Origin: Microtetraspora fusca
Lineage (GTDB): Bacteria > Actinomycetota > Actinomycetes > Streptosporangiales > Streptosporangiaceae
Reading direction: 5' to 3'
Length of the DNA stretch: 64,000 nt
Assembly: GCF_001570365.1 (NCBI RefSeq)
Contig: NZ_BBYK01000040.1
Location: 351,915 to 415,914, forward strand
The notes beneath the pieces were generated by a model that had not been told where the DNA came from, made no database searches, and was given only the letters and a program-made list of their open reading frames with translations. Both the position numbers and the translations under genes were made by a program. Of the stretch, positions 1-64,000 are shown in pieces (the stretch's first letter is position 1; every line of letters starts with the position of its first letter).

Positions 1-1153
1 ACGACGCCGCCCCACGTACGCAGGGCAGGCGGGCCAGCACTCGGAAACCGCCTTCCGGGCGGGGCCCGACGGTGAGGCTCCCGCCGTACATCAGGCACCT
101 CTCGCGCATGCCGATCAGCCCGTACCCACCACCGGCGGTGGGGAGGCCCGGCCCCTCGTCGGCCACCTCGACCTCCATCACGCCCGGCTCCGGCGAGGTG
201 ATCCGCACCCGGCAGCGGGCCGCGCCGGCGTGCTTGACCACGTTCGTCAGCGCCTCCTGCACGATGCGGTAGGCGGCCAGGGCCACCCCTTCGGACGGCT
301 CGACGTCCAGGTTCACGGTCAGGTCCATCTCGACGCCCGCGCGGACGGCGAGCGCACGCAGGTCCCGCAGCCCGGGCGCGGGCGCCGTCTCCGCCACCCC
401 TGACACGCCGGGCACGGAGTCGGTGGCCCCCGAGCGCAGCATGCCCAGCACGGCCCGTATCTCGGCCATCGTCGCCCTGCCGGTGGCCTCGATGACCCGC
501 AGCGCCTCGCGCGCCTCCCGCGGTCGGTCCTCGGCGACCATGCCGGCGACTCCGGCCTTGAGCGTGATCAGGCTCACGCTCTGCCCGATGACGTCGTGCA
601 GATCCCTGGCGATCCGCAGGCGCTCGCCCGTCACCGCCCGCATGGCCGACTGCTCCGCCACCCGTACGGCGTGCAGCCGCTGCTCCCGGACCGCCAGGCC
701 GGCCGTCCACGCCAGGCCCATCAGCAGCCAGCCGAACGCGATCTCTGAAAGACCGCCCGGCCACGCGGATCCCCCGGCCGGTGCCATCGCCGCCGCGACC
801 CCGGCCAGGGACGGGACAAGGCAGGCGATCGCCCGCCGCCGCGGCTCCAGCGACCCGACGGCGTACAGGATGACTGCGACGGGGACATACAACGCCTCCA
901 CGCCCATGAGCAGCCCCGCCGCGGCCCCCACCAGCGATATGGCGAGCATCGGCACAGGCCACGACCGCCGGGCCGCGACGGGCAGGGCGGCGACGGCCAC
1001 CGCCGGCAGCGGCAGGACCTGCGCGCCCGTGCGGGCGCTCGCGGCGAAGCCGAAGGCGACGGCGAGCAGCAGCGCGGCGACCGCATCCACGGCGACCCAG
1101 TGGACGCGGCGCAACCGGTGCGTGAGCAGGGGGCGCGAATCGCGATCGGTCAC
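1..1153 (-). CDS. NarL-type sensor histidine kinase (3' end outside window)
   Basis: The protein starts at GTG 1153 and stays open to the window edge, giving at least 384 residues. The N-terminal half has several hydrophobic segments consistent with a membrane sensor region. Next comes the dimerisation/phosphoacceptor motif RIARDLHDVIGQSVSLI with its His, typical of HisKA_3 kinases. The ATPase part shows the N-box EALTNVVKHAG and a G-box ending in GGGYGLIGMRERC. Such kinases phosphorylate a LuxR/NarL-type response regulator, usually the next gene downstream, which would lie left of base 1. The stimulus cannot be read from the sequence. The GTG was chosen because it opens a short hydrophilic stretch ahead of the first hydrophobic segment. 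The kinase class is certain; the exact start is less so. Confidence 0.9.
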   Translation of the reverse strand, partial: MTDRDSRPLLTHRLRRVHWVAVDAVAALLLAVAFGFAASARTGAQVLPLPAVAVAALPVAARRSWPVPMLAISLVGAAAGLLMGVEALYVPVAVILYAVGSLEPRRRAIACLVPSLAGVAAAMAPAGGSAWPGGLSEIAFGWLLMGLAWTAGLAVREQRLHAVRVAEQSAMRAVTGERLRIARDLHDVIGQSVSLITLKAGVAGMVAEDRPREAREALRVIEATGRATMAEIRAVLGMLRSGATDSVPGVSGVAETAPAPGLRDLRALAVRAGVEMDLTVNLDVEPSEGVALAAYRIVQEALTNVVKHAGAARCRVRITSPEPGVMEVEVADEGPGLPTAGGGYGLIGMRERCLMYGGSLTVGPRPEGGFRVLARLPCVRGAAS

Positions 1154-1312
1154 CCCTCGACCGTAAAGGGCGCAGGTCACCCGGTGGAAGAAAGTTCCTC
1201 CCGAAGGATGACCCGTCGGCCGGAACCGGCCCGGGCGTACCCTCCTGGGCCGACGCGAGGCTCGTGCCCGCGTTCGATGCCGGGCGGCCACGCGTGCACG
1301 AGCGTTGACGGC

Positions 1313-2530
1313 ATGTACAGATCACGACTCATGATCGGCGTCACGGCGGTGCTGGCCGCCGTCGTGACCACCACGGCGGGCGCCGCCCACGCGGACGCGC
1401 CGCCCAAGACGGCGGGATCGGCCGGACCGGCGGCGTCCCCGGTGAGACTGGTCCTGCCCGCCCCTACGGGGCCGCATCGGATCGGCACGGTGGCGCTGCA
1501 CCTGGTGGACGGCTCCCGGCGGGACCCCTGGGTGCCGACGGTCCGCAAGCGGGAACTGATGGTCAGCCTGTGGTACCCGGCGCGGAAGTCGGAACGTCGT
1601 CCGCTCGCCCCCTGGATGCCCGCGTCCGCCGCCGAACGCTACTTCCGCGACGTCGGCGTGCCGCCCGGAAGGCTGCTGCCGGGCACGACGCACGGACGCC
1701 AGGGCGCGCCGCTCGACGGCCGCCTCGGCCGCCTTCCCGTCGTGCTGTACTCGCCCGGGGCCAACGCCTCGCGCTCGTACGGCACCGGCGTGGTCGAGGA
1801 GCTGGCCAGCCGCGGCTACCTGGTGGTGACCATCGACCACACCTACGACGCCGCCGTCGTGGAGTTCCCCGGCGGCAGGGTCGCGAAGAACCCCGGCGGC
1901 GAGATCACCGACTATGCCAAGGCCGCCCGGGTGCGCGCCGAGGACGTCCGCTTCGTCCTGAACGAGCTGACCGCGCTCAACGCGGGCCGAAATCCCGACG
2001 CCGAGGCCAGGCCCCTGCCCAGCGGACTGCGGGGCGCGCTGGACCTGAAGCGGATCGGGATGTTCGGCCATTCTCTGGGCGGCGCGTCCACTTCCTCGGC
2101 CATGTACGCCGATCGGCGGATCAAGGCCGGGCTCGGCCTGGACGGCGCGGTGATCGGCCCCGTCGCCGGGGCCGGGCTGGACCGGCCGTACATGGTGGTG
2201 GACACGCCAGGCAAGGGCGGGATGTCCACGAACCCGGCCCTGCGGACGTTCTGGTCGAACCTGCGCGGGTGGCGGCTCCACCTGACCGTCAAGGGCGCCG
2301 CGCACAACTCCTTCGGCGACGATGTCCAGCTCATCCCGCTGATCGCGCCGCTGATCGGGCTGGCGCCCGAGGAGGTCGCGGAGTCGGTCGGCGCCATCCC
2401 CACCGCACGTGCCCTGGCCTTCCAACGGGCCTACCCGCGGGCGTTCTTCGACCTGCACCTGCGTGGGAAGAGGAGCCCGCTCCTTGAGGGACCGGCCCCC
2501 GGCTTCCCGGAGGTGACCTACACCCGCTGA
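1313..2530 (+). CDS. secreted alpha/beta hydrolase, PAF-acetylhydrolase/lipase-like
   Basis: This is a 405-residue exported serine hydrolase. The ATG at 1313 begins a clear signal peptide (basic start, Ala/Val-rich core, AGAAHA cleavage region). The frame stays open upstream to 1100, but that part lacks protein-like character. The body has the fold of platelet-activating factor acetylhydrolase isoform II and bacterial lipases: LMVSLWYPA, then LPVVLYSPG, then the nucleophile elbow GHSLGG with Ser near residue 254. A catalytic His probably lies in GAAHNSF. The likely reaction is ester hydrolysis of a lipid or short-chain ester outside the cell, but the substrate is unknown. It is monocistronic and lies back to back with the upstream kinase. 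Confidence 0.85.
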   Translation: MYRSRLMIGVTAVLAAVVTTTAGAAHADAPPKTAGSAGPAASPVRLVLPAPTGPHRIGTVALHLVDGSRRDPWVPTVRKRELMVSLWYPARKSERRPLAPWMPASAAERYFRDVGVPPGRLLPGTTHGRQGAPLDGRLGRLPVVLYSPGANASRSYGTGVVEELASRGYLVVTIDHTYDAAVVEFPGGRVAKNPGGEITDYAKAARVRAEDVRFVLNELTALNAGRNPDAEARPLPSGLRGALDLKRIGMFGHSLGGASTSSAMYADRRIKAGLGLDGAVIGPVAGAGLDRPYMVVDTPGKGGMSTNPALRTFWSNLRGWRLHLTVKGAAHNSFGDDVQLIPLIAPLIGLAPEEVAESVGAIPTARALAFQRAYPRAFFDLHLRGKRSPLLEGPAPGFPEVTYTR

Positions 2531-2748
2531 CCGCGCGCTGTCGAACTCGCCGTCACGCCGCCCGCCGCCGCACAGCGCGTGAAAAGGCAGCAGCGACCTC
2601 TCGCCTGCTCGGGATCGGCACGACCGCTCTCGCGACCCATGTGGCGCACCGGGTGCGCCATCTCCACCTTCTCCGGAGCATTCATGCGACTTGACCGTGG
2701 ACCCCCGCCTCCCCAGTGGTGCTGCACCGGAAAACACCCGGCGGCGGA

Positions 2749-4251
2749 TCAGCGGACGGGGCGGACCGGCAGCGCCGGGATCCGGCTCAGGCAGGCGGTC
2801 CCGCGCAACTCGCCGGTACGGATGAAATCCGCGGCGAGGCGGGCCACGCATCCGCTCTTCTCCCCGGTGGGCACGTGGCCCGCGTTGGGCACCTTGACGA
2901 AGGTCGCATCCGGGAACTGGGCGGCGGCCCGCCGGCCCTGGTCCAGCGTCGTGTTCGTGTCGAGGTCGCCGGAGAGCACGAGCACCGGAAGATCGGGCGC
3001 GGCGCCGTACCGCGGGGCCCGGGGCGTCTCACGCGGCCAGCGGAGGCAGGCGTCGGCGCTGTCCGCGACGGCGGCGGTCCAGCCGCGGGTGCTGAACGGA
3101 CCGAACGTCCCGTCCGCGCGGCGCAGGGCGCGCTGGAAGGAGGCCCGCCGGGCCGGTACGGCCGATCGGCGGTCCCAGACCACGGGATAGTCGTTGCAGA
3201 GGACCGCGACGCTCTGCGCCCGCGAAGAGCGCGCCTCGGGCGGCAACGTGCCCATCATCTCGACGGTCTGCCGGGTCATGGCGACGAGCGCGGCCGGCTT
3301 CCCGCGCGCCGCCTCACCGACCGCCGCGGGCAACTCGCTCCACGCGGCGGGGGTGCCTCCACTGCCGGCGACGTAGTAGTGCAGCAAGGCCAGCATCCGC
3401 TCGTCCATGGCGACGGTCCGGGACCGACCGGCGAAGCGCGCCGTGAAACGGATCGGGTCCTTCCGGAGCCGGGCGGCCAGCGTTCGCAGGTCGGCGACCG
3501 CCTCGCCACCCCGGCAGGTTCCGCTCCGCGCGCACAGCCGGCCGAGGATGTCCGGGACGGCCCGCGCGCTGGAGCGGCCGAGCGGGTCGCTCGCCAGCGG
3601 GTACGCGCCGGACAGCACGATCCTGCGCACGCGGTCCGGGTGGCGGTGCGCGTAGACCGTGCTCAGGTAGGTGCCGTACGAGACGCCGTACAGATCCACC
3701 CGGTCGACGCCGAGCCGGGCGCGCACCGCGTCGATGTCGTCGGCCGACTCCGCCGAGGTGTAGCCGCGCGCCCGCGCTCCGAGCGCGCGCCCGCACTTCC
3801 CGATCTCGGCGACGTACCGCTCCCGGGACAGCAGGTACAGGTCGTCGGGCAGGCCGCACTCGATCGTCTCGGACCGTCCGACACCGCGCGGGTCGATCAG
3901 GAGCAGGTCGTGGTCGGCGCGCAGCGCCGCGGTCTGCTGGGCGAAGAGGTCCACCTGACTGATGGCCGGCTCGCCGGGTCCGCCCGGCACCGGCACCACC
4001 GTGCCCGCGGCGGGACGGCCGGTGCCGGTCCGCCGCACCAGCGCGTACGCGATGCGCGTGCTGCCCTGGGACGGATCCGCGCGGACCAGCGGGACGGTCA
4101 GCGTCCCGCACTCGACCCGCCTGCCCTCCACAACGGGGCACCAGTCGGGCTGGGAGACGTCCGCCGATGCGGACGGAACCGAGGCGGCCAGCACCGCACC
4201 TGCCGCCAGCACGGCGACGACGCATCGCCGCATGTTCGTAGCGAAACTCAT
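2749..4251 (-). CDS. secreted TAP-like alpha/beta hydrolase (tripeptidyl aminopeptidase family)
   Basis: This 500-residue exported serine hydrolase has the features of actinomycete tripeptidyl aminopeptidases and proline iminopeptidase relatives. These are an N-terminal signal peptide (MRRCVVAVLAAG core), the oxyanion-region motif VPGGPGEP, DPRGVGRS, the nucleophile elbow YGVSYGT with Ser191, and a C-terminal TAP-like domain. The last carries LVLSGDLDTNTT (acid residue) and NAGHVP (catalytic His). It probably clips short peptides from secreted proteins. The frame is open to 4323, but the first 24 residues there precede any signal peptide. ATG 4251 or ATG 4233 is therefore the likelier start, and neither has a strong RBS. 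Confidence 0.87.
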   Translation of the reverse strand: MSFATNMRRCVVAVLAAGAVLAASVPSASADVSQPDWCPVVEGRRVECGTLTVPLVRADPSQGSTRIAYALVRRTGTGRPAAGTVVPVPGGPGEPAISQVDLFAQQTAALRADHDLLLIDPRGVGRSETIECGLPDDLYLLSRERYVAEIGKCGRALGARARGYTSAESADDIDAVRARLGVDRVDLYGVSYGTYLSTVYAHRHPDRVRRIVLSGAYPLASDPLGRSSARAVPDILGRLCARSGTCRGGEAVADLRTLAARLRKDPIRFTARFAGRSRTVAMDERMLALLHYYVAGSGGTPAAWSELPAAVGEAARGKPAALVAMTRQTVEMMGTLPPEARSSRAQSVAVLCNDYPVVWDRRSAVPARRASFQRALRRADGTFGPFSTRGWTAAVADSADACLRWPRETPRAPRYGAAPDLPVLVLSGDLDTNTTLDQGRRAAAQFPDATFVKVPNAGHVPTGEKSGCVARLAADFIRTGELRGTACLSRIPALPVRPVR

Positions 4252-4436
4252 GATCGAGATGCTGTCGGAACGGCCGATCACGTCCCATCCCGTCCGCACC
4301 CGGGACCGAGGTAGGGCCTGCACTACGGTTTCCGGACTTGCAGGGCTTTCTGCATGCCGTGATCAAGGGAGATGAAAGCGCCCGGTCGTTTCCTGGAGGC
4401 GCACCGCAGGAGAACACCCCCGCCCAGGAGATCACC

Positions 4437-5123
4437 ATGAAGCGCACCGCACTCGGTCTGGCCGCCGCCGCGATCGCCGGCCTCTCCCTCGCCGTCCCCG
4501 CCACGATCCTCGCCGCGCCCGCGTCCGCCGCCACCCCCGACCCCGGTCCCGAGACCTGCCTTCAGGGCTACGTGTGGCGGGAGGCGCGCCCCTCGGACCT
4601 GGTCTGCGTCACGCCCGAGGTGCGCACCCGGACCGCTCAGGAGAACCGCACCAAAGCCGCCCGCTGGACCGACGGCGCGTACGGCCCGCACACCTGCCTG
4701 ACCGGCCTGGTCTGGCGCGAGGCGTTCACCGGAGACGACGTCTGCGTCTCCCCCGAGCTCCGCGACGAGACGCTGGACGCCAACCGGACCTCTGCCGACC
4801 GCAAGGTCCTGGCCCGCCTCTGGATCAGCACGTACCAGCCGAACGGGCCGGGCACCATCCCGCGCATCCAGATCAACGGCGACCACTACAACTTCGGCAC
4901 CGTCTCGGTCATCTTCCGGTACAACAGCGGTCAGATCTACAAGAGCGGTTACGTGAAGGCCGTCGCCAACGCCGGTTACGCCGGGGGCAGCTTCGGCAAG
5001 AAGCTCGACCTCCTCTACTGCTCCCGGTCCGGGAAGCCGAACGGCTACGTCCAGGCGCACGACCTGAAGTCCGGCCGCTGGTCGGCGCGCATCCCGGTCA
5101 ACGTCGGGTGCGCCACCCTCTGA
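4437..5123 (+). CDS. small secreted protein with two N-terminal repeats, function unknown
   Basis: A 228-residue exported protein. The ATG at 4437 follows an AGGAG box and starts a textbook signal peptide ending ASAA. The mature N-terminus has two copies of a roughly 40-residue module: a Cys, then GYVWREA or GLVWREA, then a Cys-Val-x-Pro-Glu segment ending in an Asn-Arg. The two Cys in each copy could pair after export. The C-terminal 100 residues look like a beta-rich domain (HYNFGTVSVIF, GYVKAVANAGY). I know this repeat from secreted actinobacterial proteins of unknown function but cannot assign a reaction. It is transcribed alone, divergently from the TAP-like hydrolase. Confidence 0.85.
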   Translation: MKRTALGLAAAAIAGLSLAVPATILAAPASAATPDPGPETCLQGYVWREARPSDLVCVTPEVRTRTAQENRTKAARWTDGAYGPHTCLTGLVWREAFTGDDVCVSPELRDETLDANRTSADRKVLARLWISTYQPNGPGTIPRIQINGDHYNFGTVSVIFRYNSGQIYKSGYVKAVANAGYAGGSFGKKLDLLYCSRSGKPNGYVQAHDLKSGRWSARIPVNVGCATL

Positions 5124-5166
5124 CGGCTCCGACGCGTACCCCTCGGGCGCGGCGGGGTCGACCGGT

Positions 5167-5478
5167 TCACTCCGGTGAGGCCGCCGGGCTGCGCAGGGAG
5201 AGCCACGCGGCGAGGCCGTACATGCCGAGCCCGAGCAGCACCATCAAGACGATCATCGGCCACTGGAGCGGGCCGGGCAGGTAGAGGGCGAGGAACCAAC
5301 TCCGCTCCGCGCTGCCCTGGATCTTGTTCACTCCCGCCGCGATGCCCTGGGGGAACAGCGGAATCGCCCCGGTCGACCAGCAGATCACCACGACGATCCG
5401 CTCTCGGAGCGGGAGCTCCTCGAACCGCCGCCCGCCCCAACGGCTGCCCGGCGGAGGGGGCGGACGCGCGACCCCCAT
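5167..5478 (-). CDS. small membrane protein, uncharacterised
   Basis: A possible 103-residue protein starting at ATG 5478, with a Pro-rich hydrophilic N-terminus. Two hydrophobic stretches follow: one around IVVVICWSTGAIPLF, and a long one around MIVLMVLLGLGMYGLAAWL. The start overlaps the 3' part of the DUF4328-like frame on the same strand, so this is either a separate small gene or the frameshifted tail of one larger membrane protein. No family is recognised. The two membrane segments and the orderly ending argue that the frame is real. Confidence 0.5.
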   Translation of the reverse strand: MGVARPPPPPGSRWGGRRFEELPLRERIVVVICWSTGAIPLFPQGIAAGVNKIQGSAERSWFLALYLPGPLQWPMIVLMVLLGLGMYGLAAWLSLRSPAASPE

Positions 5479-5978
5479 GCCACATTTCGGTAGTGGTTCT
5501 CCTGGAAGCGCGTGATCGCCAGGACGACCGCGATGGCCAGGGCGGCCGCGACAATGGACAGGGCGTTGCCGACGATGTCGGCAACGGCCGCATCCCGTAT
5601 GTCGTACAACTCCTCGACATTCACGTATTTGCGGCCCACCAGTTTTGTGACCCATGCGGCGACCAGCCACGCGAGCCACCAGGCCCAGACCAGGCCGGAA
5701 CGGCGGGCGGTCCACAAGTTTCCGCTCTCGGCCAGGGCGCCGGACTTCGAAGACGTCCAGATGTCATCAACGAGGCGACCTTCGCCGCGGCGTGGTCGTT
5801 GCGCCCGCGCCGCGAAGCCGACGATGCGGCGCGAATGACGCGCTCCGGAATGGTCGGCGGTGGAGACGCGAGCGTAGCCCACCAGCGCGCCGGACAGCAC
5901 CGCCGGTTCGGCCTGCAGCGGGTCGCCGCCGAGCGAACCTTCCAACAGCAGCCCATCGGACAGCCTGGCGTCTGTCAT
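5385..5978 (-). pseudogene. chimeric ORF: serine-recombinase N-terminus fused to DUF4328 C-terminal remnant
   Basis: One open frame of 197 codons from ATG 5978 (GGGAGA box upstream) joins two unrelated pieces. Residues about 32-43 read LVGYARVSTADH, the hallmark first strand and catalytic-Ser region of resolvase/invertase serine recombinases, but nothing else of a recombinase follows. From about residue 70 the protein reads VDDIWTSSKSG, then LVWAWWLAWL, then two membrane helices. This matches the C-terminal half of DUF4328 membrane proteins, whose N-terminal third is missing. I infer a deletion or mobile-element scar fusing two genes. Whether the chimera is expressed is unknown. Confidence 0.6.
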
Positions 5979-6118
5979 GGAGATGTCTCCCACAGGGCGG
6001 AGGATCGTGATCGTGGTGGCACCCATCGGTGCTGGTGCTTGTTGCCATGGCAGCCATCGGAGCACCTGGCACGCGGCGGGCGCCCGGCTTGATAGGCAAG
6101 CCGCTACTTGCATATCGT

Positions 6119-6454
6119 GTGGCTGTGGGCGAGGATGTCTTCAAGGCGCTGGCCGACCTCACCCGTCGGCGCATCCTCGATGAGCTGGCGGAACGGGACG
6201 GTCGAGCCTTAGCCGAGATTTGCGCATGGCTGATGACCAAGCACGGTCTGAGGCTGTCCCGACAGGCGATCAGCCAGCACCTGGCCGTGTTACGCGAGGC
6301 CGGACTCGTCGTGGTGCGCATGGATGGCAAGCAGCGTGTGTACGCGCTGCGCCCAGAACCCCTTACCAAGGTCGACCAGTGGCTGGAGCCGTATCGCATG
6401 TTCTGGTCGAAGCGCCTCGACGCTCTGGAACAACACCTGGAGGAGAACCCATGA
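6119..6454 (+). CDS. ArsR-family winged-helix transcriptional regulator
   Basis: About 111 residues from GTG 6119; a second in-frame GTG lies at 6125. The order is typical of ArsR/SmtB-like repressors: EDVFKALADLTRRRILDEL opens the fold, the recognition-helix region is LSRQAISQHLAVLREAGLV, and the wing is RMDGKQRVYAL. It shows no Cys metal-binding motif. This fits the subgroup paired with SRPBCC proteins, and its stop overlaps the next gene's start as ATGA (6451-6454). It probably represses its own two-gene operon. No convincing RBS precedes the GTG, so the transcript may be leaderless. Confidence 0.88.
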   Translation: MAVGEDVFKALADLTRRRILDELAERDGRALAEICAWLMTKHGLRLSRQAISQHLAVLREAGLVVVRMDGKQRVYALRPEPLTKVDQWLEPYRMFWSKRLDALEQHLEENP

Positions 6455-6969
6455 TTCACGGAACCCTGGAAACGATCGACGGTCGCCCAGCGCTGCGCTT
6501 CGAGCGCACGCTCGCCTACCCGGTCGAGCGCGTGTGGCGAGCTGTCAGCGCGCCAGCCGAACTCGAGCGCTGGTTTCCCGCAGCCACCGACTGGACACCG
6601 GCGGCAGGCGAGACCTTTGAGGCCGCCGGCGCGACCGGCGAGGTGACTGAGGTCGATCCACCTCATCGCCTGGCTTGGACCTACGCCGACCAGCTGTACA
6701 GCTTCGAACTGGCCGCTCAAGGAGACGGCTGTCGTTTGATCTTCACCCACGTCATCGACGACCGCGACCTCGCAGCGCAGACCGCTACCGGATGGGAGAC
6801 CTACCTCTCGCGGCTCCAGCCTCATCTCGCCGGCAAGTACCTCTCCGAAGAGGAAGCACACGAGCCGTGGGAGGAAATTCACGAACGCTACGCCGAGCGC
6901 TTCGGGGTCGACCCGACGCCGGGTCGGCGCTTCGCGGCGGCTCTGCGTGGAGACAACGGCGACGCCTGA
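6451..6969 (+). CDS. SRPBCC (AHSA1-like) domain protein
   Basis: A 172-residue START/SRPBCC-fold protein, translationally coupled to the ArsR gene. The order is characteristic: LRFERTLAYPVERVWRAVS, then ELERWFPA, then a helix-grip beta sheet with VTEVDPPHRLAWTY and GCRLIFTHVI, ending with the long C-terminal helix TGWETYLSRL. These proteins bind hydrophobic small molecules or act as Aha1-like factors. The ArsR-SRPBCC pair is a common actinobacterial arrangement whose ligand is usually unknown. The C-terminal 40 residues are charged and probably flexible. Confidence 0.88.
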   Translation: MIHGTLETIDGRPALRFERTLAYPVERVWRAVSAPAELERWFPAATDWTPAAGETFEAAGATGEVTEVDPPHRLAWTYADQLYSFELAAQGDGCRLIFTHVIDDRDLAAQTATGWETYLSRLQPHLAGKYLSEEEAHEPWEEIHERYAERFGVDPTPGRRFAAALRGDNGDA

Positions 6970-7300
6970 GTTACTGCACTACTGCATTGCCGACCGTGTC
7001 TACCGGGTCACGGTGCGACGGTCGGCGCCGAGCCGTGCGGCGACCGCGCTCCAATTGCGGACCGCCGAGACCGAGCAGGTGCTGCGCCGCTTCATGAAGG
7101 GCAGTGGTTCCAAGCAGTCGGTCTACCTCGCCCTGGAGGAGCCGGCCGGGCCGTACGGACGATTTTCGCTTGTAACTCCCTTGCTGACGAGCGGCTCCGC
7201 AGGGAGATCAACAGCGGCCTTCAGTCGTGGGGAACTGCGACAGCGCCGACGACAAGGCCTGTGCGATGAGCCGCCGAACCGTGCGTCGGCCCGTCTTCCG
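6970..7300. other. gene-poor stretch with no recognised feature
   Basis: There is no convincing gene here. A plus-strand frame (6947-7396) contains [18 protein letters not shown], which looks protein-like but matches no family I know. It may be the tail of a gene broken by the adjacent IS remnant. Confidence 0.4.
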
Positions 7301-7772
7301 GGGTGCGTCCGCCCTCGGAGGACCGGCCGACGCGTTCGCGCTGTCCGGGTGTCAACAGGATGCGAACATGCCGGCTGTCCGCGGTTCATCCGCTGATGAA
7401 GTCCATCCGTATCGTGCGCCGCGGGCTCGGGCGGCCCCGCACGCGACCGGCCCGGGCGATGGCCGACAAGGCCTACTCCTCCCGAGCCAATCGCCGCTAC
7501 CTGCGCCGACGCGGCATCAAGGCGGTCATCCCCGTGAAGAGAGACCAGCAGGCCAACCGGCAGAAGCTCGGTTCCAAGGGCGGGCGGCCGCCCGCGTTCG
7601 ACCGTGAGCGCTACAAGGAGCGCAACACCGTCGAGCGTTCAACAAGCTCCGCCAACATCGTGCCGTGGCGACGCGGGACGACAAGCGCGAGCTCATCTAT
7701 CAGGGCACCCTCGATGTCGCTTCGATCCGGATCTGGCTCCGACCCCCAGTCACATGATCACAGGACACCCCA
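7301..7772 (+). pseudogene. IS5-family transposase remnant (C-terminal part)
   Basis: Two frames together encode the C-terminal third of an IS5-type DDE transposase. The first reads GLGRPRTRPARAMADKAYSS and RYLRRRGIKAVIPVKRDQ, then GRPPAFDRERYKERNTVER. At about 7638 the frame shifts, and the next frame continues FNKLRQHRAVATRDDKREL to a natural end near 7756. The shift removes a few bases of the usual ERCFNRLK region. The N-terminal two thirds and any left terminal repeat are missing, so the element is dead. Confidence 0.8.
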
Positions 7773-8747
7773 CTAGCCCAGGTGGGTCGCCGTCCACTGC
7801 CGTGCTCCGGCGAGGACGGCCCGGTGGACGGCGCGGGCGATGCGGGCGCCCCAGATCGATCTCGGGCCGCCGAAGAGCTCCGGTCCGGCGTCCCCGCCGT
7901 CCCATGTCGCACGGCCCACGCCGGAGCCGCCGCCCGTTCCCTGGTGTGTCCCGGCATCCCGTACGGCGACGCAGACCGCGTCGGACGCGGTTCCGGTGCC
8001 CGGGAACCCGGCCTCGATCAACGCCTGGGTCTTCGCCTCTGTCACGGTCATGACGGCGTTGATCAGGGCCGCGTCGGTGAAGGCGACCGGAACCGCCACG
8101 ATGATGTTGATCGTCCCGGGTGCGGGGAACCCGGATGGCGCGGAGCCGCGCGGCGCCTCGTCACCCGGTGCCGGGTCGCGGGGAGCCGAGTCGAGTGAGG
8201 CCGGACTGTGCGATGTCCGATCGGCCGGTGCCGCGTCGTGCAAGGCCGCGCTGTGCAAGAGCGGGTGGTTCGGTGTCCGGTCGGGCCGGGCCGGATCGTA
8301 CGGGGTAGGGGTGCGCGGGGCCCGGTCAGGCGACAGTGGGCCGAACGTCGCCGGGTCGGCGAACGCGGGACGCAGTTCGGGATCGGGCCTGCCCTCGGGC
8401 GACGCCGCCCAGGTGGGGACGCGCAGCCCCACCGTGGCGACCGCCTCCACTCCCCCGTCCGACGCCTGGACGTACCGGTCCACGGACGCCGCGGTGAGCA
8501 TCCCCACCCCGGCCCCGGCGCCCTGCGGCGCGAGTTCGGCCAGGTGGTCCAGCGGGTCCATCCGGGCATATGCGGCGACGACCTGGGCGTTCAGCACCCA
8601 CGCGCGGGGGCCGATGCCGCCGCCGAGCATCGCCGACGAGATCATCCGCCACCCCGGGCCGAACTCCCACAGCAGCGACGCGAGCCGCGCCCCGTCCTCG
8701 TGCCGGTACCCCAGCGTCATCTTCATGCCGGGCAACCTATCGATCAT
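7773..8747 (-). CDS. cbiZ: adenosylcobinamide amidohydrolase, with low-complexity insertion
   Basis: A 324-residue CbiZ-family enzyme. It hydrolyses the amide of adenosylcobinamide or pseudocobalamins to adenosylcobyric acid, letting the cell salvage imported corrinoids. Conserved blocks are present in order: WRMISSAMLGGGIGPRAWVLN, then GLRVPTWAA, then GTINIIVAVP, EAKTQALIEAGFPGTGTASD and GGPRSIWGARIARAVH. About 90 residues (120-210), rich in Pro, Ala, Asp, Arg and Ser, interrupt the domain and look disordered. The ATG 8747 overlaps the end of the upstream ATPase gene by 11 bp; ATG 8726 or 8720 are alternatives. It is the last gene of the riboswitch-led cobalamin operon. Confidence 0.9.
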   Translation of the reverse strand: MIDRLPGMKMTLGYRHEDGARLASLLWEFGPGWRMISSAMLGGGIGPRAWVLNAQVVAAYARMDPLDHLAELAPQGAGAGVGMLTAASVDRYVQASDGGVEAVATVGLRVPTWAASPEGRPDPELRPAFADPATFGPLSPDRAPRTPTPYDPARPDRTPNHPLLHSAALHDAAPADRTSHSPASLDSAPRDPAPGDEAPRGSAPSGFPAPGTINIIVAVPVAFTDAALINAVMTVTEAKTQALIEAGFPGTGTASDAVCVAVRDAGTHQGTGGGSGVGRATWDGGDAGPELFGGPRSIWGARIARAVHRAVLAGARQWTATHLG

Positions 8748-9534
8748 CTGGGCGGAGCAACCGCACGAGAGGCCGTCCGTCCTCCTCGGGGTCCACGCGT
8801 ACGCGGGCGCCGAAGTGCCGGGCCAGCAGCGGCTCGGTCAGCACCTGCGCGGGAGGCCCCGACGCGACGACCCGGCCGCCCGCGAGCAGCAGCAGCGCGT
8901 CCGCGTACTGCCCGGCCAGGCTCAGGTCGTGCAGCGTCGTCACGACGGTCAGGCCGTCGCCCACGCGCAGCCGGTCCACGAGTTCGAGCACCTGCTGCTG
9001 GTGTCCCAGGTCGAGGGCGGTGGTCGGCTCGTCCAGCAGCAGGACCGGCGCCTGCTGGGCGAGCGCCCGGGCGAGGACGACGCGCTGGCGCTCGCCGCCG
9101 GACATGTGCGCCAGCGGGCGGGCCGCGAAGCCCGCGAGGTCGAGGCGCTCCAGCACCGCACCGGCGACCTCCCGGTCCGCCGCGCTCTCCCGCCCCAGAT
9201 AGGGGATGTACGGCGTGCGCCCGAGCAGGGTGTAGTCGAACACCGTCATATCGGGCGGCAGCGACGGGCTCTGCGGTGCGTACGCGATGAGCCTGGCCCG
9301 CTCGCGCGGCTTCAGGTCCCGTACCCGGACGCCGCCGACGGCGACCTCACCCGTGTGCGGCAGGAGTCCCATCATGGCTTTGAGCAGGGTGGACTTGCCC
9401 GCGCCGTTCGGACCGACGACGGCCAGCCACTCGCCTCCGGCCGCCGAGACCTCGGCGCCGGAGAGGACCTCGCGCCCGTCCAGCCGCACGCCGAGATCGG
9501 TTACTTCAAGGGGGTAGGTACGGCGGCCGCTCAC
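8737..9534 (-). CDS. btuD: cobalamin/corrinoid ABC transporter ATP-binding protein
   Basis: A 265-residue ATPase of the iron-siderophore/B12 importer type. It shows Walker A GPNGAGKST (residues 41-49), a Q-loop in YAPQSPS, signature MSGGERQRV (144-152), Walker B VLLLDEPT and a switch His in TTLHDLS. It powers uptake with the adjacent FecCD permease and substrate-binding lipoprotein. The GTG start at 9534 overlaps the permease stop as GTGA, so translation is coupled. Siderophore substrates are typical of the family. The upstream cobalamin riboswitch and downstream cbiZ make corrinoid the best assignment here. Confidence 0.9.
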   Translation of the reverse strand: MSGRRTYPLEVTDLGVRLDGREVLSGAEVSAAGGEWLAVVGPNGAGKSTLLKAMMGLLPHTGEVAVGGVRVRDLKPRERARLIAYAPQSPSLPPDMTVFDYTLLGRTPYIPYLGRESAADREVAGAVLERLDLAGFAARPLAHMSGGERQRVVLARALAQQAPVLLLDEPTTALDLGHQQQVLELVDRLRVGDGLTVVTTLHDLSLAGQYADALLLLAGGRVVASGPPAQVLTEPLLARHFGARVRVDPEEDGRPLVRLLRPDDR

Positions 9535-10895
9535 GTGCCCACCTTCCGGGTCAGGCGCAGGACCGCGACGAAGAACGGCGCGCCCACGAACGCCGTCACG
9601 ACGCCGATCGGCAGCTCCGCCGGGGCGAGGACCGTACGGGCGACCATGTCGGCGAGCACCAGGAAGGCCCCGCCGCCCAGGAAGGAGATCGGCAGCACGA
9701 CGCGGTAGGACCAGCCCGCCAGCCTCCGCACCACGTGCGGAACCACGATCCCGACGAAGGCGATCAGCCCGCCCGCCGCCACCGCGGCCGCCGTGGCGAG
9801 CGAGGCGGCGAGCAGCACCACGAAGCGGACCCGGCCCGCGCGCAGCCCCAGCCCGGTGGCCTCCTCGTCGCCGACCGACAGCACGTCGAGCAGCCGCCCG
9901 TGCAGCAGGAGCACGACCGTCGACACCACGGCGTACGGCGCGATCATCCGCACCTGTTCCCAGCCTCCGCCGACGTCGCCCAGGATCCAGGAGTAGATGC
10001 GCTGGAGCTCCTCCAGCTTGAGCTGCTGTGCGAAGGTCTGGATCGCGGTCAGGAACGACGTGACCGCGACGCCGGCGAGCACCAGCGTGGCGGTCCCGCC
10101 CCCGCGACCGGCGGTGTTCCCCACGGCGTACGCGAGGAGGACTCCGCCGACCGCGCCCGCGAACGCGGCGAGGGGGATGACCGCCCCTCCGTTGTCCCCG
10201 CCGAAGAACACGACGACCAGGGTCACGCAGAGCCCGGCACCGGCCGCCGCGCCGAGCAGGTACGGGTCGGCCAGCGGGTTGCGGAACACCCCCTGGTATC
10301 CCGCGCCCGCGATGGCCAGCAACCCGCCGACGAGGGCGGCGAGCAGCACGCGCGGCAGCCGGAGCTGGAACAGCAGCCCCTGGTCGACCGGCGCGAGCCC
10401 CGAGTCCAGGTGGACGAACGGCAGCCGGTCGAGCAGGGCGAACAGGATCCCCTTGGGCGAGATGTCGGCCGCGCCGGCGAGCAGCCCGACGGCCATGCTC
10501 GCGAGCAGGAGGGCCGCCGCGACCAGCAGCGTCGTCGCCCGGAGCCGCCTGGGCCGCGACCGCCCCGCCTCCGACCGTCCGATGTCGAGGTCCACGTCCG
10601 GATGTCCGCGTTCTGCTGCAAGACGGTCTGAGGCGCGGCCGTCCGATGCCGACCGTTCCGATGCATCAGCGTTGGACCGTCTCGCGTCGGAACGGCGGGC
10701 ACCCGGCCCGTCGCCCTCCTGCCCCACGACCTCCACGACCTCCGCCGCCTCCGCCCGGCCCACATCCGCTCGTACGCGATCGGTACCAACCAAATCAGCA
10801 CGGAGCGCATCGGAGCGCTCCCGATCACGTTGGACCACGTCGGATCGGGGCGAATCCGTACAGAGCGGATCGGCGCGGGGCGGCTCGGAACTCAT
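9531..10895 (-). CDS. btuC: FecCD/BtuC-family corrinoid transporter permease with N-terminal extension
   Basis: A 454-residue permease. Residues from about 119 form the usual multi-helix FecCD fold, with hallmarks such as QLRLPRVLLAALVGGLLAIAG, AGYQGVFRNPLADPYLLG, WILGDVGGGWEQV and VGIVVPHVVRRL. The first 118 residues are an extra, highly charged, degenerate-repeat segment (DALRADLVGTDRVRADVG) predicted to be disordered in the cytoplasm. Typical family members of about 340 residues lack it. It lies between the binding protein (7-bp gap) and the ATPase (overlapping). A later start just before the first helix cannot be excluded. Confidence 0.9.
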   Translation of the reverse strand: MSSEPPRADPLCTDSPRSDVVQRDRERSDALRADLVGTDRVRADVGRAEAAEVVEVVGQEGDGPGARRSDARRSNADASERSASDGRASDRLAAERGHPDVDLDIGRSEAGRSRPRRLRATTLLVAAALLLASMAVGLLAGAADISPKGILFALLDRLPFVHLDSGLAPVDQGLLFQLRLPRVLLAALVGGLLAIAGAGYQGVFRNPLADPYLLGAAAGAGLCVTLVVVFFGGDNGGAVIPLAAFAGAVGGVLLAYAVGNTAGRGGGTATLVLAGVAVTSFLTAIQTFAQQLKLEELQRIYSWILGDVGGGWEQVRMIAPYAVVSTVVLLLHGRLLDVLSVGDEEATGLGLRAGRVRFVVLLAASLATAAAVAAGGLIAFVGIVVPHVVRRLAGWSYRVVLPISFLGGGAFLVLADMVARTVLAPAELPIGVVTAFVGAPFFVAVLRLTRKVGT

Positions 10896-10902
10896 GACGC
10901 GA

Positions 10903-11856
10903 TCAGCTCGCGGCCTTCTGGACGCCCTCGCCGATCGCCTTGGCGAGATCCACGACGCGCGGACCCCAGCGGGAGGCGATGTCGTCGTCGAGCTCGATCA
11001 CCCGGTCGTTCTTGATGGCGGACAGCCCGGACCAACCGGGGCGCTTGGCGAGCGCCTCCTTGTTCTGGCCGCAGCACTTGGTGTCGCCGAGGAAGATCAG
11101 CGCCGGGTCCGCCTTGACGACGAACTCGGCCGAGAGCTTGGGATAGCCGCCGGCCGCGTCGGGCGCCTTGTCGGCCACGTTGACCAGCCCGAACAGGCCG
11201 TAGACCTGCCCGAGGAAGGTCGTGGACGTCGCCGCGTAGGGCGTGGTGTCAAGCTCGTGGTAGTAGGTGAGCTTCTTGTCCTTCGGCGCGGCGGCGGCGA
11301 GCTGCTCCAGCTCGCTCTTCATGCCCGCCACGACCTCGGCGGCCTTCTCCGCGTTGCCGGTGGCCGCGCCCAGGTCGGTGATCTCGTCGTACGCCTCGTC
11401 GAGCGTGTTGGCGGCGGGCTCCACGATGACGGGCACGCCCACCTTCGTCAGCCCGGCCACGACGTTGTCGATGTCGTTGGAGAGCACGACCAGGTCCGGC
11501 TTGGCCGCGACGATGGCCTCGACGTTGGGCTTGAACCCGGACAGCGACGTCTTCGGCGCCTCCGCCGGGTAGTTGGACTGGTCGTCCACGGCGGTGACCT
11601 GGCTTCCGGCGCCGACGGTGTACAGGGTCTCGGTGGCCGTCGGGGAGAGCGACACGATGCGCTCGGGCCGCTTGTCGATGGTCACCGCGCCGTTGCCGGC
11701 CTGGACAGTGACGGGGAAGGCGGAGCCCGCGGCGGGCGCCGAAGCGGTGGCGCTCTCGGAGGGCGCGGCTCCTGTGGTGCCGTCCGTCTGGCCACAACCG
11801 GCCAGGACGACGACACCCAGCAACGCGCCCGCGAAGCTCGTGCGTAGCGGCGACAC
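10903..11856 (-). CDS. btuF: corrinoid-binding lipoprotein of ABC transporter
   Basis: A 317-residue periplasmic-binding-protein-like lipoprotein. The GTG at 11856 is preceded by GGAGG at ideal spacing, so I prefer it to the ATG at 11877. The N-terminus has a lipoprotein signal with lipobox LAGC. The mature part matches the TroA/BtuF fold: ERIVSLSPTATETLYTVG, DLVVLSNDI, the long connecting helix, and VVDLAKAIGEG at the end. It captures corrinoid outside the membrane and delivers it to the BtuC/BtuD-like importer encoded downstream. The cobalamin riboswitch lies in its 5' leader. Confidence 0.9.
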   Translation of the reverse strand: MSPLRTSFAGALLGVVVLAGCGQTDGTTGAAPSESATASAPAAGSAFPVTVQAGNGAVTIDKRPERIVSLSPTATETLYTVGAGSQVTAVDDQSNYPAEAPKTSLSGFKPNVEAIVAAKPDLVVLSNDIDNVVAGLTKVGVPVIVEPAANTLDEAYDEITDLGAATGNAEKAAEVVAGMKSELEQLAAAAPKDKKLTYYHELDTTPYAATSTTFLGQVYGLFGLVNVADKAPDAAGGYPKLSAEFVVKADPALIFLGDTKCCGQNKEALAKRPGWSGLSAIKNDRVIELDDDIASRWGPRVVDLAKAIGEGVQKAAS

Positions 11857-11934
11857 GAAGTCCTCCAGGGGGATCACCGGGAATTGGAGAGACCCGTGAC
11901 AATTGACGGATCACCCTTTTCCACGAGGGTCGAT

Positions 11935-12050
11935 GGCGTCGGCGCACGGTGCAGGCGACCTGGCTCTCCCCCTGGGGACGGGGGCTCACAGTTGCGGGAC
12001 AGCGCCGGACTCTCACCGGACTTCGCTACGCCGTGCGTCGGGATGAACGG
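11935..12050 (-). promoter_or_regulatory. cobalamin (adenosylcobalamin-type) riboswitch
   Basis: Read on the minus strand, the leader contains the conserved B12-box core: GAAGTCCGGTGAGAGTCCGG, then CGCTGTCCCGCAACTGTGAG, and further on GAGCCAGGTCGCCTGC. A closing P1-type helix can form between GCACGGCG (plus-strand 12029-12036) and CACCGTGC (plus-strand 11944-11951). The element ends about 80 bp before the btuF start. High cobalamin should shut down the btuF-btuC-btuD-cbiZ operon, at transcription or translation. Exact ends are approximate. Confidence 0.92.
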
Positions 12051-12086
12051 TATCAACCGGACCACTGACCAAATAGTCTTGCCCCC

Positions 12087-13325
12087 GTGGGAGGGATCGT
12101 TCAGCGCGCGAGACTGGCCGCGCGGGCGACCGGCCACCTGCTTCTCAGCCTGCTGCTGGTCCCTCTCTGCGTGCTGGCTCTCCTGCAGTTCCTCCTGTCG
12201 CTGGTGCTCAGCGTGACGTTCGTCGGCCTGCTGCTGCTGCCGGTGACGACGCGAGTGAACCGGGCCGTCACCGGGCTCGCCAGGCGGCTCGCCTCCCGCT
12301 GGCTCGGCCGGCCGGTCACGGCGCAGTACGGGCCCCGCTCGGGCCTGCTGAACCGGGCCCTGCAGACCCTGAACGACCCGATGACCTGGCGGGACATCGG
12401 CTGGCTCGCCCTCCATCTCGTCGCCGGTATGGTACTGCCCGTCCTGGCGATCGCCCTGTGGTTCGCGCTCGGGTTCGACCTGGGCCTGCCGTTCTGGTGG
12501 TGGGCGGTGACGGCGGAACACACCGTGAACCTGACCGGCATCCCCATCGACAGCTGGTTCAAGGTGATCACCGTCGTGCCGGTCCACTTCGCGGCCTTCA
12601 CCGCCATCGCGCTGTGGGCGATCCCCCTGCTGGCCACCGCCGACGCGCACCTGTCCCGGCTGGTCCTCGCCACCCCCGAGCGGGTACGGCTGGCCGAACG
12701 CGTCGCGGAGCTGACCGAGACCCGGGCGGCGGCGCTCGACGCGCACGGCGCGGAGCTGCGCCGCATCGAGCGCGACCTGCACGACGGCGCGCAGGCCCGG
12801 CTGGTGTCGATCGCGATGCGTCTCGGCATCGCCGAGCGGATGATGGCGAGCGACCCCGACAAGGCGGCCGAGCTGGTCTCGGAGGCCCGGCGGAGCACCG
12901 AGGAGACGATGACCGAGCTGCGCGGCATCATCCGCGGCATGTACCCGCCGATCCTGGCCGACCGCGGACTGCCCGGCGCGGTGGCCGCCCTCGCCGCCGG
13001 ATGTCCCGTACCCGTGACGACCGCCACGGACGGCGTCGACCGGTTACCCGCCGCCGTGGAGGCGGCGGCCTACTTCGTCGTGGCGGAGGCGCTGACCAAC
13101 GTGGCCAAGCACAGCGGCGCGTCGTCCGTGTCGGTACGGCTGAGCGAGGCAGGCGGGCGGCTGACCGTCGTGGTCTCCGACGACGGCCGGGGCGCGGCGG
13201 ACGAGACCGCGGGCACCGGCCTGAAGGGGATCCGGCGCAGGGCGGCGGCCTTCGACGGGAGCGCCGACCTGTCCAGCCCGCCCGGCGGACCGACGACCCT
13301 GACCGTGGAGCTGCCGTGCCGGTGA
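12087..13325 (+). CDS. sensor histidine kinase with putative-sensor membrane domain
   Basis: A 412-residue kinase from GTG 12087. The N-terminal half is a multi-helix membrane sensor of the 'Putative sensor' type: two helices around LLLSLLLVPLCVLALLQFLL, then VLPVLAIALWFALGF, and a last one before LLATADAHLSRLVL. Then come the HisKA_3 motif RIERDLHDGAQARLVSIAM with the phosphorylated His, the N-box EALTNVAKHSGA and the G-box GTGLKGIRRRAAAF. It should signal to the response regulator encoded immediately downstream, whose start overlaps its stop. It is divergent from the cobalamin operon; the sensed signal is unknown. Confidence 0.92.
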   Translation: MGGIVQRARLAARATGHLLLSLLLVPLCVLALLQFLLSLVLSVTFVGLLLLPVTTRVNRAVTGLARRLASRWLGRPVTAQYGPRSGLLNRALQTLNDPMTWRDIGWLALHLVAGMVLPVLAIALWFALGFDLGLPFWWWAVTAEHTVNLTGIPIDSWFKVITVVPVHFAAFTAIALWAIPLLATADAHLSRLVLATPERVRLAERVAELTETRAAALDAHGAELRRIERDLHDGAQARLVSIAMRLGIAERMMASDPDKAAELVSEARRSTEETMTELRGIIRGMYPPILADRGLPGAVAALAAGCPVPVTTATDGVDRLPAAVEAAAYFVVAEALTNVAKHSGASSVSVRLSEAGGRLTVVVSDDGRGAADETAGTGLKGIRRRAAAFDGSADLSSPPGGPTTLTVELPCR

Positions 13326-13963
13326 GAGTGCTGATCGTCGAGGACAACGTCCTGCTGGCCGAAGGGCTGGCGCTGCTGCTCCGCACCGAGGGGCACGAGG
13401 TGACCGGGACGGTCGACACCGCCGAGGCGTTCCTCCGCGCCGTCGACGAGCAGCGGCCCGACATCGCCGTGGTGGACGTGCGGCTGCCGCCGACCTTCAG
13501 CGACGAGGGCGTGCGCGCCGCCGTCGAGGTGCGGCGCAGGCACCCGGGCCAGCCGATCCTCGTGCTCTCGCAGTACGTCGAGCGGACGTACGCGACGGAG
13601 CTGCTGGCGAGCGGCGAGGGCGGCATCGGCTACATGCTGAAGGACCGGGTCAGCCGGGTCTCGGAGTTCGTCGACGCGCTGCGGCGGGTGGCCGGCGGCG
13701 GCACGGCCATGGACCCCGAGGTCATCTCCCAACTGCTGGTACGGCAGGGCCGCCATCCGGTGGACGCGCTGAGCCCGCGCGAGCGCGAGGTGCTCGCCCT
13801 CATGGCCGAGGGCAGGTCGAACGGCGACATCGCGGCGCACCTGTCGGTCACGGAACGTTCGGTGCACAAGCACGTCGGCAACATCTTCCTCAAGCTCGGG
13901 CTGCCGCCGAGCGACGGCGGGCACCGCCGGGTGTTGGCCGTGCTCAGCTACCTCTCGCACTGA
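13316..13963 (+). CDS. NarL/LuxR-family response regulator
   Basis: About 215 residues, with a receiver domain and C-terminal helix-turn-helix. The receiver has VRVLIVEDN, phosphoacceptor Asp in IAVVDVRLPP, a Ser-containing switch VLVLSQYVE, and the Lys in YMLKDRV. The DNA-binding part has LSPREREVLALMAEGRSN and TERSVHKHVGNIFLKLGL. It is the partner of the overlapping histidine kinase. GTG 13316 or GTG 13322 could be the start; both overlap the kinase stop. Confidence 0.92.
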   Translation: MPVRVLIVEDNVLLAEGLALLLRTEGHEVTGTVDTAEAFLRAVDEQRPDIAVVDVRLPPTFSDEGVRAAVEVRRRHPGQPILVLSQYVERTYATELLASGEGGIGYMLKDRVSRVSEFVDALRRVAGGGTAMDPEVISQLLVRQGRHPVDALSPREREVLALMAEGRSNGDIAAHLSVTERSVHKHVGNIFLKLGLPPSDGGHRRVLAVLSYLSH

Positions 13964-13986
13964 CGGGGTCGGGTGTTCCGGAGGGT

Positions 13987-14010
13987 GATGGTGTAGCTGG
14001 CTACACCATC
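13987..14010. promoter_or_regulatory. 24-bp perfect inverted repeat, candidate operator
   Basis: GATGGTGTAGC and GCTACACCATC are perfect 11-bp complementary arms separated by only TG. The tiny spacer makes a terminator hairpin unlikely and suggests a dimeric regulator's binding site, TetR- or GntR-like in size. It lies 24 bp after the response-regulator stop and about 110 bp before the acyltransferase start. Confidence 0.6.
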
Positions 14011-14117
14011 GGTGGTAGTCCTGGCCGACGATCAGAACGGGGGACTGCACCGCTGCGTTGAGCAGGGGTTCCTCGCCATGCTTGAGGAGTTGATCCCCAG
14101 CGGAGGCGAATTCCCCC

Positions 14118-15446
14118 ATGTCACTGACCATGCTCCCCCCGTCCGGTACCGGCGTGCCGGCGAGTCCCGCGCACCGCGACAGGTTCGTCGACATCCTGCG
14201 CGTTTTCGGGATGATCCTGGTCGTCGTCCAGCACTGGACCATGCCGGTGCTCGTCTACGCGGACGGGCGACTGTCCACGGGGAACGCGCTGGCCGGGGTG
14301 CCACTGATCACGTGGATCAGCCAGGTGATGCCGCTGGTGTTCTTCGCGGGCGGCGCCGCGAACGCGATGAGCTGGCGTTCCGCCCTGGCAAAGGGGCGCA
14401 CGCCCGGGCACTGGGTGGCGGGGCGGCTGCGGCGGCTCGCCTGGCCGGTGCTGCCGCTGGCGTTCGTCTGGCTGCCGCTCCCCTACGTTCTCGGGTTCTT
14501 CGGCGTGCCCGCGCAGCCGGTCGAGGTCGCGGCCCGGACCGTGGGGCAGCTCCTGTGGTTCCTCGCCGTCTACCTGCTGGCGGTGGTGACCACGCCGTAC
14601 CTGACGCGGCAGCCCGCCGGCCGGGTGCTTCCGGCGCTGGCGGCGGGCGCGGTCCTGGTGGACGTGGTCAGGTTCTCCGGGCTGGAGCAGGCGGGCTACC
14701 TGAACGTGCTGTTCGTCTGGCTCGCCGTCCACCAGGTCGGGTTCCTGTACGCCGAGGGCCGGCTGGAGTGGCTGCGCGGTGGGCGCGCCCTGGCGCTGGC
14801 GGTCGCGGGCTTCGGCATGGTGGCCGGGCTGGTCGCCGCCGGGCCGTACCCGCCGCACATGATCGGGATGCCGGGAGCGGTGTCGAACATGGCCCCGCCG
14901 AGCGCCTGCATGCTGGCGCTGTTCGTCGGGCAGCTCGGGCTGGCGATGCTGCTGCGCCCGGCGCTCGACCGGATCACCCGCGACGGCCGGGTGGACACGC
15001 TGCTCCGCGTCCTCGCCCCCCGGATGATGACGCTCTACCTCTGGCACATGACGGCGCTGGTCCTCGTGGCGGGGATCGCCGTCCTGGGCTTCGAGGCGAA
15101 CACGCCCGAGGTGGGCACCGCCTCCTGGTGGGCGCGGATCCCGCTCTGGCTGGCGGCTCTGACGATCGTGTTGCTCGCGCTGGTCGGCCTCTTCGGCCGG
15201 ATGGAGGAGCCGCCCGGCACCGCCTCGGCCCGCATCGTGGTCGTCGGCACCCTCATGATCGGCGCGGCGCTGACCGCCCTCATGGTCACCGGGTTCGCCG
15301 TCGGGGTGCTCCCGCCGCTCGCCACCTGCGTGCTCGTCGCGGGCCTGCTCGTGCTCACCCGTAGGGACGCGGCACGGGCGGGCGACCCGGCGCCGGCCCT
15401 CCCTGGGCGTGGCCCGGCGACAGCGAGCGGCGCCCTGCCGGGATGA
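14118..15446 (+). CDS. acyltransferase family 3 integral membrane protein
   Basis: A 442-residue membrane protein with about ten hydrophobic helices. The first block, HRDFVD-like with RFVDILRVFGMILVVVQHW, is the signature of acyltransferase-3 (OatA/NodX-like) enzymes. Further family traits are TWISQVMPLVFFAGGAANA and LYLWHMTALVLVAG with a conserved His. Such enzymes move acyl groups from a donor across the membrane onto sugars, peptidoglycan or secondary metabolites; the substrate here is unknown. The stop overlaps the next gene as ATGA. Confidence 0.85.
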   Translation: MSLTMLPPSGTGVPASPAHRDRFVDILRVFGMILVVVQHWTMPVLVYADGRLSTGNALAGVPLITWISQVMPLVFFAGGAANAMSWRSALAKGRTPGHWVAGRLRRLAWPVLPLAFVWLPLPYVLGFFGVPAQPVEVAARTVGQLLWFLAVYLLAVVTTPYLTRQPAGRVLPALAAGAVLVDVVRFSGLEQAGYLNVLFVWLAVHQVGFLYAEGRLEWLRGGRALALAVAGFGMVAGLVAAGPYPPHMIGMPGAVSNMAPPSACMLALFVGQLGLAMLLRPALDRITRDGRVDTLLRVLAPRMMTLYLWHMTALVLVAGIAVLGFEANTPEVGTASWWARIPLWLAALTIVLLALVGLFGRMEEPPGTASARIVVVGTLMIGAALTALMVTGFAVGVLPPLATCVLVAGLLVLTRRDAARAGDPAPALPGRGPATASGALPG

Positions 15447-16036
15447 TTCCTGATATGGACGTCATTCTGCTGAGGCACGGCGAGACGGAATGGAGCAGGG
15501 ACGGACGGCACACCGGCCTGACGGACCTGCCGCTCACGGAGCGGGGCGAGGAGCAGGCGCGCGCGCTCGGCCGCGTGGTGCGGGAGCGCGCGTTCGCCCT
15601 CGCCCTCTCCAGCCCCGCGCGGCGGGCCCGCGAGACCGCCCGGCTCGCCGGGCTCCCGGCCGTCGAGACCGATCCCCACCTGTGGGAGTGGGACTACGGC
15701 GGCTACGAGGGGATCACCACCCCGGAGATCCGCGCGACGCGCCCCGGCTGGTACCTCTGGCGCGACGGGGTCGTCCCGGGCGACGCCGCGCATCCCGGCG
15801 AGAGCGTCGCGCACGTGGGCGAGCGGGCGGACAAGGTGATCGCCCGCATCCGGGCCGCCGACGGCGACGTCGCGCTCGTCTCGCACGGTCACTTCCTGCG
15901 CGTGCTCGCCGCCCGCTGGCTGGGCCTGCCCGCCGCCGACGGGCGGTTCTTCCGGCTGGACACCGGGACGTACTCCGCCCTCGGGTTCGAGCACGGCGAG
16001 CCCGCCATCATGTGGTGGAACGCCCCGGTTCCCTGA
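15443..16036 (+). CDS. histidine phosphatase family protein (phosphoglycerate mutase-like)
   Basis: A 197-residue branch-1 histidine phosphatase. ILLRHGETEWS carries the catalytic His, SSPARRARETA the conserved Arg, LWEWDYGGYEG the acid region, and VALVSHGHFLRVLA the second His. It probably dephosphorylates small phosphorylated metabolites; the family is broad and the substrate is not predictable. ATG 15443 overlaps the acyltransferase stop; ATG 15455 is an alternative giving MDVILLRHG. Confidence 0.88.
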   Translation: MIPDMDVILLRHGETEWSRDGRHTGLTDLPLTERGEEQARALGRVVRERAFALALSSPARRARETARLAGLPAVETDPHLWEWDYGGYEGITTPEIRATRPGWYLWRDGVVPGDAAHPGESVAHVGERADKVIARIRAADGDVALVSHGHFLRVLAARWLGLPAADGRFFRLDTGTYSALGFEHGEPAIMWWNAPVP

Positions 16037-16054
16037 CGATCCCAGCTCTCTTGA

Positions 16055-16138
16055 GGACGCGGCGCCGTTGACGCGTCCGGGGAAAGGGGTGGCGTGGGCG
16101 CGGCCTCCCGGCTGCGGACGCGGCGCCGTTGACGCGTC
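16055..16138. repeat. two copies of a 23-bp direct repeat, each able to form a hairpin
   Basis: An identical 23-bp unit beginning GGACGCGGCGCC and ending GACGCGTC occurs at 16055-16077 and 16116-16138, a 61-bp period. Each unit contains GACGCG and CGCGTC as hairpin arms. It lies between convergent genes ending at 16036 and 16183, so it may act as a double terminator. Confidence 0.65.
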
Positions 16139-16182
16139 TCAGGTGGTGCATCGGGAGCTGGCGTCCCGGCCGGAGCGCGCGC

Positions 16183-16458
16183 TCAGCCGGTCGCGACCTG
16201 CTGGGGCTGGGGACCGCGTCCGGTCAGCCATTCGAGGACTTTGCGGTGTCCGGTTCGCGCGTCCTCGAAGTGGCCCCAGTGCCAGTACCTGGGCTGGTCC
16301 CGGACCCCGGTGACCCACGTCCGGTAGGCCACCGGCCGGGGCCGCCCGTCGGCGGGCCCCGCCGCCGTGGCGACGCCGTACGTGCGGATCACGACGCGGC
16401 CGCCGGGCGCGAAGAGCACGTCGTCGGCCACGGGATAGAAGGTCATCTGGTCCAGCAT
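16183..16458 (-). CDS. small conserved-looking hypothetical protein
   Basis: A 91-residue protein, MLDQMTFYPVADDVLF onward, with a compact beta-rich character and several Trp/Tyr residues (QPRYWHWGHF). A GGGCTCG run precedes the ATG at 16458. I do not recognise the family. Codon use resembles its neighbours and the orientation matches the XRE/DUF397 genes upstream. It may belong to the same regulatory neighbourhood but is separated from DUF397 by about 100 bp. Confidence 0.6.
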   Translation of the reverse strand: MLDQMTFYPVADDVLFAPGGRVVIRTYGVATAAGPADGRPRPVAYRTWVTGVRDQPRYWHWGHFEDARTGHRKVLEWLTGRGPQPQQVATG

Positions 16459-16565
16459 GGCGAGCCCCCTGATCTCACGATGGTGTGGGACCCAATCTGC
16501 CGGACGCGTGTTACACGGTTCCGCACGAGCCGGTTAAGGCCGTACGTGGTCGCGTAAAAACGGCG

Positions 16566-16799
16566 TTACACCAGAAGACCGTCGAACTCCCCGTCTTTGA
16601 CTCCGAGCACCAGCGCTCGGATCTCGTCCCGTGTGTAGATGAGCGCAGGCCCCTCGGGGAACCGGGAGTTCCGGACGGCCACACCGCCGTCGGGAAGCTC
16701 GGCGAGCTCCACGCAGTTGCCGGTCGAGTTGCTCCGAACGCTCTTTCGCCAGGTGACCCCGGTCAGCTCAGTGGCCGGCATCCCGTTATATGTCTGCAT
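16566..16799 (-). CDS. DUF397 domain protein
   Basis: A 77-residue DUF397 protein with the family pattern TWRKSVRSNSTGNCVELAEL, then VAVRNSRFPEGPAL and a C-terminal FDGL. In actinomycetes DUF397 genes usually sit next to an XRE regulator with a DUF5753 domain, as here: the ATG directly follows the TAA of the upstream gene with no gap. The pair is linked to developmental regulation in Streptomyces (BldB/WhiJ-type systems). DUF397 may act as an antagonist or toxin-like partner, but its biochemical role is not settled. Confidence 0.93.
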   Translation of the reverse strand: MQTYNGMPATELTGVTWRKSVRSNSTGNCVELAELPDGGVAVRNSRFPEGPALIYTRDEIRALVLGVKDGEFDGLLV

Positions 16800-17666
16800 T
16801 TACATCTCTCTGAGAAGATCGCCGATGATCTCGGCGGTACCCCCGGGCGTGGTGCTCTCCACGCACAACTGCTCCATGGCTGTGAGGTAAGGATCGATGT
16901 CCTCACGCTTGTCGAGGTACAGCGCACCCCACAGCTGCTCGACGTAGACCACGTCCGATAGGTCGGACTCGGGAAACCGGAGGATCGTGAACGCCCCTCC
17001 CTCCGCCGCGTGCATGCCGAAGCGGAACGGCATCACCTGGACGGTGATGTTGGGCAGCATCGACACCTCCAGCAGGTGCTGGAGCTGCTCCTGCATGATC
17101 CCCTCGCCACCGATGGGACGCCTGAGCGCGGCTTCGTCGATGACCGCCCAGAGCCTCGGCCCACCCTTCTGCCGCAGCCGCTCCTGGCGCTGCATGCGCA
17201 GGTGCACGCGGTGCTCGATCGACTCCTCCGGGTCGTCCGGGTAGCCGAGTCGGATCACCGCGCGGGCGTAGGCGGCCGTCTGGAGCAGGCCGGGCACGAA
17301 CTGCACCTCATAGGTGCGGATCACGCTCGCCGCCTCTTCGAGCCCGATGAAGGTGACGAACCAGTTCGGCAGCACGTCGCCGTACTTGTGCCACCAGCCG
17401 GGCGTGTTGGCCTCACGGACCATCTCCAGCAGGCCACGGCGTTCGGCGTCGTCGTGGACGCCGTACAACGTGAGCAGGTCTTCGACATCACGTGTCTTGA
17501 ATCCGACCCGTCCGAGCTCCATCCGGCTGATCTTGGATTCTGAGGCGCGGATATGAAATCCCGCGACCTCCCGGGTCAGCCCCCGGTCCTCGCGCAGTTT
17601 GCGAAGGCTCGCACCAAGCATGATTCGCCGAACGGTGGAGCCGGATCCAGGCGGATCTATCGACAC
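16800..17666 (-). CDS. XRE-family regulator with DUF5753 domain
   Basis: A 288-residue protein. Residues about 15-75 form the helix-turn-helix (LGASLRKLREDRGLTREVAG, SESKISRMELGR). The rest is the DUF5753 domain: PGWWHKYGDVLPNWFVTFIG, IRTYEVQFVPGLLQT, VIDEAALRRPIGG, VQVMPF and GGAFTILRFPE. It probably controls the adjacent DUF397 gene and the divergent RsbW-like ATPase gene as a WhiJ-like module. The stop abuts the DUF397 start. Confidence 0.93.
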   Translation of the reverse strand: MSIDPPGSGSTVRRIMLGASLRKLREDRGLTREVAGFHIRASESKISRMELGRVGFKTRDVEDLLTLYGVHDDAERRGLLEMVREANTPGWWHKYGDVLPNWFVTFIGLEEAASVIRTYEVQFVPGLLQTAAYARAVIRLGYPDDPEESIEHRVHLRMQRQERLRQKGGPRLWAVIDEAALRRPIGGEGIMQEQLQHLLEVSMLPNITVQVMPFRFGMHAAEGGAFTILRFPESDLSDVVYVEQLWGALYLDKREDIDPYLTAMEQLCVESTTPGGTAEIIGDLLREM

Positions 17667-17768
17667 GTGCTATTCCTCCGGTATGTGGACTGGTTCACAG
17701 TCTGTCAAAGATCGCCCCCTTCGTCCCAGAGGTGTATTGGGGGTAACCGTAGCGCCTGCATCCCCCGA

Positions 17769-18341
17769 ATGCACGTGCATCCGCTCTTGCACATGCACGT
17801 GACCTTGCACCATCATGATCTCGTGCAGTCCGCGAACCTGACTCGTGGCCAAACCCAGTGGTCGGCGCTTGATTGGTGGCCTCCCCTCGGATGGTGGCCG
17901 GAGCCCGCGCGTCATCTCCTCGCCCCCGGATCCGCCGCCGCGAGCGCCACATTCGTTCTGCTCCCGCGCGCGGAGTCGATCCACTCGGCCCGCAGTTTCG
18001 CCGCGGGAACGCTGGCCGGCTGGAACATGGGCACGCTGGCCGAGGGCATGGAGCTCGTCGTCTCCGAACTCGCCACCAACGCCCTCCGGCACGGCCTCAT
18101 GCTCGGTGCCACACCGCTTCGCCGCGACCGCGAGGTCGTACGGCTGTCGCTGATCCGCCGCGGCCCGCTGGTCGCCTGCGCGATCACCGACCCCGGCGCG
18201 GCCGTCCCGGTGCTGCGCGATCCGTCTCCGTTCGAGCCGGGCGGGCTGGGACTGCACATCGTCGAGTCCATGAGCGTGTGCTGGGGCTGGTCCCCGCTCG
18301 CGCCCCAGGGCAAGGCCGTCTGGGCCGTCCTCTCCGCCTGA
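17769..18341 (+). CDS. RsbW-like ATP-binding (anti-sigma factor type) protein
   Basis: A GHKL-fold ATPase of about 180-190 residues. GMELVVSELATNALRHG is the N-box, DPGAAVPVL the G1 region, and GGLGLHIVESMSVCWGW the G2 region. This class includes anti-sigma factors and regulators near XRE/DUF397 pairs. The start is unclear. ATG 17769 would give a His-rich leader (MHVHPLLHMHVTLHHHD), while ATG 17793 or GTG 17799 would drop part of it. The DNA there holds CACGTG palindromes that may be regulatory. It is divergent from the XRE gene. Confidence 0.82.
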   Translation: MHVHPLLHMHVTLHHHDLVQSANLTRGQTQWSALDWWPPLGWWPEPARHLLAPGSAAASATFVLLPRAESIHSARSFAAGTLAGWNMGTLAEGMELVVSELATNALRHGLMLGATPLRRDREVVRLSLIRRGPLVACAITDPGAAVPVLRDPSPFEPGGLGLHIVESMSVCWGWSPLAPQGKAVWAVLSA

Positions 18342-18501
18342 CTCGGCCCGACGCCGGTCGGGAGCGGGGTGCGGCCGGGTCGCCGCGCCTCCAGGCCGAT
18401 CTCGACAGGAGTCAAACAGGGACTCATATTTCTGCCGCCCGGCCCCCCGCGGCCCGCGATCTGGATTACGGTGGCTCTCCCGAGACTCCCGAGAGACTCT
18501 G

Positions 18502-20991
18502 ATGGACGATCACCTGACCGGCTGGCTGGCCACTCTCGACGAAGAACGACTCACGCGCGTGCTGGGCAACCGCCCGGACGCCCTCATTCCGCCATGGCCC
18601 CGCACGCTCAAGGCCCTCGCCGAACGGCTCGCCGGCGACTTCGCCGTCATGGAGGTCATGCGCAGGCTTCCCCTCCCGGCCCTGGAGATCGTGCAGGCGT
18701 GCCTCGCGCTCGGCGATCGCCCCGGCGAGGACCGGCTCGCCCGTTTCCTAGGGGTGAGCGTCTCCGAGACGATCCCCTGGCTGGACCGCCTGTACGACCA
18801 CGCCCTGGCCTGGCCGGAGCCGGACGGCAGGATCCGGCTGGCCGGGGCGCTCGCCCGCTGGTGGACGGCCCCGTGCGGGCTCGGCGAGCCGCTCGCCGCG
18901 TACCTCGAATCGTGGACGCTGAACACCGAGGGGCTGCGGCGGATGTGCCGCAACCTGAGCGTCCCGGCCCAGGGGACGAAGCGCCAGATGATGACTCGGC
19001 TGTCGGCGACCCTGAGCGACGCCGAGCTGCTGTCCTCCCTGGTCGCCGAGGCGCCGGAGGGCACGATCGGGATGCTCGACGACTTCGCCTGGGACGGGCC
19101 GATCCGCAGCGTGAACGGCGACCTGTTCATCACGCCGGGCACCCCGGAGAAATGGGCCGTCGAGCGCGGCCTGCTCTTCCGTACGCAATGGGGGGTCGCC
19201 GGAATGCCGCGGGAGGTGGCGCTGGCCCTGCGCGGGCCGGAGTACCACCCGCCGTTCACGCCGTTTCCGCCCGACCTCGCGACCGTCCCGGTCGGCGCGG
19301 AGGCGGTCGAGTACGACATGTACCTGGCCGCGCCGCGCCTGCTCGACCGCGCGACCGCCGTCCTGGAGAACATCGACAAGACGCCGCTGCCCCTGCTGAA
19401 GGGCGGCGGCGTCGGCGTGCGCGAGGTGAAGCGCGTCGCCAAGGAGACCGGCTGCGCCGAGGCGGAGGCCCGCCTGCTGATCGAGGTGTCGGCCGTGGCC
19501 CGGTTGATCGGCCTGGACGAGGAGGCGGGCGGGCTCGTCCCCACGGACAGGTTCGACAGGTGGCGGCTGTCCGAGGGCCCCGTCCGGCTCCGCGCGCTGC
19601 TGGCCGCCTGGTGGCGGATGGAGCGGTCCTCCCTGCGCCGCGTCCAGGAGCGGTACGCGACCGTGCTGGGCGACGACCCCGAAGGCGAGACGCTCGCCCG
19701 GATCCGCCGGGCCCTGCTCGGCGCGCTCGCGGAGATCCCCGAGGGCCGGGGCTTCGCGACGTTTCCGGAGCTCGTGCAGGCCGTCCATTGGCGGGCGCCG
19801 CTGCTCGACAGGGAGCTGCTCGCCGAGTGCGCGCCGGCCGTTCTGGAGGAGGCCGAGTTGCTCGGGCTGTGCTCCGGCACGGCCCTGACCTCACTGGGCC
19901 GGGCGCTGGCCGCGCTCGGCTCGGTCGCGGGCGGCGAGAACGAGAGCGCCGTCCCCGAGATCGAGCACGACCCGGCCCTGGCGGAGCGGTCGGCCAAGGC
20001 GCTGGCGAGCGCGCAGCGCACGGCGCTCTTCGGCGCGGACCTGACGGCCGTCGTCACCGGCCCGCCCTCCGCCGAGCTGGCGTCCCTGCTCGACCGCGCC
20101 GCCGACCGCGAGTCCCAGGGAGCGGCGTCGGTCTGGCGGTTCGGCCCCGCCGGCGTACGGCGTGCCCTGGACGCCGGGGAGACCGCCGACACGCTGCTCG
20201 ACGCGCTCGCCGAGGTGGGCACGCTGCCCCAGCCGCTCGTGTACCTCGTCCGGGACGTGGCCCGCAGGCACGGCGAGGTCACCGTGGCCTCGGTGGGCTG
20301 CGTCGTCCTCGGCTCGGACCCCGCGCTGCTGGCCGAGATCAACGCGCATCGCAAGCTCGGCCGGCTCGGCCTCCGCCTCCTGGCGCCGACCGTTCTGGCG
20401 AGCGACGCGACCGCCGAGCGGACGCTCGCCGCGCTGCGCGAGGCCGGGTACGCCCCGGTGCCCGACGGCTCCGGCGGGATCGCCGTCCGGCGCGGCCCGC
20501 GCCCGAGCCACGACACTTCGGACCGGATCGGCGACCGGGACGCGAAGCGCGAGCCGGAACCGGGCGACGGCCGGTTGATCCCGTTCCCCGGCGGGCGGAC
20601 GGCCGAGGCCGACGTCCCCCACCCGCCGCACGCGCTGCCGGACGGCCTCGCGGACCTCCCGGCGGACGTGCCGGACCCGCGCGAGCACGCGCGGAGGCTG
20701 CTCGCGGCGAGCGGCGCCGCCCGCACCGGCGAGACGCCCGCCCGGGCGCCGGGCCGGACGTGGGCGGTCATCGGGCGCCGGGCGACCCGGCTGCCGACCG
20801 CGCAGCAGACGCTGCTCGGCTTCGTCGTCGATCGGGGCGTACGCGCGCTGATCACGCTGGCGGACGGCGTGACCGCCACGGTGAGCCACGGCGAGCTGCG
20901 CGACGGCGTCCTCGACGCGTGGTGCGAGGAGGCGGGGGACTACCTCGACTTCCCGCTGGGCGAGATCACCTCGGTCGTCGCCGCCCGGTAG
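18502..20991 (+). CDS. helicase-associated (XPB/Ssl2-like) domain protein
   Basis: An 829-residue protein of the actinobacterial 'helicase C-terminal domain-containing' family. It has the family features GWLATLDEERL at the start, WLDRLYDHALAWP, the middle region with LALRGPEYHPPFTPFPP, and the XPB/Ssl2-like module near residues 500-640 (LVYLVRDVARRHGEVTVASV). No Walker A or DEAD box is present, so it is not a helicase by itself. In many actinomycetes it is encoded near an XPB-type helicase with which it may work in DNA repair. That partner is not in this window. Confidence 0.88.
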   Translation: MDDHLTGWLATLDEERLTRVLGNRPDALIPPWPRTLKALAERLAGDFAVMEVMRRLPLPALEIVQACLALGDRPGEDRLARFLGVSVSETIPWLDRLYDHALAWPEPDGRIRLAGALARWWTAPCGLGEPLAAYLESWTLNTEGLRRMCRNLSVPAQGTKRQMMTRLSATLSDAELLSSLVAEAPEGTIGMLDDFAWDGPIRSVNGDLFITPGTPEKWAVERGLLFRTQWGVAGMPREVALALRGPEYHPPFTPFPPDLATVPVGAEAVEYDMYLAAPRLLDRATAVLENIDKTPLPLLKGGGVGVREVKRVAKETGCAEAEARLLIEVSAVARLIGLDEEAGGLVPTDRFDRWRLSEGPVRLRALLAAWWRMERSSLRRVQERYATVLGDDPEGETLARIRRALLGALAEIPEGRGFATFPELVQAVHWRAPLLDRELLAECAPAVLEEAELLGLCSGTALTSLGRALAALGSVAGGENESAVPEIEHDPALAERSAKALASAQRTALFGADLTAVVTGPPSAELASLLDRAADRESQGAASVWRFGPAGVRRALDAGETADTLLDALAEVGTLPQPLVYLVRDVARRHGEVTVASVGCVVLGSDPALLAEINAHRKLGRLGLRLLAPTVLASDATAERTLAALREAGYAPVPDGSGGIAVRRGPRPSHDTSDRIGDRDAKREPEPGDGRLIPFPGGRTAEADVPHPPHALPDGLADLPADVPDPREHARRLLAASGAARTGETPARAPGRTWAVIGRRATRLPTAQQTLLGFVVDRGVRALITLADGVTATVSHGELRDGVLDAWCEEAGDYLDFPLGEITSVVAAR

Positions 20992-21006
20992 GACGGCGAC
21001 GACGGG

Positions 21007-23643
21007 TCACGGGGTCAGTGTGAGGGTGTCCACCGCCTCCCGGCGTACGCCCTGCTCGGTGAAGGGCCAGGGGGTCATGCGGCCGTCGGCCCACAGCTCC
21101 GCCTGGTCGTCGTAGTTCGAGTGGAAGGCGTGCCCCGAGGCCCCGGTCAGGTTGATCCAGCGCGAACGGTCGAGGTCCGCGAGGTCGACGACCATCCGCA
21201 TCGACGGGACCCAGACGACCTCGTAGCCCATGTCGCTGTCCCAGCCGGTCGCGTCGACCGCGTCCTTGCCGCCCGCGAGGTGGAGCGGGCCGCGGTTGAA
21301 CAGCCACTCGACCGGGCCGATGCCGGAGGTGCCGAACGTCTCGTTGGTCAGCTCCAGCGTGTGCAGGTCGCCCCAGCGCCAGGCGTCCGAGTCGTCGCCG
21401 AGCCGCTCCCTCAGGTCGGCCCCGGCGTCCTTGATCGCCGCCGCCAGGATGTCGTCGCGGGACTCCGTCACCCTCTCTGTGCGTGTGTCGTCCCACCAGG
21501 GCGAGTCGGGCTCGTCGAGCAGCTTGGCGACGATCTCGAACCATCTGTCGCCGCCGCCCGGCCGTACGCTTTCCGGCAGATCGTCGTCGAACGTCCGCTT
21601 GAGCAGGTGCCGCCAGATCGCGTTGTAGTACGCGGCCGGGGCGGAGTCCCGGGTCTGGGTGAAGTCCCATCCCTTCAGCAGCCGGGTGTCCCCTCCCCCG
21701 ATCCGGAGCAGGTGCGGGACGAGCACCTCGGCGAGACCGTTGCGCGAGTCCATCTGGATGTCCCGCATCGTGTCCGCGGTGATCTTGCCCGCGCCGACGG
21801 CCTGCGTGATCCGGTCCACGATCCGCTGCGAGCGGTAGCCGTACGACCAGTCGGACGTGAGGAACGGGCCGTAGTCGGGCCGGATCGCGGCGTTGTTCGC
21901 GGTGACGATGAAGCCCTCGGGCGGGTTGTACACGTACGGAAGCTGCTCGAACGGGATATAACCGGTCCACTCCTGCGCGCCGGTCCACCCCGCGGCCGGC
22001 CACGTGCCGTCACCGTCGGAGCGGACCGGGATCTTGCCCGGTGCCTGGTAGCCGATGTTGCCCTCCAGGTCGGCGTAGATCAGGTTCTGGGCGGGGGCCT
22101 CGAACTTCGCCGCCGCCGCGCGGAACTGCTCCCAGTTCTCCGCCCGGTTCAGCATGAAGATCGAGTCACCGGTCCGGCCGGGGTCGAGCGCGGTCCAGCG
22201 CAGCGCCACGGCCATGTCCTTGTCGAGCTTGCCGAGTTTGGCGGCGGCGCCCGGCACCGCCTCCCGAGCGTTCCCGAGGACCTCCGAGATGATCGGCCCG
22301 TGCGCGGTCGAGCGCACCGTCAACTCGATCGTCTTCCCGCCCGCGACCTTGATCTGCTCAACCCTGGTCTGCAGCGGAACCCACGAGCCCTTCACCTCGT
22401 ACCTGTCGTCCTGCACGCGCTCGACGTACAGGTCGGTGACGTCGGGCCCGAGGTTGGTGAACCCCCAGGCGATCTTGTGGTTGTGCCCGATGATCACACC
22501 GGGGACGCCGGAGAAGGTGTAGCCGCTGACGTCGTAGGGACAGGCCGGTCCCCGCGTACGGCAGTGCAGCCCGGCCTGGTACCAGATCGACGGCATCCGG
22601 GGCCCGAGGTGCGGGTCGTTGGCCAGCAGGGGCTTGCCGCTCTCGGTGTGCGCGCCGCTGACGACCCACGAGTTCGAGCCGATGCCCGCCCGGTCGGCAC
22701 CGGACGTGCCGAGCAGGTTCGGGACGGCGTCGAGCACCTTCGCGACGCGGGCGAGCGCCTCGGTCGCGGGCGCGCCGGAAAGAGACGAGTCGGACGCCCG
22801 CTCCTGTTCTGTGGCGCTCCCGGTCACCGGCCGGGTCGCGAGCGGCGCGGCGGGCTGAGCCGGGGCTCCGGTGGCGCGCTTCTCGTCCGCGTCCTGGCTG
22901 AACTTGCCGTCCCGTACGGCTCCCCTGGTCACGATCGGCTGGTGCCGGTCGAACGGGTAGCCGGGGAACAGCTCCTCCACCCGCTCCAGCGGAAGCGCGG
23001 ACGCGTCGATCGCGCGCTCGATCTCCTCACCCATGTTGGAGCGCAGGTCCCAGGCCAGGGCCTTGAGCCAGGAGAGGGAGTCGGCCGGGGTCCACGGCTC
23101 CGGGTCGTACGAGCGGTTGGTCAGGGCGAGCACGCCGTACTCAAGGCTCCGGGCCGCGAACCCCTGGTTCTGCTCCATCCACGCGTTCACGCCGGCCGCG
23201 TAGTCCTCCAGTGCCGTGCGCGCCTCCGGGTCGAGCAGCTCGATCTCTTTCTCCGAGGTACGGCGCCAGCCGAGCGTGCGCACCACCTTGTCGATGTCGA
23301 GCGTGGACGACCCGAACAGTTCGGAGAGGCGGCCGGCCGTGGTCTTGCGGCGGAAGTCCATCTCCCAGAAACGGTCCTGGGCGTGGACGTAGCCCTGTGC
23401 TTTGAAGAGGTCGGCCGAGGTGTCGGCGTAGATCTGGGGGACGCCGTACCGGTCACGCAGGACGCTGACGTTCGCCGCCAGGCCGGGCAGCCTGATCTCA
23501 CCGTCCACCTGCGGGAACGACCGCCGTACGGTCCACGTGACCACGCCCGCGAGCACGAGCGCGAGGACCAGCACGACGGTCACGACACGGAGTAGCCATC
23601 GGATGGGCCAAGGGAAACGAGCATAGGGGGCGAGCCTGACCAT
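21007..23643 (-). CDS. penicillin acylase family (S45) amidohydrolase
   Basis: An 878-residue Ntn-hydrolase precursor from ATG 23643, preceded by GAGGAAAGG. A membrane anchor or signal segment (WLLRVVTVVLVLALVLAGVV) leads to the alpha subunit. SNSWVVSG contains the Ser that becomes the N-terminal nucleophile of the beta subunit after self-cleavage. PLLANDPHLGPRMPSIWYQ is the usual following block, and FIVTANNAAI and DSRNGLAEVLVP are further family marks. These enzymes cleave amides such as beta-lactam side chains, acyl-homoserine lactones or lipopeptide acyl chains. The physiological substrate is unknown. It is convergent with the helicase-associated gene, with stops about 15 bp apart. Confidence 0.92.
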   Translation of the reverse strand: MVRLAPYARFPWPIRWLLRVVTVVLVLALVLAGVVTWTVRRSFPQVDGEIRLPGLAANVSVLRDRYGVPQIYADTSADLFKAQGYVHAQDRFWEMDFRRKTTAGRLSELFGSSTLDIDKVVRTLGWRRTSEKEIELLDPEARTALEDYAAGVNAWMEQNQGFAARSLEYGVLALTNRSYDPEPWTPADSLSWLKALAWDLRSNMGEEIERAIDASALPLERVEELFPGYPFDRHQPIVTRGAVRDGKFSQDADEKRATGAPAQPAAPLATRPVTGSATEQERASDSSLSGAPATEALARVAKVLDAVPNLLGTSGADRAGIGSNSWVVSGAHTESGKPLLANDPHLGPRMPSIWYQAGLHCRTRGPACPYDVSGYTFSGVPGVIIGHNHKIAWGFTNLGPDVTDLYVERVQDDRYEVKGSWVPLQTRVEQIKVAGGKTIELTVRSTAHGPIISEVLGNAREAVPGAAAKLGKLDKDMAVALRWTALDPGRTGDSIFMLNRAENWEQFRAAAAKFEAPAQNLIYADLEGNIGYQAPGKIPVRSDGDGTWPAAGWTGAQEWTGYIPFEQLPYVYNPPEGFIVTANNAAIRPDYGPFLTSDWSYGYRSQRIVDRITQAVGAGKITADTMRDIQMDSRNGLAEVLVPHLLRIGGGDTRLLKGWDFTQTRDSAPAAYYNAIWRHLLKRTFDDDLPESVRPGGGDRWFEIVAKLLDEPDSPWWDDTRTERVTESRDDILAAAIKDAGADLRERLGDDSDAWRWGDLHTLELTNETFGTSGIGPVEWLFNRGPLHLAGGKDAVDATGWDSDMGYEVVWVPSMRMVVDLADLDRSRWINLTGASGHAFHSNYDDQAELWADGRMTPWPFTEQGVRREAVDTLTLTP

Positions 23644-23753
23644 CGACCGACCTTTCCTCTGGAACGCGCATCACAGTATGAAGGTCCGGCACATAAGATC
23701 AATCCCCGCCTTCCTCCGCGGGCGGCCGCTCAGGTACGGGAGAGTGCGTTCAG

Positions 23754-24974
23754 TTGACCGATCCGCGATCCGCCGACGCCCTTCCAAAAGACCATGCGAC
23801 GCCGCTGTCGCCGGCCCGCCCGGCCGAGTCGACGCCTCGTGCGAACCAGCCGGAACCCGGGGCCGGGACCGAACATTGGATCCCGTCGGACGCGGCGGAA
23901 GCGACACCCTCGCTGGACCATGGGCCGACGGCGGACGCGGCGGAACCGGAGGGCACTTCCGGGGCGGCCGGCCTGAGCGACGCGATGCCCGCTCCGTGCC
24001 CCGGGCGTCGGCGGCGGTGGTGGGTCGGCGTCCTCGTCTGGACGTCGATCGCGCCCTTCGCGGCGTGGGCCGCACTCCGGCTGATCCCCGCGGACGTGCA
24101 CTTCCAGTGGATCCGCGCCGTGGCGTTCACGCCCTACGTGGCGCTCGCCTCGGCGGCCCTTCCGCTGCTCGCGCTACCGGCGCGCCGATGGGCCGCGCTC
24201 GTGGTGAGCCTGGCCGTGGCCACCACGCTCGCGGCCTGCGTGCTGCCCCGCGCCGTCCCGGCCGGCGCCCCGGCCGCCGCTGGTCCCCGGCTGAGGGTCC
24301 TGTCTGCCAACCTCAAGATGGGGACGGTCCCGCCGGAGAAGGTCGTCGCCCTCATCCGGGAGCTCCGTCCCGACGTACTCACTCTGCAGGAGCTCACCCC
24401 CTCGGCCGCCGCGGGCCTGCACGCGGCCGGGATCGGCGCGCTGCTGCCGTACGGCGTGGACGTGTCCGAGCCCGGCGCGCACGGGTCGGGCATCTACAGC
24501 CGCCACCCGGTCGCTCCGGGCCGGCACATCCGGTTCGGCGACTTCCGGCAGGGAGTGGCGACGGTGCGCGTGCCCGGGGCTCCCGAGGTCGCGGTGGTCT
24601 CCGTCCATCCCTGCGCGCCCCGGTACGCGGAGAGGGCCCCCTGCTGGGCGGAGGGGCTGGCGGCGCTGCCCCTGCCCGCGCCCGGCGGTCCGGTGCGGAT
24701 CCTCGCCGGAGACTTCAACGCCACCCTCGATCACGCCCGGATGCGCCGTCTGCTGGACGCCGGCTACCGGGACGCCGCCGCCATGACGGGGAACGGCCTC
24801 GCCGCCACCTGGCCGTACGAGCCGTGGAACTTCAACGGGTGGAGCATCCCTCCGGTCACGCTGGACCACATCCTCGCCGCTCCCGGCGTGGCGACCCGGT
24901 CCTTCGGCGTCCACCCGCTCCCGCGTACGGATCATCGCGCCGTGTTCGCCGAGCTCACGCTCCCCGCGCGCTGA
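23754..24974 (+). CDS. membrane-anchored endonuclease/exonuclease/phosphatase family protein
   Basis: A 406-residue protein starting at TTG 23754, with GGGAGAG nine bases upstream. Residues 1-80 are hydrophilic and low in complexity. Three hydrophobic helices follow (WWVGVLVWTSIAPFAAWAAL onward). The EEP domain then starts at LRVLSANLKMG with the metal-binding Asn, followed by DVLTLQELT (Glu), GIYSRHPV, VSVHP, LAGDFNAT, LDHILA and the terminal TDHRAVFA. The catalytic domain should lie outside the cell. Likely substrates are phosphodiesters or phospholipid head groups. Its 3' end overlaps the convergent flavin reductase by 20 bp. Confidence 0.88.
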   Translation: MTDPRSADALPKDHATPLSPARPAESTPRANQPEPGAGTEHWIPSDAAEATPSLDHGPTADAAEPEGTSGAAGLSDAMPAPCPGRRRRWWVGVLVWTSIAPFAAWAALRLIPADVHFQWIRAVAFTPYVALASAALPLLALPARRWAALVVSLAVATTLAACVLPRAVPAGAPAAAGPRLRVLSANLKMGTVPPEKVVALIRELRPDVLTLQELTPSAAAGLHAAGIGALLPYGVDVSEPGAHGSGIYSRHPVAPGRHIRFGDFRQGVATVRVPGAPEVAVVSVHPCAPRYAERAPCWAEGLAALPLPAPGGPVRILAGDFNATLDHARMRRLLDAGYRDAAAMTGNGLAATWPYEPWNFNGWSIPPVTLDHILAAPGVATRSFGVHPLPRTDHRAVFAELTLPAR

Positions 24975-25581
24975 GCCGCGCCGTCTCCGAGCGGAAGGTG
25001 TGCCCGAGCTCCCGCCCGAGGCCGAAGTAGTGCCGGAAGTTGTAGATCAGCGGGCTCCAGGCCGCAGGGTCGATGTGCTGGGTGCCCGGCACGACGATGC
25101 GCGGATCCGCGTGTACGCGCAGCACGTGGGCCTCGATCACCTGGAACTCGCCGGTCACGTCGAGCCGGACCCGTGCGGCCCGCGCCTCCAACTGGATCGG
25201 GCAGCTCGCCACCCGGGGCGGCCGTACCGTCTCCGACGGCTCGGGACGCAACCCCGCCGCCTCGAACTTGGCCGGCTCGTAGCGGAAGGCGCCCTGCTTG
25301 CGCGCGGGGACGGGGTCACGGCCGGTGAGCGGGGCCAGGCGCTCCACCGCCGGCCACTGCGCCGGCTCGGGAAGGTTGATCACCAGGTCGGGACGGGCGG
25401 CGAGGTTGTGCGCGGTCTGGCTGTCCTTCCCGAGGCCGAGCACGATCGTCCGCCCCAGCGCCCAGGCGGAGGACATCGGGGCGAGGTTGAAGGAGCCGTC
25501 CTCGTTCTCGGTGGAGAGCAGGGCCACCGGTGTCCCGAAGTAGAGGACACTCGGCGTGATCGTCAGGTGGTCGGTCGTCAT
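24955..25581 (-). CDS. flavin reductase-like FMN-binding protein
   Basis: A 208-residue flavin reductase-domain protein from ATG 25581. The order PSVLYFGTPVALLSTENEDGS, NLAPMSSAWALG and TAHNLAARPDLVINLP is typical of the FMN-binding split barrel. It ends with LIYNFRHYFGLGRELG. Members supply reduced flavin or act as flavin-dependent oxidoreductases of unknown substrate. The longer frame to 25623 adds 14 basic residues with no support. The gene runs convergent to the EEP gene. Confidence 0.87.
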   Translation of the reverse strand: MTTDHLTITPSVLYFGTPVALLSTENEDGSFNLAPMSSAWALGRTIVLGLGKDSQTAHNLAARPDLVINLPEPAQWPAVERLAPLTGRDPVPARKQGAFRYEPAKFEAAGLRPEPSETVRPPRVASCPIQLEARAARVRLDVTGEFQVIEAHVLRVHADPRIVVPGTQHIDPAAWSPLIYNFRHYFGLGRELGHTFRSETARLSARGA

Positions 25582-25695
25582 GAGCGCCAACGTAGGCGGC
25601 CGACGCTTCGGCGACGGCCGCACTGTTCTCGCTGAACACCTGCCGGGTTCCGGCGAACGCGCGCCGGCTCCCCCGGCGCATCAAAGTGAAGCCGT

Positions 25696-26241
25696 TCAGG
25701 TGAGCGATACGTGGCGGAAACGGGTATCGAAGCCCTTCCCGACCGGAGCCGCGCACATCACTCCCGCGAACGCGGGGACGCCCGGCGGGAAGTAGGCGAG
25801 GCGCAGCATCCGCTCCGGCGCCGCGCCGTCGAGCCCGTAGCGCACGGTCACGGTGTCGCCGGTCCGTTCGAGATCGACGGTGACCGAGCGGAAGCCGTCC
25901 GGCGCCGCGACCACGGACCAGTCCGACCAGCCCCGCGTGACGACGGCGCTGACCAGCGGCACGCCGTCCACCAGCTCGACCCCCGTCTTGATCCAGTTCT
26001 CCTCGTCGATCCTGAGGGCCACCCCCGCCTGGTCGTACTGCTCGCCCCAGTCGATCTCGAAGGTGGCGGTGATCCGCAGGTCGCCGTCCATGACCCGCCC
26101 GAAAATGTGGCCGTTGTCATGCGTGAAGCCGTAGTGGGTCTTCTGCCAGAAATCGGTGCCCGGGTCGGCCACGACCCGAAGGGCCTCTTCCACCGCCCAT
26201 TCGCGGGGCTCGTTGATCCATTCCCAGCCCGTGTACGGCAT
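25696..26241 (-). CDS. DUF1349 domain protein (concanavalin-like)
   Basis: A 181-residue DUF1349 protein from ATG 26241, with AAGGAG upstream. The fold marks are WINEP, DFWQKTHYGFTHDNGH, EIDWGEQYDQAGVALRIDEE, WIKTGVEL and a final FRHVSLT. These proteins resemble glucanase/lectin beta-sandwiches and may bind or hydrolyse sugars, but no catalytic residues can be named. A 14-bp perfect palindrome sits 15-28 bp before the start and probably binds its regulator. Confidence 0.9.
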   Translation of the reverse strand: MPYTGWEWINEPREWAVEEALRVVADPGTDFWQKTHYGFTHDNGHIFGRVMDGDLRITATFEIDWGEQYDQAGVALRIDEENWIKTGVELVDGVPLVSAVVTRGWSDWSVVAAPDGFRSVTVDLERTGDTVTVRYGLDGAAPERMLRLAYFPPGVPAFAGVMCAAPVGKGFDTRFRHVSLT

Positions 26242-26612
26242 GACCGCTCCTTCACTCGAGTGCACTCGATCATGCCAGGAGAGCGCTTTCCGAGGGCGGT
26301 CCCAAAAAGAAGATCTACCTCCCATTTGTGCTGGTTTGTCCGCTTTACTGTCTGATTGCCTATACTCGTGCCACGCAAAGCCCTCTTGCGAACTAAATCC
26401 CCAAATATCGCAATGTCGTCGCAAACCTCCTGAGATGACGTGGCCCTCCCTCCCCCCGGAGTCCCCCCAACTCACACCCCGCCGGGCCGGTTTTTGGCCT
26501 GCCCGGAACCAGGTTCGCCGTCGATCCCCCGACGGCGGCCACACGTCCTCTCGCGGCGGCACTCGCCCCGGCCCCCTCCGGGAGCGAGTCGCGATCCAGC
26601 GAAAGGATGCTC
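26242..26612. promoter_or_regulatory. 370-bp divergent intergenic region with operator, promoter and hairpin
   Basis: It holds the palindrome TCGAGTGCACTCGA at 26256-26269, close to the DUF1349 start. A relatively AT-rich stretch follows, with a plausible -10 TATACT at 26361-26366 for the rightward gene. A perfect 8-bp hairpin CGCCGTCG/CGACGGCG lies at 26516-26537 in the long leader of the RlpA-like gene. The leader would be about 240 nt, so post-transcriptional control is possible, but no known riboswitch class is recognised. Confidence 0.55.
26256..26269. promoter_or_regulatory. 14-bp perfect palindrome, candidate operator of DUF1349 gene
   Basis: TCGAGTGCACTCGA reads the same on both strands and lies just upstream of the AAGGAG/ATG of the minus-strand gene. 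This position would block initiation if occupied. The cognate regulator is not encoded next to it. Confidence 0.6.
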
Positions 26613-27347
26613 ATGCAGAAGCGAGCCCGCCAGGCGATCGTCACCGTGACCGCAGGTCTCACGCTCATCGGAAGCGTGTCTGCCGCCGCCGCGGTGATGA
26701 TGTCGCCGGGCCAGGGCGTCGACGGGGCGCGTGTCGCCCAGTCGACGTCCGCCGCCGAGACCTCCTCGACCCCCCAGGCCGGCCCGTCCACCGAGAGCCG
26801 CAGCACCGGCGAGTCCGGCGGTGCCACCCATGTCGCCGCGAGCACCGCGATCCCCCTCACGACCGGTGCGGTCACCGCCGCCCAGGCGGCTCAGCCGGTG
26901 AAGTTCGTTCCGGCGAAGGCGAGCGAGACGAGCGCCGCCACCGCCACCAAGACCACGGCCGCCGAGACCGCCAAGACGGCCAAGGCCGAGCCGAAGCTCC
27001 CCTCCGGCAGGTCCACCGCCACATCTTTCTGGGACGCGCAGACCGCCTCCGGCAAGCCGATGCGCTACGAGACCATCGCCAGCCCGTACTGGCCGCTCGG
27101 CACCAAGGTCAAGGTCACCTACAAGGGCAAGAGCGCGATCGGCGTGGTGGAGGACTTCGGTCCCGCCGAATGGGCCGTCGCGCAGCACGACATCCCCGCG
27201 ATTCTCGACCTGTCGGAGAAGATGATGGCCGACCTCACCGGCGTCCGCTCCAACAGCGTCCACGTCGACTTCGAAGTCCTCAAGTGGGGCACCGGGCGGG
27301 TCTACCGGACCTCCGGCACCGGCTACAAGCTGGCCATGGGCCGATAG
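26613..27347 (+). CDS. secreted RlpA-like double-psi beta-barrel protein
   Basis: A 244-residue exported protein. ATG 26613 has AAAGGA five bases upstream, better than ATG 26607. A signal peptide (VTAGLTLIGSVSAAAA) is followed by about 100 residues of Ala/Thr/Ser-rich linker. The C-terminal domain reads ATSFWDAQTASGKPMRYETI, PLGTKVKVTYKGKSAIGVVE and FEVLKWG, typical of RlpA-like/DPBB folds. Such domains bind or cleave peptidoglycan glycan strands; the catalytic Asp in VVEDFGPAEW is plausible. Wall remodelling is the likely role. Confidence 0.8.
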   Translation: MQKRARQAIVTVTAGLTLIGSVSAAAAVMMSPGQGVDGARVAQSTSAAETSSTPQAGPSTESRSTGESGGATHVAASTAIPLTTGAVTAAQAAQPVKFVPAKASETSAATATKTTAAETAKTAKAEPKLPSGRSTATSFWDAQTASGKPMRYETIASPYWPLGTKVKVTYKGKSAIGVVEDFGPAEWAVAQHDIPAILDLSEKMMADLTGVRSNSVHVDFEVLKWGTGRVYRTSGTGYKLAMGR

Positions 27348-27390
27348 GCGCGCTTCACCCTCGATGCTCGTGCCCGCGTAAACTGCGAGA

Positions 27391-27711
27391 GTGGCTGACC
27401 CCAAATTCGAGATCCAGATGCTCCACGACCGCGTCATGGTCAAGGCGGACCCCGAGACCGAAGAGCGGCGGAGCAACGCGGGCATCGTCATCCCGGCCAC
27501 CGTCAAGATGGCCAACCGGCTCGTCTGGGGCGTGGTCTGCGGCGTCGGGGCCAACGCCCGAGCGGTGAAGGTCGGCGACAAGGTGCTTTTCAACCCCGAG
27601 GAGCAGTCCGAAGTCGACGTCCAGGGCCAGGTCTACCTCGTGATGCGTGAGCGGGACCTGCACGCCGTGGCGACCCCGCAGACCGACCACGGCACGGGTC
27701 TCTACCTCTGA
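27391..27711 (+). CDS. GroES-like (Cpn10) domain protein
   Basis: A 106-residue small protein from GTG 27391 with a chaperonin-10 fold: MLHDRVMVKADPETEERRSN, GIVIPATVKMANRLVWGVV, VKVGDKVLFNPEEQSEVDVQG and LVMRERDLHAVA. It is a divergent paralogue of GroES, common in actinomycetes and not next to groEL. It lacks the usual mobile loop sequence, so genuine GroEL co-chaperone function is uncertain. A strong terminator follows at 27792. Confidence 0.85.
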   Translation: MADPKFEIQMLHDRVMVKADPETEERRSNAGIVIPATVKMANRLVWGVVCGVGANARAVKVGDKVLFNPEEQSEVDVQGQVYLVMRERDLHAVATPQTDHGTGLYL

Positions 27712-27791
27712 CCTCCTCCGCGCATCACCCCACATCGTCCTCCGCCGGCTCGCGCCGACATCGACCGCCGGCCGAGGCCCCCTGACCGACC

Positions 27792-27822
27792 GGAAGGCGG
27801 GGCGCCTGTCGCCCCGCCTTCC
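27792..27822 (+). terminator. perfect 13-bp terminator hairpin
   Basis: GGAAGGCGGGGCG and CGCCCCGCCTTCC pair perfectly around CCTGT. It lies 80 bp after the GroES-like stop and ahead of the kinase gene, in the GC-rich, U-poor style of actinomycete terminators. Confidence 0.8.
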
Positions 27823-27939
27823 GCCGTCTTCCCCTCCCCTGGCCGCCCTCCCTTTCCTCGCGTTCGTACGGCCGGACCCTTCGCCCGCGCGGCAGGACCG
27901 ATCTAAGGTAAAGCGGGGGCAAAAAGGGGAGGATTCGGC

Positions 27940-29571
27940 GTGGAGAAGCCGCTGCTTCCGGACGACCCGCGCGAGGTCGGCGGATACGCGCTGCAGGCCC
28001 GGCTCGGCGCGGGAGGCCAGGGAGTCGTCTACCTGGGCCGCGCGCCCGACGGAACGAACGTCGCGGTCAAGGTCCTGCACCGGGAATGGGCCGACGGTGA
28101 GACCCGCCAGCGGCTCGTCCGCGAGATCAGCGCCGCACGCCGGGTGGCGCCCTTCTGCGTCGCGCAGGTCCTCGACGCCGACGTGGACGCCGACCTTCCG
28201 TACATCGTGAGCGAGTACGTCGAGGGCCCCTCTCTGCAGCAGGCCGGCCCGCGGTCGGGGACGGCGCTGCACCGGCTGGCCGTCTCGACCGCGACCGCCC
28301 TGGCGGCCGTCCACGAGGCCGGGGTCGTGCACCGCGACTTCAAGCCCGCCAACGTCCTGCTCGGCTCGGACGGTCCCCGGGTCATCGACTTCGGGATCGC
28401 CCGGCACCTGGACGCGACCACGAGAAGCGGCGGCCTGGTCGGCACCCCCACCTACATGTCCCCCGAGCAGATCGCGGGCGCCAAGGCGACGCCGGCCAGT
28501 GACGTGTTCGCGTGGGGGTGCGTGGTCGTGTTCGCCGCCACGGGGCGTCCGCCCTTCGGCGACGATTCCGTACCCGCCGTGATCAACCGGGTGATGCACC
28601 GCGAACCCGACCTCGGCGATCTGGTCGAGCCGCTGCGGTCGATCGTCACGGACGCGCTGTGCAAGGATCCGGCGCGGCGCCCGTCCATCCTCGAGATCCA
28701 GATGCGGCTGCTCGGCCGACCGGCCGATGAGAAGGCGCCCGCGGCGGACGCACCGCCACCCGCCACGGCGTCTGCCGCTCCCGACGCGCCCCCGCTGCCG
28801 CTCCCGCGGGCGCACGCGGACCTGTCCGCCGCGCCTTCGGACACCGCACCGGGGCCCGCCTCCCGGGGGCGGGGAACCGACGGCCGAACCACGGTCCCTC
28901 CCGCCGGTACGAACGCCGGCGTGGTCACCGCGCCCGGCGGGCACGGCGCGCGCCGCCGGAACGCGCTGCTCGCCGGCACGGGAGCGGCCACGCTCGCCGT
29001 GGCCGTGGTGGTGGGCGTGCTGCTCTGGCAGGGCGCGGGGAACGGGGACTCCCGCGAACCCACCGGCGGCGGGGACGGGACGGCCGCGCTCGGGACGACG
29101 GGGCCGGAGATCAGCGACACGACCGGCTCTCCGACGCCGCCCGCTCCCTCGGCCTCGTCCGATCCACCTTCCCCATCGCCGGAAATCTCCCCCACGTCCG
29201 GATCCGGATCGGACGCCAAGGGCACGAACGGATTCCCGGCGGGCTACGCGGGAGTGTGGCGCGGCCGGGTCGACTACGACCCCGGCGCGTACGACCGGCT
29301 GGTGCTGACCATAAAGAAAGGAAGCAGGACCGCCACGGAGCAGTTCCTGGACTACCGCTGCACCGGCACGTCCAAGCTCACCGGGATCACCGACTCGATC
29401 GCACGGCTCGAACGGACGAGCATGCGCGGCAACTGCGTACGCAACGGCGAGATCTTCCTCACGCTCAACGACGACGGCACGCTCGGCTTCGAGTACTCCG
29501 GGCACGGCGAGAACAAGGTGACGAAGGACCAGCCGTTCTTCATGCACGCCACGCTGAAGCGCGACCGCTGA
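27940..29571 (+). CDS. membrane-anchored Ser/Thr protein kinase (PknB-like)
   Basis: A 543-residue kinase from GTG 27940. The catalytic domain (about residues 10-265) shows LGAGGQGVVYLG, the Lys in VAVKVL, the catalytic loop VVHRDFKPANVLL (Phe where Leu is usual), DFGIARH, and GTPTYMSPEQI. A Pro/Ala-rich juxtamembrane linker leads to one helix (LLAGTGAATLAVAVVVGVLL) and an extracellular domain of about 170 residues. That domain ends in a beta-rich module (YAGVWRGRVDYDPGAYDRL) that may sense ligand or lipid. It has no PASTA repeats. Substrates are unknown. Confidence 0.92.
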   Translation: MEKPLLPDDPREVGGYALQARLGAGGQGVVYLGRAPDGTNVAVKVLHREWADGETRQRLVREISAARRVAPFCVAQVLDADVDADLPYIVSEYVEGPSLQQAGPRSGTALHRLAVSTATALAAVHEAGVVHRDFKPANVLLGSDGPRVIDFGIARHLDATTRSGGLVGTPTYMSPEQIAGAKATPASDVFAWGCVVVFAATGRPPFGDDSVPAVINRVMHREPDLGDLVEPLRSIVTDALCKDPARRPSILEIQMRLLGRPADEKAPAADAPPPATASAAPDAPPLPLPRAHADLSAAPSDTAPGPASRGRGTDGRTTVPPAGTNAGVVTAPGGHGARRRNALLAGTGAATLAVAVVVGVLLWQGAGNGDSREPTGGGDGTAALGTTGPEISDTTGSPTPPAPSASSDPPSPSPEISPTSGSGSDAKGTNGFPAGYAGVWRGRVDYDPGAYDRLVLTIKKGSRTATEQFLDYRCTGTSKLTGITDSIARLERTSMRGNCVRNGEIFLTLNDDGTLGFEYSGHGENKVTKDQPFFMHATLKRDR

Positions 29572-29664
29572 TGTCCTGCGCCTGAATCCATGGTCCGCGG
29601 CTCGCCGGAGCGGGAGGTTCGGCGGGTTCCGCCGAGGCCGTCCGGTCCCGTACGCGCGGACGGG

Positions 29665-30465
29665 TCAGGCCAGGACGCCGACGCCGCCTTCGACGACCAC
29701 CTTCGCACCGACGGCGGGCCCCTCGGGGGACGGCCGCCACTCCTGGACCGGCACCAGGCCCGGCGCGACCAGGGTGAACCCGTCGAAGAAGCGGACCAGT
29801 TCGTCGTGGGAGCGGTAGGTCGACTCGGCCGGGCTGCCCGCCGTCGCCGCCGCGAGCCGGGCCAGCGCCTCGGGATCGCTGTCCGCGGTCAGGTTGGAGA
29901 TGATCACGTGGCTGCCCGGCGCCATGCGGGCACGCCAGGCGGCGACGATGTCATGGGCGCCCTCGTCGTCGGAGACGAAGTGCAGGACGCCGAGGAGCAG
30001 CACGGCCACCGGCTCCCCGAAGTCGACGACCGCGCGCAGATCGGGGTCGCCGAGGATCGCCTCCGGGTCGCGGACGTCGCGCCGCAGGGTGATCACGCCC
30101 TCGGTGGCGGCGAACGTCGCGTCGTTGCGGATCTTGACCAGGGGGTCGTAGTCGACGTAGACGACGCGCGCGTCCGGGACCGACTCCCTGGCGATCTCGT
30201 GAACGCTCGGCGAGGTGGGCAGGCCCGCGCCGAGGTCGACGTACTGCCGGATCCCCTGCGAGGCGACGTGGCGGACGGCCCTGGCGAGGAACGTCCGGGT
30301 CGCCCGGGCGACGGTGCGCGCGTCCGGTGCGGCCGAAAGCAGCTTCTCCGCCACCATCCGGTCCAGGGCGGAGTTGTCCGTGCCGCCCAGGAGATAGTCG
30401 TACACACGCGCCGAACTCGGCACAGAGGTGTCGATCCCGTCGGGAACGCGCTCCAACTCCGGCAT
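29665..30465 (-). CDS. SAM-dependent methyltransferase, DUF574 type
   Basis: A 266-residue protein of the actinobacterial S-adenosyl methyltransferase (DUF574) family. ARVYDYLLGGTDNSALDR is the diagnostic N-terminus. The SAM site is QYVDLGAGLPTSPSVHE, followed by VVYVDYDPLV, LLLGVLHFV and GSHVIISNLT. The family is highly expanded in Streptomyces-like genomes, and natural substrates are not known. It is a single gene. Confidence 0.93.
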   Translation of the reverse strand: MPELERVPDGIDTSVPSSARVYDYLLGGTDNSALDRMVAEKLLSAAPDARTVARATRTFLARAVRHVASQGIRQYVDLGAGLPTSPSVHEIARESVPDARVVYVDYDPLVKIRNDATFAATEGVITLRRDVRDPEAILGDPDLRAVVDFGEPVAVLLLGVLHFVSDDEGAHDIVAAWRARMAPGSHVIISNLTADSDPEALARLAAATAGSPAESTYRSHDELVRFFDGFTLVAPGLVPVQEWRPSPEGPAVGAKVVVEGGVGVLA

Positions 30466-30968
30466 CTCGCCTCCGACGAATACCCCTCTGTCCGGCCATC
30501 GTGATCATAACGACGGCGGCGGAAGCCGTACAGACATTCCCGCAAGGGCGTCCGCGGAACCACCTTCTTTAGGGATCGAGCACCGGCTTTACCCGGCATA
30601 CATTGACATCCCGGGTTAATGCCAGTAACCGGTTATTCCACACACCATTGACAGGTCGGGGAACGGTCGCGAAATCCCGGGCGAGCCCGACGCTTTCCCG
30701 CTTCCCGATGCCGGGAACCGGCAAGCGCCCGCCGCATCGCCCGCGACACACCGATGGCGAGGGGGTCCACCCACGTCAAACAGGGGCAATGCGCCAGCGC
30801 CCCCAAACAGGATCGGCAAGATTCTTTGCTGACACTAAATCAGAATAATTCACATTCGGTCGCCAGTTAAAAGCTGATCAATTCGACCGCATTTTAAATG
30901 ATTTGTGGCACTAAGGATGATAGTGTCGCTTTTGAAAGATCACGGAAACCAGTCTGAGGGAGGCACCA
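30466..30968. other. 503-bp non-coding region, AT-rich at its right end
   Basis: No convincing gene is present. From about 30820 to 30960 the DNA is strikingly AT-rich for this genome (runs such as CTAAATCAGAATAATTCACA). This suggests the promoter and upstream element of the small peptide gene at 30969. The rest separates it from the divergent methyltransferase. Confidence 0.5.
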
Positions 30969-31118
30969 ATGAGCCTTACCAAAGTCTTTCCGACGGGGCA
31001 GTTCAGCTCCTGGGGATGGGGGGGCGGCTGCGGAGGCTGCGGTGGCTGGGGTGGCTGCCGTCGTCGTCGCCGCTGCTGCTGCCGTCGCCGGTGCTGCTGG
31101 CGCAGTTGCTGCTGGTAG
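30969..31118 (+). CDS. 49-residue Cys/Arg/Gly/Trp-rich peptide, putative exported or modified peptide
   Basis: ATG 30969 follows a near-perfect GGGAGG box. The peptide starts MSLTKVFPTGQFSSWGW, continues with a Gly-rich stretch with three Cys (GGGCGGCGGWGGC), and ends with Arg runs alternating with Cys clusters (RRRRRCCC, RRRCCWRSCCW). In all there are 10 Cys, 9 Arg and 5 Trp in 49 residues. The first 16 residues are ordinary and may act as a leader. The gene is followed by a perfect hairpin and then an ABC half-exporter. I infer a ribosomal peptide whose Cys residues are cross-linked or bind metal. A repetitive artefact is possible, but the RBS and context argue for a gene. I know of no described family. 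Confidence 0.65.
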   Translation: MSLTKVFPTGQFSSWGWGGGCGGCGGWGGCRRRRRCCCRRRCCWRSCCW

Positions 31119-31139
31119 GCCCTGGCTGATCTGAAGAAA

Positions 31140-31170
31140 GAGAGCCGGCGGGTTTTTCCCGCCGGCTCTC
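31140..31170 (+). terminator. perfect 13-bp hairpin with T5 loop (terminator or attenuator)
   Basis: GAGAGCCGGCGGG and CCCGCCGGCTCTC pair perfectly around TTTTT, 21 bp after the peptide stop and 26 bp before the exporter start. Partial read-through would give high peptide and lower exporter expression, as in many bacteriocin operons. It could also protect the short peptide mRNA from 3' decay. Confidence 0.85.
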
Positions 31171-31196
31171 GGCCATCACAGAGGCAGGTATCTCAC

Positions 31197-33527
31197 GTGG
31201 AACTGAACCCATCTTCCGACGAGGAGTACGCGCCGCACGCCGACACCGGGCACCCGGTCTCCCCCGCCCCCACACCGGCCGCCCGCCCCGGCAAGACGAC
31301 GACAGAACGGCGTGCGGCGATCACGACACCTGACCCGAACCCGACCTCGGCGGCGAGCGACACGTCGCCGGGCGACGCGGTCGGGGACCACACGGCAGAC
31401 CCACACCACGACCCCGGCTCCGAGGACACGGTGGAAATCATCCGGCCCGGCCACAGACCCCGGAGGCGGAGTCGCCCGCGGCACGACGCCGCATTCGGGG
31501 AGGACGTACGCCGCCCGGGGAACGACCCGCCCTGGTCCAGACAGAACGTGACCCCGTCCCCAGAGAGCGCGTCCCGCTCCGGGGACGGCGCGGCCGGGTC
31601 TAGAGACGACGCCCTCCGGTCCACGGAGAACGTGTCCCGCTCCGGGGAGAACGCGTCCGGCCCGGAGGATGAGGCGCCGGGCGTCATCGCGCCGATCGTC
31701 TCGATCCGCACCACCTTGCGAGAGTTCTGGCCGCAGACTCGCGGCGTGCGCTGGCTGTTCGTCGCCGGCGTCGCGGCCGCGGTCCTGGCGGCGGTCTGCG
31801 AGGTCGGTGTCATCGGCCTGTTCGGGCGCATCACCGACGAGGTTCTGGCCAGCGGCGAGCTGAGCGCCTTCTGGGGTCCGGCGGGAGCCTGGGTCGGCAT
31901 CGGCGTCCTGGCCGGGCTGCTCTCCTTCTCCAGCGCGTACGCGACGGCGCTCGCGGGGGAACGCTTCCTGCTGCGGCTGCGCGACAGGGTGTTCGCCCAC
32001 CTGCAGACGCTCACACCCGACTATTTCGAGAACCGCCGCCTGGGCGACCTGATGGCCCGCCTGACCGACGACATCGAGGCCATCGAGGAGCTCGTCGGCT
32101 CCGGCCTGGTGCGGATCATCACCACGACCGCGGGCGCGGTGCTCTTCTCCGGAGCGGCGTTCTTCATCCGGTGGGACCTCGCGCTGGTGACGTTCGCGAT
32201 GGTCCCGCTCTTCCTGCTGGTCTCCAAGGGGTTCACGTCCCGGCTGCGCAACGCGTCCGCCCGCGAACGCTCCAGCAACGGCGCCATGAACAGCGTCATC
32301 GAGGAGAGCCTGGCCAACCAGTCCCTCGTCCAGGCGTACAACCGCCAGGAGGTCGAGGCCGCGCGCCTGCACGAGGAAGGCCGCAAGTGGCTCCTCGCCA
32401 ACGTGACGCAGGCCCGGCTCTCCGCCCTGTACGGCCCGGCCGCGCAGATCGTGGAGACGCTCTGCCTGCTGATGATCATCGGCGTGGGCGCGTGGGAGAT
32501 CGCCTCCGGCCGGCTCACCATCGGCGGGCTGCTCGCCTTCGCCGCGTACCTGGCCTATCTGTATCCGACGTTCCAGGGGCTCGGGGAGCTGGCGCTCAAC
32601 GTGTCGTCGGCGGCGGCCGGCGCGGACCGTGTGATCGAGGTATTGCACGCCACGCCCGCCGTCACCGACCCGTACGACGGCGTCTCCGAGGCCGGCGAGA
32701 ACGGCAGGGCGGACAAGGGAACAGCCGCCGCGGGCGCTGTATCGGCGACGGCGTCCGGGAGGACGACCGTCCAGGCGGACGACCGCGCATCCGGAGACAT
32801 AGTCGTCCCGACCCCGCGTGGTCGCGGACGGGTCGAGTTCGAGAACGTCGCGTTCACCTATCCGGACCGGACCAGGCCGACGCTGAGCGGCCTCTCCTTC
32901 ACCGCCGCCCCGGGCGAGCTCGTCGTCTGCACGGGGCCGAGCGGCGCGGGCAAGACGACCATCGCCAAGCTGCTGCTCCGGTTCTACGACCCGACGGCGG
33001 GCCGCGTCCTGCTCGACGGCGTGGACATCCGCGAGATGCCGCGCAGGTCCCTGCGCGAGAACATCACCATCCTGCAGCAGGAGAACCTGCTCTTCTCGGC
33101 GACCGTACGGGACAACATCGCCTACGGCCGCCCGGAGGCCGACCTCGACGAGATCGTGCGGGCCGCGATCACGGCGGACGCGGACGGCTTCATCCGCACG
33201 CTGCCGGAGGGGTACGACACCCCGATCGGGCAGCGGGGACGACTGCTGTCGGGCGGGCAGCGGCAGCGGCTCGCGATCGCCCGCGCCATCCTGCGCGACG
33301 CGCCCGTACTGATCCTCGACGAGCCGATGACCGGCCTGGACGCGCCGACCGCGGCACGGATCATGGAGCTCCTGCAACGGCTCATGGCCGGGCGGACGAC
33401 CATCCTGATCACGCATGATCTCCGGCATGTGCCCACGCCGAGCCGGAACATCGTGCTGGAGCCTGCCCATCCGCCGTTCGCGGTGGACCGTTCTCACCTG
33501 GACGACGATCCGGTCGTCCTGTCCTGA
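31197..33527 (+). CDS. ABC half-exporter (fused permease and ATPase) with long N-terminal extension
   Basis: A 776-residue MsbA/LmrA-type exporter from GTG 31197. Residues 1-165 are hydrophilic, rich in Ser, Asp, Arg and Pro, with degenerate repeats, and predicted disordered. Six membrane helices follow (first VRWLFVAGVAAAVLAAV). Between membrane and nucleotide-binding domains there is an extra loop of about 50 residues (AGENGRADKGTAAAGAV). The ATPase shows Walker A TGPSGAGKTT, Q-loop ILQQENLLF, signature LSGGQRQRLA, Walker B VLILDEP and an H-loop THDLRH. There is no C39 peptidase domain. Its placement after the Cys-rich peptide suggests it exports that peptide or confers immunity. Confidence 0.9.
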   Translation: MELNPSSDEEYAPHADTGHPVSPAPTPAARPGKTTTERRAAITTPDPNPTSAASDTSPGDAVGDHTADPHHDPGSEDTVEIIRPGHRPRRRSRPRHDAAFGEDVRRPGNDPPWSRQNVTPSPESASRSGDGAAGSRDDALRSTENVSRSGENASGPEDEAPGVIAPIVSIRTTLREFWPQTRGVRWLFVAGVAAAVLAAVCEVGVIGLFGRITDEVLASGELSAFWGPAGAWVGIGVLAGLLSFSSAYATALAGERFLLRLRDRVFAHLQTLTPDYFENRRLGDLMARLTDDIEAIEELVGSGLVRIITTTAGAVLFSGAAFFIRWDLALVTFAMVPLFLLVSKGFTSRLRNASARERSSNGAMNSVIEESLANQSLVQAYNRQEVEAARLHEEGRKWLLANVTQARLSALYGPAAQIVETLCLLMIIGVGAWEIASGRLTIGGLLAFAAYLAYLYPTFQGLGELALNVSSAAAGADRVIEVLHATPAVTDPYDGVSEAGENGRADKGTAAAGAVSATASGRTTVQADDRASGDIVVPTPRGRGRVEFENVAFTYPDRTRPTLSGLSFTAAPGELVVCTGPSGAGKTTIAKLLLRFYDPTAGRVLLDGVDIREMPRRSLRENITILQQENLLFSATVRDNIAYGRPEADLDEIVRAAITADADGFIRTLPEGYDTPIGQRGRLLSGGQRQRLAIARAILRDAPVLILDEPMTGLDAPTAARIMELLQRLMAGRTTILITHDLRHVPTPSRNIVLEPAHPPFAVDRSHLDDDPVVLS

Positions 33528-33557
33528 GGGACGCCTCTCCCGCGCCGGGCCGCGCGC

Positions 33558-33585
33558 TCGCCGTTCGCCGAAGCGCGAACGGCGA
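33558..33585. terminator. bidirectional terminator hairpin
   Basis: TCGCCGTTCGC and GCGAACGGCGA pair perfectly around CGAAGC. It sits between the convergent exporter and PGPGW membrane protein genes. Confidence 0.75.
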
Positions 33586-33611
33586 CGGCGGCCCCGGTCG
33601 TGGTCGGTACG

Positions 33612-34055
33612 TCACCCGAGCAGACGCCTGGCCTCCTCGATCAGGTCAACGCCCATGGTGAGCTTGAGAGAGAGCCAGACGATGGCGGCCGCGAGCGCGG
33701 CCGTCAGCAGGGCGGCCACGACGCGGACGAACCAGTTCTGGCGTTTGAGCCAGCCGGTCGCGGCCGTGACCGTTCGCTTGGCGAAGCCGAGCAGCCGGTG
33801 TGCCCACGGGAACTCCGTGGCCAGTACGGCCAGCCCGGCGAAGACGACGAGCCATCCGGGCCCGGGGAACGGCACCATGATGAGGCCCGCGACGACGAGC
33901 GCCGCGCCGAGCACGCCGACGACGATCTTCAAAGTGAGGCGGCCACCGGGACGGGCCCGTATCTGATCGAGCCGGCTCAGGGGCTCGGCCACCTGCCGCA
34001 CCGCCGCCTCCCCGCCCTCGTCGTCGCCGCCCAGCGCGTTCTCGATCATCGCCAC
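33612..34055 (-). CDS. TIGR02611 family (PGPGW) membrane protein
   Basis: A 147-residue membrane protein with helices around LTLKIVVGVLGAALVVAGL and FVRVVAALLTAALAAAIVWL. The diagnostic motif is MVPFPGPGWLVVFAGLAVLATEF. The family is widespread in actinobacteria and has no known function. It is a single gene convergent to the exporter. Confidence 0.9.
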   Translation of the reverse strand: MAMIENALGGDDEGGEAAVRQVAEPLSRLDQIRARPGGRLTLKIVVGVLGAALVVAGLIMVPFPGPGWLVVFAGLAVLATEFPWAHRLLGFAKRTVTAATGWLKRQNWFVRVVAALLTAALAAAIVWLSLKLTMGVDLIEEARRLLG

Positions 34056-34210
34056 CCGGTCACCCCCTGAGGACAGAATAAGCAGCCCGGTGCGGGCCGC
34101 TCTCGTCCCTCCGGACGAAACGGACTCCCCCTACGGTGTGCCCCGGCGGCGAGACGGCCGGGGCCCGGAAACTCCGGCATCGGCCGTCCCCTGTCATGTG
34201 CTTCCGCCGC

Positions 34211-34435
34211 TCAGGAGGCCGGACACCTGACGGCCGAGGGAGCCGCGTTCGTGCCGGACCAGCCCGCGCCGAAGCCGAACGTCGTGCTCGCGCCGGGCGC
34301 GAGGGCACCGTTCCAGCTCAGGTTCCGCACGCTGACCGCGGAGCCGGTCGAGTAAACGACCTGGAGCCCGGAGTCACCCGGCGCCCAGACGAACCGGCTG
34401 CCGTCCGCCGCCGCGGCGACGGTGCCGCCCTTGTT
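34211..34435 (-). pseudogene. fragment of a cellulose-binding (CBM2) domain
   Basis: The minus frame ends SVRNLSWNGALAPGASTTFG, then GTNAAPSAVRCPAS. This is the C-terminal half of a family 2 carbohydrate-binding module, including the conserved WNG, APG and closing Cys. Upstream there is no catalytic domain, linker or signal, and the frame runs into unrelated sequence near 34435. I infer the 3' stump of a secreted cellulase or chitinase gene, left behind next to the Wadjet operon. Confidence 0.75.
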
Positions 34436-34534
34436 GAGAATAGTCAGAATCTTGAACCGCCGGACACCGCCGGACACCGCCGGTCGACGACCGCCGAGAG
34501 CCGCATATGGGAGAACCGCACGCACACCCGCGGA

Positions 34535-35773
34535 CTACATGGCTGAGGCCAGGTCGGCGAGCAGGTCGGGGATGACGAGTTCCTCCTCGACGCGTACGGC
34601 GCGCCGCGCCATCGCCCTGGCGAGTTCCGGGTCCCAGGGCGTCGCGCAGGGGCGGCCGGTCAGCGGCGCCGACGAGGGCGCCGCCTCGTAGGCCGACACG
34701 TCGAAGCGCCACGGCCGGAAGCCGAACCGCTCGTACACGGCGGAGGCGATGGCGACGCCGCCCCAATCGAAGTCCCCGTGGTAGGCGAACGCGGCGCCTC
34801 CGGACGAGAGGAGATCCAGCAGCCGCCAGACGGCCGTCGACGGCCTGCCGCCCGTGCAGACGAGCGGCGGGCAGGAGGGGCCGAGCTCGTCGGCCGCGGC
34901 GGCCACGACGACGGGGTTCTCGCAGACCCTGACCAGACCGGCGGTCAGCGGACTCTCGTGGCGGCGAAGCTGGCGAAGGGTCAGCACGCAGGGCTCCCCC
35001 GCGTCCGCCGCCGCCTTGAGCACGCGTCCCATGGGCGTGTGGCGGTCGCCGGGCAGGCCCAGGCAGAGCACAAGGGAGGACAGATCGTCGAGGTGGACCC
35101 CGACCGCGGCCCACGCCGCGCGCCGGGCGTCCGCTCCGCCGTCGTTCGCGTACAACCGCCCTCCCAGCGCGCGGGCCGCCGAGAGCGCGAGTGTGGCCAG
35201 CGGACGTCCCTCGTCCAGCGCGTGGGCGTCACCGCAGGTTTCCGAGGCCAGGCGGCCGATGGGGATGCCCGGGGACGGCAGCCGGTCCAGCACCGCGGTG
35301 AGGCGGTCGAGCAGCGGCCGCGCGTCCTCGGCCGCCGGAGCCAGCCGCCTGACCAGCCCGGTGCTCTCCAGCCACGAACGCCAGCCGGACAGCTCAGGGC
35401 GGCGGCCGACGAGAGCGTCGAGCTCCGCGAACGCCCGCTGCCAGGCCGCCGCCCGCGTCGCGCTCTCCACCGCCAGGTCGCGGACCGGACCGCGGAGCCG
35501 TACGACGGCCTCGCGCAGCCCCTCGGGCGCGACCCCACTGGTGCGCAGCATCCGGTCCACGTCGTCGAGGGAGACCGACACCGAACCGCCGGAACCCGCA
35601 CGGCGTCCGAGCAGCAGCTCGACCGCGCGACGCTGGGCCGCGGACGCCCGGGTGAGAGTGACCGTTCCGCTCAGCGGCCTGCCCTGCTCCAGGCGGCGGT
35701 GGACCCGCTCGACGAGCCAGGCCGTCTCGTCACCGCCCAGCAACCGCCGTAGCCGGTCGTCGTCATCGCTCAT
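34535..35773 (-). CDS. jetD: Wadjet type II protein JetD (TIGR02679, DUF2399/TOPRIM-like nuclease)
   Basis: A 412-residue TIGR02679 protein. The N-terminal part is helical. The C-terminal DUF2399 domain has the TOPRIM-like acid motif YHGDFDWGGVAIASAV and ENPVVVAAAADELG with the conserved Glu. In Wadjet systems JetD is the nuclease that cuts small circular DNA after the SMC complex has extruded it. The start overlaps the jetC stop as ATGA. It is the last gene of the operon. Confidence 0.93.
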   Translation of the reverse strand: MSDDDDRLRRLLGGDETAWLVERVHRRLEQGRPLSGTVTLTRASAAQRRAVELLLGRRAGSGGSVSVSLDDVDRMLRTSGVAPEGLREAVVRLRGPVRDLAVESATRAAAWQRAFAELDALVGRRPELSGWRSWLESTGLVRRLAPAAEDARPLLDRLTAVLDRLPSPGIPIGRLASETCGDAHALDEGRPLATLALSAARALGGRLYANDGGADARRAAWAAVGVHLDDLSSLVLCLGLPGDRHTPMGRVLKAAADAGEPCVLTLRQLRRHESPLTAGLVRVCENPVVVAAAADELGPSCPPLVCTGGRPSTAVWRLLDLLSSGGAAFAYHGDFDWGGVAIASAVYERFGFRPWRFDVSAYEAAPSSAPLTGRPCATPWDPELARAMARRAVRVEEELVIPDLLADLASAM

Positions 35774-38700
35774 CCGAACAGCCCGTCCTGTGCTCCTTCG
35801 ATCGCCGCCTCGACGCGGGAACCACTCGCGGGCACCGCGACGGCCGGGCGATCCATCCGCCGCCGCTCATGTCCGTCCCAGCGCCAGGGGGTGACCAGGA
35901 CCGCGTCGATGCCGTCACGGCGGGAGAGCTGGCAGATCGCCAAGCCGGGGACCTGCGGGTAGCAGCCCCACTCGCGCTCGCTGGTCATCACCACGTCCAT
36001 GTCGAACGTGGCAAGCAGCCCCAGGCACTTGGCCCGTGAGTCGTCGTCGACGCCGGCGAACGCCTCGTCCAGGGCGACCAACCGCGGCGCGTACGGGCTG
36101 CCGGCGGATTTGTAGTGTGCCGAGGCGGCGGCGAAGAGCGGCACCGAGGCCGCCAGCACCCGCTCGCCGCCTGACGCGGGCCCGGTCGCGGCCCGCCACT
36201 GCCCGTCCTGCAGCCGCTGGATCGCGAACTCGTGCCAGGTGCGGTAGTCGAGGGCTCTGGTCAGCGCCTCGGTCCAGCCGGCGGCGGGGTTGCCGGCGTG
36301 CTCGCGGGCGATGCGGTCCTGAAGGAACGCGCCGACCGCGGACCTGTCGGCGACCGACCAGGCGTCCACCGTCTGCCGGAGTTTGTCACGGACCCGGTCC
36401 AGTCCTTCGGGCGCGCTTTTGGCGGGCTTCCAGACCAGGCGCAGGCGCATGCCGGTGGACGTGGGGCGGGACTCCAGCTCGGCGTTCATCTCCCGGACCT
36501 CGGACTCGGCCGCGGCGATCAACTCCTGCAGCGTCCCGGCGACTTCGTTGAGCAGGTGGTTCTCCAGGATCTCGCGCTCCTTGGCCGACAGGAGCCGGGC
36601 GCGGTGCTCGGACTCCTCGGCGAGCGCCGCGGCAAGGCTGGGAACGTCACGGCTGCGGCCCTGGAAGACCACGTCCACGATCATCACGCCGTCGTGCAGG
36701 GTGAGCCCGACCGAGTGTCCGTGCCTGGCCATGGAGTCCGACAGCAGTTTGTGCTCCTCGGCCACCTTTCTCTGCACCCGATCCCACGGACCGTCGCCGT
36801 CGTCCACCTGGCCCAGCTCGGCGTTGACCGTCCTGGCCAGGAGCACGGCCGGGGTGGCCGCCCACTCACCTGCCGCGTCGGGCACCCGCAGGTCGGGGAG
36901 TGCCACATGCAGCAGGCCGGTGGCGGTGAACGCCTGGAACTCCCGTACCGCGACATCCCGCGTCACGGCCGCGTCCGTGATCTGGGCGCGCAGCGTGTCG
37001 CGTGCTCCCTCGGCCTTGCCGCGTTCCTGCAGAGCGGCGTGCTCCCTGCGCCGGGCCTCGGCTTCGGCGCGGGCACGTTCGTCCAGCTCGTGTTCCACCT
37101 GTTCGAGCCGGCGGAACAGCTCCTCGACGGCCGTGCCGGCGGTCTCCACCAGGGCACGGTAGGTTTCGGCGGCGGCGTCGGCCTTCTCCCGTGCCGCGAC
37201 CGCCAGCTCCGCCGCTTCGCCCAGCTGTCGCCCGATCAGGTCGAGGTCGTCCGCGGCTTCGCCGGCCGCCTCTCGGGCGGCGCGCCACGCCTGCCCGAGA
37301 GGCGACAGGCGGGCCAGGGCCAGCCGATAGTCGGTGACTCCCGCCTTGATCCGCGCCAGCGCATGGTGATCCACCGGCAGGCCGACGTCGCTCGCGAACT
37401 CGGCGGCCCGCTCCCCGGCGGCGTCCAGCTCGTTCTGGCGCGCGAGCACGACCTGGGTCGCGAGGGCGTGCTTGGCGTCCAGGTCGCGCCGCCTGTCGTG
37501 CTCGGCGGCGAGCTTGACCTGTGCCTCCCGCAGCGGCGAGTCCGCGGGCAGCGCCCGATGCTCGGCGGCGAGCTTCTCCCGCCGCGCCGCGAGCGTGTCG
37601 AGCTCGGCGCTCAGCCGGTCGATCCGCAGGGTGACCTCGTCCAGTTCCGCCCGGAGCACCGCGAGCCGGGCGCGCCGGGCCGCCTCTCGCGTCCCTTCGC
37701 CGATGTAGTGGGCGTCATCCTTGCGCCACGATCCGGCGAGCACGCCGTTGGCCCACCGGCCGTCCACGGCCACCCAGGTTCCGCCGTCGCCCGGGCCGAG
37801 TCCGATGCCGCGCAGCACGGCCTCGACGGCACTGTCGGCCAGCATCCCCGCCCGCGGATCGGCGCGGTCGACGGCCGGCCGCAGGACGACGGCGCACGAC
37901 GCCCCGGGCAGCGGCTCGCCGGCCACAATGACGGTGTCGTCCTCCGCGACCAGCGTTCCCCCGGGCGTCACCCAGGCGTCGAGGACGCCCGCGGCTTCGA
38001 GCGCGGCCTCCAGCCCCGCCCGATGCTCAGCCGGCACGGCGTCGGCGAAGTCCACGACCTTCCACAGGGGAGCACCGGGGCGGTCGATCCTGGCCTGGGG
38101 CGCGCGCGTATGCGGTACGGGCGGGGCGTCGTGTCCACCGGCCTCCAGCCTGACTATCTCCTCCGTCAGCGACGCCGCGGCCTGCCGCGCCCCGCGCAGT
38201 TCGGCGTCCAACTCGGCGCCCAGACGGCCGAGCGCGTCGGTGGCGTTCCTGGCCGCGTCGCCGATCGCGGCTACGGCCGGATTGGGACCGTCGGCTGAGA
38301 CGGCCCACGCCTCCACCGCTGTCAGCAGCTCGTCGGGGTCGTCCAGCCGCAGCTCGGTCAGCCCCGCCAGGTAGAGGGAGTAGGCCTGGAGAAGGTCGGC
38401 CGTCGCCGCCGACGTCATCCCCTCGGCGGCCGCGATGCGCTCGGCCGCGGCCTGCAGCTCGCCGGTCAGCCGGTCCACCTCGTCACGCGCCGAGGCGAGC
38501 CGCGACCGGGCCTGCTTCACATCGTCGATCAGTCGTTCCAGCTCGTTGATCGCCTGCTCCTGGCGGGCCGCCAGCGCTTCGGTCTCCCGGCGGGCCGCGG
38601 CCGCCTCGGACGGCGTGGCGGCGGCGTCCCAGCCGGCGATGGAGAGGTGTTCGGACTCGAGTGCGGCCGCGCGGGCGGCCGTGAGCGTCTGTTCCCGGGC

Positions 38701-39879
38701 CTGTTCCAGTTCCTGGGCCGCCTGGTCGGCCTTCTCCAGGGCGATGCGGGCCCGCTGCTCGCGACGCCGGGTCTCGCCGGAGAGGCGGTCCCGCTCCTGC
38801 TCACACCGTCGCGCGTGCGCAGCCAGCCGCTCGGCCTCCTCGCCGGTCTGCGTGAGCCGTTCCGCGTCCCGCATCTCCGGGCTCTGCCGCAGCGCTTCCC
38901 TGCGGGCCTCCAACAGGTTTCGCCGCGTCGCGAGCTCCTCGAGCAGCTCATGGGCCGCCGCCAGCTCCGCCTCCGCCGCCGCGTGCGCCGCCTCGACCTC
39001 GCCCAGGTCGCGACCGAGATGCTCGTACCGGCTCTGGGCCAGCCGCGGCACGGCCGCCTTGCGCTTGGCCGCGATCGCGGCGTACCGGCGGTAGTGGACG
39101 AGGAAGTCCGTCGCGGCCTTGCGCGCCTCCTCCAGCCCGCGCAGCGCGTCGCGCTCCTCGTCGAGGCCGCGGAACGCCTCGGCCACCGTCGCGATCAGGC
39201 CGGGGCTGAGCGGGGGCAGCGCCTCGGTGAGCGCCCGGGACAGCAGCTTCTCATCCGGCTTCTTGGAGAGCTGCGGCTGCCGCAACTGGATCAGCAGGTT
39301 CACCAGGGCCTCGTAACGGTGCTCACCGAGCCCGAACATGGCGTCGTCCACGGCCCTGCGGTAATCGGCGGCCCGGTCGTAGACCACGCCCCTGCCGTCG
39401 ACCGCCTCGCGCAGCTTCTCCCGGGTGAGCGCCACCCCGGCCGCGGAGAGCAGGTGAAGCTCGGACCCGACGCGCTGGGACGTGACGAAGAACCAGTGCC
39501 GGACGATGCCGCGGTCCTTGACGGCCTTCATCCCGCAGCCGATCGTGCGGAACTCCTCGGTGCCGTCGGCGGCGCGGCGCCCGAACTCCATCCAGGTGTA
39601 GCCCAGCCGCTCCGGGTGCGGGTGCTTGCCGCCCAGCAGCAGGTTCCACTCCATCCGCTTCTGGCGGTCGCCGTCGGGCTCGACCCGGTGCGGAGCGAGC
39701 TCACCGTCGAGCAGGAATGGCAGCGTCAGAGCCAGCACCTTGGACTTGCCGGTGCCGTTGTTGCCGCGCAGCAGCAGGCGGCCGTCGTGGAAGTGGAACT
39801 CCTCGACGTCGTAGTAGAACATGTCGACGAGCCCGGCGCGCAACGGCTTCCAGCGCTCGGAGGTCGGGGAAGGCGGCAT
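35770..39879 (-). CDS. jetC: Wadjet type II protein JetC (TIGR02680, SMC/MukB-like ATPase)
   Basis: A 1369-residue SMC-like ATPase. Walker A is GNNGTGKSK near residues 39-47 (LLLRGNNGTGKSKVLALTLP). Long coiled coils rich in Glu, Ala and Arg flank a central hinge-like segment (about residues 600-680). The C-terminal head has GPASGGERVLAASVPLFAAA (signature) and VALDEAFAGVDDD (Walker B plus D-loop). With JetA and JetB it forms the loop-extruding complex that recognises plasmid-sized circles. ATG 39879 shares its A with the jetB stop (TGATG). The open frame further upstream to 40752 is only a shadow of jetB. Confidence 0.95.
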   Translation of the reverse strand: MPPSPTSERWKPLRAGLVDMFYYDVEEFHFHDGRLLLRGNNGTGKSKVLALTLPFLLDGELAPHRVEPDGDRQKRMEWNLLLGGKHPHPERLGYTWMEFGRRAADGTEEFRTIGCGMKAVKDRGIVRHWFFVTSQRVGSELHLLSAAGVALTREKLREAVDGRGVVYDRAADYRRAVDDAMFGLGEHRYEALVNLLIQLRQPQLSKKPDEKLLSRALTEALPPLSPGLIATVAEAFRGLDEERDALRGLEEARKAATDFLVHYRRYAAIAAKRKAAVPRLAQSRYEHLGRDLGEVEAAHAAAEAELAAAHELLEELATRRNLLEARREALRQSPEMRDAERLTQTGEEAERLAAHARRCEQERDRLSGETRRREQRARIALEKADQAAQELEQAREQTLTAARAAALESEHLSIAGWDAAATPSEAAAARRETEALAARQEQAINELERLIDDVKQARSRLASARDEVDRLTGELQAAAERIAAAEGMTSAATADLLQAYSLYLAGLTELRLDDPDELLTAVEAWAVSADGPNPAVAAIGDAARNATDALGRLGAELDAELRGARQAAASLTEEIVRLEAGGHDAPPVPHTRAPQARIDRPGAPLWKVVDFADAVPAEHRAGLEAALEAAGVLDAWVTPGGTLVAEDDTVIVAGEPLPGASCAVVLRPAVDRADPRAGMLADSAVEAVLRGIGLGPGDGGTWVAVDGRWANGVLAGSWRKDDAHYIGEGTREAARRARLAVLRAELDEVTLRIDRLSAELDTLAARREKLAAEHRALPADSPLREAQVKLAAEHDRRRDLDAKHALATQVVLARQNELDAAGERAAEFASDVGLPVDHHALARIKAGVTDYRLALARLSPLGQAWRAAREAAGEAADDLDLIGRQLGEAAELAVAAREKADAAAETYRALVETAGTAVEELFRRLEQVEHELDERARAEAEARRREHAALQERGKAEGARDTLRAQITDAAVTRDVAVREFQAFTATGLLHVALPDLRVPDAAGEWAATPAVLLARTVNAELGQVDDGDGPWDRVQRKVAEEHKLLSDSMARHGHSVGLTLHDGVMIVDVVFQGRSRDVPSLAAALAEESEHRARLLSAKEREILENHLLNEVAGTLQELIAAAESEVREMNAELESRPTSTGMRLRLVWKPAKSAPEGLDRVRDKLRQTVDAWSVADRSAVGAFLQDRIAREHAGNPAAGWTEALTRALDYRTWHEFAIQRLQDGQWRAATGPASGGERVLAASVPLFAAASAHYKSAGSPYAPRLVALDEAFAGVDDDSRAKCLGLLATFDMDVVMTSEREWGCYPQVPGLAICQLSRRDGIDAVLVTPWRWDGHERRRMDRPAVAVPASGSRVEAAIEGAQDGLFG

Positions 39880-41030
39880 CACTGTCCTTTGATGACGGGT
39901 TCGTCGAGGGCATAGCGGGCGATCGCGGGAAGGCCCGCGGCGGAATCGGCTGTCACGCGTACCAGACGCAACGCGGTCAACTTGGCGAGCGCCGTGGCCA
40001 GCAGCCCGTCTTCGGCACCCGGCTCGGTCACTCCCTTGCGCCAGAACGAGGCGTGCTCGCGCGCGGCCCGCCGCACGAAGTCCTTCAGCTCCTCCATGCC
40101 GACCTCGTCGCGGGTGGCCAGATACTCGGCCACCAGAAGGGCCAGGTGCCCGTCGGTCCGCTGTTCGGGCATGCGCACATCGGTCAGCTCGTCCTCGGGA
40201 TCCACCATCGCGACGCCCTCCGCGCGCACCTCGGCGACCAATCCGGTCGCTTCCTCGATCCGGCGGGTGATCGCGTGCCGCTGAGAGATCAGGTAGGCCC
40301 GTTCCGCCTCGTCCAGATCGTTCAGGTAGATCACCGGATCCTCGAGCAGCTTGCGAGTCAACCGGCGCCGTAGCGCGTGGTTGCGCAGGTCGTCCGTGTC
40401 GGGGACGGTCTCGGCGGTCAGCTCGGCCAGCCGCTCCTCGAAGGTGTCCGCCGTGATCATGGAGGGCCCGCGCGTGCCGGTGAGAAGCGCGGCCAACACC
40501 GGTCGGCGCACGTCGTACAGCACGTCGCCGCCCGTGGTCAGGTACGCATCCTCGTCGCCGGCGACCCGGCGCAGCACGCCCCAGCCGAGCAACGTCCGCG
40601 CCACGGTCACCAGGTCGGCGCGCTCGGCCCGGCTCTCGAGGGTGAAGTCGAAGTCCAGGTCGGGATCGGCCACGGCGGACAGCACCTCCTCGGCCAGTCG
40701 ACCGAGCGTGGTCTGCGCGTCGGCCCGCTCCAGTACAGCGAGTGCCAGGCACAGCAGGACGTAGCGACGCCTGCCGTACGGCTCCCCGGCCTTTCCCCTG
40801 GCCGGGTGAGTGGCGTCGGCGGTGTCGGCGGCGGTCTTGAACAGCCGTGCCGTGCCCGAATCCACCGTCAGCCGCCAGCCGGTTTCCCGCGTGAGCCAGT
40901 CACGCAACTCGGCGAGGTGGCGGCGGACCAGCACCAGTGTCTCGGCGTCGTCCTCGGCCGTCAGCAGCGGCTTGGCCAGCAGAGCGCGCAGTGCCGTCCG
41001 CCGTTGGGCCGCCTCCTCCTCGGGCGTCAT
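39879..41030 (-). CDS. jetB: Wadjet type II protein JetB (TIGR02678, MukE-like)
   Basis: A 383-residue TIGR02678 protein, starting MTPEEEAAQRRTALRALLAK. Hallmarks are RRYVLLCLALAVLERADAQTT, RPVLAALLTGTRGPSMI and YLISQRHAITRRIEE. It corresponds to the MukE/KITE subunit that binds the kleisin JetA and bridges to DNA. It overlaps both neighbours: ATGA with jetA and TGATG with jetC. Confidence 0.93.
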   Translation of the reverse strand: MTPEEEAAQRRTALRALLAKPLLTAEDDAETLVLVRRHLAELRDWLTRETGWRLTVDSGTARLFKTAADTADATHPARGKAGEPYGRRRYVLLCLALAVLERADAQTTLGRLAEEVLSAVADPDLDFDFTLESRAERADLVTVARTLLGWGVLRRVAGDEDAYLTTGGDVLYDVRRPVLAALLTGTRGPSMITADTFEERLAELTAETVPDTDDLRNHALRRRLTRKLLEDPVIYLNDLDEAERAYLISQRHAITRRIEEATGLVAEVRAEGVAMVDPEDELTDVRMPEQRTDGHLALLVAEYLATRDEVGMEELKDFVRRAAREHASFWRKGVTEPGAEDGLLATALAKLTALRLVRVTADSAAGLPAIARYALDEPVIKGQ

Positions 41031-42559
41031 CGGGCGGCCATCAGATCGGTGATCTCGATCACGTGCTCCGGCCCGGTCAGGACGCCGTCCTCGGTGTGAA
41101 TCTCGATCTCACCGCCGTCGGGAACCAGGGTCAGCCGTACCTCCATCGAGCCGTCGCCGGTAACCGTCTTCACCTCCGTCTCGTCGGGTCGCCGAGCCGC
41201 CAGCGCGTCGCCGAGCAGACCGAGAAAGAGCCGGAACGCGCGCGGATCGAGCACGTTCAGCTCCGACAGCAGGACCGGCCCGTCGGTGTGCAACCGGGCG
41301 CGGGCCGCGGCGGTCTCGGCGGCCTCCCGCTCGGCGTGCTCCAGCAGGAGCCTGCGGGCGTGGGCGCGGTCGGCCACCTTGTTCGGCTTGCCGCGACGTT
41401 CGTACGAGCCGGTACGGCGCAACTGCGGCGAGATCCTGATCGGCGGAGCCTCGCGCCAGGACGCGCCGGCCCCGACGTCGCGCCACTCTTCCAGAGTCGC
41501 GGCCGTGACGGTCAGGTGCCGAGCGGACGTCAGGCCGAACGCCGCCCGCCAGAGCCGGTGCATCGCCGCCTCGTCGGGCGCCTCGGCGAACCAGCGCGCC
41601 AGGGTGCGGAAATCCGCGGAGCGGTCCGAGCGGCCGGAGCGGCGCTCGTTGAGCAGCCCGACCGCGTCGATGAGCTGTTTGATCGCCGTGATCGCGGCCT
41701 GGCGCAGCAGTCGGGCCTGGGACGGCCGGCCCACGTCCGCGGAGACGAACCAGTCCTGCAGCCCCCGCCAGCGGTTGCGCCAGGACGAGAACGCCGCCTC
41801 CTCGGCCGTGGCGTACGCGTCCGCGGCCTCCTCCCTGTCGGGCACCGCGTCGGCGGCCTCACGGCGCGCGGCCAGCCTCAGCAGGCTCTCGTGGTCCGAC
41901 GCCTCCAGCTCGGCGAGGAGCGCGGCGATCCGCGCGCCGGAGTTGGCGAGGTCGGCGATGAATCGGTTGATGTATTCGATCAGCCGCTCCTTGTAGGCGA
42001 TGAACCCCGCCACGTCACCGTCGGAGAAGTCGATGGCCCGGCGCAGCGACGCCATGAACGCCTGCGCGTTGTCGGCCAGCGACGAGAACCGTTCAGTCAG
42101 GGAGAGCAGCAGCAGATGGACCCGGGCCGGATCGGGCTCGCCGTCCCGAGCCAGTACGGTCAGCGACCGCAGTTGGTCGGCGATGTCGCCCAACGCCACC
42201 GACTGCAGCACGCCGCGCCGTCCGATCGCCTCCTCGTAGAACGCGATCGCCTGCTCGGCGGCCTGACCTGCGGGAGTGAGCTGGAACAGATACCGCTTGC
42301 GGTGGAAATCCTCCACCGAGGTGACCCTGCCGGTGTCGGCGTCGGCCCGGAGGTTGCCCCACTCCCGCAGCTTCTCCAGGGCCTGTGCGAGGGAATCGTC
42401 GTTGGCCCGCCCCAGTTCCGCCGCCACGTCCTCCGGTCGAAGGTGCACGACGAAACGTTCTTTCGCCCGGGCGAAAGAACGCAGGATCTCCCGGTAGAAG
42501 GCCGCGTTGGGGGCGCTCAGGTGCGCGAAAGGCTGATGCTCCTGGGACGGCGGGGTCAT
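41027..42559 (-). CDS. jetA: Wadjet type II protein JetA (TIGR02677, MukF-like kleisin)
   Basis: A 510-residue TIGR02677 protein from ATG 42559. It has an N-terminal winged-helix region (AFYREILRSFARAKERFVVH, VEDFHRKRYLFQLTPAGQAA), a helical middle, and a C-terminal part ending EIHTEDGVLTGPEHVIEITD. It is the kleisin that links the JetC heads. It is the first gene of the jetABCD operon, so the promoter should lie in the 247 bp shared with the divergent helicase gene. Confidence 0.93.
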   Translation of the reverse strand: MTPPSQEHQPFAHLSAPNAAFYREILRSFARAKERFVVHLRPEDVAAELGRANDDSLAQALEKLREWGNLRADADTGRVTSVEDFHRKRYLFQLTPAGQAAEQAIAFYEEAIGRRGVLQSVALGDIADQLRSLTVLARDGEPDPARVHLLLLSLTERFSSLADNAQAFMASLRRAIDFSDGDVAGFIAYKERLIEYINRFIADLANSGARIAALLAELEASDHESLLRLAARREAADAVPDREEAADAYATAEEAAFSSWRNRWRGLQDWFVSADVGRPSQARLLRQAAITAIKQLIDAVGLLNERRSGRSDRSADFRTLARWFAEAPDEAAMHRLWRAAFGLTSARHLTVTAATLEEWRDVGAGASWREAPPIRISPQLRRTGSYERRGKPNKVADRAHARRLLLEHAEREAAETAAARARLHTDGPVLLSELNVLDPRAFRLFLGLLGDALAARRPDETEVKTVTGDGSMEVRLTLVPDGGEIEIHTEDGVLTGPEHVIEITDLMAAR

Positions 42560-42806
42560 GTATGCAGTCTCCCTTGGCGAAGAGAGTGCCGTGTCCCACT
42601 TGTCCCAGGACGTGGCCGAGGACGAGAGGAATCTCTCCGCCACGCCAGATCATCGGCGGCCCGATTGACCGGGTCGTCTGGACGGGGGCACGCCTCGGAA
42701 GGAGCGATTCTCCGGTGCACAAGCGGCTCATCACCGCCCATGGCAATCCCGGCATTCCCGGTCGATCAGCCCACCGGCCGGCTGCCCCTCAGGTACGGTG
42801 CCGGCC
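42560..42806. promoter_or_regulatory. divergent promoter region of Wadjet operon and DUF3427 helicase
   Basis: 247 bp between two divergent starts, without a gene. I see no obvious -10/-35 pair or long palindrome. Both transcription units must start here unless the promoters lie inside the genes, so co-regulation is possible. Confidence 0.4.
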
Positions 42807-45800
42807 ATGGCTGATCTTGCGGCGGGGCTGTACGAGCAAATCGTCACCGAAGGGCTGGCCCACGAGCTGAGCGGCCACGGCGACCTGGCTCAGCGGCGCG
42901 CGCTCACCCATGTCGAGGCCGCGGACGTGCTGACCGCCCACGTCGCCGCGCTCACCCGCAGGGCGCTGCGCTCGATGCGAGGCACCGACGCCGAGCGGCT
43001 GGCCGGCCAGGTCGAGCTGGCCAACCGGCTCGCCGCGGTCCTGGGCGAGGTCGCACAGGAGGATACGGTGGCGAGTTCGCGGGAGCTGCTGCTGGCCGTG
43101 ACGCGCCACCGTACCCCGGCCGGCGAGCCCGTGTTCCCGCGGCGCCCGGAGACCCCGCTCGCGGCCAGCGCGTTGCTGGTCAACGGGCACGGGCAGCCGA
43201 GCGTTGGCCACGAGCTGAAGCGCGAGCTGGCCTCGGCGGACCAGGTCGACCTGCTGTGTGCCTTCGTCCGCTGGTATGGGGTGCGGATCCTCGAGGACGA
43301 CCTGGCCGAGTTCGTACGGCGAGGCGGACGGCTGAGGGTCATCACGACCACCTACCGAGGGGCGACGGAACGCCGCGCGCTCGACCGGCTGGCCGAATTG
43401 GGCGCCACCGTCAAGATCTCCTACGAGACCAAGACCACCCGGCTGCACGCCAAGGCGTGGCTGTTCCGCAGGGAGACCGGCTTCTCCACCGCCTACGTCG
43501 GATCCTCGAACCTGTCCAAGTCCGCTCTGATCGACGGGTTGGAGTGGAACGTCCGACTGTCGGCGATGGAGCAGCCGCACCTGCTGGACACCTTCGCGGC
43601 CACCTTCGAGGAGTACTGGGGCGACCCGGCCTTCGAGAGCTACGACCCCACGTCGGGGGAGGATCGCGCGCGTCTGGATGAGGCGCTGGAGCTGGAGAGC
43701 GCCGGGCCGCGCGAGCTGCCGCTGGCGATCGCGTCCCTGGACGTACGCCCCTTCGGCTACCAGAGCGAGGTCCTGGCCGACCTCGCCGCCGAGCGGCAGG
43801 TCCACGACCGTTGGCACAACCTGGTGGTGATGGCCACCGGGACCGGCAAGACGGTGGTGTCCGCGCTGGACTACCGGGGGCTGCGCGAGGCGGGCGAGGT
43901 CGACTCGCTGCTCTTCGTCGCACACCGGGAGGAGATCCTCACCCAGAGCCAGGCCACCTTCCGGCACGTGCTGCGTGACGGCGCGTTCGGCGAGCTGTAC
44001 GTCGGCGGGCGACGACCCGAGCAGTGGCGGCACGTGTTCGCCTCCATCCAGTCGCTGCACCGCCTCGACCTGGACCCGCTCGGCCCGGACGCGTTCGACA
44101 TGGTGATCGTGGACGAGTTCCACCACGCCGAGGCGGCCACGTACGTCCGCCTGCTCGACCACCTCAAGCCGCGCGTGCTGCTGGGCCTGACCGCCACCCC
44201 CGAGCGGACCGACGGCCAGGACGTCAAGCGCTGGTTCGGCGGCCGGATCGCGGTCGAGCTGCGCCTGTGGGAGGCCGTCGAACGGCAGCTTCTGGCGCCG
44301 TTCCAGTACTTCGGCGTACACGATGGCGTGGACCTCTCCGCCGTGCCGTGGAAGCGCGGCCAGGGCTACGAGCTGGCCCGCCTCAGCAACGTGTTCACCG
44401 GCAACGACGCGCGCGTCCGCCTGGTGCTGGAAACGCTGCGTCGCAAGATCGGCGACGTCGCGCGGATGCGGGCGCTGGGCTTCTGCGTGAGCGTGGAACA
44501 CGCCGAATACATGGCGCGGCGCTTCAGCGAGGCGGGCATCCCCGCCCTGGCCGTCACCTCCCGCACTCCGCGCACCGAACGGGAGGAAGGGCTGCGGAAG
44601 CTGCGGTCCCGTGAGGTCAACATCGTCTTCGCCGTCGACCTGTTCAACGAGGGCGTCGACATCCCCAGCATCGACACCGTTCTCCTCCTGCGCCCGACCG
44701 ACAGTGCCACCGTCTTCCTGCAGCAGCTCGGCCGCGGACTGCGCCTCGATGACGGCAAGGCCTGCCTGACCGTGCTGGACTTCATCGGCAACCAGCACCG
44801 CCGGTTCCGCTTCGACCGTCGTTACCGCGCGCTGACCGGCACCAGCCGTACGGGCGTCGCCCGCGAGGTCGAAGCGGGCTTCCCCACCCTGCCGCCCGGC
44901 TGCCACATCGACCTGGACCGCGAGGTCGCGCGGCTGGTGCTGAACAACATCCGCCAGTCGCTGAACCTGCGCTGGCCCGACCTGACCGACGAACTCGTCT
45001 CGCTGCCCGAACAGACCACCCTGGCCGCCTTCCTCGACGAGACCGGGTTGGAGCTGGAGGACCTCTACCGCCGCCGCCCCGGCTGGGCGGCGCTGCGCCG
45101 CGCGGCCGGCAGGGGCCGTACGCCCGGCCCCCTGGACGAGAAGATCGGCAAGGCGCTCGGCCGCATGCTCCACATCGACGACCCCGACCGGCTGGCCTTC
45201 ATGCGCCTGCTGCGTGGCGGGGAGTCGCTCCGCGAGCGGCGGCTGCTCGCGATGCTCGACGTCGCGCTCTGGGGCGGCACCACGCCCTCGTCTACCGCAG
45301 AGGAGCGGCTGGCGGAGCTACTCGCCCACGCGGACCGGGTGAGCGAGCTGCTGGAACTGTCCGACCTGCTCGCGGAACGCCGCCAGCGTGTGACGCGTCC
45401 GCTGCCCGGAGACGTCCCCCTGCACATCCATGCCACATACAGCAAGAACGAGGCCCTGGCCGCTTTCGGTGTGGACAAACCCGCGCACATGCGTGAAGGC
45501 GTCAAATGGGTGCCCGAGGCGAACGCCGACCTGTTCTTCGTCACCATCGACAAGTCCGAGAGCCTCTTCTCACCGACGACCATGTACCACGACCGGGCCA
45601 TCACCCCCTCCCTCTTCCAGTGGGAGTCCCAGTCCACGTTGCGCCGCACCAACCCCACGGCGTTGCGCTACCAGTCCGGACGGTCCGACGTCCACCTGTT
45701 CATCAGGGAGCACAAGCGGGAGGAGGGATTGGGCGCGCCGCCGTACCTGTATGCCGGGCCGATGACCTACGAGGACTGCGAAGGCGACCGGCCGGTGCGA

Positions 45801-45869
45801 TTCCGCTGGCGCCTGGAGCACCCGCTCCCGTCGGACGTGTTCCACTTCGCCAAGGTCACGGCGGGCTGA
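42807..45869 (+). CDS. PLD-DEAD/DEAH helicase-DUF3427 fusion protein
   Basis: A 1020-residue multidomain protein. Residues about 120-275 hold a phospholipase D-like nuclease module with LHAKAWLFRR and YVGSSNLSKSAL (HxK...GSSN). The helicase core follows: MATGTGKTVV near 340, VDEFHHAEA as a DEFH box, GLTATPERTDG, then VFAVDLFNEGVDIP and QQLGRGLRL of the C-terminal lobe. The last roughly 250 residues match DUF3427 (ATYSKNEALAAFG, YHDRAITPSLFQWESQSTL). Such proteins are frequent in defence and mobile regions and probably process foreign DNA. Its divergent placement next to Wadjet suggests a joint defence locus, but I do not know it as a Wadjet component. Confidence 0.92.
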   Translation: MADLAAGLYEQIVTEGLAHELSGHGDLAQRRALTHVEAADVLTAHVAALTRRALRSMRGTDAERLAGQVELANRLAAVLGEVAQEDTVASSRELLLAVTRHRTPAGEPVFPRRPETPLAASALLVNGHGQPSVGHELKRELASADQVDLLCAFVRWYGVRILEDDLAEFVRRGGRLRVITTTYRGATERRALDRLAELGATVKISYETKTTRLHAKAWLFRRETGFSTAYVGSSNLSKSALIDGLEWNVRLSAMEQPHLLDTFAATFEEYWGDPAFESYDPTSGEDRARLDEALELESAGPRELPLAIASLDVRPFGYQSEVLADLAAERQVHDRWHNLVVMATGTGKTVVSALDYRGLREAGEVDSLLFVAHREEILTQSQATFRHVLRDGAFGELYVGGRRPEQWRHVFASIQSLHRLDLDPLGPDAFDMVIVDEFHHAEAATYVRLLDHLKPRVLLGLTATPERTDGQDVKRWFGGRIAVELRLWEAVERQLLAPFQYFGVHDGVDLSAVPWKRGQGYELARLSNVFTGNDARVRLVLETLRRKIGDVARMRALGFCVSVEHAEYMARRFSEAGIPALAVTSRTPRTEREEGLRKLRSREVNIVFAVDLFNEGVDIPSIDTVLLLRPTDSATVFLQQLGRGLRLDDGKACLTVLDFIGNQHRRFRFDRRYRALTGTSRTGVAREVEAGFPTLPPGCHIDLDREVARLVLNNIRQSLNLRWPDLTDELVSLPEQTTLAAFLDETGLELEDLYRRRPGWAALRRAAGRGRTPGPLDEKIGKALGRMLHIDDPDRLAFMRLLRGGESLRERRLLAMLDVALWGGTTPSSTAEERLAELLAHADRVSELLELSDLLAERRQRVTRPLPGDVPLHIHATYSKNEALAAFGVDKPAHMREGVKWVPEANADLFFVTIDKSESLFSPTTMYHDRAITPSLFQWESQSTLRRTNPTALRYQSGRSDVHLFIREHKREEGLGAPPYLYAGPMTYEDCEGDRPVRFRWRLEHPLPSDVFHFAKVTAG

Positions 45870-46139
45870 GCTCTCCGGGTCGGGTTCACGCGTCGCCCGG
45901 CACGCGTAGCCAATGATCTCCGCGCGCCGCGGATACGCGGCGATGGTGGCCCACACCCGCCCCGGCTCCTCTCACGCCGAGACGCGGTCAGGTGGCCGCA
46001 TCGAAACGTCCTCCTGATGCGTGACGGCGCGAGGCCGTAGCCGCACCAAGGAGGACGTCGTTCCGATCGGCAGGGCGCGGGACTTCACCGAGGACGGCGG
46101 GCCCGGCCTACCCGTGGCGATCGCGTCAAGGAGCCGGGG

Positions 46140-46337
46140 TCAGCCGAGGTCGGCGACCGCCTTGCTCACCGCGTTCGGGCCGTCGTACTCCCGGTCCGGG
46201 ATCTTCTCCAGAGCACTGACCACTTCCTGCCCCGCGCCGTGGTCGCGGGCGACCTTGAGCAGGTCGGCCTGTCTCGCGGGATAGTCCACGCCCTTCAAGT
46301 CCTTCTGCAGCTGGATCGGATTCGGCTTGTTTCCCAT
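46140..46337 (-). CDS. DUF2795 domain protein
   Basis: A 65-residue DUF2795 protein: PNPIQLQKDLKGVDYPARQA, DLLKVARDHGA and PDREYDGPNAVSKAV. GGAGGA lies before the ATG at 46337. It is a common small actinobacterial protein of unknown role. Confidence 0.88.
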   Translation of the reverse strand: MGNKPNPIQLQKDLKGVDYPARQADLLKVARDHGAGQEVVSALEKIPDREYDGPNAVSKAVADLG

Positions 46338-46421
46338 GCCGTCCTCCTCCGTTCCGGTCGTCGGATGGCTCCGGACGCGGACCGTCTACCCGAGTGGGCC
46401 CGCCTCAACCTCCGGGCCCGT

Positions 46422-47534
46422 TCAGATCAGCCCCTCGGCGCGGCAGGCCGTACGGACCGGCTGGGGCGCGCAGATCTCGGCCGCCGTCCAGTAACCGTCC
46501 TTGATCACGGTCTCCTTGATGTTGCCTCTGTCGACCACGACGGGCGCGATCATGATCGAGGGGATCGACGCGACCGTCCCGTTGGAGAGCGCGACCGTCC
46601 CGGACACCGTCCTGCCCACGCCGAGATCGACGGCGATCCGGGCCGCGCTCCGCGCCACCGATCTGATCGGCAGGTAGACCGTCATCGTCTGCGCGCCCAG
46701 CAGGATCCTCCGTACCGCCTCCAGCTCCGCGCCCCGGCCGGTGAGCGGCGTGCCGGGTGTGACGCCCGCGTTCCGCAGGGCGGAGGCGATGCCGCCCGCC
46801 ATGGCGTCGCTGGCCGCGTAGACGCCGATCACCCGGTCGGCGCCGAGCGCGGTGAACGCGCCGTGCACCGCCGCCCCTGCCCGGTCGGGGCTCCAGCCGG
46901 GCGCGTCGTACTCCCTGCCGATCGTCACCTGCCCGTCCAGGACCTGGTGCGCCCCTTTCTTGAGGTCGCCGGCGTGCTGGTCGGCGGGCGAGCCATTGAT
47001 CATCACGATCTCGCCGCGCCTGGCATCCCCGCCGATCCTGATCGCGTCCAGGAGGGAACGGCCCTGCATCCGGCCCGCCTGGATGTTGTCGAAGGAGGTG
47101 TAGGCGTCCACCGGACCGCCCGCGAGCCGGTCGTACGCGAGGACCCGCGCCCCCTGGTTCTTGGCCAGGGCGACCCAGGCCGCGATGCCCTTGGGCTCCA
47201 CCGGGTCGAGGATCAAGACCTTCACGCCCGCCGCCAGCATCGACGCGAGCTGCCGCTGCTGCCGCTTCGGGTGCCCGCCCGCGTTGCTGTACACCACCTC
47301 GCACTTCGGGCACAGCTCGGCGACACGCTGGACGATGTACGGCCGGTCGAACTTCTCGTAGCGCGGCGTCTTGGCGTCGGGCAGCAGCAGGCCGATCGAG
47401 AAGCCCTCGCTCAGGGAGCCGACGGCGACGCTTGCGGGGTCCCCTCCTGATTGCCAAGTCGTAGCGCACGATTCCAAACCCATGAGAACGACCACGACTC
47501 CCGGCATGAGCCGGCGAACCAGATTTCTGCCCAC
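46422..47534 (-). CDS. sugar-type ABC transporter substrate-binding lipoprotein
   Basis: A 370-residue periplasmic-binding protein of the xylose/ribose-binding type. The N-terminus is a lipoprotein signal ending LESC. The mature part shows IGLLLPDAKTPRYEKFDRPY, VLILDPVEPKGIAAWVALAK, VLAYDRL, IVMINGSPADQHAGDLKKG and VIGVYAASDAMAGG, as in XylF-like proteins. No permease or ATPase gene accompanies it, so it may be an orphan receptor or use a transporter elsewhere. Sugar specificity is unknown. Confidence 0.88.
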   Translation of the reverse strand: MGRNLVRRLMPGVVVVLMGLESCATTWQSGGDPASVAVGSLSEGFSIGLLLPDAKTPRYEKFDRPYIVQRVAELCPKCEVVYSNAGGHPKRQQRQLASMLAAGVKVLILDPVEPKGIAAWVALAKNQGARVLAYDRLAGGPVDAYTSFDNIQAGRMQGRSLLDAIRIGGDARRGEIVMINGSPADQHAGDLKKGAHQVLDGQVTIGREYDAPGWSPDRAGAAVHGAFTALGADRVIGVYAASDAMAGGIASALRNAGVTPGTPLTGRGAELEAVRRILLGAQTMTVYLPIRSVARSAARIAVDLGVGRTVSGTVALSNGTVASIPSIMIAPVVVDRGNIKETVIKDGYWTAAEICAPQPVRTACRAEGLI

Positions 47535-47786
47535 GGCGAAACCCCTTCAGCCTGTTCGGCCGTGCCGTACCCGGACATCAAGGACATAACGCCTGATCGC
47601 AGGCGGCGCGGAGCCGTTCTTTGCGACCGCCGTACCGGGCGCCGGACAGGCCGTGAACAGGAACAGGAGTGATCAGAGCCGGCGCACCGTTCCGGAACGA
47701 GGCGCGCCACGCTCCGCCTCCGGCTCGATTTCGATGTGATCGACTGATCCGCTGAGGCACTAAGTTGTGAGAGACTCCACCATTGC

Positions 47787-47860
47787 GGGGCGGTAGCTCA
47801 GCCGGTCAGAGCATCGGACTCATAATCCGTGGGTCGTGGGTTCAAGTCCCACCCGCCCTA
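47787..47860 (+). tRNA. tRNA-Met (CAT anticodon)
   Basis: A 74-nt cloverleaf: acceptor GGGGCGG/CCGCCCT, D-stem GCTC/GAGC, anticodon loop CTCATAA, T-arm GTGGG-TTCAAGT-CCCAC, discriminator A. The CAT anticodon and resemblance to actinomycete elongator tRNA-Met support the call; tRNA-Ile2 with modified C34 is possible. Its 3' 44 nt are part of the 90-bp direct repeat bounding the island to the right, so it is the integration site. Confidence 0.87.
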
Positions 47861-47906
47861 CTCAGTTTGATCAGTGAATATGCCCTGCCACCTGCGGTTT
47901 CTCGAT
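47817..47906. repeat. left attachment site (attL), 90-bp direct repeat
   Basis: These 90 bp, from the tRNA anticodon arm through 46 bp past the tRNA end, are identical to 61527-61616. A perfect repeat that includes a tRNA 3' end and flanks foreign genes is the usual footprint of tyrosine-integrase insertion. Confidence 0.88.
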
Positions 47907-48435
47907 GTGGTCTGATCTCGGCCAGAGAAGCAGGCCCCCGTTGGTTGCTCGTTGTTTGCTCGCGTGTACGTCGCCGGGAAGCTCAACCAGCGGACTTTCA
48001 CAGGCACCGGGCACGTTCCGGGCACACGGTAGATCACCCAGAGATCGATCTTCAGGTCAGACCAATGTGACGATCAAGGTAAGGCCATAACCGAACGCCC
48101 CACAGGGCTCCTCTGCCCGGTTACGGCATTCCGGCGGTCACGGACGTTCCAAATGCGCCGACCCCGACAAATAGGCGAAATCCCGGCAGTTGAGGCTCGT
48201 GGTTCGGCAACCAGCGGACGAATAATCTGCTGGTTGCTGCGGCTCCTCCATCCGGAGGCTCCGCTGGTCCATGGACGTGGCGACGCGCAACAGACGCGCA
48301 CGCCGAGGCCGATGAGCTTCACCTCTGCAGTACCTGCGTGCCGGCCTGGACCTGCCCGCCTCCGCTTCAATGTCAGGATGCCGGGCGGTAGCCGAGCACC
48401 GCATGGACGACGTCGTTCCTGTCTCGGAGAGTGCT
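47907..48435. other. element-end sequence, diverged duplicate of the region after the right repeat
   Basis: No gene is seen. Beyond the perfect repeat, similarity to 61617-61900 continues at a lower level: GTTGCTC pairs, GGTAGATC, TCAGGTCAGACC, GACGATCAAG, and CCAGYGGACGAATA with CTGCTGGTTG. This suggests both flanks derive from related mobile-element ends. Confidence 0.55.
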
Positions 48436-48840
48436 TCAGGGGCGCCATTCCGGGCGGTAGTCCTCGTGCCAGTCGTAGGCGGCGGCCTCCAGACGTAGCA
48501 GATGCTCGGCCTGCGCGTGCTCCCCCGCATCGACCCAGCTCCCGCCGGCCACATGCGTCAAGTACTTCAAACGGTCCTGCTTGGCGACCAGGTCGCTCAG
48601 GACGTGGGCCGGGTCGTTGTGGACGATGTGCCGCTCATACGCAGCGTCCAGGGTGACCGCGATCCTCGGCTGAGCACAATCGGGCACCTCCCCGTATTGG
48701 TGGCCGTACACACCCTGACGGGAGAAGGACTTCGGATCGTCGCTCGTACGGGACGGGAACCAGCGGCCCGGCTCGCACGTGGCGGCGATCTGCCAGAACT
48801 CGTCGATGCGAGCCTGCACGAACGCGATCAGGTCATCCAT
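48436..48840 (-). CDS. DUF6221 family protein
   Basis: A 134-residue protein of the DUF6221 type, common on actinomycete mobile elements. It has MDDLIAFVQARIDEFWQIA at the start, HNDPAHVLSDLVAKQDRLKY in the middle, and YDWHEDYRPEWRP at the end. The function is unknown. ATG 48840 fits the family start; ATG 48861 adds seven residues. It lies next to the IS256 element. Confidence 0.82.
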   Translation of the reverse strand: MDDLIAFVQARIDEFWQIAATCEPGRWFPSRTSDDPKSFSRQGVYGHQYGEVPDCAQPRIAVTLDAAYERHIVHNDPAHVLSDLVAKQDRLKYLTHVAGGSWVDAGEHAQAEHLLRLEAAAYDWHEDYRPEWRP

Positions 48841-48967
48841 TGGGGACTCGGACCTCATCACTCGCGGGGAGAGTTACGTGTCCATGATGAGCCCGTCCGG
48901 CCCGGCGCGTGGCGGCAATCCCCGAAACACGTCTCTCGGCCCGGGGCCAGAGGCGAGCAATCGTCAA

Positions 48968-50382
48968 GACCTGTGGATCACGAATTTCTAAGCAGCTGCC
49001 GGTGAGGGCTGATCGTCGGGACGTTCGACGAGCCTGCCGTTGATGAAGGTCGCCCCGGCGCGGACCAGGGCGACGAGGTGGGGCGCGTTGACCGCACGCC
49101 AGCGGGCCTGAGCCGACTCGATCAGCTTGAACGCCATGGCCAGCCCAGCCGCCCGAGATCCGGGGCCTTTGGTGACCTTGGTGCGGTGCCGGACCGTGGC
49201 GAACGTCGACTCGATGGGGTTGGTCGTGCGCAGATGCACCCAGTGCTCTGCGGGGAAGTCGTAGAACGCCAGCAACTCGTCCAGGTCGTCGACGACCTTG
49301 GCCACGGCCTTGCCGTACTTGGCGCCATACGCTGCCTGGAACGCCGTCACCGCCGCCAGGGCGTGGTCCTTGTCCTCGGCGTTCCAGATCTCGGCCAGGG
49401 CCTTCTTCGCCCCTGGCTGCGCCGACTTCGGCAGCGCCCCCAGCACGTTGGCGATCTTGTGAAACCAACACCTCTGGGCCCTGGCCTGCGGGAACACCTC
49501 ACCCAGTGCGGCCCAGAACCCGAGCGCGCCATCCCCTACCGCCAGGACCGGAGCGCGCATTCCCCGACGCTTGCAGTCACGCAGCAGATCGGCCCACGAC
49601 TCGGTCGACTCCCGGTAGCCATCGGCCAGCGCGATCAGCTCTTTGCGGCCGTCGGCGCGGACGCCGATCATCACGAGCAGGCACCACAGCCGCTGCTCTT
49701 CCAGGCGGACGTTGACATGGATGCCGTCGGCCCACAGGTAGACGTAGTCCACGTTCGACAGGTCGCGGGCGGCGAAGGCGCGCTGCTCGGCCTTCCACTG
49801 CTCGGTCAACCGTGTGATCACCGGCGCTGACAGTCCGCTTGTGGAGCCGAGGAACTGCCCGAGCGCCGGTACGAAGTCCCCGCTGGACAGGCCGTGTAGG
49901 TAGAGCAGCGGCAGCACCTCGGTGACCTTCGGTGTCTTGCGTGCCCAGGGCGGCAAGATGGCTGAGGAGAATCGCTTACGTTCGCCGGTGGGCTCATCGG
50001 TGCGTTTGTCGTTGATGCGTGGTGCTCGGACCTCGATCGCGCCTGCTGCGGTGAGCACTTCCCGTGGCTGGTGGTAGCCGTTGCGCACCACCAAACGGCG
50101 CCCGTTCTCGTCGCGTTGGTCGGCGAAGGCGGCGATGTAGGCGTCGACCTCGGCTTTGAGGGCTTCGGCGAGCATCCGGCGGGCGCCTTCGCGGACGATC
50201 TCGTCGATGAGCGAGGTGGAGATGGGGCCGTCGGCGGTAGGACGGTCGCCGTCGGCGGGGTCAGGGACTACGGTGAGCATCGGGTGTGCCTTCCCAGGCG
50301 ACGTTGGCGCGTCGGCCATGCGTGAGAGACCTCAAACGATCACCGGGAAGGTACACCCCTTCCCGGCCGATCCACAGATCTC
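48968..50382 (-). mobile_element. IS256-family insertion sequence, apparently intact
   Basis: The transposase gene is flanked by short imperfect inverted ends: GACCTGTGGATC at 48968-48979 and GATCCACAGATC at 50369-50380, matching over CTGTGGATC. TCAAG occurs on both outer sides but is too short to prove a target duplication. The ends are approximate. Confidence 0.75.
48988..50319 (-). CDS. IS256-family (Mutator) transposase
   Basis: A 443-residue, full-length DDE transposase. Catalytic residues are in context: Asp in YVYLWADGIHV, Asp in VLAVGDGALGFWAAL, Glu in RTTNPIESTFATVRHR. The zinc/HTH-type region CWFHKIANVLGALPKS is also present. It cuts and pastes the element. A short piece of a close relative is found again near 57371-57449 inside another gene. 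Confidence 0.95.
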   Translation of the reverse strand: MADAPTSPGKAHPMLTVVPDPADGDRPTADGPISTSLIDEIVREGARRMLAEALKAEVDAYIAAFADQRDENGRRLVVRNGYHQPREVLTAAGAIEVRAPRINDKRTDEPTGERKRFSSAILPPWARKTPKVTEVLPLLYLHGLSSGDFVPALGQFLGSTSGLSAPVITRLTEQWKAEQRAFAARDLSNVDYVYLWADGIHVNVRLEEQRLWCLLVMIGVRADGRKELIALADGYRESTESWADLLRDCKRRGMRAPVLAVGDGALGFWAALGEVFPQARAQRCWFHKIANVLGALPKSAQPGAKKALAEIWNAEDKDHALAAVTAFQAAYGAKYGKAVAKVVDDLDELLAFYDFPAEHWVHLRTTNPIESTFATVRHRTKVTKGPGSRAAGLAMAFKLIESAQARWRAVNAPHLVALVRAGATFINGRLVERPDDQPSPAAA

Positions 50383-50749
50383 AAGCATTGCTCACATCAT
50401 GATCATGGCGGATCTGCGGCTCTCTAAGCCGGAGATCCGCAGCGGGCCCGGCGACGTTCATGCGGTTCGCGGCAGGGCATGAAGCAGCACCTTGACCGTC
50501 AGGCGCGGGGGGCAAAAGCAGTGCTGTCGCCGAGCGGTGCGCGGGAGAACGGCTCCCCTAACTACCGTCATGCTCGTCCGCGTAAGACTGTTTCAGCTGG
50601 TACGGCCGGTGGTTCTTCAGGGAGGTGCGACGCCGGTTGTAGGGCATCGTGGTCTCGATGGATGCGAGCATCGCGATCTTCTGCACCTCATCAGGGGGTG
50701 TGCCCTCTTCGGAGCAGGACCGATCAGACGACCAAGATCACAAACAGTA
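50383..50749 (-). pseudogene. intergenic stretch with a 3' gene fragment
   Basis: A minus-strand frame ending at 50562 reads DEVQKIAMLASIETTMPY and then NHRPYQLKQSYADEHDGS. It looks like the tail of a real protein but has no start codon and no family I recognise. The rest of the interval between the IS256 end and the operon shows nothing. Confidence 0.35.
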
Positions 50750-51775
50750 TTAAGATATCGTCGTGGCGGCTCGGTTGGCAGCTCGAGCGCAGGCCCAGGA
50801 GGCGGCCACGGCGGCAACGATGGTGGAGTGACGGTTGTAGGTGTAGGCATCACCGTCAGCTTGATCTATGCCACGTGAAGGAAACCGCGGACCGGGTATG
50901 GAGCCGTCCGGTAGCTGGGCCTGAGCTAGGTGGTTCCACAGCCGTTCGTCCAGCGTGGGCTGGGGGAGGCATGCGTCTACGGCCAGCAGTTCGCCTAGCA
51001 GGTCCCAGTCCTCCTCCTCGCACCACACTTGTGACCAGCATGGCAGCCAATCGTTGAGGTAAGCCGCTAGAGCGGTGGGCAGATGTGCGGGCGCTCGGCC
51101 CCAGTCCGTCAGGTAGAACACGGTGTGCGTGAGTGCGTAGGCGTGGTGGTGATCCAACAGCCATGGTTCGGGTGTGCGCGCCAGCCAAGTCCTCGTGATG
51201 GCCTCCTCCAGGTCCACGTGCTCGACGGGGAGCCCGAGGGCGCGCTGGGAGGTCAGCCGCGCCAGCAGATGGAAGGGGGCGACCTCCTTGGCGCTCCAGT
51301 TGCGTGTTGTCACGAGCTGGGCGGCGATGTGCTCGATTCCCGCATGGCGCCTGCCCCTCTCCCGCAGGAAGGCATAGAGCGAAAGGACGCTGCCCTCCCC
51401 CGGCTCGGCCTTTAACAGTGCGAACAGGACTTCTCCCGCATCGATCTCTTTCCAGATCATGTCGACCATCTCGTGGGCGAGTCGATGCCGGTCTGTGCGC
51501 GGATCGCTGGCCCGCAGGACGGCGGTGCCGGCCAGCGCGAGTTCGGTCAGTGGCGTCAGCGCGCGCCCCCACCAGAGAGCGTCTATGTATCGGTGCCGGG
51601 GATGGTCCGGGCAGCCGCGCTGGCGAAGGCAGGCGGTACAGGAGCGCTCAGGGAGGAGCGGCGGCTGCAGGATGTCGGATGCCCGCAGCTCGGTGCTCAG
51701 CCGGAATCGGTCGAGGTGCTGATGTAGCCAGCGCACTGCCCCGTCGGCGATGGTGTCGAAGATCGGGCCGGTCAT
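50750..51775 (-). CDS. unknown protein, last gene of PatG/PatA-like operon (DUF6895-like)
   Basis: A 341-residue soluble, mostly helical protein. Notable features are a Cys-rich patch CTACLRQRGCPDHPRHRY (CxxC plus CxxH), LSLYAFLRERGRRHAGIEH, HHHAYALTHTVFYLTDWG, and an end segment LPDGSIPGP reminiscent of alpha/alpha-toroid repeats. I tentatively compare it to DUF6895 proteins, without certainty. The ATG overlaps the stop of the PatA-like gene (ATGA), so it is co-translated with a protease. A tailoring or cargo-binding role is possible but unproven. Confidence 0.8.
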   Translation of the reverse strand: MTGPIFDTIADGAVRWLHQHLDRFRLSTELRASDILQPPLLPERSCTACLRQRGCPDHPRHRYIDALWWGRALTPLTELALAGTAVLRASDPRTDRHRLAHEMVDMIWKEIDAGEVLFALLKAEPGEGSVLSLYAFLRERGRRHAGIEHIAAQLVTTRNWSAKEVAPFHLLARLTSQRALGLPVEHVDLEEAITRTWLARTPEPWLLDHHHAYALTHTVFYLTDWGRAPAHLPTALAAYLNDWLPCWSQVWCEEEDWDLLGELLAVDACLPQPTLDERLWNHLAQAQLPDGSIPGPRFPSRGIDQADGDAYTYNRHSTIVAAVAASWACARAANRAATTIS

Positions 51776-53208
51776 GAGCGCTTCCCGTTCAGCAACGCGC
51801 GGGCGGCCTGCAGATGGTGCACGGCCTGGGGATCGTGAGGCGTGCGCTGGGCCAAAAAGTCGATGCCCGTCTCCAGACCAAGGGTGTGCGGTGCCATCCC
51901 GGACAGGGCGAGCCAGCGCGCGGCGCCGGCGGCCTGCCGGTAGTCGCGTCGCATGACCGCCCGGACGAATCCCCGGGCGACGTCGAGGACGCGCTGTCGG
52001 ACCAGGGCGAGCAGGGCCGGACGGGCGCCGGGTTCGGCCTGGTCGGCCAGGTCGGCAAGGTGTGCTGTCAGCTGGGGCCAGGCGAGGTTGGCCAGGTGCT
52101 GGGTGTCGTGCTGGCGCGGGTGCGCCGCGACGTCAGGGGCGTGCTGGTGGACGCGGCCGGAGCTGGCAGGGGCCGGGGCCGAGTGGTCGTGCTGGGCTGG
52201 GGAGGAAAGCCCTATGCCGGGCGAGGGGGCGGCAAGGAGGCGACGAGTGGCTGCGGGCACGTCGATGAAGCCGTTCAGGCAACGTTCAGTCTGACCGTGG
52301 CTCTGTTCGGGCATGCAGGGGCGGGCGGTGGCCAGCAGCGCATCCCGGACCGCGAGCGCGTCGGGTGGCTGGCCGAGGTGGCGTTGCAGGCTGATCAGCA
52401 GGGCTGCGGCGCCGGTGACCAGGGCGACGGCGACGCAGGTGCCTTTCTGCGCTTCGATGTCACCGTCGGGGTGGGCGCCGTAGACGGCCTCGCCCAGGGC
52501 GGTGATGCCGTGCCCGGTGTAGGCGGGTCCGTGGTTGCTGAAGTAGAACATGGCGCCGTCGGCCCGGTGGGCGCCGACGGCCAGCACGCCGGGCAGGATG
52601 GCGGGAGCGATGCTGTTGTTGCCGTAGTCGTTGCCGGCCGGCGCGGTGATGAGCACGCCGGCGTCGATGGCGCGGGCGATGGCGCGTTTGAGCATGTCGT
52701 CGGCGTCGTGGGAGGCGGTGGGGAGGGCCAGGGTGAACTGGATGATGTCGGCCCCGGCCTCCACCAGTTCCTCCACGGCGCGCGCTCCCGACAGCGGGTC
52801 GGGCGGGTTCTCCTCGTCGACTGGCGGGGAGAGGAATAGGGCGCGGCAGCGGGGGGCCAGGCCGGGCAGGATGCTGCCGGGCTGGCCGAGTAGCACGCTG
52901 GCGGTCCAGGTGCCGTGTTCGGCCATCTTCGGGTCGGTCTGGGTGGGGGGCAACCACCAGGTGGGAAGCACGCGTAGGTCAGCGCCGGTGAGGCTGGGGT
53001 GGGACAACTGTGGGGGTCCGTCGACGACGCCGATGGTGATGCCCGGATCTCCGCCTTGGGTGTGCCGCCACAGCTCGGCGATCCCGGCCACAGCCTGCGC
53101 GGGATAGCGCGGCGGGGGCGCGGATCGGTCGGGCGGGGTATCCGGCTGCGCAGTCGGTGGGGCGGCGGTCCCGGGCGCGGGGCCGGGGGCGGTGCGGGCA
53201 TCGGCCAT
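51772..53208 (-). CDS. PatA-like subtilisin-fold protein with Cys replacing the catalytic Ser
   Basis: A 478-residue S8-family protein from ATG 53208 (GGAG eight bases upstream). Residues 1-35 are Pro/Ala-rich. The subtilisin core has Asp63 in IGVVDGPPQ, His98 in EHGTWTASVL and the oxyanion Asn193 in APAGNDYG. The nucleophile motif reads KGTCVAVALVTGAAALL: Cys258 stands where GTS.A is expected. The protein may be an inactive scaffold, a Cys-dependent variant, or a binding partner. The C-terminal 170 residues are helical and His/Gln-rich. It follows the PatG-like protease and the 64-residue peptide in one operon. Confidence 0.88.
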   Translation of the reverse strand: MADARTAPGPAPGTAAPPTAQPDTPPDRSAPPPRYPAQAVAGIAELWRHTQGGDPGITIGVVDGPPQLSHPSLTGADLRVLPTWWLPPTQTDPKMAEHGTWTASVLLGQPGSILPGLAPRCRALFLSPPVDEENPPDPLSGARAVEELVEAGADIIQFTLALPTASHDADDMLKRAIARAIDAGVLITAPAGNDYGNNSIAPAILPGVLAVGAHRADGAMFYFSNHGPAYTGHGITALGEAVYGAHPDGDIEAQKGTCVAVALVTGAAALLISLQRHLGQPPDALAVRDALLATARPCMPEQSHGQTERCLNGFIDVPAATRRLLAAPSPGIGLSSPAQHDHSAPAPASSGRVHQHAPDVAAHPRQHDTQHLANLAWPQLTAHLADLADQAEPGARPALLALVRQRVLDVARGFVRAVMRRDYRQAAGAARWLALSGMAPHTLGLETGIDFLAQRTPHDPQAVHHLQAARALLNGKRS

Positions 53209-53260
53209 CGGCGGGCTCCTGTCGTCGTCGGGGTTGCCAGAAAGAGGGGGCGACCGACCT

Positions 53261-53455
53261 TCAGAGGGCCGACAGCTTGGCCTGCTCATAGGACGGCCGG
53301 CTGAAGGCGGCGGGGTCGTTGACGTTGGCGTTGAAGGTGAGCAGGTTGCGGATGCGGGTTCGCTGCTCGCGAGTCGCAGCGTTCAGGCCGAGGGTGGTGT
53401 AGGGGTCGATCAGCTCGGGTCGGCGCACCGGGGGCGCCTGCGGGGGACGGCTCAC
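53261..53455 (-). CDS. 64-residue peptide between two proteases, candidate precursor or partner
   Basis: GTG 53455 is preceded by AAGGAG at seven bases. The peptide starts MSRPPQAPPVRRPELIDPY, continues TTLGLNAATREQRTRIRN, and ends FSRPSYEQAKLSAL. It is charged and probably helical in the middle, with no signal peptide and no Cys. The gene sits alone between the PatG-like and PatA-like genes in the same direction (gaps 43 and 52 bp). It could be a second precursor, a leader-like substrate, or a small adaptor of the proteases. No family is recognised. Confidence 0.75.
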   Translation of the reverse strand: MSRPPQAPPVRRPELIDPYTTLGLNAATREQRTRIRNLLTFNANVNDPAAFSRPSYEQAKLSAL

Positions 53456-53498
53456 CAAAACACTCCTTCTCTCGAGGGCAGGTGGAACAGGTGGGCGG

Positions 53499-55487
53499 TC
53501 AGGCTTCGGGCCAGGAGCGGACCTGGCCGATGCTGACCGGCAGGACGTCCTTGACGTCGATGGTGAAGCGGTAGACGCGCTTGGCCCGCTTGCTGTTGTC
53601 AGGGTCGAAGAAGCGCAGCTTCACATCCCAGCAGTCGCTGTCAGGGCGGCCGTAAGGGCTTTTCTCCACGTCGATGTTCTGCAGGGCCATGCCGTGGCCG
53701 AGAGCCTCGGCCAGGGTTTCGCGGGCCTGGACGGCGTTGGTGGCGGCGTAGTTCAGCGCGCGGTCGCGGCTGGTGGCGCCGAAGTTGCGCAGGTCGTAGT
53801 AGATGCGCTGGAGGAAGTCGGCGACCGCGTCGCTGAGGGGGGTGCCGTGATCGTGGCCGCGCTGGTTGTGCTCGGGCACACCGCAGTCCATGACAGCCTG
53901 GGCTAGCGAGGCGACCGACCAGCCGTACAGGCCGCGAGTCAGGTTCACCTCGACCACCGGCACGTACTGCCCGTTGAACAGCTTCGCGGTACGGCCGGGC
54001 AGCGTGCCGGGGATGGACACCCGGTCGACGAACTCGGCGTCGTCCTCGGCCTTGAGCTGGCGCTCCAGGAAGTCGGTCAGCCGCTCGTACACATCGGGCC
54101 CGTACCCGCCGACCGGCTCGATGGCGTAGATCGGGGTCAGGTCCAGATTCAGCGTCCAGATCAGCGGCCGCGCCTCGGAGGGGTGCTCGCGCAGGTAGGC
54201 CACCATCTGCCGCGGATCGTAGGGGTTGGCCGGCACGCTGTGCCCGTCCACCTGCACCGTCGGCATGAGCTGCTTGAAGGAGTCACGGCGGGCCTCGCTG
54301 CCGAAGTCATAGCCCAGCGTTCCTAGCGCGTACACCAGCCGCTGCGCCGCGGGCGGGGCCTGCTGGGGCTCATCTGCCGAGGGCACCACACCGGCAGGGA
54401 TCGGCGGCGGCGTCACGACGGGAGCGGGTACCGGCGCCGAAGGGGCGGTCGTGGGGATGAAGGACTCGCCAGTGGTGCAGTCACACCCGGCCGGGGCACC
54501 GGTCGGCGGCAGGGCGCCGCAGGAGGGGGCCACGGCCGGCTCGCCCGCGTCCACCGGGGAGTCCGGGCCCGCCGGCGTGGCGGCCGAAGAGGTCGAGGAA
54601 GAGGTGGTCACAGCAGTCACCGCTTTCGTGATGTTGAGTGTTCCGTTCAAGTGCCGCAGGCATGCCGCGCTCTCCAGGCTGTCGAGCGGGCCGGTGCCCG
54701 GCTCGCAGGGATCGGCGGTTTCGCGCAGCAACTCGCCGACGGCGAGAGGGTCCGGTTTGCCGCCCTGGCGCAACTGCAGACAGGTCAGCAACGCCGCCAC
54801 CCCCGCCACGATCGGTGTGGCCAGGCTGGTGCCGGTCATCGTCGCGATCCCGCCGCCCGGTACGGCGACCCGGATGTCCTGGCCGGGGGCCAGCAGCCCC
54901 TGTCGGCGGCTGCCGGGCCCGAAGTTGCTGATCGGCAACGGCCGTCCGGCATCGTCGCACGCGCCCACGGCCAGCACCCCCTCCAGGGTCGCCGGCACGT
55001 GATCGCACAGGCAGCCGTCGTTGCCGGCGGCTGCCACGATCAGTACGCCCTGCTCGCGGCAGCGGCGCACCGCCCGCGTCAGAACGTCCTCGGCCTCGCC
55101 GGCGTCGGCCAGCTGTCCGCCGCTGACGTTGATGATGTGCGCGCCGGCCTCGGCCGCAAGCTCGATCGCGCGAGCCAGCTCCAGTTGGGAGGTGCGCCGC
55201 CTTTCGACGAACACCGGCACGCTGATCGCCCGGCACGCCGGTGTCACACCCATCACCGGGCCGTCGTGGCGGCCGAACAGCACGCTGGCCACCGCAGTGC
55301 CGTGGGCCGCCTTGGCACCTGCTGCACCGGCGGGCCAGACGTCACGCACCTGGCTCGGCTTTCCAGCCGGAAAGGCCGGGTGCGTCTCGTCGACCAGCCC
55401 GTCGACGACGGCCACCGTGATCCGGTCGTCGCCCGTGGTCAACTTCCACAGATCGGCCAGTCCGGGGATGTCCCGCACCTCGCCCAT
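53499..55487 (-). CDS. PatG-like S8 serine protease (cyanobactin maturation protease type)
   Basis: A 662-residue protein from ATG 55487, with GGAG six bases upstream. The subtilisin domain has an intact triad: Asp29 in VAVVDGLVD, His62 in AHGTAVASVL, Ser221 in TGTSLATPIVAG, and Asn156 in AAAGNDG. A Pro/Ser linker with Cys pairs (APAGCDCTTGE) leads to a C-terminal domain matching the PatG C-terminal part: YALGTLGYDFGSEARRDSFK, NPYDPRQMVAYL, LIWTLNLDLTPIYAIEPVGG and RGLYGWSVASL. In cyanobactin pathways PatG cleaves and macrocyclises the core peptide. The N-terminal oxidase domain of PatG is absent here. A peptide gene lies just upstream. Confidence 0.92.
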   Translation of the reverse strand: MGEVRDIPGLADLWKLTTGDDRITVAVVDGLVDETHPAFPAGKPSQVRDVWPAGAAGAKAAHGTAVASVLFGRHDGPVMGVTPACRAISVPVFVERRRTSQLELARAIELAAEAGAHIINVSGGQLADAGEAEDVLTRAVRRCREQGVLIVAAAGNDGCLCDHVPATLEGVLAVGACDDAGRPLPISNFGPGSRRQGLLAPGQDIRVAVPGGGIATMTGTSLATPIVAGVAALLTCLQLRQGGKPDPLAVGELLRETADPCEPGTGPLDSLESAACLRHLNGTLNITKAVTAVTTSSSTSSAATPAGPDSPVDAGEPAVAPSCGALPPTGAPAGCDCTTGESFIPTTAPSAPVPAPVVTPPPIPAGVVPSADEPQQAPPAAQRLVYALGTLGYDFGSEARRDSFKQLMPTVQVDGHSVPANPYDPRQMVAYLREHPSEARPLIWTLNLDLTPIYAIEPVGGYGPDVYERLTDFLERQLKAEDDAEFVDRVSIPGTLPGRTAKLFNGQYVPVVEVNLTRGLYGWSVASLAQAVMDCGVPEHNQRGHDHGTPLSDAVADFLQRIYYDLRNFGATSRDRALNYAATNAVQARETLAEALGHGMALQNIDVEKSPYGRPDSDCWDVKLRFFDPDNSKRAKRVYRFTIDVKDVLPVSIGQVRSWPEA

Positions 55488-55611
55488 GTCGCTCCTGTCA
55501 CTCCCCCGCTGGCGCTTGGATGGCTGACCCACTGCGATGAGCGCCCGACGCCGCCTTGTCTGGAACGCAGAGGGCACCGGGCACTCACCGGTTCACCGGT
55601 TCACCGGCTGG

Positions 55612-55752
55612 TTACTCGTCGTTCTCGTCGGCGAAGGGAACGCCCGGAATCGGCACAACCGGCCAGAGGGACTGCTCCGCGCCGTCACGGTCGGTCGAGG
55701 GAGCACCGTTGATGGTGCGCACCACAGGGGCGGACTGGATGGGCAGGTTCAT
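55612..55752 (-). CDS. 46-residue candidate RiPP precursor peptide
   Basis: ATG 55752 follows AAAGGAAAGG. The peptide begins MNLPIQSAPVVRTINGAPS, has a charged turn (DRDGAEQ), and ends with a Pro-rich hydrophobic segment SLWPVVPIPGVPF followed by the acidic tail ADENDE. It stops 124 bp before the PatG-like protease start. Size, leader/core-like layout and position directly ahead of a maturation protease are those of a ribosomal peptide precursor. The hydrophobic segment would be the core and ADENDE the follower. No known precursor family is recognised. Confidence 0.7.
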   Translation of the reverse strand: MNLPIQSAPVVRTINGAPSTDRDGAEQSLWPVVPIPGVPFADENDE

Positions 55753-55939
55753 TGACCTTTCCTTTCTGCTGGGCAGTGATGCCGCACACCAGCATTCCCC
55801 TACTCACGGTTACTTTATAGATACTCTCTGCTACCATAGGGCGCGGATCCACGACGAGTCACGGCATGATCACTTGCGGAGCAAGAGGATGGTCGGCCGC
55901 TGCACGTGGCCGGGGCGGTCGCCGCCGCAGCCCTCCTAG
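55753..55939 (-). promoter_or_regulatory. promoter region of the PatG/PatA-like operon, cut by an IS
   Basis: On the minus strand an AT-rich patch GAGAGTATCTATAAAGTAAC lies about 70 bp before the precursor start and may hold the -10 region. Upstream sequence is interrupted at 55940 by the IS701 remnant, which may have removed or replaced regulatory DNA. Confidence 0.4.
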
Positions 55940-57262
55940 TAGTGCTTTGTTGGGTCAGGCTTTTGTGGCTGGTCCGTTTCGGGATGTAGTGGTGCGATGC
56001 GGGCGTGACCCCCGAGCACCTTGCCCATGTCCGGCAGCAACTGGAGTCCTTCGCTGCGGAGATGTTCGCTCCTTTGGCCCGCCGGGATCAGCGGGCCAAA
56101 GGGCTGACCTACCTGCGGGGCCTGCTGCTGGACGGCCGCCGCAAGTCGATGCAGCCGATGGCCGAGCGCCTGGGTGTCGACCACCAAGGACTCCAGCAGT
56201 TCCTCGGCCTGGGTGATCGACGACACCGGCTTCCCCAAGGACGGAATCGCCTCACCCGGCGTGGCCCGGCAGTACTCCGGCACCCTGGGCAAGGTCGGCA
56301 ACTGCCAGGTCGGCGTCAGCGTGCACGCGGTCACCGACGCCGCCTCCTGCCCGCTGAACTGGCGCCTGTTCCTGCCCGCCTCCTGGGACCCCGCGCAGGC
56401 CGCTGACGATGAGGCCGCCGAGCAGGTCAGCGCGCGCCGCGCCATCCCCGATGGCGAACACCACCGGCCCAAGTGGCAGCTCGCGGTGGAGATGCTCGAT
56501 GAGCTGGCCGCGTGGGGTCTTGCGCCGCCGCTGGTGGTGGCCGATGCCGGCTACGGCGACAACGCCCACCTGCGCGCGGCCCTGTCCGAGCGCGGCCTGC
56601 ACGTGGTGCAGGTCAAAGGAAAGGAGCGGTCACCGCCCACCACGCCACCGACGAACCCGACCCGGTCACGTACTTGGGCCGCGGCCGCCCGCCCCGGCCA
56701 CACCGCTACCCGGCCCGGCCGATCAGCCTGCGCGAGCACGTGCTGGCCGCCGGACATCAGGCGGCGCAAACCGTGACCTGGCGGGCCGGCTCCAAAGGGC
56801 TCATGACCTCCCAGTTCGTCATCCTGCCCGTTCGCGTCGCCGGGCGTCGGCCGCGCCCCGCAGCCGACGGCACGCTGCCGATCAGTCTCCTGATCGCGCA
56901 ATGGCCCGACGATGAGCCCGAGCCGACAAGTACTGGCTGACCGTCCTGCCCGCCGGCACTCCACCGGCCGCGCTGGTCGCCCTGGCCAAGATCCGCTGGC
57001 GGATCGAGCACGACTACCGCGAACTGAAGACCGGCCTGGGCCTGGACCACTTCGAGGGCCGCTCCTGGATCGGCTGGCATCGCCACGTCACCCTGGTGAC
57101 CTCCGCGCATCTGTTCTGCACCGAACTGCGCCTGCACGACCCAAAAGCTGCGGCCTGACCCTCTACACGATCCTCAAGGAACTCCAGGTGCTCCTGGCCA
57201 CCTGGACCGGCCGCTGCCCGACCTGCTCACAGCGACCACCCTGATCACCTAACAAAGCACTG
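55940..57262 (+). mobile_element. IS701-family element with decayed transposase
   Basis: The ends are inverted repeats: AGTGCTTTGTTGGGT at 55941-55955 and, read inward from the right, AGTGCTTTGTTAGGT (57247-57261). Outside them are CTAG on the left and ATAG on the right, close to the YTAG target preference of IS701-like elements. The internal transposase is broken by at least three frameshifts. Confidence 0.85.
56005..57159 (+). pseudogene. IS701-family transposase pseudogene
   Basis: The reading passes through several frames: HLAHVRQQLESFAAEMFAPL at the start, then WVIDDTGFPKDGIASPGVAR (catalytic Asp), LVVADAGYGDN (second Asp), TWRAGSKGLMTSQFVILPVR, and finally IRWRIEHDYRELKTGLGLDH (Glu). 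Each shift destroys the full-length product, so the element cannot move itself. Confidence 0.88.
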
Positions 57263-57277
57263 ATAGGGGCTTGTCAG

Positions 57278-60200
57278 ATGTCAGCCTTCCAGGCGCAGGT
57301 CGAACAGTCCCAGGAAGCCGGAAAAACCATGGCGCTGGCCAGCTTCGGAGACCCCGACATCTTCGCCGCCCCGTTTGACGTGGATGCCGTCGGCCCACAG
57401 GTACACGTAGTCCACGTTCGACAGGTCCCGGTCGGCGAAGGTGCGCTGCACACGTCGAGCATGGTCACCGTTCCTGACGCGGCCTCCCTGCGAATCACCG
57501 GAAAGCTGACCATGGAAGCCTGGGTCAATCCCACGACCTCGGGTGTGCCCCGGCCAACGCTGATCAAGGAGGCAGCGTCCTCACCTGCCTATGGCCTGCA
57601 CGCGGCGGTGAAAACCTGCCTCGGCTCGGTGTTCGAGTGCATGATCATGCCGACCTACGTCTATGCGCCGAGCGCGCAGGCGAAGATCGGCGGCACCGCT
57701 TACTCCGCGACGGGGACCACTGCCCTACCCACCGGATCATGGAGCCACATCGCCGGCGTCTACGACGGCACGACCGTCAAGACCTACGTCAACGGCACCC
57801 TGGCCGCCACCACCACCGTCAGCGGAAGCAACGACACCAGCACCTCACCGCTGCGGATCGGAGCCGACACCGTCGCGGGCACATACTTCAAAGGCCTGAT
57901 CGACGAGGTTCGCGTCTACAACCTCGCCCTCACCCAGGCCCAGATCCAGGCCGACATGAACATGGCCGTCGGCGCGCCGCCTCCTGTGGACAATCCGCCC
58001 ACCGCGCCTGGCACCCTGACCGCCGTCGCCGGACCCGACACCGTCGACCTGTCCTGGGGTGCGGCGGCCGATGACCGCGGCGTGGTCACCTACGAGGTGC
58101 ACCGCTCGAAGGCGGCGAACTTCACCCCGACCGCCGCAACGCGAATCGCCACGCTCAGTTCCCTGACCTACAGCAACAGCGGCATGCCACAGGGGCAGTA
58201 CTACTACCGCGTCGTCGCCGTCGACAACGCCGGCCAGGCCGGTCCCTCCTCCAACGAGGTCGCGGCCATGACCTCCGCGCAACTCTTCCCGCCGATCTCC
58301 AGTGCCCTGTCGGGACAGGTGATCAGAAGCGAATTCAAGCTTGGCAGCCCGGACAGCTTCAAGTTCAAGATCAAGGTCTGCCTGACCGGGGTCACGCCGC
58401 GGATCTGCAACGAGACGCCCTTCTACCGGATCACCTCCGACGCACCGCATCTGCCGACAGACCTTGCCACTGGCACGGAGGAGCCTCTCAACCCGACCTT
58501 GTCCGGCATCGTCTCCCGCCCGTCGGGCGGCCCGGTCAAGGGCCGTTTCTATCTGTACCAGGCGAACGGCACACCGCTTGGACCCGTCCCTCTGGCGGAG
58601 GGCGAGGTCTCCGGCGGTGAGCGGCTGACCGCGCGTGTGCCGGACGGCTTGATCGTCGAGGACGGCTCTTACTACTGGCGGATGGACGCCTGCCTGGCGG
58701 AGATCTGCACACCGAAGACCGCGCCCGTCCCCTTCGGCGCACCGGTCCCCGAGCCGGAGTCACCGCCGACCCAGCAGGTCACCCTGTCCGGTAACGCGCT
58801 GACCATCCGCTCGGCCTCGGCCTCGGCGACTGCCTGTGGAGGCGCGCCCTGCCCGCTCACTCCGTCCACCACGCAGGTGGGCGGCGCGGGAGCGACCCGC
58901 AAGGTGTCGCTGATCAAGGCCGACATGAGCTCCCTTCCGCCGGGAGCCTTGATCACCTCCGCGGTGCTGGACCTCGGCGGCGCGACCTGCGACGGACCAT
59001 GCCCCAACAGCCAGGTGATCGCGGCGCACTTCAAGAAGAACGAACTGGAGGAGAACCCGACCGGGTCCGTGCTGGTGGCGGATCTGGTCCAGCAGTCGCA
59101 GCAGCAGGTGCAGGTTGGCACCCCGGAGATCGACGTCACCGCGAACGCCAATGGCTGGCGGCACGAGGTGCCGGACGAGACCTTCATCGACCCCGGTGTG
59201 GCAGTGCTCTCCGACGAGACTGTCCCGCCGGTCGAGCTCGGCGGGAGCGGGGCGAGCCGCCCCACCTCGCTGCGGGTGATCTACCGCCCGGCAGGGCCAC
59301 CCGGGATCATCCCCAGGATCGACGTCCGGCAGGGCGACGGCGGAGCGCTGCTCCGGTGGGCGCGCCCGGACGACCTCGGCGCGGACACCGAGATCCAGAA
59401 CTTCGACCTGGAGGTGTTGGACGCCGGGAACACGGTCGTCCGATCCTTGACTGTCAGCGAGGCCACGGTCATCGTCGGCGGGCTCACCAACGGCGCCACC
59501 TATCGATTCCAGGTCCGCACCCACACGCCGTTCGGCGTCGGCCCGTGGAAGGTGTCGGCCGACACCGTCCCGCAGGCCGTTCCCGGCGGCCCGACCGCCT
59601 ACCAGGACGCGGTCGGCGAGTATGCCGAGGCTCGGCAGAGCCTGCTCGACAAGCGGACGGAGAACACCGGGGAGGCCGTCGAGGACGCTAACCAAGCGGC
59701 CACGATCGAGCCCATGCTGTACGCGCGGCAGCAGGACCTGGTCACCACTGGAGTTGAGGACCGTGCCACCGACGGCGTGCGGCTCGGCGACACCTTGGTG
59801 TCGAAGCTGGACGACGGCACCGTCGTGGTGCGCTCGGCCGTGACCGGGACCACCGTGTACAACGGCCAGGACGATCCGGTCGAGAACGAGTGGACCACCA
59901 CGGAGGACTTCGTCTTCGCCGCCGACGCGAACGGCAACGGCCAGCTCAAGCTCAGCGGCGAGAAGAGCGCGTCCGCTGTAGACGCCATGCTGGCGGGCAA
60001 CTCGTCACAGATCAACGCCTGGGCCGGTGGCGTGGCGCCGGATCCGGTCACCGAGCTGCCGCCGGTGGACGACAGCACCGCGGATCCCCCGGCCCTCGCC
60101 CGGACTTTGGCTGCGACGACGCTGAACCGGCGGGAGAAGGCCGCCTTCTGGGCCTCGCTGAACGTCGGCCCGGCCAGCAACAAGGGCTGGGAGTATCCCA

Positions 60201-60688
60201 ACGACTGCGCCAACTTCGTGTCCAAGGCACTGGCTCGGGGCGGCAAGTTCCGCCAGATCCACATCGCCGCCTGGTTTGGCTGGCTCAACCGGCGAGGTGA
60301 AGGCTCCTGGTGGGAACGCGGCTGGAAGGATGACTCCTTCACGTTCGCAGCGGCGAACAAGAATTACGAGCACTTCATGCGGCAGCGCTTCGGGCAGTCC
60401 GATCAAACTCGGGCCATCGTCTCCGCCACGTACACGCCAACCGAATCGCGGCTTTCCAACGTCATGCTCGGTGACACGATCTACTTCCTGAACAGAAACA
60501 CTGGCGAGTACACCCATATGGGGATCGTCACCGCCGTGACAGGAGGCTCCCCGATCAACATCAAGCAGGTGTACTTCGCGCAGCACGGCGGAGATGGCGG
60601 CACGGGTTCCGGTCCCTCCATGAATCTCGGCGAGCGGTTCAAGGTCACGGAGTTCAGCGGGTTGGTGTTCGGCCGTGTTGCGTGGTAG
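57278..60688 (+). CDS. large LamG / FN3 / DNRLRE / amidase protein, N-terminus replaced by IS-derived sequence
   Basis: A 1136-residue open frame. Residues about 60-230 form a LamG/concanavalin domain (SLRITGKLTMEAWVNP, GSWSHIAGVYDGTTVKTYVN, GLIDEVRVYNLAL). An FN3 domain follows (DTVDLSWGAAADDRGVVTYE), then a DNRLRE-like wall-protein module (RKVSLIKADMSSLPPGALIT), and a second FN3. The C-terminal domain is amidase-like: WEYPNDCANFVSKALARGG with Cys near 976, and YTHMGIVTAVTGG with His near 1079. It would hydrolyse cell-wall or peptide amides outside the cell. The first roughly 55 residues instead translate an antisense transposase scrap and no signal peptide remains, so the gene is probably 5'-truncated and may be non-functional. 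Confidence 0.78.
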   Translation: MSAFQAQVEQSQEAGKTMALASFGDPDIFAAPFDVDAVGPQVHVVHVRQVPVGEGALHTSSMVTVPDAASLRITGKLTMEAWVNPTTSGVPRPTLIKEAASSPAYGLHAAVKTCLGSVFECMIMPTYVYAPSAQAKIGGTAYSATGTTALPTGSWSHIAGVYDGTTVKTYVNGTLAATTTVSGSNDTSTSPLRIGADTVAGTYFKGLIDEVRVYNLALTQAQIQADMNMAVGAPPPVDNPPTAPGTLTAVAGPDTVDLSWGAAADDRGVVTYEVHRSKAANFTPTAATRIATLSSLTYSNSGMPQGQYYYRVVAVDNAGQAGPSSNEVAAMTSAQLFPPISSALSGQVIRSEFKLGSPDSFKFKIKVCLTGVTPRICNETPFYRITSDAPHLPTDLATGTEEPLNPTLSGIVSRPSGGPVKGRFYLYQANGTPLGPVPLAEGEVSGGERLTARVPDGLIVEDGSYYWRMDACLAEICTPKTAPVPFGAPVPEPESPPTQQVTLSGNALTIRSASASATACGGAPCPLTPSTTQVGGAGATRKVSLIKADMSSLPPGALITSAVLDLGGATCDGPCPNSQVIAAHFKKNELEENPTGSVLVADLVQQSQQQVQVGTPEIDVTANANGWRHEVPDETFIDPGVAVLSDETVPPVELGGSGASRPTSLRVIYRPAGPPGIIPRIDVRQGDGGALLRWARPDDLGADTEIQNFDLEVLDAGNTVVRSLTVSEATVIVGGLTNGATYRFQVRTHTPFGVGPWKVSADTVPQAVPGGPTAYQDAVGEYAEARQSLLDKRTENTGEAVEDANQAATIEPMLYARQQDLVTTGVEDRATDGVRLGDTLVSKLDDGTVVVRSAVTGTTVYNGQDDPVENEWTTTEDFVFAADANGNGQLKLSGEKSASAVDAMLAGNSSQINAWAGGVAPDPVTELPPVDDSTADPPALARTLAATTLNRREKAAFWASLNVGPASNKGWEYPNDCANFVSKALARGGKFRQIHIAAWFGWLNRRGEGSWWERGWKDDSFTFAAANKNYEHFMRQRFGQSDQTRAIVSATYTPTESRLSNVMLGDTIYFLNRNTGEYTHMGIVTAVTGGSPINIKQVYFAQHGGDGGTGSGPSMNLGERFKVTEFSGLVFGRVAW
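57371..57449 (-). mobile_element. fragment of a second IS256-type transposase gene
   Basis: About 79 bp, read on the minus strand, encode FADRDLSNVDYVYLWADGIH. This is nearly identical to the corresponding part of the intact transposase at 48988-50319. Only this scrap remains, fused in antisense to the 5' end of the LamG/amidase gene. Confidence 0.85.
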
Positions 60689-61136
60689 CGGCATTCGCCG
60701 GGCGCTGCTGGTGCTCGCGCTGATTCCGGTGCTGGCCGGCTGCTGGTGCGGGCAGGTCGTCAGACGGGAGGTGCCGATTCCGCCCGCCTCGGCCAGCCCG
60801 GAGGATGTGGTGCGCGCCTACATCGATGCCCTGCTCGGCAAAGACGCGGAGACCATCCGTGCCGTCATGGTGCCGGAAACGGATTTCGACAACGAGTTCA
60901 ACAATCCCATCAGTGCGTTCCGGAACTGGATTTCGGCCAGCGACATCACGATCGGCGACTCGTACACATCGAACCTCTGCCCCGGCCCGGCCGGGGAGAA
61001 GTGCCGGAGGATGAATGTCACCATGGAGCTGTGCGAGGTCGATAGCGGGTCATACCCCGACGGTGACTTCGCTCAGAGCTTCGGGGTGCGGTACGTGAAG
61101 GACCGGTGGCTCGTGACCGGGTTCGGAAGCGGCTGA
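60675..61136 (+). CDS. putative lipoprotein, unknown function
   Basis: A 153-residue protein from GTG 60675, overlapping the end of the LamG/amidase gene by 14 bp. The N-terminus is a lipoprotein signal (RRALLVLALIPVLAGC). The mature part starts SPEDVVRAYIDALLGKDAET and ends FAQSFGVRYVKDRWLVTGFG. That is the fold style of NTF2-like/DUF4829 lipoproteins, with extra Cys pairs (NLCPGPAGEKC). Coupling to the amidase gene suggests an immunity or accessory role, which is inference. Confidence 0.8.
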   Translation: MLRGSGIRRALLVLALIPVLAGCWCGQVVRREVPIPPASASPEDVVRAYIDALLGKDAETIRAVMVPETDFDNEFNNPISAFRNWISASDITIGDSYTSNLCPGPAGEKCRRMNVTMELCEVDSGSYPDGDFAQSFGVRYVKDRWLVTGFGSG

Positions 61137-61145
61137 CCGAGACCG

Positions 61146-61177
61146 ATGGCCGTGACCCCTTCGCGGGTCACGGCCAT
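61146..61177 (+). terminator. perfect 13-bp terminator hairpin
   Basis: ATGGCCGTGACCC and GGGTCACGGCCAT pair perfectly around CTTCGC, nine bp after the lipoprotein stop. It ends the amidase/lipoprotein transcript. Confidence 0.85.
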
Positions 61178-61526
61178 TCGGCATGTGTCAGGCGCCTGTG
61201 GATGCCAGAAATTCGGCCCCCTACGCGACCTGCGCATAATCGCGGATCAGTTCACCAAGGCGATCGCAATGGGTGACCTTGATATCGGTTCCGGAGAATT
61301 TCGCGCTTCCGCGAGTGGTACATCATTAGCGGTAAAGGACGCATCGTCGCTCACCGGTTGCTCAATCGTTGCTCGGTTCATCGCCGGGATGGTTGCTCGG
61401 TGGTTGCTCGTGTGTACGCGACACGGGGAGAGACGGTCCGTCACAGCACGGCACATCAGCGGGGACAACTGCGGACGGACGGATAAAAATCGGCACGCCG
61501 AGGCACAGGTTGGCATTGATCAAGGC
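61178..61526. other. non-coding element end with four GTTGCTC repeats
   Basis: No gene is seen. GTTGCTC occurs at 61357, 61368, 61392 and 61403, as two pairs each spaced 11 bp. The second pair and its continuation (GTGTACG) match the sequence at 47944-47970. These are candidate integrase arm-binding sites. Confidence 0.55.
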
Positions 61527-61616
61527 GACTCATAATCCGTGGGTCGTGGGTTCAAGTCCCACCCGCCCTACTCAGTTTGATCAGTGAATATGCCCTGCCA
61601 CCTGCGGTTTCTCGAT
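61527..61616. repeat. right attachment site (attR), 90-bp direct repeat with tRNA 3' remnant
   Basis: Identical to 47817-47906. The first 44 bp are the anticodon-to-3'-end part of tRNA-Met without its 5' half, so this copy cannot make a tRNA. It marks the right border of the 13.7-kb island. Confidence 0.88.
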
Positions 61617-62374
61617 TCGCTGCGGTCTTGGAACGAGTAGAAGACGGCCGATGGTTGCTCGTTGGCTGCTCTTGGGCGCGGTCCGGGCATGCGGTAGATC
61701 GTTTAGATGGCCTTCGTCAGGTCAGACCTCAAAGACGATCAAGAGAAGACCGCAACCGAACACCCCTCAGGCCCGGAGCTTCAGACGCCGCCCTGCCAAC
61801 AACCAAGAATGCTCCCGCCACCCTCGGCCGCCCCTGGGCGAAGAACCCGCGAGCCACACCAGTGGACGAATACTCCGCTGGTTGGACCACTTCTTCAGCG
61901 AGCCCTCCGGCAGCGCACTCCGCGATGACCCGCGGATCAGCGGAATAGGCCTCCTCCCCCCGAATGCGGCCCCAGCCCCGAGGTGAGCCGATCCGTGCAG
62001 GCCACTGGACTTCCGAAAACACGCACGATCATGTGGTCCGCGCCGCTAGTTGAGGTCCCGTACTGGTGGGCTCGCGTATTCAACTGTCACGAGTTCCCCG
62101 GGTTGCCGCCCCCCGTTCGCTGCAGAGAGTGACGTTTGTTCTTTGGTCGGCGAATGCACCGGCGATGGTTGAGCATGCGAGCTCACCAGTGTCAAGCCCC
62201 TCATCGTGGCCTCGTCGTCCTGGCGCCCAGACTGCTTCCGAGGGTGACCGGGCGCAACGTGAGGTCCGATACCCGCCAGGCTCGGCTGCCGTCGGTACTG
62301 CAGTCTGAGGGAGGTGGTCGTGCTCCGGGCCCAGCCGACTCCACTGGTACCACCTCTCTCCGAAAGGTCTCTCC
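61617..62374. other. 758-bp gene-free stretch, partly element-derived
   Basis: The first roughly 300 bp are the diverged relative of the sequence right of attL, including GTTGCTC/GCTGCTC at 11-bp spacing (61654, 61665). After about 61950 nothing is recognised. The last roughly 100 bp must carry the promoter of the SDR gene (CCGAAAGG box before its ATG). Confidence 0.45.
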
Positions 62375-63133
62375 ATGTCTTCCCGTCTGGACTCCAAGGT
62401 CTTCGTCGTCACCGGCGGCTCCTCCGGCATCGGCCTCGCCGTCGCGCGGCGACTCGCGTCGGAAGGCGCCGCCGTCGTCATCGGCGCCCGTCGCAAGGAC
62501 ATCGGTGAAGGGGCTGCCGAGAGCATCCGGGCCACGGGTGGCCGGGCGCTCTTCGTTCCCGCCGATGTCTCCGTCGAGGCCGACGCCGCCGCGCTGGTCG
62601 CGGCAGCGCTCTCCGAATTCGGCAGCCTGGACGGGGCGTTCAACAACGCCGGCTCTGTCAACACCTCCGGCCCGGTGTCCAGTATCGACGGCGCCGCCTG
62701 GAACGCCGAGATCGCACAGAACGTCACCAGCGTCTTCAACTGCCTCAAGCACCAGATACCGGAGGTGCTCAAGACCCGTGGGGCGATCGTCAACAATGCC
62801 TCCAACATGGGGGTCGTCGCGCTGCCCGGCGTCGCCCCATACGTCGCCGCCAAGCACGCGGTCGTGGGCCTGACCCGGGCCACCGCGCTCGAAGTGGCCG
62901 AACAGGGCGTGCGTGTCAACGCCATCACCACCGGCGGCGTCGACACGCCGCTGGCCCGCACCTCGATGCTGACCAGCGACGAGGCTGTCGCGCAGATCTC
63001 GGCAATGCACCCGGTGAACCGCATCGCCCGGCCCGAGGAGATCGCCCCGTTCGTGGCGTTCCTGCTGAGCGACGACGCCTCGTTCATCACCGGCGCAGCC
63101 CTCGCGATCGACGGTGGATTCACAACCCGCTGA
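62375..63133 (+). CDS. short-chain dehydrogenase/reductase (SDR), classical type
   Basis: A 252-residue classical SDR. The NAD(P) site is VFVVTGGSSGIGLAVARRLA, followed by FNNAGSV. The active site Ser-Tyr-Lys is seen in NNASNMGVVALPGVAPYVAAKHA. RVNAITTGGVDTP follows, and it ends ITGAALAIDGGFTTR. The Arg in VIGARRKD after strand two hints at NADPH preference. The substrate is unknown. It stands alone next to an integrase relic and may have arrived with mobile DNA. Confidence 0.92.
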   Translation: MSSRLDSKVFVVTGGSSGIGLAVARRLASEGAAVVIGARRKDIGEGAAESIRATGGRALFVPADVSVEADAAALVAAALSEFGSLDGAFNNAGSVNTSGPVSSIDGAAWNAEIAQNVTSVFNCLKHQIPEVLKTRGAIVNNASNMGVVALPGVAPYVAAKHAVVGLTRATALEVAEQGVRVNAITTGGVDTPLARTSMLTSDEAVAQISAMHPVNRIARPEEIAPFVAFLLSDDASFITGAALAIDGGFTTR

Positions 63134-63534
63134 CCAGGCGCGTGGTGTCGAGGCGGCGGTGGCCCATCAACTGGGCGACCACGACGACGTCGACGCCGGA
63201 GTGCAGCAGGTTGGTGCCGAAGGGTGTGCGCGGAGGCGAATGGCTTGCCCGCCTCATCGATCAGGTCGGCGTCGGAGGCGAGTTCGTCGAGGAGCTGGTC
63301 GATGGCGCGGGCGGTTAGCCGGCCGCCGCGGCGGTTGAGGAACAGCGCCGGTGTGTCGGCGCCGTGCGAGCTGGTGCGGTCTTTCTTCCAGGCGCTCAGT
63401 GTGTGGCGGGCGGTGGGGTCAGTAGCGGGATCTCGCGGGAGTCCTCGCCCTTTCCGGCGCGGACGAGCACCTTGCCCTTGCGGGCCGACAGCGGGACGTC
63501 TTCGACGTCGAGGGCGCTGGGGTTGTCAAGCGTT
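63128..63534 (-). pseudogene. tyrosine recombinase/integrase remnant
   Basis: Minus-strand pieces in different frames read ALDVEDVPLSARKGKVLVRA, then LFLNRRGGRLTARAIDQLLD, PFASAHTLRH, and FGTNLLHSGVDVVVVAQLMG followed by HRRLDTT. This is the C-terminal catalytic half of a XerC/phage-type integrase. Two frameshifts, loss of bases after the HxLRH motif, and Val in place of the expected nucleophilic Tyr show it is dead. It probably belonged to an element once integrated at the nearby tRNA. Confidence 0.85.
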
Positions 63535-63612
63535 CTAGCTGGTGAGCGCCTTGCAGGCCGTTAAGGCATGTTGCATATGTCGGCGATATGCCATGCGGCT
63601 TAGGCTTCGGGC

Positions 63613-64000
63613 ATGCGCGTGTTGATCGTCGAGGACGAGCCCTACCTGGCCGAAGCCGTCCGTGACGGTCTCCGGCTGGAAGCGATCGCCGCCGACATCG
63701 CCGGCGACGGCAACACCGCTCTGGAACTGCTCGGCATCAACTCCTACGACCTCGCGGTCCTGGACCGCGACATCCCCGGCCCCTCCGGCGACGAGATCGC
63801 CCGGCGAATCGTCGCCTCCGGCGGCGGCATCCCGATCCTCATGCTCACCGCTGCCGACCGGATCGACGACAAGGCTTCGGGGTTCGAGCTCGGCGCCGAT
63901 GACTACCTCACCAAACCGTTCGAGCTTCGAGAGCTCGTCATGCGGCTGCGGGCGCTGGACCGCAGACGCGCGCACGCCCGGCCCCCGGTCAGCGAGATCG
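63613..64000 (+). CDS. OmpR-family response regulator (3' end outside window)
   Basis: ATG 63613 starts a receiver domain: MRVLIVEDEPYLAEAVRDGL, phosphoacceptor Asp in LAVLDRDIPGPSGDE, Thr in ILMLTAADR, and Lys in DDYLTKPFELRELVMRL. The 'GADDYLTKPF' context is typical of OmpR/PhoB-type regulators. The DNA-binding domain and presumably a partner kinase lie beyond the window. Confidence 0.92.
   Translation, partial: MRVLIVEDEPYLAEAVRDGLRLEAIAADIAGDGNTALELLGINSYDLAVLDRDIPGPSGDEIARRIVASGGGIPILMLTAADRIDDKASGFELGADDYLTKPFELRELVMRLRALDRRRAHARPPVSEI

Follow-up and report, generated by a model that had tools for sequence, protein, structure and literature searches.

A predicted heterocyclase-free cyanobactin pathway in the actinomycete Microtetraspora fusca, with a subtiligase-like second protease

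Cyanobactins that are made without a heterocyclase are already known (PMC4603692). In the anacyclamide and piricyclamide systems, the precursor consists of a leader, recognition sites around a hypervariable core that ends in Pro, and an FAG..E tail, and the cluster encodes an A protease with a DUF, a PatB protein, and a G-side protease, with no YcaO. The published PatA site is G(L/V)E(A/P)S (PMC10885120), and PatG wants Pro before the cut, according to a title cited in the same source. Engineered subtiligase carries the changes S221C/P225A, and Ser at position 225 further improves synthesis (PMC7921005); at the level of titles and abstracts, we found no natural counterpart of this enzyme in the open literature.

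Here, we analyzed a window of 64,000 nucleotides from Microtetraspora fusca, in which five co-directional genes lie on the minus strand at 50750-55752 (Table 1). The genes encode, in order, the precursor, an S8 protease with PatG_D/PatG_C, a 65-aa protein, a second S8 protease, and a DUF6895 protein. The ORF coordinates bear out the co-directional five-gene operon described in the first-pass annotation, together with its ATGA overlap, which joins the genes of the G-type protease and the DUF6895 protein at 51772-51775. As judged from its sequence, the operon represents the heterocyclase-free (anacyclamide-type) cyanobactin pathway in an actinomycete version. The new RiPP class proposed earlier is not supported, because heterocyclase-free cyanobactins are known and the precursors match the anacyclamide/piricyclamide model TIGR04446, with a best E of 5.7e-8 that lies below the family cut-off.

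Table 1. Positions of the operon features in the window and the evidence for each assignment
Feature	Position	Strand	Evidence
Operon-bearing island	50394..57293		blastn vs L060 (Microtetraspora niveoalba NBRC 15239): ~99% identical, flanks unrelated
Precursor peptide (E), 46 aa	55612..55752	-	ORF; 10 homologous operons have a related precursor ahead of the A-type gene
N-terminal recognition site GAEQS, predicted A-protease cut after Ser	55669..55683	-	Alignment with relatives and published PatA site
Core LWPVVPIPGVP, 11 aa, Pro-ended, predicted product	55636..55668	-	Hypervariable stretch between two conserved sites
C-terminal recognition site FADENDE, predicted removal by G-type	55615..55635	-	FAG/FAD..DE conserved in homologous precursors
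A-type protease, S8 + PatG_D + PatG_C	53499..55577	-	TIGR03895 715 bits (cut-off 421), PF00082, PF18047, PF18065
PatB/AcyB/McaB family protein, 65 aa	53261..53458	-	TIGR04220 49 bits; same place in relatives' operons
G-type S8 protease, 505 aa, predicted macrocyclase	51772..53289	-	S8 64 bits; alignments, tree
G-type C-terminal tail, residues 388-502	51784..52128	-	Homologous to C-terminal half of ~240-aa DUF6895 partner
DUF6895 protein, 341 aa, candidate peptide epimerase	50750..51775	-	PF21836 5.5e-72, 243 bits

The precursor reads, in order, as the leader MNLPIQSAPVVRTINGAPSTDRD, GAEQS, LWPVVPIPGVP, and FADENDE, and it matches TIGR03678 weakly (E=0.015). The hidden 46-aa precursor recognized in the first-pass annotation stands, while the core given there, SLWPVVPIPGVPF, is replaced by the stretch between GAEQS and FADENDE. 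GAEQS aligns with GVEQS, GVDQS, GVAPS, and GVGQS, its counterparts in the relatives, as well as with the site published for PatA. The comparison covers 10 homologous operons, from Microtetraspora niveoalba, Nonomuraea pusilla, Streptosporangium carneum, Actinoallomurus purpureus, and six further genomes, two of which have Ser-type G proteins. As had been expected of homologous loci, each of the 10 operons has a small ORF directly upstream whose leader is related and whose core is flanked by the same sites, a GxxQS-like site before it and an FA[GD]..DE-like tail after it, and this supports the earlier proposal of a PatA/PatG pathway that acts on the precursor without a heterocyclase. The precursor of Nonomuraea pusilla contains three cassettes (EWGSFRFP, LAWDGSRP, and VAGNFRVP), each flanked by GVEQS and FAG, and Pro is the last core residue in all Cys-type operons. 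In a set of 5,967 small ORFs from 1.18 Mb of loci, with much redundancy from overlapping copies, the C-terminal motif FA[GDE]x(1-2)[DE][DE] occurs 30 times, always just upstream of an A-type gene, and no tail of the FAG/FAD..DE type was found elsewhere in this set. Among the related loci, L120 (G501) has a decayed A-type gene and no precursor was found in it, and L064 (Streptomyces tauricus) is frameshifted.

The names that the two proteases received at first have to be exchanged, since the 692-aa protein groups with PatA and the G-side protease is the one of 505 aa. Matched by its S8 domain, the 692-aa protein scores 291 and 257 bits to PatA/PagA as compared to 152 to PatG, and in the tree this domain forms a clade with PatA/PagA with a support of 97/94. 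Its closest structures are PagA 4h6w and PatA 4h6v, and its DUF corresponds to PatG-DUF 4uvq; the structure matches and the tree rule out the PatG label for this protein. It resembles PatA/PagA in its S8 domain and DUF as well as in the canonical Ser triad (Asp59, His92, and Ser251), but it is diverged, with 47% identity to Gloeothece PatA over the whole length, and of actinomycete origin. The true start is likely the internal ATG at 55487, as the relatives begin with MGE. The small ORF between the proteases, annotated as a 64-aa peptide and taken for a second precursor, belongs instead to the PatB/AcyB/McaB family: against a TIGR04220 cut-off of 55, the window protein scores 49 bits and its orthologues 36-63, with 63 at L063.

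A PatA-type protease with a DUF, a precursor built of leader, site, core, and site, and a PatB family protein are all features of cyanobactin pathways, and all are present here. The linked YcaO cyclodehydratase of TOMMs and heterocyclised cyanobactins is missing, as no operon-linked YcaO was found in the genome of the window or those of ten relatives; genome G001 has none at all, and the YcaO proteins of the other genomes are encoded on other contigs or megabases away. The usual definition of cyanobactins includes a cyanobacterial host (PMC4663559), whereas the named relatives are actinomycetes. The operon also differs from the anacyclamide and piricyclamide clusters in that no prenyltransferase was found, where the model TIGR04445 was silent in all 11 genomes and likewise in every control, and in that the G-type lacks the insert, oxidase, and DUF, has a Cys nucleophile, and is accompanied by DUF6895. 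Across 396 genomes of the phylum, PatB was matched in the window only and PatG_C was present in 4/396, which suggests that few instances of the pathway exist outside the order. The mobile-island setting proposed earlier is confirmed: the stretch shared with Microtetraspora niveoalba is ~99% identical as compared to 89-92% for the recA regions of the two genomes, the flanks differ, and Mutator and DDE_5 transposases adjoin the island at both sides.

The first-pass annotation missed the Cys nucleophile and the lost Pro225 of the second protease, as well as the DUF6895 module. The G-type scores 202 bits against TIGR03895, below the cut-off, and its active site comprises Asp90, His125, the oxyanion residue Asn220, Cys285 in place of Ser, and Ala289 in place of Pro, so that Cys285/Ala289, in the motif GTCVAVALVTG, corresponds to S221C/P225A of BPN'. 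Nine loci have Cys for the catalytic Ser, all with Ala, Ser, or Thr at 225 and all with the triad His and the oxyanion Asn kept, while Asp is changed to Glu in some members. The Cys-type G proteins form one clade (96/92) nested among the Ser-types, with the Ser-bearing relatives basal; these basal proteins keep the PatG-like architecture of S8 and DUF, and one intermediate Ser-type relative combines Ser with Ala225. The G-types fall outside the PatA clade, and the branch of the PatG macrocyclase is long. Residues such as PERCLxGxxxxPxA are shared with PatG/PagG, but the window G-type has no oxidase domain, and the insert and Ser nucleophile of PatG-type macrocyclases are both absent: the Asp-His spacing is 35 residues as compared to 70 in the PatG macrocyclase 4h6x. 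In contrast, the subtiligase-like combination of Cys221 and a non-Pro residue at 225 is present, and His and Asn are retained. The window G-type carries, naturally fixed, the same two changes as subtiligase/peptiligase; it differs from these enzymes in that it arose within a cyanobactin protease lineage and its ligase role is a prediction from sequence. The predicted structure of the G-type (mean pLDDT 47 with a 4-sequence alignment) is too poor for geometry.

The G-type could instead be a slow-acting protease, or else a pseudo-enzyme. In the former case, the A protease would cut on one side of the core and the G protease on the other, the products would be linear, and the DUF6895 or acetyltransferase-like domains would modify the free peptide, with the Cys enzyme acting as a slow Pro-Phe-specific protease. 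The missing macrocyclisation insert is consistent with this, and so is the acetyltransferase-like domain that is fused to the G-type at the place of the tail in four relatives (L026, L061, L117, and L120), which would be as compatible with N-capped linear products as with rings; linear cyanobactins are also known (PMC4663559). We nevertheless consider this explanation unlikely, given that Cys for Ser with loss of Pro225 disfavours hydrolysis in engineered enzymes (PMC7921005), that the Cys is kept in nine loci, and that the precursors are laid out like those of cyclic cyanobactins. Alternatively, the G-type might be a scaffold that brings the precursor to a fused tailoring domain, so that the A-type with its DUF would both cleave and close. 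The changed nucleophile, the fused tail or acetyltransferase-like domains, and the Asp to Glu change in some members would fit such a role, but it appears highly improbable, since the G-type retains His, Asp/Glu, the oxyanion Asn, and a thiol nucleophile, several G-types (including those of L062 and L063) are without any fused domain, and the A-types are like PatA, whose known role is leader cleavage.

No Pfam domain was found in the G-type tail, and its similarity to the DUF6895 partner is the sole explanation for it. In tblastn, the tail shows 48-50% identity to plasmid genes of Streptomyces fungicidicus/chartreusis located directly upstream of DUF6895, and the partner and DUF6895 form a conserved pair in other genomes. 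The DUF6895 protein has the conserved residues Tyr213, His217, Asp224, Asp258, Glu262, and His316; no solved structure resembling it by sequence was found, and its structure prediction from a single sequence (pLDDT 42) is too poor for use. By the title of a report (Shi et al., ACS Catal 2026, cited in PMC13352647), the DUF6895 family contains a lasso-peptide epimerase. The window protein shares the Pfam domain with that enzyme but would act, with a predicted activity, in another RiPP context, where the partner tail is fused to the protease. A lasso-type protease (PF13471) lies within ~2.5 kb of DUF6895 in just 2 of the 27 DUF6895-bearing genomes examined, which speaks against a role of DUF6895 in lasso pathways of this order and suggests that the family probably has several roles. 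A different modification by DUF6895, or a passenger role together with its partner domain, is accordingly a serious possibility for this step of the pathway and compatible with the preceding ones, as the low frequency of PF13471 and the presence of the fused tail and DUF6895 gene, among these operons, in the window and its near-twin Microtetraspora niveoalba only would both allow it. The latter distribution, along with an epimerase report known by its title, weighs against our preferred reading, while a shared role of the G-type and DUF6895 is favoured by the ATGA overlap of their genes and by the partner tail being part of the G-type protein.

Taken together, we consider it fairly probable that the operon encodes an actinomycete cyanobactin pathway without heterocyclisation, in which the leader is cut, the G-type closes the ring through a thioester, and DUF6895 modifies the product. 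From what the sequence gives, namely gene content, homology, precursor grammar, the conserved Cys/Ala pair, the missing insert, and the fused tail, we infer the order of cleavage, ligation, cyclisation, and epimerisation. The A-type Ser protease would first cut after GAEQS and free the N-terminal Leu of the core. The G-type Cys would then form a thioester with the C-terminal Pro of the core, expelling FADENDE, and transfer the acyl group to the N-terminus of the same core, so that cyclo(LWPVVPIPGVP) results. By analogy with engineered subtiligase, the thioester, together with the relaxed helix at the Cys, would steer the reaction to aminolysis rather than hydrolysis and may stand in for the water-excluding insert of PatG. 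Finally, DUF6895 and the partner domain fused to the G-type would modify the core, most likely by epimerising one residue. A bolder version, in which the Cys-types are a natural true subtiligase lineage of insert-free thioester macrocyclases and DUF6895 is the first genetically encoded cyanobactin epimerase, so that the product would be cyclo(LWPVVPIPGVP) with a D-residue, is offered tentatively and is somewhat doubtful.

Subtiligase is a landmark in enzyme engineering, and the Ser-Pro, Ser-Ala, and Cys-Ala states are all extant in the relatives described here, which makes a transition from protease to ligase directly testable. The G-types offer macrocyclase candidates that are ready for use, require no heterocycle, and rely on a short tail signal. 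For autumnalamide no epimerase gene was found, and none is known for patellamides and kawaguchipeptins (PMC9609003); an operon that also encodes a candidate epimerase opens the origin of D-residues in cyanobactins to testing in a heterologous host. A pathway named after cyanobacteria is now found in culturable actinomycetes, with products that can be predicted.

The operon comprises five minus-strand genes in the window (55752 to 50750), as the first-pass annotation had correctly seen; its second peptide is a PatB/AcyB/McaB family protein, gene 5, which it left unnamed, belongs to DUF6895, and no YcaO (heterocyclase) gene is linked to the operon. The two proteases had been labelled PatG-like (gene 2, 692 aa) and PatA-like (gene 4, 505 aa). 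The 692-aa protein's S8 domain scores far higher against the structures of the leader proteases PagA (4h6w, 291 bits) and PatA (4h6v, 257 bits) than against that of the PatG macrocyclase (152 bits). The PatG-DUF structure is matched by the C-terminal part of the same protein, and PatA proteins also bear this domain (PMC4663559). In an unrooted maximum-likelihood tree, cyanobacterial PatA groups with the actinomycete 692-aa type (97/94), the 505-aa type lies outside it (100/99), and the PatG macrocyclase sits on a long branch between the two. At the basal homologous locus L121, the 505-aa counterpart retains S8, PatG_D and PatG_C (TIGR03895, 683 bits). Together, structure matches, tree and L121 architecture point to gene 2 as most likely the A protease and gene 4 as the G-side protease (hereafter A and G), the original labels having been swapped.

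Two G-type patterns that exclude the nucleophile, [MA][AM]EHGT[WY]T and TAPAGNDY, were scanned across 84,980 genomes and matched Microtetraspora niveoalba, Nonomuraea pusilla, Streptosporangium carneum and Actinoallomurus purpureus, as well as a degraded copy in Streptomyces tauricus (L064). Among 347 genomes searched in the order, 12 have G-type proteins, the window genome counted, and one more genome is A-only. The gene order precursor, A, PatB, G is retained in relatives except the decayed L120 and L064, and a small ORF lies directly upstream of A in every intact locus, as the first-pass proposal of a precursor had anticipated.

The precursor reads ...GAEQS/LWPVVPIPGVP/FADENDE in the window, ...GVDQS/IFGGITWKDIP/FAGDSDE in L026 and ...GVEQS/EWGSFRFP/FAGVEQS/LAWDGSRP/FAGVEQS/VAGNFRVP/FAGEGDE in N. 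pusilla; the two S. carneum precursors carry FMILGSTFSGLP and WLEPFRGSAGHFINLVPGAP as cores, and the cores of A. purpureus, L117, L119 and L122 are IQFPVHP, ITDFRFP, QHWRIWRP and GSGTWWGSP. Pro is the last core residue throughout, and the G-type is Cys-bearing in each; two loci with a Ser-bearing G-type have non-Pro before FAG (L123, ...NGLI; L121, ...MPMM). The C-terminal motif (30 matches, including repeat copies of the same loci) is absent from all other small ORFs (5,967 examined, 1.18 Mb). Published cleavage positions are directly after G(L/V)E(A/P)S for PatA and ahead of the C-terminal site for PatG (PMC10885120). The NCBI anacyclamide/piricyclamide model matched 8 of 10 precursors (best E 5.7e-8), all under the model's own cut-off. 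Judged by sequence, the precursors of the operon and its relatives are cyanobactin-type; given this, and that heterocyclase-free cyanobactin clusters are already known in cyanobacteria (PMC4603692), the suggested new RiPP class is rejected.

PatA-like S8+DUF proteins with GSS for GTS were also observed in L027, L028 and L030, with no G partner seen nearby; these are possible A-only systems producing linear peptides. Several small ORFs adjoin those of L027 and L028; their leader is LPxQAxPVxR-like, their site GVEA/GVSAS-like, and their cores are C-terminal (e.g., ...GVEANLWGLPIGDVLEGAGGVVWPYAKEWLNS). One ORF from each shows a common C-terminal pattern, CSHLRGMARQMCYATQYGVSV and CGDLPGLARSMCYAAKGIKY, and the genomes are distantly related.

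In the window G-type, the serine motif GTSxAxP is GTCVAVA. At position 225 (BPN' numbering), where subtilisin has Pro, each of the nine loci with Cys (window, L026, L061, L062, L063, L064, L094, L117, L119) shows Ala, Ser or Thr, and the complete proteins retain His and the oxyanion Asn, with Asp or Glu as the acid. Cys at 221 with non-Pro at 225 resembles the engineered ligase subtiligase (S221C/P225A), in which removal of Pro225 makes space for the larger sulfur, amines attack the thioester more readily than water, and Ser at 225 outperforms Ala (PMC7921005). No natural subtiligase was found in the open literature, which leaves out most subscription journals. The Cys-types form a single clade (96/92) nested among Ser+Pro (L120, L121) and Ser+Ala (L123) types, so that a stepwise route from Ser to Cys is visible, with ambiguous branching order near L120 and L123. 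The Ser-nucleophile G-type relatives in L123 and L121 retain the DUF. Asp and His are 35 residues apart in G-types vs 70 in PatG, whose insert between them G-types lack; we infer that thioester chemistry would replace the insert's shield.

DUF6895 comes after G in the window and M. niveoalba alone. Over its residues 388-502, the window G-type shares 48-50% identity with the C-terminal half of a protein of ~240 aa. Streptomyces plasmids carry the gene for this protein directly ahead of DUF6895, and its more distant relatives precede DUF6895 in many genomes of the order; because of this homology, tail and DUF6895 seem to have been captured as one unit. At the tail position, L026, L061, L117 and L120 carry an acetyltransferase-like (GNAT) domain (C-terminal ~200-270 residues) and L062 and L063 nothing, which suggests that tailoring is exchangeable. 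The cores of L061 and L117, which bear on the GNAT substrate, have no Lys. One DUF6895 protein reportedly acts as an epimerase on a lasso peptide (Shi et al. 2026, cited in PMC13352647); by family membership gene 5 is a candidate epimerase, an idea worth a test since the genetic origin of cyanobactin D-residues is stated to be unknown (PMC9609003). The ~240-aa gene is usually preceded by a gene for a small hydrophobic peptide, often with a leucine-rich stretch (GALLLLAAVLLS...). This trio of peptide, ~240-aa partner without a Pfam domain and DUF6895 is conserved in actinomycetes and looks like a separate RiPP system.

The mobile island proposed at first pass is borne out: over 50394-57293 the window shares ~99% identity with M. 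niveoalba, the flanks are unrelated, and between the two genomes identity in the recA regions is 89-92%; transposases adjoin the operon, and the M. niveoalba copy has an integrase close by. Recent transfer of the island is likely. The DDE_5 transposase is broken by stops in the window. In a long ORF at the island edge, the first ~30 residues match part of a carbamoyltransferase gene present in M. niveoalba (L060) and continue into a large secreted-type protein, an arrangement that resembles a recombination scar.

Features of the operon, its surroundings and compared loci
Feature	Position	Strand	Detail
Gene 1, precursor		(-)	46 aa
Gene 2, S8 (subtilisin), then PatG_D and PatG_C		(-)	TIGR03895, 715 bits
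Gene 3, PatB/AcyB/McaB family		(-)	65 aa
Gene 4, second S8 protein		(-)	505 aa
Gene 5, DUF6895		(-)	341 aa; ATGA overlap with gene 4
Mutator-family transposase	window 48988-50319		one side of operon
DDE_5 transposase	window 56005-56940		other side of operon
Long ORF	window 57278-60688		island edge
Carbamoyltransferase piece	L060:4172-4236		M. niveoalba
PatA-like protein	L027:9541-12427		GSS
PatA-like protein	L028:8959-11472		GSS
PatA-like protein	L030:10313-12802		GSS
Small ORF	L027:10037-10231		
Small ORF	L028:10931-11191		
Ser-type G relative	L123:5166-7061		Ala at 225; core ends non-Pro
Ser-type G relative	L121:9704-11416		core ends non-Pro
Trio	L065:5469-8239		
Trio	L072:7642-9558		
Trio	L073:6866-8850		
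Trio	L074:8519-10544		
Trio	L076:7042-9021		
Trio	L077:7310-9223		
Trio	L089:7351-9147		

The operon is thus an actinomycete form of the cyanobactin pathway, a new variant in which the G-type enzyme is naturally subtiligase-like and is predicted to function as a ligase.
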